Virus record (IMG/VR): IMGVR_UViG_3300032088_000083
Location: 1 to 24,048 of that record
DNA: 24,048 nucleotides
From: a virus
Strand: one strand, 5' to 3'
In this document: in pieces, positions 1 to 24,048 of the stretch
Numbering within the stretch: the stretch's first letter is position 1
Layout: each line of letters opens with the position of its first letter
Notes under the pieces: generated by a model
Told to the model about the DNA's origin: nothing
The model's input: the letters and a program-made list of their open reading frames with translations, nothing else
Databases searched by the model: none
Position numbers and translations under genes: made by a program

Positions 1-17
1 AATGTAATTAATGCCAT
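1..17 (-). CDS. Start of a further late gene, cut by the window edge
   Basis: Only the first five codons (MALIT) lie in the window. The start is supported by a TAATG overlap with the stop codon of the preceding 61-residue gene and by a GGAGAG ribosome site just upstream. The position after fibre-type genes suggests another tail or fibre protein, but nothing in five residues allows a function to be assigned. Confidence 0.5.
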
Positions 18-202
18 TACTCTCCACCTCCATTATCTATTACTGTTCCACCATCTGCTATCCATTCTTGAATTGCTTGGTAATCTGTGTTTGCTTTGTT
101 TAATGGTACAAATGAAACAACATCATTTGAGTAAGTAACTCTATAACAAGTTGCTCTACTGCTATCTTCTAAATCATATAATTTTTCTACTGTGTTAATC
201 AT
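17..202 (-). CDS. Small tail-fibre-associated protein (61 aa)
   Basis: A 61-residue acidic protein that begins at the last base of the fibre gene's stop region and ends in a TAATG overlap with the next gene, so it is translated in a tight chain. Its C-terminal half contains DYQAIQEWIADGGTV, which resembles the Y-x-x-I-x-x-W-x-A-x-G pattern of the small XkdW-like proteins that sit next to phage fibre genes. That family is known by position rather than by a proven activity. A fibre-assembly or accessory structural role is therefore an inference from pattern and place. Confidence 0.7.
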   Translation of the reverse strand: MINTVEKLYDLEDSSRATCYRVTYSNDVVSFVPLNKANTDYQAIQEWIADGGTVIDNGGGE

Positions 203-1242
203 TATAACTCCGCACTAAAATTGTATGTTAAAACTCTTGGAACAGAACCATCACTACCACTTTGTTGCAATCTAATAGCATATTGTGATGTATCACTTAC
301 TGATGTATTACCTAATTCTCCATTACTAGTAAGAACTGTAAATGTTGGAGATGCTCTCATTGGAACAGGATATTGTTTGTACCCAACTCTAAATGCATCA
401 GATACTCTGCCTGTTACTAATTGTAAATCACAATCATCAAAATAAAAATATCTTAAACATCTGTTTAAATTCGCATCATGTGGCAAGAACTCAAAATCAG
501 ATGCAGTTGTTCCAGCTTCTAATTGTACACCTGTAATATACCATTCGTTTGATGTGCTATCTGCAAGGTTGACTTGACCTACTGCTCTGTTTGCGTTTGT
601 ACTTGCACCCCAAGAAGTTTGTAAAGTTCCAGATGTATAAGTTGAACCAGCACCTAACCAAAATTGTATAAATAAACTTCCATTATTATCATTATCTAAT
701 GTTCCTGTTGTATCTCCAGCAAAAGTAATTGTTTTCTTTTCCCAAGTGTTAGCTGAATTAATTGTGTAAGATTTATTTATATGTCTGTCAGAATTATCAT
801 TATCAAGTAATTCACAAATATAAGTTCCAGTTTTATTTGATTTAACCCAAAATGAAGCAGTTAAACTTTTAGCAGATGAAGTTCCTTTTTCTAAATATTG
901 TAAGTTTTGACCTTCAAATCTTTGTAAAAAATATAATTTATCTGAAGCTGATGGAGAAGCATCAGCAGTTGTGCAATCTAACTTAGTAGATTTAGCAAAA
1001 CCTTGACCAGTTGGTACATCAGTTGATTGTGATTGTGTCCATGTTCCTAATGTTGTAACTACAGTTCTCCATCTATCAACTGTTGCATATGTAGCAGATG
1101 TAATAGAAGAAGTTGAAGTTCCTCTTTGTGCTATGCTCATGTCACCATTGATGATGATGTTTCTGAAATTGACATTATTATCAATTTTCGATTGAGGTAC
1201 ATCCTCGATCATGTTTGTTGTATCTATTCTACTTAATGCCAT
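202..1242 (-). CDS. Tail fibre or appendage protein, carbohydrate-binding-like
   Basis: A 346-residue protein. Residues about 31-41 read INGDMSIAQRG, followed by a DRWR segment, a pattern I know from marine phage fibre proteins with a lectin-like beta-sandwich. The middle is rich in Ser, Thr, Asn and aromatic residues with alternating beta-type hydrophobicity. Segments such as LTASFWVKSNKTGTY and GVQLEAGTTASDFEFLPH are typical of this group. The likely role is host-surface binding at the tail tip. It starts three bases after the last C1q-like paralogue and is followed by the 61-residue small protein. Receptor specificity cannot be read from the sequence. Confidence 0.75.
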   Translation of the reverse strand: MALSRIDTTNMIEDVPQSKIDNNVNFRNIIINGDMSIAQRGTSTSSITSATYATVDRWRTVVTTLGTWTQSQSTDVPTGQGFAKSTKLDCTTADASPSASDKLYFLQRFEGQNLQYLEKGTSSAKSLTASFWVKSNKTGTYICELLDNDNSDRHINKSYTINSANTWEKKTITFAGDTTGTLDNDNNGSLFIQFWLGAGSTYTSGTLQTSWGASTNANRAVGQVNLADSTSNEWYITGVQLEAGTTASDFEFLPHDANLNRCLRYFYFDDCDLQLVTGRVSDAFRVGYKQYPVPMRASPTFTVLTSNGELGNTSVSDTSQYAIRLQQSGSDGSVPRVLTYNFSAEL

Positions 1243-1244
1243 AA

Positions 1245-1778
1245 TTAACTTCCTATCCTGTATGCGCCAAATCTGCTTTCAGCAGTTCTAACTTCTACTG
1301 TTCCAGAATCTAAATTTGCATAACAAAATATTTCAATATAATCTCCAACAACTAAATCCATTGTAGTTAATAGTGTAAGTTGCATATATCTATTATTACC
1401 ATCATTGTTTGAATTAAAATTTGTTCTTGTTTGAGTTTTTACACCATTTTTATAAATATATGTTTGACATTCTGCAAGACCAGAATTAAGACTACTACCT
1501 ATACAAGCATCACAATAGAAATGATATTTACCTGCTTTACCTGACGGCACTGTAAATCTTTTATTAGTAGTGTCATAAGCACCATCAGTATCAAAAACTT
1601 CATTATCAAAATTTATTTTTGTTTCTGTTGTATTACTAGGATTTTGTTCTGTTGTAATTGTTGCTTCAAAAGCAGGATAATTAATCTTCTGCGTAGTAAG
1701 ATTACCCGCACCATCAGACGTTAAAATGCTGTTACCGCCAAAGTCCTGTAGTTGATTTGCTTTTATAATTGATGCCAT
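1245..1778 (-). CDS. C1q-like tail appendage protein, paralogue 3
   Basis: A 177-residue protein with a short variable N-terminus (about 33 residues) that probably joins it to the virion, followed by a beta-rich domain. The domain begins YPAFEA, contains KINFDNEVFDT, KAGKYHFYCDA and VVGDYIEIFCYAN, and ends FGAYRIGS. This spacing of aromatic and Gly residues resembles the C1q/TNF-like jelly roll used for trimeric surface-binding heads. It is the most divergent of three tandem copies and alone carries several Cys residues. Binding of a host glycan or protein is inferred. The copies lie two to three bases apart, so they are surely co-transcribed. Confidence 0.75.
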   Translation of the reverse strand: MASIIKANQLQDFGGNSILTSDGAGNLTTQKINYPAFEATITTEQNPSNTTETKINFDNEVFDTDGAYDTTNKRFTVPSGKAGKYHFYCDACIGSSLNSGLAECQTYIYKNGVKTQTRTNFNSNNDGNNRYMQLTLLTTMDLVVGDYIEIFCYANLDSGTVEVRTAESRFGAYRIGS

Positions 1779-1780
1779 GA

Positions 1781-2338
1781 TTATGTTCCTATCCTGTATG
1801 CACCGAAATATGAATTAGCACCAAATTGACCACCAGAACCATCTCCACTTTCTGTAAAACCAAAAATTTCTATGTAATCCCCAACAGATAAATCCATTGT
1901 TGCTGATATTCCTACTGTTTGATTTATTGGTTGAGATGAATTGTTATTATAATTTCCTTGATTTTTATAATCACTTCCATTTTTATAAATATAAATTTTT
2001 GATTGAAATAGTTTATAAAAACTACCACTTAATGTTTGTTGATTAGTTCTTGCATATATGAAATATTTTCCAGCTTTTGCACTAGGAACTGTAAAACGAT
2101 AATTAGTTGAATTGTCATAAGCAGAGTTTGTATCAAATCTTTCTGTGTTACATTGCATTTTAGTTACAGTTGTATTTGAAATACTTTGATTTGCAGATAA
2201 ATATGCTTCGAAAGCAGGATACATTAAATTACTTTGAACAACACCCGAACCTAGACTAAATGTATCCCCAGAACTACCCAGGGTTACTGTGCCGTTGTCA
2301 GCGATTGGTTCTATATTTGTTGTTTTAATTGTTCCCAT
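1781..2338 (-). CDS. C1q-like tail appendage protein, paralogue 2
   Basis: A 185-residue member of the tandem trio. The N-terminus has a repeated SSGDTFSLGSG segment that nearly matches SSGDTVTFENG in paralogue 1, followed by MYPAFEA and the jelly-roll-like domain with TNYRFTVPSAKAGKYFIYA, SVGDYIEIFGF and the terminal FGAYRIGT. Shared N-terminal and C-terminal motifs show descent from a common ancestor by tandem duplication. The differences concentrate in the middle, where receptor-binding loops would lie. This suggests diversification of surface recognition, though the exact ligand is unknown. Confidence 0.75.
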   Translation of the reverse strand: MGTIKTTNIEPIADNGTVTLGSSGDTFSLGSGVVQSNLMYPAFEAYLSANQSISNTTVTKMQCNTERFDTNSAYDNSTNYRFTVPSAKAGKYFIYARTNQQTLSGSFYKLFQSKIYIYKNGSDYKNQGNYNNNSSQPINQTVGISATMDLSVGDYIEIFGFTESGDGSGGQFGANSYFGAYRIGT

Positions 2339-2339
2339 A

Positions 2340-2864
2340 TTATGTTCCTATCCTGTATGCGCCAAAGTATGTTTCAAAATTTTGTGATCTTGCAGTAGCA
2401 CCACCACTCATAGCACTTACAAAAACTTCTACATAATCATTGACTGATAAATTTTTTGAAAAAGCACTATATAAATTTGGATCAGCACCACTTACATTTG
2501 AATAAGTTTCCATTCTACCAGTATCTGTACCATTTACTTTAAAAGTAGCTATTGCTCTTTCATTAACAGAATTTGAAAGAACTACATTTGAATAAATAAA
2601 GTATATCCCAGCTTTTGAAACTGTAAATCTATAATTTGTAGAATTATCATAATCATTATTTGTATCATAATCTTCAGTATCAAATTGAATTTTTACATTT
2701 GTACTAGCAGATAAAGATTGATCCGAAGATAATCTAGCAAAGAAAGCAGGATACATATGACCTGTAACAGCACCATTTTCAAATGTTACTGTATCCCCAG
2801 AACTACCTATTGTTAAACTTGTTCCTGATTGTGGGTCTATTTTATCTACAAATAAAGTTGCCAT
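2340..2864 (-). CDS. C1q-like tail appendage protein, paralogue 1
   Basis: A 174-residue protein, first of the three tandem copies in transcription order. It has the N-terminal SSGDTVTFENGAVTG linker, then YPAFFARLSSDQS, NYRFTVSKAGIYFIYSN, SVNDYVEVF and the terminal FGAYRIGT shared by the trio. The fold is inferred to be a C1q/TNF-like beta sandwich that trimerises at the end of a fibre. It starts one base after the stop region of the 147-residue fibre-like gene. No enzyme motif is visible. Confidence 0.75.
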   Translation of the reverse strand: MATLFVDKIDPQSGTSLTIGSSGDTVTFENGAVTGHMYPAFFARLSSDQSLSASTNVKIQFDTEDYDTNNDYDNSTNYRFTVSKAGIYFIYSNVVLSNSVNERAIATFKVNGTDTGRMETYSNVSGADPNLYSAFSKNLSVNDYVEVFVSAMSGGATARSQNFETYFGAYRIGT

Positions 2865-2865
2865 A

Positions 2866-3309
2866 TTATACTACCGTTAATGTTCCTTGTACTGTTACCG
2901 TTGCTGTAAATGATACTGGACCACATAACATCATGTTGTCCGTTGCAGGAACTGTAATTGTTTCTGAAACTGTTGCTAGGTTTTTATATCCACCGTTGAT
3001 TGCAGAAATCATTCCTGCTTGAATACTATTTTCTCCAGGGTTAATGCTACCCGTAGATTTACCTTGGAACACTACATAGATGTTTGCTGTGCCTGATGGT
3101 GGGGCTTCTGTGAAAGCTAAAGTTGTACCACCTGATATTGAGTAAGCGGAAAACGGATCTTGTCTAACGTTTCCAACATATACTTCTGCTTCTGCAGTGT
3201 TTGAAACACTTTGACTTAATGTAAAATTGACCGTGGATCCATTACCATTGAACTGTTGAGAGTTCATGGTATTTAAATTTTGTTTTGGTGCGTTTCCTAA
3301 ATAAGCCAT
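2866..3309 (-). CDS. Tail fibre-like structural protein (147 aa)
   Basis: A 147-residue Ser/Thr/Val-rich protein. The N-terminal half, with NGSTVNFTLSQSVSN and EVYVGNVRQDPFSAYSISG, matches a pattern common in T4-like and T7-like marine phage fibres: a beta domain with a V-Y-V-x-G-V-x-Q core. The C-terminal half is a run of alternating hydrophobic and Thr residues typical of a beta-helix or fibre shaft. It is probably a baseplate or fibre-base component, because it precedes the three C1q-like appendages. The assignment rests on composition and motif memory only. Confidence 0.65.
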   Translation of the reverse strand: MAYLGNAPKQNLNTMNSQQFNGNGSTVNFTLSQSVSNTAEAEVYVGNVRQDPFSAYSISGGTTLAFTEAPPSGTANIYVVFQGKSTGSINPGENSIQAGMISAINGGYKNLATVSETITVPATDNMMLCGPVSFTATVTVQGTLTVV

Positions 3310-3317
3310 GATTATCC

Positions 3318-3650
3318 TTATGTACTTATATCATCTACAGCGCCAACGACAGTATCTAAAGAAGAAGCTGTATCTGATTTAACAAATAGCTGATCTCCTG
3401 AAGCAAGTACTATCTTCGAGCCTCCATCAATAAGTTCTAATGATCCGCCACTTACAACTGGCGCATTTTTAATTAAATAATAATTTGCTGACGATCTTCT
3501 AATGTAAGCTTCAACATTAATTGTTGAAGTAGTAACGTTAGCCATTCTAACACTAATTAAAGTATCAAAACTATTTGCAGCTCCGCCTAAAGCATCTACT
3601 GCAGAAGTTCCTGTTTCTCTTGTTAGATAATTTCTAAAGTTTTGTGCCAT
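3318..3650 (-). CDS. Small virion structural protein (110 aa)
   Basis: A 110-residue protein with MAQNFRNYLTRETGTSA at the start and a beta-rich body that includes GDQLFVKSDTASSLDTVV near the end. Short proteins with this layout are frequent in marine phage neck and tail clusters and are thought to be structural. It lies eight bases upstream of the fibre-like gene and 15 bases downstream of the 125-residue gene in the same transcript. No catalytic motif is seen. Confidence 0.65.
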   Translation of the reverse strand: MAQNFRNYLTRETGTSAVDALGGAANSFDTLISVRMANVTTSTINVEAYIRRSSANYYLIKNAPVVSGGSLELIDGGSKIVLASGDQLFVKSDTASSLDTVVGAVDDIST

Positions 3651-3665
3651 AATTTATTCCTTATA

Positions 3666-4043
3666 CTATAATGCAATCGACATAGCAATGACGAATCCGT
3701 TACTTGGTACCCCATCAACAACACCTGAAGCGTCTTTATAAACTGCTTTACTAGCAGGTAAAGTACAAAATACATCTTTTGTGCCTGCTGAAAAGTTAAC
3801 AGCGCTATCTGAGTTAGATGAAGAAATAATAGTTGTTCTAGCTAATGTTCCAGCCGCAACGGTCCCAAGACCAACTTCAAACTCTGCTCCACCTTGTAAA
3901 GATATTGCATAGTAAGTCGTATTACCATTTCCAATAGCAGAAGAAAAAGTTTCAAAACCAGTTACCGCTCCAGCCAAAGTGAATGTGCCAGTACCAGTAG
4001 TCGTACTTGTTTCTTTTACTCTATCATTTACTACTAACGCCAT
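3666..4043 (-). CDS. Phage structural protein (125 aa)
   Basis: A 125-residue protein that opens with NDRVKETSTTTGTGTFTLAG and continues with GFETFSS, GAEFEVGLGTV and LARTTIISSSNSD. This string of motifs is familiar from many phages of diverse hosts, where it marks a small beta-rich virion or tail protein. Its molecular job is not established. It sits between two other small structural genes and has no signal peptide or membrane segment. Confidence 0.7.
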   Translation of the reverse strand: MALVVNDRVKETSTTTGTGTFTLAGAVTGFETFSSAIGNGNTTYYAISLQGGAEFEVGLGTVAAGTLARTTIISSSNSDSAVNFSAGTKDVFCTLPASKAVYKDASGVVDGVPSNGFVIAMSIAL

Positions 4044-4061
4044 TTGTGTTCCTTAAAAATA

Positions 4062-4493
4062 TTACGCGTCGCCAAGTCTAATGATTGCATTAGAAGAATC
4101 AGCAGTTGGAAACTGAACAACGAAATCACCGTTAGTTGCAGTTTTTGATCCACCGAAGTCTAAAACTAATACAGCTTCATTACTTGAACCTTTATAAATC
4201 AGTGCTCCTGTTGCAGTTAAAGTTACAGAACTAAAAGTAGAATCTGCAAAGTCAACGAATGCAATGTTACTTGATACCGCTACACCATTATTAGTTAAAG
4301 TATTTCCACCTGCAGTATAGTTTGTACCAGATGAAGAAACTTCATTAGTAGTTGTATAAGCAGTTGTTGAAGTACTAAAACCAGTAATATTACTGTAAAG
4401 CGCTAGTTTAAAAGTTGATCCACCAGATGAATCAAAATCAAACACGCCACCAAGTAGGTCTGTTTTAAAAGAGTCAGGTACTATATTTGCCAT
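4062..4493 (-). CDS. Phage structural protein (143 aa)
   Basis: A 143-residue protein with SFKTDLLGGVFDFD, TFKLALYSN, AYTTTNEVSSSGTNYTAGG and the C-terminal VLDFGGSKTATNGDFVVQFP. I recognise this as a widespread phage protein that usually lies just after the head-tail connector genes; it is probably a virion component of the tail or appendage. The evidence is motif memory plus gene order. No enzyme residues are visible. Confidence 0.7.
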   Translation of the reverse strand: MANIVPDSFKTDLLGGVFDFDSSGGSTFKLALYSNITGFSTSTTAYTTTNEVSSSGTNYTAGGNTLTNNGVAVSSNIAFVDFADSTFSSVTLTATGALIYKGSSNEAVLVLDFGGSKTATNGDFVVQFPTADSSNAIIRLGDA

Positions 4494-4510
4494 TTAATTG
4501 TCTCCTTAAA

Positions 4511-5185
4511 TTATGATGGTGATTGAGATTTAAGAGGTGTTCGAAGGGCCCCATCTTGCCATTCGTCCCGGCGTCTACGACCTTGTTGTTCGATCGCGTA
4601 CGATTGTAAAGCTTTATTAAAAGATCCTTCGTAGTATTGTAACATATCTACAGGACCTTTCAAGTATCCATATGCTTCTACCAGACATCCATACAAAAGT
4701 AAATCCTGATATTTATTACTTGTGTAAGTTCCTTGTGTACTTCCCGGTGAAGCTGTTATTGAATCTGGTTGCTTTGTATAAGCTAAAGTGATTAAATTAG
4801 TGCTATTTGGTGTAGGTGCTACTACCCAATAATTAGCATCCCAATTAGCATAATACTTAGGTATTCCAGAAGCAGTACCTGGAGTATTATAATACTCAGC
4901 CATAAAACTAGTATCTCTTTTATCTAAAAAAGTTTGTTTACCATTAGAATCTGTTAATTGAACGTATCTAATAAATCTTAAATCAGATGGTATTGTAACA
5001 TATCTACTTCCAGCTGCTAAGTTTGAAGTTGCATAAAATCTATTATCATCAGAATCTACTTCTCTATAAATTCTATTTTCTGCATTTTTAATTATTGTAT
5101 TTAGAATACCTGTATTCAAAACAGAATCATCTACTTCTGTATAGTTTCTAATATCATCTTGTAAATTTGTTAAAGTGTATGCCAT
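4511..5185 (-). CDS. Head-tail connector/adaptor protein (224 aa)
   Basis: A 224-residue protein that opens with LTNLQDDIRNYTEVDDSVL and then IIKNAENRIYREVD, followed by RYVTIPSDLRFIRYVQL. Such a helix-rich start followed by a short beta insertion is the usual layout of gp4/gp11-type adaptor or tail-tubular A proteins, which form the ring below the portal. The C-terminus is helical and very basic (GRRRRDEW). It overlaps the neighbouring 165-residue gene by one base in a TAATG arrangement. Assignment as an adaptor is by layout and position; it could also be called tail tubular protein A. Confidence 0.65.
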   Translation of the reverse strand: MAYTLTNLQDDIRNYTEVDDSVLNTGILNTIIKNAENRIYREVDSDDNRFYATSNLAAGSRYVTIPSDLRFIRYVQLTDSNGKQTFLDKRDTSFMAEYYNTPGTASGIPKYYANWDANYWVVAPTPNSTNLITLAYTKQPDSITASPGSTQGTYTSNKYQDLLLYGCLVEAYGYLKGPVDMLQYYEGSFNKALQSYAIEQQGRRRRDEWQDGALRTPLKSQSPS

Positions 5186-5682
5186 TATGGTGTTAGAGTA
5201 ACTGGTCCTGCAGTTACAAACATTCCTCCTGATTTTTCCGTTACAGTTGCATTACTTCCGCAATTAAAGCTATAACTATTTGTATTAATAACTGTTATAC
5301 TAAATCCTGAACCATTTTCAAATAAAGAATACACCAGTCCTCCCGGACTTCCGTTTACATTTCTAAAAACAACAGTATCATTTGTTGATCTTCCATGTGC
5401 AGGTTCTGTAACAGTTACAGTGGAAGAACCTAAAGTTAGACTCAAAGGATTTCCCGGTAATAAATTTTCTGTAGCGGGTTCAGTTCTATCTGGTCTTGCA
5501 TTTGATAATCCTTGAGGATCACCTGTAAATCTTGTTGGTTGTATTTGTGGTTGTTTAGATTCAAATTCTGAATTGTGTACAAAACTTCCATCCCATTCGG
5601 TTACCATTTCATTATAAGGAAATGCCATACCTGATCTATCAGATATTGCTTGTGCATATTTTCCTCTAGATAGTTTTGCCAT
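5185..5682 (-). CDS. Head-tail junction structural protein (165 aa)
   Basis: A 165-residue protein. The N-terminal half is Pro- and Arg-rich and extended (QPQIQPTRFTGDPQGLSNARPD). The C-terminal half (about residues 80-165) is a compact beta domain with SSTVTVTEPAHGRSTNDTVVFR, a pattern reminiscent of the small FCCH-like beta domains often fused to phage neck and fibre proteins. It is coupled by single-base overlaps to genes on both sides, both of which look like connector proteins. A stopper or neck role is therefore likely but unproven. Confidence 0.6.
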   Translation of the reverse strand: MAKLSRGKYAQAISDRSGMAFPYNEMVTEWDGSFVHNSEFESKQPQIQPTRFTGDPQGLSNARPDRTEPATENLLPGNPLSLTLGSSTVTVTEPAHGRSTNDTVVFRNVNGSPGGLVYSLFENGSGFSITVINTNSYSFNCGSNATVTEKSGGMFVTAGPVTLTP

Positions 5683-6410
5683 TATATACCTGGATAATAA
5701 GTTTTAGGAGTTATGAAAGAACTAGAAGAAGATCCATCTTCTTGTAAAGCTCGTTGTAATTCATCTTCATATAACATTTTTAACATTTCAACTCTATCCG
5801 GTGCATTTTTAACTGCTAAGTAATAAGCAAGTCCAGCTACCATACAAGGTACAAATCTATAAGGCACATCTGCATCGTTAGTATAGTCTCCAGCATCTTG
5901 AATTCTTTTTGCATAATAATAATTAAAAAAGTTTCCGGCTTCAGATGTTCCTGGAGTTGAATACAAAGTAACTGTAATTTTATCGATAAATCTTTGAACA
6001 AAATACTGTGTTGGATTTCCTGTAGAAGTTTTATTTGATAAAGCTTGATAAGTAGATCTACTTATTTTTGTGAGAGGCGTATCAATATTAGAAGCGTTTC
6101 TATAACTTGCTTCTAAAATATCATCAACACCATAGACAGCGGTTGCATCCGATGTGCCATCAGCTGTTGATCTAAACATTGTGTATGTTGATTTATTATT
6201 TACTAATGTAATTGAATTGTTTGCAATTTCCCAATAGTGTAAACCTCTATTAGACCATTCTTGAAACATTATATTTAAAGAACGTCTTGCTCCCTTTAAT
6301 TGATAACCCGAAACACCTTGTATTCCAATTCTTTCATAAGCTTCTTCTACTATATCGGATATAGAAAAACCTTTTTCAAAGATTGTAGTTCCAGAGGTAG
6401 TGTTAGCCAT
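5682..6410 (-). CDS. Head-tail adaptor protein (242 aa), gp4-like
   Basis: A 242-residue protein. Residues about 15-60 (ISDIVEEAYERIGI, then LKGARRSLNIMFQEWSNRG) form the helical start seen in P22 gp4-like adaptors and their marine relatives. FNYYYAKRIQDAGDYTNDADVPYRFVP and the helical segment that follows are also typical of the family. The protein would form a ring on the portal after DNA packaging. It shares one base with the following gene's start. Confidence is good for a connector role, lower for the exact subtype. Confidence 0.7.
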   Translation of the reverse strand: MANTTSGTTIFEKGFSISDIVEEAYERIGIQGVSGYQLKGARRSLNIMFQEWSNRGLHYWEIANNSITLVNNKSTYTMFRSTADGTSDATAVYGVDDILEASYRNASNIDTPLTKISRSTYQALSNKTSTGNPTQYFVQRFIDKITVTLYSTPGTSEAGNFFNYYYAKRIQDAGDYTNDADVPYRFVPCMVAGLAYYLAVKNAPDRVEMLKMLYEDELQRALQEDGSSSSSFITPKTYYPGI

Positions 6411-6418
6411 TTAGCCTC

Positions 6419-6709
6419 CTAGCCAGTATATCCGATAGTAACAGATCCTGATCCAGTTACATCTGCATAGATAGTATTTTGAAATCTAATTCCGTTTCCA
6501 GGTATATACATATCTAATCCTTCACTTCCAAAAGTAGATTCAAATACAATAGCTCCAGATGCAGTTGCTGCATCATAAAGTTTTATATTAGTAACTCCCG
6601 TAGCTTGAATGTATGTAACTCTAGATGGTCCAATATTAGTTGATCCACCTGAAGCAGTTTTTACCTGTCCGTCAGCTGTAAGTGTTGTAAATTTTTGGTC
6701 TGATGACAT
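6419..6709 (-). CDS. Small beta-rich virion protein (96 aa)
   Basis: I place the start at MSSDQKF (6709) rather than at an upstream ATG at 6751. The upstream start would make the protein read through the UUCG hairpin at 6734-6751 and lacks a ribosome site, whereas 6709 is preceded by GGAG. The 96-residue product is Gly/Thr/Ser-rich with a beta-type pattern (SRVTYIQATGVTNIKLYDA) and resembles its neighbour of 92 residues in size and composition. A head-fibre or neck decoration role is possible. No specific family was recognised. Confidence 0.65.
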   Translation of the reverse strand: MSSDQKFTTLTADGQVKTASGGSTNIGPSRVTYIQATGVTNIKLYDAATASGAIVFESTFGSEGLDMYIPGNGIRFQNTIYADVTGSGSVTIGYTG

Positions 6710-6733
6710 ATTGTTTTCTCCTATTAAATTTAA

Positions 6734-6751
6734 GTGGGGCCGAAGCCCCAC
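6734..6751 (-). terminator. UUCG-capped hairpin between structural genes
   Basis: On the minus-strand RNA this reads GUGGGGC-UUCG-GCCCCAC, a perfect 7-bp stem with the extra-stable UUCG tetraloop. It starts 12 bases after the stop of the 92-residue gene. The following bases (TTAAATTTAAT) are AT-rich but not a proper U tract, so it could be a weak terminator or an mRNA processing or stability element. Confidence 0.6.
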
Positions 6752-6763
6752 AATAATTATTTA

Positions 6764-7042
6764 TTACGATGAAGCAATGTTTGCAAGTGTATCACATCTT
6801 TTCCAGTTTGTTCCATCTGAAAAAGCATATACTGCTGCGCCTGCTGCACCATTATCAACGTAAATCATTACGCCTTCATTACTAGCTGCTTCTAATGAAT
6901 CAGTTCCATTAGTAACAGTGTTTGCGTCAGTAACAGACCAAGTGTTAGTTCCACCTTGTTGAGTGTCACCTGCATTTGGATTAGGTCCACCAATAAAACC
7001 ATTTAATGAAGTTACTGGTCCTGTAAATGTAGTATTTGCCAT
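6764..7042 (-). CDS. Small beta-rich virion protein (92 aa)
   Basis: A 92-residue protein, first gene after the 165-base gap at 7043-7207 that carries a candidate promoter. It begins MANTTFTGPVTSLNGF and has GVMIYVDNGAAGAAVYAFSDGTNWKR, a beta-strand pattern with a W-K motif seen in small phage surface proteins. It is followed by the UUCG hairpin, so its transcript may be separately stabilised or attenuated. It is probably a decoration or fibre component. No recognised domain. Confidence 0.65.
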   Translation of the reverse strand: MANTTFTGPVTSLNGFIGGPNPNAGDTQQGGTNTWSVTDANTVTNGTDSLEAASNEGVMIYVDNGAAGAAVYAFSDGTNWKRCDTLANIASS

Positions 7043-7131
7043 GATTATTCTCCTAGTTAAATTTCACATAGTCTCTAGGCCGTCGACTATACTGCGTCCA
7101 TGCGAAATATTAATTTATGTATAGTAAATAA

Positions 7132-7160
7132 TTTATATATTAAATTATAAAAAAGTGCAA
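7132..7160 (-). promoter_or_regulatory. Candidate sigma70 promoter for the tail gene block
   Basis: Within the 165-base gap between the capsid and connector blocks the minus strand has TTGCAC (7155-7160), a 17-base spacer and TATAAA (7132-7137). The whole area is extremely AT-rich, so chance matches are easy. It is not preceded by the TGCGACA dyad seen at the early promoters. Confidence 0.4.
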
Positions 7161-7207
7161 GAAATCCCTACGAAGAAATACTATTTTCAACAATGTATCA
7201 GTCTTAA

Positions 7208-7420
7208 TTAACCAGCGTAAAGATGTACTTCGTAATCTTTTTCGTTAATTTGACTTCTAATCTCTTGTTCCCTGATAATTGATCTAATTACTATTTTGAT
7301 CTCATCACCAAGAACAGACATTTCAGGTGTTATTTGTCCTTTGTTTTCAAGAAACAACTCGTTCCATTTAGATTCGAGTTTCAGTTTCTTTGCGAACAAT
7401 ACCATGTTGTCCTGAGCCAT
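7208..7420 (-). CDS. Hypothetical protein (70 aa)
   Basis: The start is placed at MAQDNM (7420). The more upstream ATG at 7435 lies in the AGGAGG ribosome site itself, which is six bases before 7420. The product is helical and charged, with LFAKKLKLESKWNELFLENKG and a long amphipathic helix IKIVIRSIIREQEIRSQI. It overlaps the 87-residue gene by 53 bases in another frame. No family recognised. It may be a coiled-coil assembly factor, but this is only a guess from composition. Confidence 0.6.
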   Translation of the reverse strand: MAQDNMVLFAKKLKLESKWNELFLENKGQITPEMSVLGDEIKIVIRSIIREQEIRSQINEKDYEVHLYAG

Positions 7421-7631
7421 TTGTAACCTCCTCATAGGTTATGTAAAAATCATTTCCAGTGCTTGTAAACTGAAGATCATTTTTTTCCCATTTTATATCA
7501 TATTTTCCTAAAAAGTCAATAATGGGTTTATTTAGCTCATCCGCATTATTTATCTCTTTATCACTTTCGATTTCAAACTTTGTTTGAAGATGTTTTGTAA
7601 ATATTTTTACTAAGTATTTATATTGAGTCAT
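7368..7631 (-). CDS. Hypothetical protein (87 aa)
   Basis: An 87-residue protein just downstream of the capsid gene's hairpin. It has an alternating alpha/beta pattern (YKYLVKIFTKHLQTKFEIE, then IIDFLGKYDIKWEKNDLQF). There is a poor ribosome site (AAAGAAAAA region), so expression may depend on coupling or read-through. No domain recognised. The C-terminal third overlaps the start of the 70-residue gene, and the second gene's AGGAGG site lies inside this gene. Confidence 0.6.
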   Translation of the reverse strand: MTQYKYLVKIFTKHLQTKFEIESDKEINNADELNKPIIDFLGKYDIKWEKNDLQFTSTGNDFYITYEEVTNGSGQHGIVRKETETRI

Positions 7632-7652
7632 TTTTTCTTTCTATTTTAATAA

Positions 7653-7677
7653 TGAGGCGAGATTGTGTCTCGCCTCA
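7653..7677 (-). terminator. Strong hairpin after the capsid gene
   Basis: A perfect 10-bp stem, TGAGGCGAGA/TCTCGCCTCA, with a 5-base loop lies 14 bases after the major capsid stop codon. The bases that follow on the minus strand (TTATTAAAATAG) hold only a short U-rich stretch. A partial terminator that keeps capsid mRNA abundant relative to downstream genes, or a 3' stability hairpin, fits best. Confidence 0.6.
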
Positions 7678-7690
7678 AAATTTCTAATTA

Positions 7691-8593
7691 TTATGCACCT
7701 GGTGATGCAAAAATACCTCTATAGTCAGATACACCAAATGAGTATCTTTCTCTAGCTTTGTATCTTACGTTACCAGTGTCGAAGTCACCTTCCATAGCAG
7801 TTTTAATAGCTGCTCTTTCAAAGTACTTCATACCATTAGGCACGTCTGTGATAATGTAGAATGCATCTGGATCAGTTAAGAAATTGTTCACTCTATAACC
7901 TTGAGGAACCATTCCCATAGAAACGATTGCATTGATATCATTATCAGCAGTACCAACTCTACCTTGAGATTTCATTAATCTCTCAGCAGTGAATTGAAGC
8001 TCAGAAGGAATAATCATTTTTACACCTCTTGCAGCAATTTTTAGACCTCTTTCGTCTGTCATTGCAGCAATATCGATTAATGATTGCTCTAATGAAGTTT
8101 CATTCAAGTCGGCAGCCGTTGCTAATGTGTTAGATACAGTTCCACTAATTGTAGGGTGGTTAGTTGCAAATAATGCAGAACCATCACCTGAAGTGAATGT
8201 ACCAAAACCATTAACTAATGGGTTAACCGCTTTAACTTGTTTAGTGTTCGCCATAGATCTAGCTAATGCTTTAGTATATCTACTTCCAAGTCTGTCGTAT
8301 AGGTTATCTTCAACCGCTTCTTCAGTGATTGAAAACGCTAAAGCTACAGTCTCGTGAGTGTATCTTGAAGTGTAAGTTTCTTGAGCATTGTCAAAAACTA
8401 CACCAGCACCCTCAGACTTAGTCTGTGCTTGAGCAAAACCTGATAACATAACTTCTTCTTCAAACGCTCTGTCTGAAGATTCAGTAGTGTATATTTCAGC
8501 ATGCTGATTTTCGTAACGTTTATATTCAAGTCCAAATAGTGCATTTAGACCTGGTTCTAGTTCTTTAACTAGTTGTCCTCTACTTATGGCCAT
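7691..8593 (-). CDS. Major capsid protein (HK97-fold, gpT-like)
   Basis: A 300-residue protein. The N-terminus ISRGQLVKELEPGLNALFGLEY, the middle TYTSRYTHETVALAFSITEEAVEDNLYDRL and the segment KMIIPSELQFTAERLMKSQGR match the Mu-like major head subunit (gpT) group of HK97-fold capsid proteins as I know them from marine phages. The length is normal and there is no long N-terminal delta domain, in line with a separate scaffold protein upstream (9709-10710). Start ATG at 8593 is one base from the previous stop and has an AGG ribosome site. A strong hairpin follows the gene. Confidence 0.85.
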   Translation of the reverse strand: MAISRGQLVKELEPGLNALFGLEYKRYENQHAEIYTTESSDRAFEEEVMLSGFAQAQTKSEGAGVVFDNAQETYTSRYTHETVALAFSITEEAVEDNLYDRLGSRYTKALARSMANTKQVKAVNPLVNGFGTFTSGDGSALFATNHPTISGTVSNTLATAADLNETSLEQSLIDIAAMTDERGLKIAARGVKMIIPSELQFTAERLMKSQGRVGTADNDINAIVSMGMVPQGYRVNNFLTDPDAFYIITDVPNGMKYFERAAIKTAMEGDFDTGNVRYKARERYSFGVSDYRGIFASPGA

Positions 8594-9156
8594 TATATAC
8601 CTACCGTTCCTTTTAAAAAGTGCTCGTTAATCATAACTACCAAATTAACATTAGCAGAACCTGCTGTGTCATTACTTGGATCATTAGATATTGCAAGTAC
8701 TCTTAATTGTGCTGTTGCAGTTTTAAGATCAGAGTGATCTAATTCTACTTTTGATACATAGTCTGGTGAACTACCAGCTGTGTATGCAATGTCAGCATTC
8801 ATTCCGACGTCTGCTGCTGCAGTTGCGCCGTCTGATTGTACTTCAAACCTTTCGTAAGGGTCGTCAGAAACGAATCCTACGATATCTGTTGCAGTATTAC
8901 TTGCATTCAGATGGTTTGCCCATGTTGGTTTGCTTGTAGAAGCATCAGTATAGAAAACACCATTTAGTGGTCCTAATAAAGTATCTGTTGCTGCCGCTAC
9001 AGTAATTGTACCAGTGGCTGCCATTTCGACAGGATCACCTTGGTAAATTGCTGCTGCATTTGCTGCAATACTATATTCGGATAAACCTTGGTTGTCTCTA
9101 TTCTGGCCAACTTTTCCTATTGCTTTCAAACCGAAAGCTGCGTCTTGGTTTGCCAT
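8593..9156 (-). CDS. Capsid-associated structural protein (187 aa)
   Basis: A 187-residue Ala/Thr/Asn/Asp-rich protein. It starts MANQDAAFGLKAIGKVGQN and has a beta-rich body with YQGDPVEMAATGTITVAAATD, a common opening of a phage head or structural protein found next to capsid genes. It ends VVMINEHFLKGTVGI. Placement directly upstream of the major capsid gene, with overlapping stop and start, points to a decoration or cement protein. It has a good GGAG site preceded by a GNRA-capped hairpin in the leader. Confidence 0.7.
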   Translation of the reverse strand: MANQDAAFGLKAIGKVGQNRDNQGLSEYSIAANAAAIYQGDPVEMAATGTITVAAATDTLLGPLNGVFYTDASTSKPTWANHLNASNTATDIVGFVSDDPYERFEVQSDGATAAADVGMNADIAYTAGSSPDYVSKVELDHSDLKTATAQLRVLAISNDPSNDTAGSANVNLVVMINEHFLKGTVGI

Positions 9157-9172
9157 TATATTTTCTCCTTTT

Positions 9173-9201
9173 GTGAGCTACCCTTTCGGGCCTCCACTCA
9201 C
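9173..9201 (-). promoter_or_regulatory. GNRA-capped hairpin in the leader of the capsid gene pair
   Basis: The minus-strand RNA has an outer stem GUGAG/CUCAC around an inner CCC-GAAA-GGG hairpin, ending 5 bases before the AGGAG ribosome site of the 187-residue gene. No U tract follows, so it is not a terminator. It may be a processing site or 5' stabiliser for the abundant capsid mRNA, or tune ribosome access. Confidence 0.5.
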
Positions 9202-9239
9202 GGGTTTATTTTATTCGTTGGGTAGGAATCGTTAAAAAA

Positions 9240-9704
9240 TTAACTTTTCTTTGAACCACCGAAGGTTACACGAGTTTGTCTATCAATATTGATAGGCATA
9301 CTTGGGTGCTGTTCCTTCATTAAATCGTTGTCAACTGCTTCAACATTGTCCTGAGCTTGTTTTGTATAATAGTCAGTACGTTGTTGTGCGATTTCTTCCG
9401 GTACCCTTGCCAGCACAAGGCCACCAACTCCGATCACTCCCTTATATTTACCGTCTTCTACTTGTGGATAATCAGAATCTGGATATTCATCAGATCTAAC
9501 TAATTCATATCCTGATCTTATTCTTCCAGCGACATTCTTAGTGTCGTGAAATCCTAAGGTTTCTGCTCTAATCCATCTGTGCGTAAAACCTGCCGGTGCA
9601 GGGGGTGCATCTAAACTTGATGGTGGAGACCAAACTTTTTTCTGAGCTGTTTTTTCTCTAGTTTGACTCGCACGCGAGGTTCTTTTATCATTATTATTTT
9701 CCAT
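9240..9704 (-). CDS. Hypothetical virion-block protein (154 aa)
   Basis: A 154-residue protein with a basic, disordered N-terminus (about 35 residues) followed by PPAPAGFTHRWIRAETLGFHDTKN and a GYELVRSDEYPD segment. This AGFTHRWIR...G-x-x-x-x-Y-E-x-V pattern is recurrent in marine phage genomes between scaffold and capsid genes, where its role is unknown. The last 50 residues are helical. It starts four bases after the scaffold stop codon. It may be a head-completion or assembly factor. Confidence 0.65.
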   Translation of the reverse strand: MENNNDKRTSRASQTREKTAQKKVWSPPSSLDAPPAPAGFTHRWIRAETLGFHDTKNVAGRIRSGYELVRSDEYPDSDYPQVEDGKYKGVIGVGGLVLARVPEEIAQQRTDYYTKQAQDNVEAVDNDLMKEQHPSMPINIDRQTRVTFGGSKKS

Positions 9705-9708
9705 ATGC

Positions 9709-10710
9709 TTATACCTCCTTCGTGATATTTAATTGTTTCGCATATTCTTCTAGCGGCACTCCTAATTTTTTAGCTATTGCTACCTGTGATGAAGTGAGTC
9801 TCACAGTTTTGCGACCAGATTTAGTACTTCTTTTTGCAGATGCAACTGTCTGTACAGGTTTAGCCGTTTCCACCTTTTGTTCATTATTAACAAATTTGTG
9901 GGGAAATTCAAGTCTTATTCTTTTATCTATTTCAGAATAATACTCATCAGATTGAGGATCAAAACCTTCCTCTTCTGTTAATTTCTTATGTAAATCAAAA
10001 GCAGTATAAGTCATAGCGCTATCTCTACCAAACCATGTGTTTTTCTCTGCCCATGATGAAGCTTTAGGGTCCGGTGTTCCTTGTGCTACTTCTTGTCTAT
10101 TTAAATTAACTTCAGGTTTTGCAACCTCAGTTTCTTTAAGTTTACTTTCCTGTTCTTGACTTATTTTAGCTTCTAAAAATCTAGCTTGTTTATAACCTAG
10201 TTCAGAAATCATAGTTTGAGCTTCTACTTCAGCATTTATATCCCCTGCTTCTCTAGCAGCAGCTAATCTTGCTTTAGCAGATTCTAATCCAGATGTAATA
10301 GATTCTTCTGTAGATTTCATGAATCCTGGTTCTAGCTTAGAGATTTTTTCATCAACTTTTTTCTTATCCTGCATAACTCTTTCAGCATAAGTTAAAGCTT
10401 CTTCTTTTTGTCTCTCAGCTTCTCTCCATTTTTTAGTAAGCTTTGCTATTCTTTTTTGAACACCTTCAGAATATTGTTTTAGCTCATCTTCTTTAGGTTC
10501 TTCAGATGAATTTTCCAATTTAATTTGACGTTCATTTTCATGAGTCTTATCTTCTGGAACTGTTTCATCTTCTACAACAGGTCTTACAGTCGGTTCTTCT
10601 TTTATTTCCGGTTGTTCGATTTCTGTTTGATTTTTTTCTTCAGCGATATCAACATCCATTGATGGACCAGTTGTATCTATATCTACTGTTTTATTTTCTT
10701 CTTGTTGCAT
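9709..10710 (-). CDS. Scaffolding-like protein
   Basis: A 333-residue, strongly charged protein. The first 85 residues are acidic and low-complexity. Residues about 85-200 are predicted long coiled coil (EGVQKRIAKLTKKWREAERQ, then heptad-like KARLAAAREAG). The C-terminal 60 are basic (SAKRSTKSGRKTVRLTSSQV) and could contact the capsid shell. Position two genes upstream of the major capsid gene and the helical make-up are what scaffold proteins of podovirus-type heads show. No protease motif is seen. Sequence alone cannot prove the role. Confidence 0.7.
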   Translation of the reverse strand: MQQEENKTVDIDTTGPSMDVDIAEEKNQTEIEQPEIKEEPTVRPVVEDETVPEDKTHENERQIKLENSSEEPKEDELKQYSEGVQKRIAKLTKKWREAERQKEEALTYAERVMQDKKKVDEKISKLEPGFMKSTEESITSGLESAKARLAAAREAGDINAEVEAQTMISELGYKQARFLEAKISQEQESKLKETEVAKPEVNLNRQEVAQGTPDPKASSWAEKNTWFGRDSAMTYTAFDLHKKLTEEEGFDPQSDEYYSEIDKRIRLEFPHKFVNNEQKVETAKPVQTVASAKRSTKSGRKTVRLTSSQVAIAKKLGVPLEEYAKQLNITKEV

Positions 10711-10727
10711 AGTTTCCTCCTATGTGG

Positions 10728-11189
10728 TTAATATTGATGAAGTATATCTTCGGGTTTATCGATGGTTGCTAAAACTTCATCATCATTTAGCAATCTTACT
10801 TCTCCGCCATCAATCTGAATTCTTGATCCAGCATATTTTGCAAAAATTACCCAATCTCCTTTTTTACACCAAGCTCCTTCAGGAAATTTTTCTTTATCAT
10901 AACAGTGTGGTCCCATAGCAAGAACTAGACCGCAAGTAGAACCTACTTGTTGTCTCTCAAGTGTATCTTGTCCAAGATACAATCCACCTCTAGTTTTTTC
11001 TGGCATTTTAAATGGAAGAACTACAAGTCTCCATCCAGTTGGTTTAGGTAGTTTAGAAGATTCTTTTGTTTTTAATCTTTCATAACCATCAACTTCTTTT
11101 TGATGATCATCTTTGTATTTATCTAATAGTGCCGATTTAACTTTCGGTTCTTCCGAAGTCGACGACGTTTTCTGGTCTTTCAGTATCAT
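10728..11189 (-). CDS. GroES-like co-chaperonin
   Basis: A 153-residue protein whose residues about 48-144 match the Cpn10 fold: TGWRLVVLPF at the first strand, KTRGGLYLG (65-73) where GroES has its mobile loop with the K-T-x-G-G-I motif, GLVLAMGP (87-94), KKGDWVIFAKYAGSRIQIDG (109-128) and DDEVLATI (136-143). A 47-residue charged N-terminal extension is added to the roughly 95-residue norm. In the known phage case (T4 gp31) such proteins replace host GroES on GroEL so that the large capsid protein can fold. The place next to scaffold and capsid genes fits this. It overlaps the upstream 82-residue gene by 53 bases. Confidence 0.88.
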   Translation of the reverse strand: MILKDQKTSSTSEEPKVKSALLDKYKDDHQKEVDGYERLKTKESSKLPKPTGWRLVVLPFKMPEKTRGGLYLGQDTLERQQVGSTCGLVLAMGPHCYDKEKFPEGAWCKKGDWVIFAKYAGSRIQIDGGEVRLLNDDEVLATIDKPEDILHQY

Positions 11190-11385
11190 TTTTTTCCTCC
11201 TTAGGATTTAGCAGGTTTGATATTTCCTGTGATATTCTTAAATAGGCATGTGCCTGTCCCATCATATACTTGTATTTTTCCATATTGTCAACACCTCCAC
11301 CAATCATATTATCTCCAATAGATTGATATTGTTCTTTGAGCTGTCTTTGTATTTTATTTAATATTACTAGTTCTTCGTTCAACAT
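11137..11385 (-). CDS. Hypothetical helical protein (82 aa)
   Basis: An 82-residue protein made mostly of two amphipathic helices (EELVILNKIQRQLKEQYQSIG, then GQAHAYLRISQEISNLL) with an acidic tail. The AAGGAGAAAG ribosome site is good. The 3' end overlaps the GroES-like gene by 53 bases in another frame. No family recognised. Confidence 0.6.
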   Translation of the reverse strand: MLNEELVILNKIQRQLKEQYQSIGDNMIGGGVDNMEKYKYMMGQAHAYLRISQEISNLLNPKEEKNDTERPENVVDFGRTES

Positions 11386-11521
11386 TTTTCTTTCTCCTTT
11401 TATGTAATAAATTAACTCTTGAATGCCAGCACCATTCAGTAACTTTTATAGAACATGTTTCTAATTTAGAAAACATAGTATCTAATCCACCAAAAAAACT
11501 ATATAAAAATTTATCTAGCAT
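11354..11521 (-). CDS. Small Cys/Trp-containing protein in the overlap (55 aa)
   Basis: A 55-codon frame starts with an ATG that overlaps the stop codon of the 149-residue basic protein (ATGCTAG) and runs into the next gene's start. The product begins MLDKFLYSFFGGLDTMFSKL and contains VTEWCWHSRVNLL, an organised amphipathic and aromatic pattern rather than random translation. It fills an otherwise unexplained 129-base gap in a region with no other gaps. The ribosome site is weak, so translation would rely on coupling. Function unknown; possibly membrane-associated. Confidence 0.5.
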   Translation of the reverse strand: MLDKFLYSFFGGLDTMFSKLETCSIKVTEWCWHSRVNLLHKRRKKNVERRTSNIK

Positions 11522-11964
11522 TTCCAACGTCTTCTTGCCTGTCTAATTCTTGAATTAGGATCATTTCTAGTTTTAGCTGATGAATTTTTAAGTTGTCCGG
11601 CTGATCTTGCACAATATGATTTTCTACGTTTTGCAGCAGCTGAACCTTTTTTAACTTTACCTGTTACTGCAGTTTTTAATTTTGATCCAGGGTTTGCTGC
11701 TCTATAAGCTTTTACACCTTTAGCAGTCATACCAGCTCCAGATTTAGTTGGTCTGTAATTAGCTCCTGGTCCTTTTGTTGTTTTTCTAATTGATCCACCT
11801 TTTGCTTTTTTAAGTCTAGTAATAGTAGTTCCTTTTCCTGTAGTAGTATCTATTTGTAAACCTCTAGGTAAATCTTCAATATTATTTTTACTTTCATCTC
11901 GACCGTATTTATATTTTTCTGTTGAAGAATCTTTTTCTTTTGTTTTTTTATTATATTTATTCAT
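11515..11964 (-). CDS. Basic protein with Cys-Lys/Arg domain (149 aa; DUF6321-like)
   Basis: A 149-residue, very basic protein. The C-terminal 65 residues carry AYRAANPGSKLKTAVTG, then KRRKSYCARSAGQ and the end RQARRRWKC. I know this string as a small domain of unknown function (DUF6321 from memory) found in phage and giant-virus proteins. The two Cys residues and the conserved Arg/Lys clusters suggest nucleic-acid binding or packaging with DNA. The N-terminal 60 residues are disordered. It starts in a TAATG overlap with the 51-residue gene. Confidence 0.7.
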   Translation of the reverse strand: MNKYNKKTKEKDSSTEKYKYGRDESKNNIEDLPRGLQIDTTTGKGTTITRLKKAKGGSIRKTTKGPGANYRPTKSGAGMTAKGVKAYRAANPGSKLKTAVTGKVKKGSAAAKRRKSYCARSAGQLKNSSAKTRNDPNSRIRQARRRWKC

Positions 11965-12119
11965 TATATTTTTTGCATCTCTGGATTAGTTGATAACATA
12001 TTTTTTTCTGCTCTAGGTCTTGCAATAGAGTCTTTACTTCTTTTTCTAAGTTGAGCAATAGCAGATTCTTTTAATTGTTTTTGTCTTCTTAATTCTTTTA
12101 AATCTTTTTCTAAGTTCAT
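11964..12119 (-). CDS. Small charged helical protein (51 aa)
   Basis: A 51-codon gene locked between its neighbours by TAATG overlaps at both ends: its ATG shares a base with the preceding stop and its TAA with the next ATG. The product begins MNLEKDLKELRRQKQLKESA and ends NMLSTNPEMQKI; it is one charged helix with many Lys and Arg. The double coupling makes it a convincing gene despite its size. It may bind nucleic acid or a virion partner, but no family is known to me. Confidence 0.65.
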   Translation of the reverse strand: MNLEKDLKELRRQKQLKESAIAQLRKRSKDSIARPRAEKNMLSTNPEMQKI

Positions 12120-12373
12120 TATGCAAATGTTTTTACGTTAGTTGGTTTACCACCGGGATTACCCGCTGCTCGTTTTCGTTTGACAGCACTCGCCTTTTGC
12201 GACTTTGTCATCCGTGTGGCTTTTGCAAGTGGTACGCATTTTGGATATTTCCTCTTTGAGCCTTTGCTTCTCCCGCATGGTTGATACTTGCCGTCTTTCT
12301 TCGGTGCTCCAATGTCTACCCATTTTTCTGATACCCATTTTCTTAAACCACCTTCTGAATAATAACTACGCAC
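12119..12373 (-). CDS. Basic Cys protein (84 aa; DUF5872-like)
   Basis: An 84-residue basic protein with GLRKWVSEKWVDIGAPKK, PCGRSKGSKRKYPKCVPL and MTKSQKASAVKRKRAAGNPG. I recognise this order (G-L-x-x-W-x-x-x-x-W-V-D-I, two Cys in C-G-R...Y-P-K-C, then M-T-x-x-x-K) as the DUF5872-type protein common in marine phages. Its role is not established; two Cys and high charge suggest a DNA- or RNA-binding mini-domain. The start overlaps the previous gene by eight bases. Confidence 0.7.
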   Translation of the reverse strand: MRSYYSEGGLRKWVSEKWVDIGAPKKDGKYQPCGRSKGSKRKYPKCVPLAKATRMTKSQKASAVKRKRAAGNPGGKPTNVKTFA

Positions 12374-12569
12374 ACGCCACTCTTTTTCTTCTTGCTAAAC
12401 CAGCAACCATGTGACCACCGGTTGATGCTTTTTTTCTACTTCCTTTTTTACCACCTGGTGTAATTTTACCTGAGCAAACTCCTGAAGCGTACATGTTTGC
12501 GTACGCCGAAGGATAAACTTTGAATTTACGCTTCGCTGCTGCTTTTCCTTTTGAACAAAGTTTAGCCAT
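12366..12569 (-). CDS. Basic Cys protein (67 aa)
   Basis: A 67-residue Lys/Arg-rich protein. MAKLCSKGKAAAKRKFKVYP followed by SAYANMYASGVCSGKI is a pattern I have seen in cyanophage and pelagiphage genomes, where the protein is unnamed. Cys at positions 5 and 32 could pair or bind a metal with a partner. It starts in a TAATGG overlap with the 47-residue gene and ends within the start of the next. Its base composition is higher in GC than its neighbours. Confidence 0.65.
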   Translation of the reverse strand: MAKLCSKGKAAAKRKFKVYPSAYANMYASGVCSGKITPGGKKGSRKKASTGGHMVAGLARRKRVACA

Positions 12570-12712
12570 TACGTTTTAACCATTTTAGATATAGGTGATT
12601 TTTCTTTTTTCTTTTTACCTTTAGCCATTAAAATTTTTTTCTTTAACTCAGTAGGTAAAGTTTTTTGTGCTTTGGTTAAACCATTTCCACCATTACTAAA
12701 TTTTTTTCTCAT
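12569..12712 (-). CDS. Small lysine-rich protein (47 aa)
   Basis: A 47-codon gene that starts at the stop codon of the holin-like gene (TAATGA-type overlap at 12712) and ends in TAATGG with the next start at 12569. The product reads MRKKFSNGGNGLTKAQKTLP and continues with a Lys-rich helix; 17 of 47 residues are Lys or Arg. Coupling at both ends and the shared basic character with its neighbours make it real. It may help condense DNA or bind RNA. No family recognised. Confidence 0.65.
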   Translation of the reverse strand: MRKKFSNGGNGLTKAQKTLPTELKKKILMAKGKKKKEKSPISKMVKT

Positions 12713-13101
12713 TATTTTTTTCCTCCGTTATTTTTAAAAATTTGTGTACCTTTTATACCATAGATGCTCGCCACGACAAGGATCCATAAATTTGTGAACC
12801 AGCTCGGAAGCGTAGAGAACATATCAAAGAACAATTTCACCTTGTCCATCGCTGTTGGGTCCTCACTTACAACTGCCCACGCCAAAATTACGATGGGCGC
12901 CGATAGAATTACCAAAACCGCCTCGTCCTTCCAGTCCGATTGACGTGCTTCTAATAGTTTTCCTTGGTAAGCTTCTTTTCCTTCGGCCATACGAGACGCA
13001 TGCATTAACTGTGCATCTGACATTGCCATTTTAGTCTTCTGCTTGTTAGCGTATATTTTACTTCCAGCAGAAACGGCTAATTTAATTGCCTGAAACCACA
13101 T
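12712..13101 (-). CDS. 3TM holin-like membrane protein
   Basis: A 129-residue protein with a charged N-terminal helix (about 1-54), the motif SDWKDE (55-60), a hydrophobic segment at about 61-79 (AVLVILSAPIVILAWAVV) and a second at about 102-118, followed by IYGIKGTQIF. This W-K-D-E...W...G-x-K-G layout is that of the 'holin of 3TMs' group first described from gene transfer agents. Such proteins open the inner membrane at lysis. No endolysin is seen nearby. It might instead be a membrane-associated virion protein. The codon use here is visibly less AT-rich than in its neighbours. Confidence 0.65.
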   Translation of the reverse strand: MWFQAIKLAVSAGSKIYANKQKTKMAMSDAQLMHASRMAEGKEAYQGKLLEARQSDWKDEAVLVILSAPIVILAWAVVSEDPTAMDKVKLFFDMFSTLPSWFTNLWILVVASIYGIKGTQIFKNNGGKK

Positions 13102-13102
13102 G

Positions 13103-13285
13103 TTAGTAAGCTTTTGATTTTCTTTTTTTCTCTGCTAGTACTGCACCTTGACCTTGAACTTCTTCTTCAGGTCCACCAGTACCAATATAGTTATAAGCAC
13201 CATCAGCAGTTGTTTTTGATCTTGGATCAATCTCAATTTGCTGTTCAGAAACTTTAACTTCTTTAATTTTATCTAATTTTTCCAT
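13103..13285 (-). CDS. Hypothetical small protein (60 aa)
   Basis: A 60-residue protein between portal and holin-like genes. The second half, DGAYNYIGTGGPEEEVQGQG, is a distinct conserved-looking patch that I have met in marine phage contigs next to portal genes, without a known role. Good GGAG site. The C-terminus is basic (EKKRKSKAY). Confidence 0.6.
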   Translation of the reverse strand: MEKLDKIKEVKVSEQQIEIDPRSKTTADGAYNYIGTGGPEEEVQGQGAVLAEKKRKSKAY

Positions 13286-13333
13286 ATTTTCTCCTTAATT
13301 ATTTTATTTTAACTGTTTTTTTCTTAATTGTCA

Positions 13334-15859
13334 CTAACCTTTACGCATGATTTCAACATTTGGAACCATATTACCGGTGTTTTTCATCATTGAATCTGCA
13401 CTTGGTATAGTTTTACTAAGAATAGTTTTTTCAATTGAAGTATCAGCTCTTAAATTTGCTAATTCTTTATTTTGTTGAAGCTTATCTTCTTGATTTGTCT
13501 GGTTCATCATAGTTTTCATCTTATCAAGATTCATTCTCTCTTCATCCTGTTCTTTTTTACGTTGGTTTTCCATTGCTCTAAGATCTAATTCTCTTTCTCT
13601 TAGTTTAGCAATAGGATCATTATCAAATTGTGAAGTAATTTTCTTTTCTTCATTCATAAATTCTTCCATCATTTCAGCAATTAGTTGTGCTTTTCTAGCT
13701 TCCACTCTTTGTTGCATCATCATGAACTGCATTTGCATCTGTTGTGCCATTTGTGGATTCTGTTGCATAGCCATTTGCATCTGTTGCATTTGTACTAACT
13801 CATCTTTGAATTCTAATTCAATTTGTTCTTGAGCCATTAGACTAATATGTTCAAAAATATTTTTTTCTAAACTTGCCATTACCATTGGATTGTTTCTTGC
13901 AATGTTAGTTGCCATAAAATTTAAGTGAGCAGTTATATGTGCTCTATGATCTTGTCCAGGAAATGCTTGGAACTGTGCTCCACCTAAAGCATCAATATGT
14001 TCTAACGCTGGATCTTTAGGAGCTGGTTGTTGTGGTCTTATTAAAACTTGGTCAATATTTTTTACACCTAATGCTTCATACATATTTCTATATGATTGAT
14101 ACATATTGTGCATTTGTGGATTAGATTGTGCCAGCTGGAGTTCCGTTTGCGCAAGTGAAATACGCTGTGTTTGAGAAAAAATGTTAGGGTCAGCAACTGG
14201 CACTATATCTACTCTATCATCAAAATCAGATTGCATAATCATTTTTTGACCCCCAACTACATCGTACGGATATTCTTGTGGTAGATATAACTTGAATACT
14301 CTAGCTAAAATTCTGAATTCATTTTTAAGAGCTGAGTAAATTCTTTTGTGAATCGCAGACATTGTTCTACTTCCTCTTTCAAGTAGAGCTACTGTTGTTC
14401 CTACTGCTGCTTGTTGATTGCCATCACCAACTTGTAAATCTGCAATCGATGCAAATCTTTGACCGGCGTTTACTACAACACCCATCAAACTTAATAAAGT
14501 CTGTGACGGTTCTTTAAAAGGTAACATCATAAATGAATCTCTTAGATTACCACCTGGTGCATCTACATCTCTGAATTCACCTGGTTGAATTGATTGTGCA
14601 TCATCTCTAATTCTAATACCTCTCATTTTAAATCCAGCAGGTAAATTAGATAATGTTCCTGCATCTAGTAATTGTCTAAGTGCACTTGTTGCAGTACGTG
14701 ACAATCCGCCGATCATATGAATTAAACCGAAACCATAAAAACCTAAACCTGGTAAAAATTTAAAATGTACAAAGTATTGTATTTTTCTTTTCATTGGATC
14801 ACCTGATTCATAATTTCTTCTAATAGATAAAATCTCGTGTGATCCTTCTATAAAAGTTACGATGTAAGGTATTTTAATTCCTGAGGGCTCACCAGTCTCT
14901 TGATTCATATCTTCGAAACCTTCTAAATCTAAATCAACATGACATTCTAATAATGTAAATACATCTTCATCTTTTGTTTTTGAGACTCCCTCAATTTCTC
15001 TTTCTTTTCTATCAATTTCAGTGTCTTTGTCTTGAGGTTTTCCAATTTCTACATCTTTATAAAAACCTGCTACTTGTTGTTTTCTTAAATCATTTTCAGA
15101 AATTTTTACTCGATGAATAATTGCTTCTGCATCATCTAATGAAGTAGCTGTGTAGGGTACAATTAAATCATCTGCAGGAACAAATTTTGATACTGCTCTT
15201 TGTTCCATGTCATCATAATAAACTTTTTTGAAAGCAGAACCCGCAAGTGGCAAATTAAATAACATTTGATCAAACTCTGGTTCATACTCTTTCATCTTTT
15301 CCATTATTTGATAATTCATAAAATCTTTAACACGAGTTGCTTGTTGTGTTTTATCAGGAGTAGGCATTCCTAAAACTTGAGTTCTAACTGGTCCATCTGC
15401 TGGAAGTAATTCTTTATAAGCTAATGCTTGAAACTGTGTAACTGCTTCTGCAAGAACTGGGTGTGTTGCACCTGAAGCTCCTTGAAAAGGTTCTGTTCTG
15501 TTATCATATTTAAAACCTAAAAGGTCTAATCCTTTAGTGTAGGTTTGTTCCCACTCTTTTCTTGAAGAAGAGTAGTCCATATATTTATTATTTAAGTCAG
15601 AAGATAATTCTCCTAAAACATCATCAGGTAAAAATTCTGCAAGGTTTGAATAATGCTCGTCACCACCTTCTGGCGATGCAGCTTTTGGATCTAAATTAAT
15701 ATCAACTGAACCATCTTCATTTTCTGTGACTTCTACATCATCAGGTGATTGCTGTTCTTCCGTTACTTCTTCAACTATTTGTTCTTGAACTTCTTCTTGA
15801 CTAGGTAATTCAAATTCTTTTCTTACTTCGTTGGGAAGTGCTTTGTCTATATCCGCCAT
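13334..15859 (-). CDS. Portal protein
   Basis: An 841-residue protein in the expected place between terminase and capsid genes. The first 70 residues are acidic and disordered. The core begins near YMDYSSSRKEWEQTYTKGLD (about 93) and includes ATHPVLAEAVTQFQALAYKE, DQMLFNLPLAGSAFKKVYYD and a GFGLIHMIGGLSRTATSALR segment, all typical of large portal proteins of the P22 and marine type. The C-terminal third is an extended helical region with a Gln/Met-rich stretch near residues 690-740, which could form the barrel. The portal ring is the DNA entry and exit point and docks the terminase. The length is at the upper end for the family. Confidence 0.88.
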   Translation of the reverse strand: MADIDKALPNEVRKEFELPSQEEVQEQIVEEVTEEQQSPDDVEVTENEDGSVDINLDPKAASPEGGDEHYSNLAEFLPDDVLGELSSDLNNKYMDYSSSRKEWEQTYTKGLDLLGFKYDNRTEPFQGASGATHPVLAEAVTQFQALAYKELLPADGPVRTQVLGMPTPDKTQQATRVKDFMNYQIMEKMKEYEPEFDQMLFNLPLAGSAFKKVYYDDMEQRAVSKFVPADDLIVPYTATSLDDAEAIIHRVKISENDLRKQQVAGFYKDVEIGKPQDKDTEIDRKEREIEGVSKTKDEDVFTLLECHVDLDLEGFEDMNQETGEPSGIKIPYIVTFIEGSHEILSIRRNYESGDPMKRKIQYFVHFKFLPGLGFYGFGLIHMIGGLSRTATSALRQLLDAGTLSNLPAGFKMRGIRIRDDAQSIQPGEFRDVDAPGGNLRDSFMMLPFKEPSQTLLSLMGVVVNAGQRFASIADLQVGDGNQQAAVGTTVALLERGSRTMSAIHKRIYSALKNEFRILARVFKLYLPQEYPYDVVGGQKMIMQSDFDDRVDIVPVADPNIFSQTQRISLAQTELQLAQSNPQMHNMYQSYRNMYEALGVKNIDQVLIRPQQPAPKDPALEHIDALGGAQFQAFPGQDHRAHITAHLNFMATNIARNNPMVMASLEKNIFEHISLMAQEQIELEFKDELVQMQQMQMAMQQNPQMAQQMQMQFMMMQQRVEARKAQLIAEMMEEFMNEEKKITSQFDNDPIAKLRERELDLRAMENQRKKEQDEERMNLDKMKTMMNQTNQEDKLQQNKELANLRADTSIEKTILSKTIPSADSMMKNTGNMVPNVEIMRKG

Positions 15860-15983
15860 TTATTTTTTCTCCAGATTGTTTGACTGTTTTAACAGTATTA
15901 TAATTAATATTCAACCCCTGAGGCATGGGTCCTGATTCAGGTGGTAGTAAGTGTTTTTTAGGGTACAAATTCTTCGAACTCAT
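15810..15983 (-). CDS. Small overlapping protein between portal and 482-aa genes (57 aa)
   Basis: A frame of 57 codons starts inside the last codons of the 482-residue gene, crosses the 98-base gap and ends 50 bases into the portal gene. An AGAGG ribosome site lies eight bases before the ATG. The product has MSSKNLYPKKHLLPPESGPM followed by PQGLNINYN; the L-P-P-x-S-G-P-x-P-Q-G-L-N segment is one I associate with small marine phage proteins at this position. It accounts for a gap that is otherwise empty. Its function is unknown. Confidence 0.5.
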   Translation of the reverse strand: MSSKNLYPKKHLLPPESGPMPQGLNINYNTVKTVKQSGEKINGGYRQSTSQRSKKRI

Positions 15984-17406
15984 CCGATTTACCTCTAACT
16001 TTATTTTTTAATGAAGCAAGTCCTTTTGCTCCTTCAGGACCTAATAAATAAGCTGCTGCAAGTTCATCTGGTTTTTTTGTAAACTCGGAAGCTTTTGCTA
16101 CATCAGCACCACCCATAACCATACCTGCTGTACCTACAAATGGTATGAAAGGAGCTGCTGCTCTAAATACAGGTCTAGCAATTGCTTTAGCAAACTTACC
16201 ATATTTACCTGCTTTCTCTTTTAAAAGTTCTTCATAGTTTTTTCTAGCTACTACATCCTCAGGTGTTTTTGCTTTTAAAGTTTGTAAAGTTTTATCAGTC
16301 ATTCCTCTATCAACAGATTTTAATGGATTAAATCCTCCCATTGGTAAATAAGGTTTTCCTGTTCTAACATCTAAGTTCCAACCTCTTAAAATATTTGCTG
16401 CTTTTTTACCTTGCTTACCTCCACTTGCAACTAAATTTTGTATGGCAGTATTATTTATATTAATTAATTTTGATAGCTCTTTGGTAGGATTTTTATCAAA
16501 AGCTCTTTTTAATTTTAGTTGTTCTTTATAAAAAGGTTTTAATTCATCATTTAATTTTTCAGCATAAACTTGATTTTGTTTTACAGTTTGTGGAGCTAAA
16601 GCATCTACTGGATATTCTGCTCCTAACGCTTTTGCTTGAAATATATTTGCAGTGTGAGCATTTTCAAATGTTTTACCTAAACCCATAGCTTGTTTAGTTT
16701 CCATAAATCTTCTTTCAGCTTGTTTAGTTTTTTTAGTAACATTTGTTCTTTTTTTAGCTGCATCAGCTTTGCTAGTGCTGTTTGGATTTATATTACCGTG
16801 TGGTATTTTAAATCCTGTTTTTTCTAATTCAGAGGCAACTTCAGTTACATATTTAGCAGCACCTGATTGAGGATTTCTAGTTCCACCATATTCTGCATTT
16901 ATTATTTGAGAAGCTTTTGCTTTAGAATAACCTTCTTCTAATAACTCTTTGGCTCTTAATTTTTTTTCATCAAAAATTATTCTTTTTTCTTTATTTATTT
17001 TTTCTATATTTTCTCTTACTCCAGGGTTATCTTTACCTTTAGGAAATGAATATCTTTCTCCTTTAAATCCAGGATTCCTATTTCCTTTTTTAAAATTAAC
17101 TCTCCCACCATCTGCATATCTATCTAGTTCAGCATCATACTGTTCTATTTTTTCAGTAACCATTTCACCGGTCTCACCAAACAATGGCATAACTGTATCG
17201 TAATAATCTGACGCAGATATTTCTTTATTGTCGAATGCTTTTCTTGAAATCTGTCCAACTAAATTAGTATAAGTTTTTGGTGATAAAGTATTAACAGCTG
17301 CTTTAGTATTTAAAGCTTCTAAACTTTTAAGATATTGTTTTGGTTTTGGTTTAGGAACAATTGGTTGTCCTTCTTCTAGGAAATAAGACGCTATGTCTTT
17401 GGCCAT
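15958..17406 (-). CDS. Probable virion-associated protein with HTH-like segment (482 aa)
   Basis: A 482-residue basic protein of unknown role. From the N-terminus: a helical region, ADGGRVNF (98-105), a Lys/Gly-rich stretch with NRNPGF and KDNPGV, a candidate helix-turn-helix at about 150-172 (RAKELLEEGYSKAKASQII), a long basic helical middle with a region around ENAHTANIFQAKALGAEYP that faintly recalls HNH-type nucleases without clear catalytic residues, and a C-terminal hydrophobic or amphipathic segment (AAPFIPFVGTAGMVMGGADV) that could enter a membrane. This mix suggests an ejected internal protein. Neighbours are terminase-side and portal genes. The call is an inference. Confidence 0.55.
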   Translation of the reverse strand: MAKDIASYFLEEGQPIVPKPKPKQYLKSLEALNTKAAVNTLSPKTYTNLVGQISRKAFDNKEISASDYYDTVMPLFGETGEMVTEKIEQYDAELDRYADGGRVNFKKGNRNPGFKGERYSFPKGKDNPGVRENIEKINKEKRIIFDEKKLRAKELLEEGYSKAKASQIINAEYGGTRNPQSGAAKYVTEVASELEKTGFKIPHGNINPNSTSKADAAKKRTNVTKKTKQAERRFMETKQAMGLGKTFENAHTANIFQAKALGAEYPVDALAPQTVKQNQVYAEKLNDELKPFYKEQLKLKRAFDKNPTKELSKLININNTAIQNLVASGGKQGKKAANILRGWNLDVRTGKPYLPMGGFNPLKSVDRGMTDKTLQTLKAKTPEDVVARKNYEELLKEKAGKYGKFAKAIARPVFRAAAPFIPFVGTAGMVMGGADVAKASEFTKKPDELAAAYLLGPEGAKGLASLKNKVRGKSDEFEEFVP

Positions 17407-17407
17407 G

Positions 17408-18079
17408 TTAACCTCTGGCTTCTGATAAAATTTGATCTAAGAATTGTTTAAATGAAACTGGCTCTATTCCTTGTTCTTGCATTTCAAAAATATATTTTCT
17501 ATATTCATCCATCGCTGAATCATTCTCAGCCATTTTAATTGATGGAGCATCTCTTTTGCCATATCTATCTTCGATTTGCATTTCTAAATATTCCATCTCT
17601 TCTTCATCTAATAATTCTAAAGGCTTACCGAATAAATCTAAAGACATATCATTTTTCTCTGCCATTGGATCTGGTTGTGATGCCATTTTAGTTCCTTTAA
17701 GACTCTGGATCCCTGAAGCCTGATCCATTCTATCATCAGAACCCATTGCATATCCTATTCTACCACCGTAAGCCATATTTTTTGAAAGTCTTTCTCTAGC
17801 TTCTTCAATTGCTTCTTGTTGAGAAAAACCTTGTTCTCTAAGTCTTTCTACAAGTTCCATAAATTTATCTTCACTTCCATTTCCATAGTTAGCACGCATC
17901 ATGCCTCCGGCTGCTTCGTTTTTTCTCATCATGTCAGCTTTGTCGGCCATCATATCTGAAAAATCGTCCATAGCCATATCGTAAACTTTAGCTTGCATTC
18001 TAGGAGTCATATCAAAATAGTCATAACCCATATCGTCTGCTATTGACTCTGCTAAATCTTGAATTGCTTGTTTGTCCAT
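17408..18079 (-). CDS. Hypothetical acidic Met-rich protein (223 aa)
   Basis: A 223-residue acidic, Met-rich helical protein between the terminase and the 482-residue gene. It contains two UBA-like or coiled segments (KFMELVERLREQGFSQQEA) and the motif GGRIGYAMG at residues 105-113. The G-G-R-[VI]-x-[YF] patch also occurs in the next gene (GGRVNF). Such patches are frequent in marine phage proteins of this neighbourhood; their role is unknown. It starts five bases after the terminase stop without a clear ribosome site, so translation is probably coupled. Confidence 0.6.
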   Translation of the reverse strand: MDKQAIQDLAESIADDMGYDYFDMTPRMQAKVYDMAMDDFSDMMADKADMMRKNEAAGGMMRANYGNGSEDKFMELVERLREQGFSQQEAIEEARERLSKNMAYGGRIGYAMGSDDRMDQASGIQSLKGTKMASQPDPMAEKNDMSLDLFGKPLELLDEEEMEYLEMQIEDRYGKRDAPSIKMAENDSAMDEYRKYIFEMQEQGIEPVSFKQFLDQILSEARG

Positions 18080-18084
18080 AATTA

Positions 18085-19557
18085 CTAATAATACACTTTT
18101 GGTTTAGCTTGTAAAGGCTCATCTTCATAATCATCGGGATGCTGAATTAGACCACCTTGTCTAAATCTCATAACTGCTTGAGTCATAGAATCGACTAAGT
18201 CATCATGATCTCCATAAGGAAATGCAGCGCACTCTTCAATTACTTCTTGTGCAAAATCCATATCTGTTGGTGCATATATCTTACCACTTTCAAATAATGG
18301 AGAAACAGAATTAACTCTCGTATGTTTATCATTACCTTTACTTGGTGTAAAGTTAATTACTGGAATTCCCATTTTTCTTAATTCATAAGTAAGTGGGAGC
18401 CCTGAAGCTTTGCCCTCAATGATTACGGTTTCCGGGTTCCAGTAACCGTATTGCTCCATTGCAATACGTCTTAGTTCTGGAAACTCATATCTTCCCTTTA
18501 GACAATCTACTAAAATTAAACAAGGACCGCTATCTTCTGTTGGATGAAATACACCCCAAGTAGTAATAGCAGAATAGTCGGCAGTTTCTTTTTTCATAAA
18601 TGCTGTGTCATAGCTTTGTATAACATGTTCTAGTGGAGGAAGATCACCTTCCCAATCTTGCCACCATTCTCTTTTAATCAATGCACCTTCATCTCCAGTT
18701 GGATTTTGCATATATTGTGCATTCCATTTTGATAATGGAATAGATGCTTTAACTGCTTCTAGATCTTCTAGCTTCCAATATTCCGGCCACAGGGGTTTAT
18801 CAGAAGGTAGGATTGCAGGAAATTCTATAACTTCCCATTGATCGGCTTTATTTTCTTTTTGTGCTTTAATTAATCTTCCCGTTAAATCTTTTTCATTCCA
18901 TCTTGTCATTACAATAATAATTGTTCCACCGGGTTGGAGACGTTGACGTGGACCAGAAGTATACCATTCATAAGTTCTCTCTAAAGCTTGGGCATTCATT
19001 GCATCTTGCTCAGTGTGTGGATCATCAATAATTAGTAGGTCGGCACCACGACCAGTAATAGCAGAACCAACACCAGCAGCATAATATTCTCCACCTTGTT
19101 CAGTTTCCCATTTACCAGCGGCTTGTGAATCAGGATTTAATCTAGTTTCAAAAACTTCTTTATACTCAGGTGTATCCATTAAAGCTTTTGCTTTACGACC
19201 GAACCTTACAGATAATTCAGTTGTGTTAGTTGATTGAATAATTTTTAATTTAGGGTTTCTACCTACCATCCAAGCGGGTAATAAGTAAGATGCAAATTCA
19301 GATTTAGTATGTCTAGGTGCCATATTAATAATTACTCTTTTTGTTTTACCTTGAGCAATCTGATTAAATTTTTCTGCAACTTCTTTATGGTGTTTACCTT
19401 CTACAAAATCTGGCCATACATGTTTAACAAAAGCCATGAAGTCATTTTTAATATCTGCTTGTTTTTTCTTATCTTTCCATTTAGCCATATAAATAGCTAA
19501 TTGTCTTTTTACATCAGGTGGTAATTTCTCAAACTTTTTTAACTTCTCTATATCCAT
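18085..19557 (-). CDS. terL: Terminase large subunit
   Basis: A 490-residue DNA-packaging motor. The ATPase part has a Walker A variant APRHTKSE (80-87), Walker B LLIIDDPH (174-181) and the coupling segment MTRWNEKDLTGRL (217-229). The nuclease part has D317 in SYDTAF, E381 in IIEGKASG and the acidic cluster GDHDDLVD (449-456), the usual three metal-binding positions. The protein cuts and pumps DNA through the portal. The Met start follows AT-only palindromic sequence and has no visible ribosome site. No small subunit is recognised beside it; it may lie outside the window or be one of the small unknown genes upstream. Confidence 0.95.
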   Translation of the reverse strand: MDIEKLKKFEKLPPDVKRQLAIYMAKWKDKKKQADIKNDFMAFVKHVWPDFVEGKHHKEVAEKFNQIAQGKTKRVIINMAPRHTKSEFASYLLPAWMVGRNPKLKIIQSTNTTELSVRFGRKAKALMDTPEYKEVFETRLNPDSQAAGKWETEQGGEYYAAGVGSAITGRGADLLIIDDPHTEQDAMNAQALERTYEWYTSGPRQRLQPGGTIIIVMTRWNEKDLTGRLIKAQKENKADQWEVIEFPAILPSDKPLWPEYWKLEDLEAVKASIPLSKWNAQYMQNPTGDEGALIKREWWQDWEGDLPPLEHVIQSYDTAFMKKETADYSAITTWGVFHPTEDSGPCLILVDCLKGRYEFPELRRIAMEQYGYWNPETVIIEGKASGLPLTYELRKMGIPVINFTPSKGNDKHTRVNSVSPLFESGKIYAPTDMDFAQEVIEECAAFPYGDHDDLVDSMTQAVMRFRQGGLIQHPDDYEDEPLQAKPKVYY

Positions 19558-19742
19558 AGTGCATTCGAAAAAAATTTTCTAAAAAATTTTTTGATATGTG
19601 TTTTAAAAAGAGTAACTATTTTACGCTTATAAATATCTAAATCCTTGTTTAAATACGTATCGTAGGGACCCCTTTTTATTTATACCTTAATTCATTATTT
19701 AAAAAATTGCAAATTTTGCATTGGGCTTGGTACCTCTATTGC

Positions 19743-19763
19743 CCTGCGACATTTTGTCGCAGG
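19743..19763. repeat. Perfect TGCGACA dyad, copy A
   Basis: CCTGCGACA-TTT-TGTCGCAGG, with 9-bp arms. It lies in the 286-base gene-free spacer (19558-19843) between early genes and the terminase gene. As RNA it would fold to a tight hairpin, but no U tract follows in either direction, so I read it mainly as a binding site of the regulator proposed for this dyad. Confidence 0.75.
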
Positions 19764-19802
19764 ACATTGCAACGCACATAGGAGGGTATGTGTTCTGTGT
19801 TT

Positions 19803-19825
19803 GGGTGCGACATTTTGTCGCACCC
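19803..19825. repeat. Perfect TGCGACA dyad, copy B
   Basis: GGGTGCGACA-TTT-TGTCGCACCC, with 10-bp arms, starts 18 bases after the stop of the 76-residue gene. The core 17 bases are identical to copy A, 61 bases away, while the flanks differ in a compensated way that keeps the arms paired. That compensation speaks for a structured RNA or a palindromic binding site under selection. The rest of the spacer holds an AT-rich dyad TGCAAATTTTGCA at about 19708-19720 and no convincing gene. Confidence 0.75.
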
Positions 19826-19843
19826 TGTAATATTATCTTGACA

Positions 19844-20074
19844 CTAGTCTAATAAAACCATGTAAGCATCGGCGTTGTTTTCTCTAAACCAATTTAAGTT
19901 GGCTCTTACTTTGTCCCATAGTTTAGAACCACCCCAACCTAATTTTTTATCTTCCTCAGTTGCCATATATTCATAATAGAATATTGCGTCATGTTTTTTA
20001 GCTTCTTCTCTTGTTAGCATTACAGATTCACCGCTGAATCTATTTACTCTTTTATGTGTCTTTTGTTCTGTCAT
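19844..20074 (-). CDS. Hypothetical early protein (76 aa)
   Basis: A 76-residue protein with a basic N-terminus, an acidic middle and a C-terminal patch WDKVRANLNWFRENNADAYM that looks like a conserved helical module. It is the last early-type gene before the spacer and terminase. A strong AAGGAGAAAT site precedes the ATG, and the promoter with dyad at 20100-20145 lies just upstream. A terminase small-subunit role is possible by position but not supported by any motif. Confidence 0.65.
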   Translation of the reverse strand: MTEQKTHKRVNRFSGESVMLTREEAKKHDAIFYYEYMATEEDKKLGWGGSKLWDKVRANLNWFRENNADAYMVLLD

Positions 20075-20098
20075 ATTTCTCCTTGTTTGTTAATGACC
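20072..20098 (-). repeat. Duplicated leader, copy 1
   Basis: A 27-base sequence covering the start codon, ribosome site and leader of the 76-residue gene is repeated exactly at 20235-20261 before the 29-residue gene. It reads TTAACAAACAAGGAGAAATA before ATG on the minus strand. Confidence 0.85.
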
Positions 20099-20099
20099 T

Positions 20100-20145
20100 A
20101 CATTAACACAATGGCTCATTGAGAGCCATTGCACATAGTGTCGCA
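20100..20145 (-). promoter_or_regulatory. Early promoter P2 with upstream dyad
   Basis: Minus strand: TGCGACA (20139-20145), three bases, degenerate second half TGTGCAA, -35-like TGGCTC (20123-20128), 17-base spacer, weak -10 TAATGT (20100-20105). A 9-bp inverted repeat CAATGGCTC/GAGCCATTG (20109-20131) overlaps the -35 and spacer. Spacing between the parts is identical to P0, P1 and P3. Confidence 0.6.
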
Positions 20146-20147
20146 GG

Positions 20148-20237
20148 TTAATCATCGTCTTCATCTTCTAAATCTTCCCACACATCTATTTCTTCTGCAA
20201 CATCTTCTAGTAGGTTGTAATCATTTTCGTAATCCAT
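20148..20237 (-). CDS. Tiny highly acidic protein (29 aa)
   Basis: A 29-codon gene with a perfect AAGGAGAAAT site and its own promoter (P3). The product begins MDYENDYNLLEDVAEEIDVW and ends in DEDDD; 16 of 29 residues are Asp or Glu and there is no Lys or Arg. This composition is like that of DNA-mimic or anti-host peptides of early phage regions, but the resemblance is only in charge. The identical leader shared with the 76-residue gene argues that it is expressed. Confidence 0.6.
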   Translation of the reverse strand: MDYENDYNLLEDVAEEIDVWEDLEDEDDD

Positions 20238-20261
20238 ATTTCTCCTTGTTTGTTAATGACC
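20235..20261 (-). repeat. Duplicated leader, copy 2
   Basis: Exact second copy of the 27-base start-codon-and-leader sequence found at 20072-20098. Confidence 0.85.
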
Positions 20262-20262
20262 C

Positions 20263-20308
20263 ATGATACCAGATTCCTGAACCATGAGCCATTGTCCAAA
20301 TTGTCACA
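20263..20308 (-). promoter_or_regulatory. Early promoter P3 with upstream dyad
   Basis: Minus strand: TGTGACA (20302-20308), three bases, second half TGGACAA, -35-like TGGCTC (20286-20291), 17-base spacer, -10 TATCAT (20263-20268). The dyad's first half overlaps the stop codon of the 104-residue gene. It is the same layout as P0 to P2, with one change (TGTGACA for TGCGACA) in the first half. Confidence 0.6.
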
Positions 20309-20618
20309 CCCTTTCAATACTATATTCTGGACCCCAACGACTTTCCTCATTCTTAACTTTAGCATAACCACCCGACTCGCGTCTGTGTCTGATAAACTCT
20401 ATCGGTCGACCTTGCTCAATGTTTTCCATGTTCAATGATAACCAATCGAACTTGCATGCTTGACTACAGAAATATTTATCTGAGCCCGAATACCAATTTT
20501 GATTGTCCATGTCACAGTATGCATAACGACCTCTAATCACTCCACGAGATTTTAAAAATCTATCTTGTGTAACATGTGTATGGCAATTAGGTCCTTGGCA
20601 AAAATGTTTGTTTGGCAT
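20304..20618 (-). CDS. Cys-rich putative zinc-binding protein (104 aa)
   Basis: A 104-residue protein with Cys at 7, 12, 35, 51 and 55 and several His residues: FCQGPNCHTHV at the start, YAYCD, then YFCSQACKFDWL. The paired C-x4-C and C-x3-C spacing is that of a small treble-clef or zinc-ribbon finger. It probably binds nucleic acid or a protein during early infection. It is coupled by a TAATG overlap to the 57-residue gene. The family was not identified. Confidence 0.7.
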   Translation of the reverse strand: MPNKHFCQGPNCHTHVTQDRFLKSRGVIRGRYAYCDMDNQNWYSGSDKYFCSQACKFDWLSLNMENIEQGRPIEFIRHRRESGGYAKVKNEESRWGPEYSIERV

Positions 20619-20791
20619 TATTTATAACTCCTTTTCATTCTTCTCATTTCACTATAAAGTTCTAGCATTTGAAATCTATCACAAGACTTAATCCACCTAA
20701 GTAATTCCTCACGCATTTCTTTTTGTTCTTCATGTGCTTTTGCTTTGTTGCTACTTATAACTTCAAAATGTTCTTCATTCTGTTGTGCCAT
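20618..20791 (-). CDS. Small charged helical protein (57 aa)
   Basis: A 57-codon gene between two TAATG overlaps (20791 and 20618). The product starts MAQQNEEHFEVISSNKAKAH and continues as one long helix with EMREELLRWIKSCDRFQMLE and a basic end. The AGGAGTTATAAATAATG at its end supplies the ribosome site for the next gene. No family recognised, but the position in a coupled chain makes it a real gene. Confidence 0.7.
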   Translation of the reverse strand: MAQQNEEHFEVISSNKAKAHEEQKEMREELLRWIKSCDRFQMLELYSEMRRMKRSYK

Positions 20792-21009
20792 TATTGTACC
20801 CTCTTATCTTCTTGGTCAAAGATTATTGTGTAATCTTTGGCAGTTCTATAATCGTTCGCGTCAAGATCAAAGTAAGTTAATAATCTATTACCTTGTTTGC
20901 CTATCCATTGTTTGCATTTATCATTCCATAAAGCTTTTCTAAATATTCTATTCTTATATTTTTCTGCGTTCCATGTGATTGCAAACATATCATTATTTTC
21001 TAGTTTCAT
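20791..21009 (-). CDS. Hypothetical early protein (72 aa)
   Basis: A 72-residue protein with MFAITWNAEKYKNRIFRKAL, then KQWIGKQGNRLLTYFDLDAN; a compact alpha/beta pattern rich in Trp, Tyr and Phe. I do not recognise a family. It has its own TTGACA-type promoter with an inverted repeat (21028-21065) and starts a chain of three coupled genes ending with the Cys-rich protein. Confidence 0.65.
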   Translation of the reverse strand: MKLENNDMFAITWNAEKYKNRIFRKALWNDKCKQWIGKQGNRLLTYFDLDANDYRTAKDYTIIFDQEDKRVQ

Positions 21010-21027
21010 ATTATACCTTTCTAAGTT

Positions 21028-21065
21028 AATAGGACTATCCTATATTAGAATAGCCCTATTGTCAA
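21028..21065 (-). promoter_or_regulatory. TTGACA promoter with embedded inverted repeat
   Basis: Minus strand: consensus -35 TTGACA (21060-21065), 17-base spacer, -10 TAGGAT (21037-21042). The arms AATAGGACTAT (21028-21038) and ATAGCCCTATT (21050-21060) form an 11-bp inverted repeat with one mismatch that spans spacer, -10 and start region, as an operator would. It lacks the TGCGACA dyad of the other early promoters, so it is probably controlled differently. Confidence 0.55.
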
Positions 21066-21068
21066 GTG

Positions 21069-22037
21069 TTAATTTATGCTTTCGTCATATTGTTTTCTTA
21101 ACGCAATTTTTTGTTCTCGCGTCATTGTTTTATTTTTCATACCTTTAATCATACTTGCAAGGTTGCTAGGATTGTAGATTGTCAATCCTGTTGAGTTAGT
21201 TCTAATTAACTCTGCCTCATCAACTTGAATACCTAGTTCAGTAGCAAGTTCAATTCCCTCTGAAAGATATCTGTATGCTTTCAATCCAATTTTTAATTGG
21301 TCGGATTGTTTTTGGATTGTATCAATCCATGTTTGGTGTTTAGATACTAGATTGCCTTTTGCAATTCGCCACTCCTCAAATTTAGAGTATTCGTCTTTGG
21401 TACAGGCGATTGCTCTTGAACGACAATAAGAAGTTCCAATGACATCAAGATAATATTGGTCATCAAATGTTTTAGTCATGCCTGTATTATCATTAGAAGA
21501 ATGATAACTACCACCAACTTTGCCAAGTGCTTTTAAACACTCATCAACATGTTTTGTTTTGTGTGGGTTGTCTTTGTTTTCTTTTTGTTGTGCATAGATA
21601 TCTGGGTTGCAATCCATAGCTTTTAAATCTTCTCTAAAATATGCAAGTGCAAAGTGATTGCCCTCTGTATGATCGTACTCACTACCATTGGTATTGCCAA
21701 ACAAACCAAAATCAAAATGTGATTTAGTTTCTTTTGGTTCGCCCTCATCATCAACACCCTCGTTGTGTGCAAAGTAAAAACATTTATCTTTTGCTACAAC
21801 ATCACAAGGACTTCCATATTTCTTTTTGAAAGTTCTAAGTGTTGCAACATCTTCTGGTGGATATGCTCTCTCAACAACTTCTTTTGCAAGTTCACTTGCA
21901 GTTATATATTGCTCATCAACATACTCCCTTGCTTGAAGATATGCCTCACGTTCTTGAGTGTCCTCATTCTCAAAGACATTTTTTATTTTATTGAACAACT
22001 TATTTCGTAGTTCAGTATTCATTCTTATTTTTGTCAT
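21069..22037 (-). CDS. Hypothetical early protein (322 aa)
   Basis: A 322-residue soluble protein, the largest of the early block. It has a charged helical N-terminus, a central region with Cys, His and Gly residues (SPCDVVAKDKCFYFAHNEG), a DNTGMTKTFDDQYYLDVIG stretch and a C-terminal helical part with NSTGLTIYNPSNLASMIKG. The general build is reminiscent of proteins tied to phage nucleotide modification (Nmad5-like), but I could not confirm key residues, so no function is claimed. It is driven by promoter P1. An ACTCC site close to the start codon (GGAGT on the coding strand) serves as ribosome site. Confidence 0.6.
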   Translation of the reverse strand: MTKIRMNTELRNKLFNKIKNVFENEDTQEREAYLQAREYVDEQYITASELAKEVVERAYPPEDVATLRTFKKKYGSPCDVVAKDKCFYFAHNEGVDDEGEPKETKSHFDFGLFGNTNGSEYDHTEGNHFALAYFREDLKAMDCNPDIYAQQKENKDNPHKTKHVDECLKALGKVGGSYHSSNDNTGMTKTFDDQYYLDVIGTSYCRSRAIACTKDEYSKFEEWRIAKGNLVSKHQTWIDTIQKQSDQLKIGLKAYRYLSEGIELATELGIQVDEAELIRTNSTGLTIYNPSNLASMIKGMKNKTMTREQKIALRKQYDESIN

Positions 22038-22063
22038 TCTACTCCTTTGGTTAATTGAAACTC

Positions 22064-22109
22064 ATTATATCACAATGGCGATTTACTCGCCATTGTGCAA
22101 AGTGTCGCA
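22064..22109 (-). promoter_or_regulatory. Early promoter P1 with upstream dyad and second palindrome
   Basis: Minus strand: TGCGACA (22103-22109), three bases, second half TGCACAA, -35-like TGGCGA (22087-22092), 17-base spacer, extended -10 TGATATAAT with TATAAT at 22064-22069. A perfect 10-bp inverted repeat CACAATGGCG/CGCCATTGTG (22071-22080 and 22088-22097) fills the spacer and -35. It serves the 322-residue gene. Confidence 0.7.
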
Positions 22110-22110
22110 G

Positions 22111-22299
22111 TTATTTCAGTTCTTCAACTAAATCAACTTTAATATTTTCCATACCCATTTGTTCTGGCTCATCTTCTCTAGCCTCAAAATAATCATCATC
22201 ATGAGTTTCAAAAAGTTTTTGAGCCTCCTCCTTTGAGTCTGCCTCTACTATTACATACTCCCAAATATCAGCTGTGTAATTTACTTTAAATCTAGGCAT
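22111..22299 (-). CDS. Small acidic early protein (62 aa)
   Basis: A 62-residue acidic protein, the first leftward gene. The pattern FKVNYTADIWEYVIVEADSK followed by EEAQKLFE is that of a small beta-alpha unit like DpnD/PcfM-type proteins (Y-x-V...V-x-A-x-S-x-E-E-A). The family has no firm function. It has a strong ACAGGAGAAATAAAT leader, shared with the rightward 75-residue gene, and is under promoter P0, which carries the parS sequence. Confidence 0.65.
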   Translation of the reverse strand: MPRFKVNYTADIWEYVIVEADSKEEAQKLFETHDDDYFEAREDEPEQMGMENIKVDLVEELK

Positions 22300-22332
22300 A
22301 TTTATTTCTCCTGTATTAATTAATAAAAAACC

Positions 22333-22378
22333 ATTATAGCATGTTTCACGTGAAACATGAACATGACATACTGTCGCA
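22333..22378 (-). promoter_or_regulatory. Early promoter P0 with dyad and parS in the spacer
   Basis: Minus strand: TGCGACA (22372-22378), three bases, second half TGTCATG, -35-like TTCATG (22356-22361), 17-base spacer, extended -10 TGCTATAAT with perfect TATAAT at 22333-22338. A further near-perfect dyad (22380-22398) lies directly upstream. The 20-bp parS palindrome covers nearly the whole spacer, so any protein on parS would block RNA polymerase or contact it. Confidence 0.7.
22340..22359. promoter_or_regulatory. parS: parS-type centromere site
   Basis: CATGTTTCACGTGAAACATG is a perfect 20-bp palindrome. Its central 16 bases (22342-22357), TGTTTCACGTGAAACA, equal the bacterial chromosomal parS consensus bound by ParB/Spo0J, in the version common in alphaproteobacteria. 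No parA or parB gene is in the window. It could be bound by a host ParB, by a phage ParB coded elsewhere, or by an unrelated repressor that shares the motif. Confidence 0.8.
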
Positions 22379-22379
22379 C

Positions 22380-22398
22380 CTGCGACATATTGTCGCAG
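22380..22398. repeat. TGCGACA dyad, copy C
   Basis: CTGCGACA-TAT-TGTCGCAG with perfect 8-bp arms lies between the divergent promoters. With the adjoining TGTCGCA at 22372-22378 there are three head-to-head half-sites in a row, and a fourth, isolated TGTCGCA is at 22429-22435 on the rightward side. Confidence 0.75.
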
Positions 22399-22449
22399 CG
22401 TTAATTATTTTCTTGACTTGGTCATTTTTGTCGCACCTGCATTTTTTTC

Positions 22450-22478
22450 TTGAAACTAGGATTATCCTGTGATATTAT
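22450..22478 (+). promoter_or_regulatory. Rightward promoter, sigma70-like
   Basis: TTGAAA (22450-22455), 17-base spacer and TATTAT (22473-22478) preceded by TGTGA, giving an extended -10 like that of P1 and of the large RNA promoter. A TGTCGCA half-site ends 14 bases upstream of the -35. The first rightward gene starts 26 bases downstream. Confidence 0.7.
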
Positions 22479-22503
22479 TAATTCATAAATATAGGAGAAA
22501 TAT

Positions 22504-22635
22504 ATGAATGAAGATGTTAAGATGAGTGTTAAAGATACATTAGACTTGATGAAAGAACTAATGAGTATGATTAAACTTAATACAGATTATATTAAAATTT
22601 TAGAAAAAAGAATTTTATTATTGGAGAAGAAATAA
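22504..22635 (+). CDS. Small helical protein (43 aa)
   Basis: A 43-codon gene with an AGGAGAAA site, first behind the rightward promoter. The product MNEDVKMSVKDTLDLMKELM continues as a helix to ILEKRILLLEKK. Heptad-like Leu/Ile spacing suggests a coiled coil. The TAATG overlap with the next gene shows coupling. No family recognised; a small regulator or anti-host peptide is possible. Confidence 0.65.
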   Translation: MNEDVKMSVKDTLDLMKELMSMIKLNTDYIKILEKRILLLEKK

Positions 22636-22808
22636 TGACAGAGTTTAATCCAGATAGTTATGAAAATATGTTAATGCTTTATAATGAACCATCAATGGAA
22701 GATGAAGAAAATTATGTTCCATATTTATTTGGAGCAAAGTATTTGTGGTATGGATATAAAGTTGATGCCTGCGACAATTTGGAGAATATCATTAAAGATG
22801 AGATGTGA
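22635..22808 (+). CDS. Small acidic protein (57 aa)
   Basis: A 57-codon gene coupled by TAATG to the 43-residue gene. The product MTEFNPDSYENMLMLYNEPS continues with FGAKYLWYGYKVDACDN; acidic and aromatic. Its last 40 bases double as the promoter of the large RNA: the dyad TGCGACA lies in the Asp-Ala-Cys-Asp codons and the stop codon touches the -10 box. No family recognised. Confidence 0.65.
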   Translation: MTEFNPDSYENMLMLYNEPSMEDEENYVPYLFGAKYLWYGYKVDACDNLENIIKDEM

Positions 22809-22814
22809 TATTAT
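22770..22814 (+). promoter_or_regulatory. Promoter of the large structured RNA
   Basis: Plus strand: TGCGACA (22770-22776), ATT, TGGAGAA, -35-like TATCAT (22787-22792), 16-base spacer, extended -10 TGATATTAT with TATTAT at 22809-22814. The first 17 bases differ from the dyad of P3 in only two positions. The distance from dyad to -10 is 32 bases against 33 in P0 to P3. A start near 22821 places the RNA's first helix two bases downstream. Confidence 0.65.
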
Positions 22815-22820
22815 TCGAGA

Positions 22821-23372
22821 ATAGGCTCCTGAGTCAATTAAAGAGCCTTTATAATAACTGACTCATGGGACTTGCACCAGAAAAAGCAAGTAGGATCACG
22901 GCTCGAAAGGTTTGACTCCGAGTAAAGCCCACTGATCCCTGATCCAATTGTCCAGGTATTCTAGACACGCTGAGATTGGATCTGGGATCAGTCATTAATG
23001 ACTGTGGAGATAAACACTATAACACGGGTATTTCGCCAGGATATCTGTATGTCATGCAATGGGAGGCGACATGACTACCCGCGTAGCATAGTGACTGATC
23101 AGTAAAATTTTATGGATCTACAATGCTCTACCATTGTAGGTCCTAAGATTATTATTTGCTGGACCCTGACAGGTGATAACCTGTTAGGCCTGTTGCCCGG
23201 GCTGTTAAAATAAAGCACGCCGGCCTCAACTCAGGGTCCTGCTAATGATGACCAAGTTAGGGGTACATATCTTGCCTATGGCATTTCCCTGGACCTAAGC
23301 AGTGACCTGAAAGGGTAGCGTCGATACTTGGACCAGCAGCGCTGGCTTCCCTGATCAGGATGGCGTTGCTGG
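22821..23372 (+). ncRNA. Large structured non-coding RNA, class unassigned
   Basis: About 550 bases with no gene, clearly higher GC than its surroundings and full of complementary segments. In order: an H-type pseudoknot (AGGCTC 22823-28 with GAGCCT 22843-48; TGAGTCA 22830-36 with TGACTCA 22859-65); a hairpin 22870-22891; a 15-bp helix with one T-T mismatch (22933-22948 with 22975-22990); a domain closed by CACTAT/ATAGTG (23015-20, 23088-93) that holds CGGGTA/TACCCG, TCGCC/GGCGA and GTCATG/CATGAC in pseudoknotted order with three adjoining strands; an 8-bp hairpin 23118-23139; a 9-bp helix GGACCCTGA/TCAGGGTCC (23161-69, 23231-39) around a GATA-loop hairpin; CCAAGT/ACTTGG (23252-57, 23326-31); and a final 10-bp helix 23333-42/23363-72 with one G-U. 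It has its own promoter. GOLLD- or ROOL-like giant phage RNAs are the nearest known comparison, but I cannot assign it. It is not RNase P RNA, tmRNA or rRNA by motif. Confidence 0.75.
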
Positions 23373-23383
23373 TATATGAATTA

Positions 23384-23404
23384 CAAGCATCAAGCGTCAA
23401 GCTT
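23384..23404 (+). repeat. CAAGC heptad array 1
   Basis: Three head-to-tail 7-base units, CAAGCAT, CAAGCGT, CAAGCTT, start 12 bases after the last helix of the large RNA. They lead into TTTTGACA and a TATAAT (23422-23427) that may be the promoter of the 75-residue gene, though the spacing between those two boxes (11 bases) is too short for a standard pair. Confidence 0.65.
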
Positions 23405-23450
23405 TTGACACAATTGATGTTTATAATAAAACCATACAGGAGAAATAAAT

Positions 23451-23678
23451 ATGAATAATGAAGACAAAAAAATTGAGACTCAATTGCTCAATAATTTAAA
23501 AGCACTGAAGACAGCTCTCCCAACGATGGAGATGGACGAACTGAGATACGAGTTAAAAGAGAAACTGGATACCTGCACCAAGTCCGAATATATAAAACTT
23601 CTCAAGAAAATTATTTCTTGGGAGGAAGAGCATTTGAATTATGATTTAGTTGATCAGGATGTTCTCAATGAGAGTTAA
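23451..23678 (+). CDS. Hypothetical helical protein (75 aa)
   Basis: A 75-residue charged, all-helical protein (NNLKALKTALPTMEMDELRY, then a Lys/Glu-rich second half). The ACAGGAGAAATAAAT leader before ATG is identical to that of the leftward 62-residue gene. It lies between the two structured RNA stretches, so an RNA-partner role is tempting but has no sequence support. No family recognised. Confidence 0.65.
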   Translation: MNNEDKKIETQLLNNLKALKTALPTMEMDELRYELKEKLDTCTKSEYIKLLKKIISWEEEHLNYDLVDQDVLNES

Positions 23679-23694
23679 TAAAAATAATTTGTTG

Positions 23695-23748
23695 CCGTGG
23701 TTTATTCAGGACCATGGCAGCCTGCCGCCGGCATACCTGGCTAGCTGC
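23695..23748 (+). other. Short structured gene-free stretch
   Basis: The 209-base gap 23679-23887 holds CCGTGG/CCATGG (23695-23700, 23712-23717, one G-U) directly followed by GCAGC/GCTGC (23717-21, 23744-48) around a TGCCGCCGGCA hairpin. GC is high against the neighbours. It may be a small RNA domain related to the large RNA or a terminator-like structure. The overlapping open frame here has no good start site. Confidence 0.4.
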
Positions 23749-23774
23749 AAGAAATTTTTCCAAGAGTTGAGCAA

Positions 23775-23802
23775 CAAGCCTCAAGCATCAAGCAACAAGC
23801 TG
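23775..23802 (+). repeat. CAAGC heptad array 2
   Basis: Four 7-base units, CAAGCCT, CAAGCAT, CAAGCAA, CAAGCTG, run straight into the dyad at 23801. The same heptad occurs in array 1 about 380 bases upstream, so both ends of the RNA/75-residue gene segment carry it. Confidence 0.7.
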
Positions 23803-23817
23803 CGACAAAATGTCGCG
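23801..23817. repeat. TGCGACA dyad, copy D
   Basis: TGCGACA-AAA-TGTCGCG: 6-bp perfect inner arms and the same AAA centre as copies A and B read on the other strand. It lies 70 bases before the GP88-like gene, but no -35/-10 pair sits at the spacing seen for the other dyads. Confidence 0.7.
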
Positions 23818-23887
23818 CGTCAGTTTGTCAAATTTAAATCACCTGGCATTCGTGTTAAAAATAGATTTCAACGAAAGGTATAAAAAT

Positions 23888-24048
23888 ATGTTAGTAAAAG
23901 ATGCATTAAAGATTACAGACTCATTCACTAAAACTTCTAAAATGCCGGGACTGTCTTATAGTCTACCGGCGTGGGCCTGCAAGACTGGACAAAAGCTTGC
24001 TAAGATTCCTGGAACTCCTTGCTTTGGCTGCTATGCTAAGAAGGGCAA
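23888..24048 (+). CDS. GP88-like phage protein, N-terminal part
   Basis: The first 53 residues of a gene cut by the window end. The sequence SKMPGLSYSLPAWACKTGQK followed by GTPCFGCYAKKG matches the start of the phage 'gene product 88' family as I know it: S-K-M-P...S-L-P-A...C-x-T-G, then C-x-x-C-Y-A-x-K-G. The Cys cluster suggests a metal-binding centre; the biochemical role of the family is not established. An AAAGG site precedes the ATG by nine bases. It is the last gene of the rightward block in view. Confidence 0.7.
   Translation, partial: MLVKDALKITDSFTKTSKMPGLSYSLPAWACKTGQKLAKIPGTPCFGCYAKKG

Follow-up and report, generated by a model that had tools for sequence, protein, structure and literature searches.

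What might an exact chromosomal partition site be doing in the promoter of a marine phage, on a stretch of DNA in which no partition gene is recognised? The question is raised by 24,048 nt of virus DNA (hereafter the window; IMG/VR record IMGVR_UViG_3300032088_000083), a fragment of an HTVC027P-type pelagiphage, that is, a podovirus of SAR11. SAR11 hosts are the commonest bacteria of the ocean. A preliminary description of the window had pointed out a parS site in a leftward promoter, presumed to be early, and had proposed that the phage uses host ParB as a repressor or host-state sensor, anchors its DNA to the host segregation machinery, or persists as a partitioned episome with ParB coded elsewhere. 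The evidence collected below leads us to the view that the palindrome is probably a functional chromosome-type parS, kept to load host ParB on phage DNA.

The parS palindrome and the leftward promoter

The phage was placed by its large terminase subunit (Table 1), and the portal and capsid genes in the window are also of the HTVC027P type. The window contains, at positions 23252-23373, a strong Rfam match (114.6 bits) to the Flavobacterium-1 RNA, a name that is misleading, because the match stands in a pelagiphage.

The parS 16-mer TGTTTCACGTGAAACA, at positions 22342-22357, matches in 16/16 positions, with 0 mismatches, the consensus of chromosomal ParABS systems reportedly compiled by Livny et al. 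in 2007, and it is the sole copy in the window. The full consensus match, its extension to a perfect 20-bp palindrome and the chance expectation of about 1 in 100,000, all of them put forward in the preliminary description, were borne out, our own calculation from the base composition giving an expected count of about 1e-5 exact 16-mers per window. Matches with up to three mismatches appeared in 14 of 100 shuffles of the window, so that only the exactness of the site is informative.

The site is intergenic, as judged from the genes read, and lies inside the promoter that faces the 62-aa gene and then the gp35 homologue, toward terL. Specifically, the palindrome adjoins an extended -10 element, and no convincing -35 was found in the window for this minus-strand promoter, whose upstream half is taken up by parS. 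The location in the leftward promoter thus stands, and the earlier wording that the site sits exactly between the -35 and the -10 was too strong. Further upstream, a set of GTCGCA/TGCGAC inverted repeats represents a candidate phage regulatory element. A similar sequence, GTCGCAGGCGCCTGCGGC, occurs near position -250 of terL in many relatives.

Table 1. Positions of the features discussed (window numbering unless another record is named)
Feature	Position	Strand	Remarks
Large terminase subunit (TerL)	18085..19557	-	81.5% identity with HTVC027P; basis for placing the phage
gp35 homologue (HTVC027P gp35), 322 aa	21069..22037	-	second gene of the leftward operon
Perfect inverted repeat CACAATGGCGATTTACTCGCCATTGTG	22071..22097		in the space separating the 62-aa gene from the gp35 homologue
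62-aa gene	22111..22299	-	opens the leftward operon; PHROG 14649, function unknown
Extended -10 element TGCTATAAT	22333..22341	-	adjoins the palindrome, 2-bp overlap
20-bp perfect palindrome CATGTTTCACGTGAAACATG	22340..22359		includes the exact parS 16-mer, which is also found at the SAR11 chromosomal parS
GTCGCA/TGCGAC inverted repeats	22372..22398		upstream of the leftward promoter, common to relatives
Unannotated conserved reading frame	L202:8217-8588; HTVC027P record about 16216-16587	+	homologues across the family, 32-54% identity
parS of unrelated phage DSS3P8 (L577)	about 840 of its record
parS of unrelated phage vB_BcoS-136 (L624)
parS of unrelated phage Bromius (L579)

Search for partition genes

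The window and complete HTVC027P gave no match to profiles of the ParB_N, ParA (AAA_31) and HTH_ParB domains, nor did complete HTVC023P to those of ParB_N and AAA_31. The absence of parA and parB from the window, as first reported, is thereby confirmed. ParB_N was found in 0/48 parS-bearing contigs, several of these being 40-60 kb long, and HTH_ParB in 0/23 records, HTVC027P among them. Most contigs are fragments, and it is for those that are complete or long that the lack of ParB can be stated firmly. A ParB_N-like match of 25 bits in the contig of L158 lay below the cut-off, and that contig carries no parS.

Conservation of the palindrome in related phages

A clade of relatives was fetched without reference to parS, using a TerL about 64% identical to that of the window. 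The 400 bp ahead of the terL match held a parS with at most one mismatch in 22 of the 31 contigs having more than 300 bp upstream, almost always at 126-149 bp and mostly exact. In an alignment of 20 distinct sequences, the pairwise identity of the parS columns was 0.93, versus 0.65 and 0.64 in the flanks, and parS was the most conserved of 193 windows of 16 columns. One contig of the clade (L589) has lost the site, and some variants alter both arms symmetrically, as in TGTTCCACGTGGAACA (L599, L606), which is the kind of variation expected for the site of a dimer. In conclusion, the alignment shows purifying selection on parS in an independently retrieved relative clade.

Closer to the window, a pattern scan with a free centre returned 16 distinct related promoter contexts, all consisting of parS followed by TGNTATAAT. 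The arms are fixed by the scan pattern, which biases their conservation, and only the free positions were used as evidence; constraint was therefore tested only through the TerL-clade alignment and through independently retrieved promoters. The four free centre positions fit parS in 61/64 cases, a changed centre (CATGTG or CACATG) being present in 3 of the 16 contexts. The site occurs in two registers 6 bp apart, and the distance from the upstream TGTCA to the TATAAT (-10) is kept.

For a fair test, contigs were fetched by TerL, gp35 or gp33, and the promoters before the 62-aa gene or an alternative first gene were read. Exact parS was present in 7 of the 8 distinct promoters retrieved in this way, without reference to parS; the eighth (L177) is intact but lacks the site. 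The first gene of the operon varies (the 62-aa gene, a MPKKTY gene or gp35) and parS stays at the operon head. In contigs L123, L128, L540 and L557, parS stands at the place of the CACAATGGCGATTTACTCGCCATTGTG repeat, ahead of the gp35 promoter.

Therefore, the palindrome does not vary freely among the promoters of the window subclade; on the other hand, the parS promoter module was found in only 2 of the 80 nearest gp35 loci of HTVC027P-type relatives. In most other relatives of this type (L213-L291), a TTGAC-N9-GTCAA palindrome overlaps the -35 of the gp35 promoter, instead of parS. No parS was found in HTVC023P, and HTVC027P, whose GC skew (computed to look for an origin at this region) is monotonic, has no intact parS. 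A copy with one mismatch at position 16412 of the HTVC027P record was discarded as support: it falls within the codons of a conserved frame, HQ[FI]AFH[VI]KHP, in which the changes among relatives are mostly synonymous, and we regard it as a coding coincidence for that reason.

parS in other virus records

At least 120 IMG/VR contigs contain the parS 16-mer, whereas two control palindromes matched to it in G+C gave 0 and 1 hits. Of the 120 parS contigs listed, about 35 encode the TerL, portal or capsid of the podovirus family of the window. Among the other contigs of the matches listed, and with crude ORF calls, 32 of 103 sites were intergenic versus an intergenic share of 7.6% (P 3e-12), about four times the expectation. 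Where parS lies within large reading frames it reads VSRET, in unrelated and often proline-rich stretches, which suggests that selection acts on the parS DNA and not on the peptide.

Several unrelated phages also carry the site. The 5.9-kb inovirus bajarodino virus 6 (L623, PQ006135.1) has six exact GTTTCACGTGAAAC sites, at positions 636, 663, 1415, 2858, 4097 and 5629, of which five are intergenic in the annotation and the sixth falls just past a gene start; its annotation names no ParB, and the HTH_ParB search was negative. The stretches fetched from Roseobacter phage DSS3P8, Bacillus phage vB_BcoS-136 and Lactobacillus phage Bromius contain between one and four exact parS cores, and ParB_N is absent from DSS3P8 and Bromius. 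Three contigs with a distant TerL of about 28% identity (L017, L044 and L053) carry parS three to five times in a stretch of about 1 kb, which is upstream of terL in L017 and L044. Phages of the phiPsa374 type from Pseudomonas, which appeared parS-positive by BLAST, were not counted, the phiPsa374 stretch fetched having a near-match only.

These data bear on whether the site is a product of chance or of coding. Such an origin does explain the near-copy of HTVC027P, which amounts to the codons for FHVKH. For the window site it is hardly credible, given its intergenic position in a promoter, the 93% versus 65% conservation in the TerL-chosen clade, the intergenic excess among the matches listed (with the crude ORF calls mentioned) and the near-absence of the control palindromes.

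The SAR11 chromosomal site and host ParB

The sequence GTTTCACGTGAAAC or a one-base variant of it was found in 13 of 14 SAR11 genomes, usually once, and all 16 parS bases are present in 7 of the 14. In the loci read, the site lies at the start of rsmG, in an mnmG-rsmG-parA-parB operon. ParB is encoded by 12 of the 14 genomes and matches Caulobacter ParB (PDB 6t1f) with an E value of 2e-57. By mapping residues by hand on this alignment, with the parS-contacting residues of ParB as listed in PMC7383237, we found that SAR11 ParB keeps Q162, G170, K171, S172, R173, N178 and G201, with R204 replaced by K. It is thus of the parS type (R173/G201) and not of the Noc type (Q173/R201).

Host ParB is the likely ligand of the phage palindrome because the site is of the host type, stands in a promoter and belongs to a SAR11 phage in which no ParB was found; on these grounds we expect with considerable confidence that SAR11 ParB binds it.

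A different ligand would be a repressor coded by the phage, with the palindrome as its operator and a recognition sequence that equals parS by coincidence. The promoter position in 16 distinct contexts would suit such a repressor, and so would the TTGAC-N9-GTCAA palindrome found at the gp35 promoter elsewhere, as if operators were exchangeable there. However, the palindrome agrees with the host site at all 16 bp, unrelated phages (among them the six-site inovirus and Ruegeria and Bacillus phages) show an enrichment of this 16-mer too, no DNA-binding domain was recognised in the window proteins neighbouring the palindrome, and the HTH_ParB searches of the 23 records were negative, all of which renders a phage repressor improbable.

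Discussion

In the reading favoured here, host ParB, a CTP-dependent clamp, would be loaded onto phage DNA at parS. Since parS adjoins the extended -10, bound ParB should block RNA polymerase at the promoter of the TerL-directed operon; with every further copy of the phage genome, more of the few ParB molecules would be titrated away until the promoter is freed, so that it would work as a copy-number timer. If ParB does bind, control of the promoter in the window lineage has a little less than an even chance in our judgement. The fuller scheme, in which host ParB would act as a transcriptional regulator of the phage, silencing on entry and released once genomes outnumber ParB, the promoter reading copy number or the cell-cycle state of the host with no need of a phage repressor, is put forward as tentative.

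As a general role, an operator function is not supported, because relatives carry parS elsewhere, even inside reading frames; of the original idea of phage use of host ParB, the ligand remains likely, in view of the SAR11 parS beside parAB and the contact residues kept. The benefit common to the family could instead be ParB capture itself, whereby phage DNA would be anchored or spaced through the ParA or SMC of the host, or ParB would be withdrawn from the chromosome. In relatives parS persists outside promoters, in-frame sites in protein linkers included, and we consider it more likely for this reason that capture is what the family shares and that promoter control is a use specific to the lineage of the window. 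As the main family-wide role, positioning or partition is possible, and a decoy function is slightly less probable.

With regard to the site itself, a decoy function would mean that the multiplying phage genomes draw ParB away from the one parS of the chromosome, disturbing host segregation or SMC loading. The usually single parS of SAR11 and the position-independence of the site within the family are consistent with it, as is the incompatibility of the mobile element SGI1, reported to be dose-dependent through parS copies (PMC10954446). One site per genome would, however, be weak until late in replication, and a decoy is unlikely to be the explanation of the window palindrome. It is also improbable that the phage persists as an episome (a pseudolysogen) segregated by host ParA and ParB: a host-type parS in the absence of ParAB would fit, and SGI1 is stabilised likewise by plasmid ParABS (PMC10954446), but HTVC027P is described as lytic (PMC12753301) and the site is missing in most close relatives. 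Loading of host ParB at a functional parS remains the reading that we favour.

Mobile elements that mimic the parS of another replicon, such as SGI1, and phages with a ParABS of their own are known. The parS mimics of SGI1 capture the ParB of IncC plasmids (PMC10954446), and the pelagiphage resembles SGI1 in that a mobile element lacking its own ParAB mimics the site of a different replicon: the window, itself a fragment, carries another replicon's parS, and no ParAB was found in it. It differs from SGI1 in mimicking the site of the host chromosome and in being of lytic type. Compared to the chromosomal parS of ParABS (the SAR11 site in rsmG), the phage copy is an identical 16-mer and palindrome with host ParB as predicted ligand, but it is placed at a promoter, on a replicon in which parA and parB were not found. 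In Pseudomonas aeruginosa, ParB represses the promoters beside parS3 and parS4 (PMC5521831); there too parS adjoins a promoter, but the genes repressed are chromosomal, whereas the repression predicted for the phage would act on a virus operon. P1, N15 and the extrachromosomal mycobacteriophages (PMC7157519) have a partition-type site on a phage genome as well, but they bring a ParB of their own and in many cases a ParA; no phage-encoded ParABS was found in the sequences searched here (the window, complete HTVC027P and 48 parS contigs, many of them fragments). In the open-access literature we found no description of a host-chromosome parS on ParB-less phages of lytic type, built into a promoter.

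In conclusion, a parS kept without partition genes would tie one of the most abundant virus groups of the ocean to the segregation machinery of its host. It makes testable whether viruses capture or read ParB, a protein known for its part in chromosome segregation, and by what means the phages of single-parS hosts place or time themselves. In addition, the site may serve as a ready tag, by which fluorescent ParB could image infected cells with no phage engineering.
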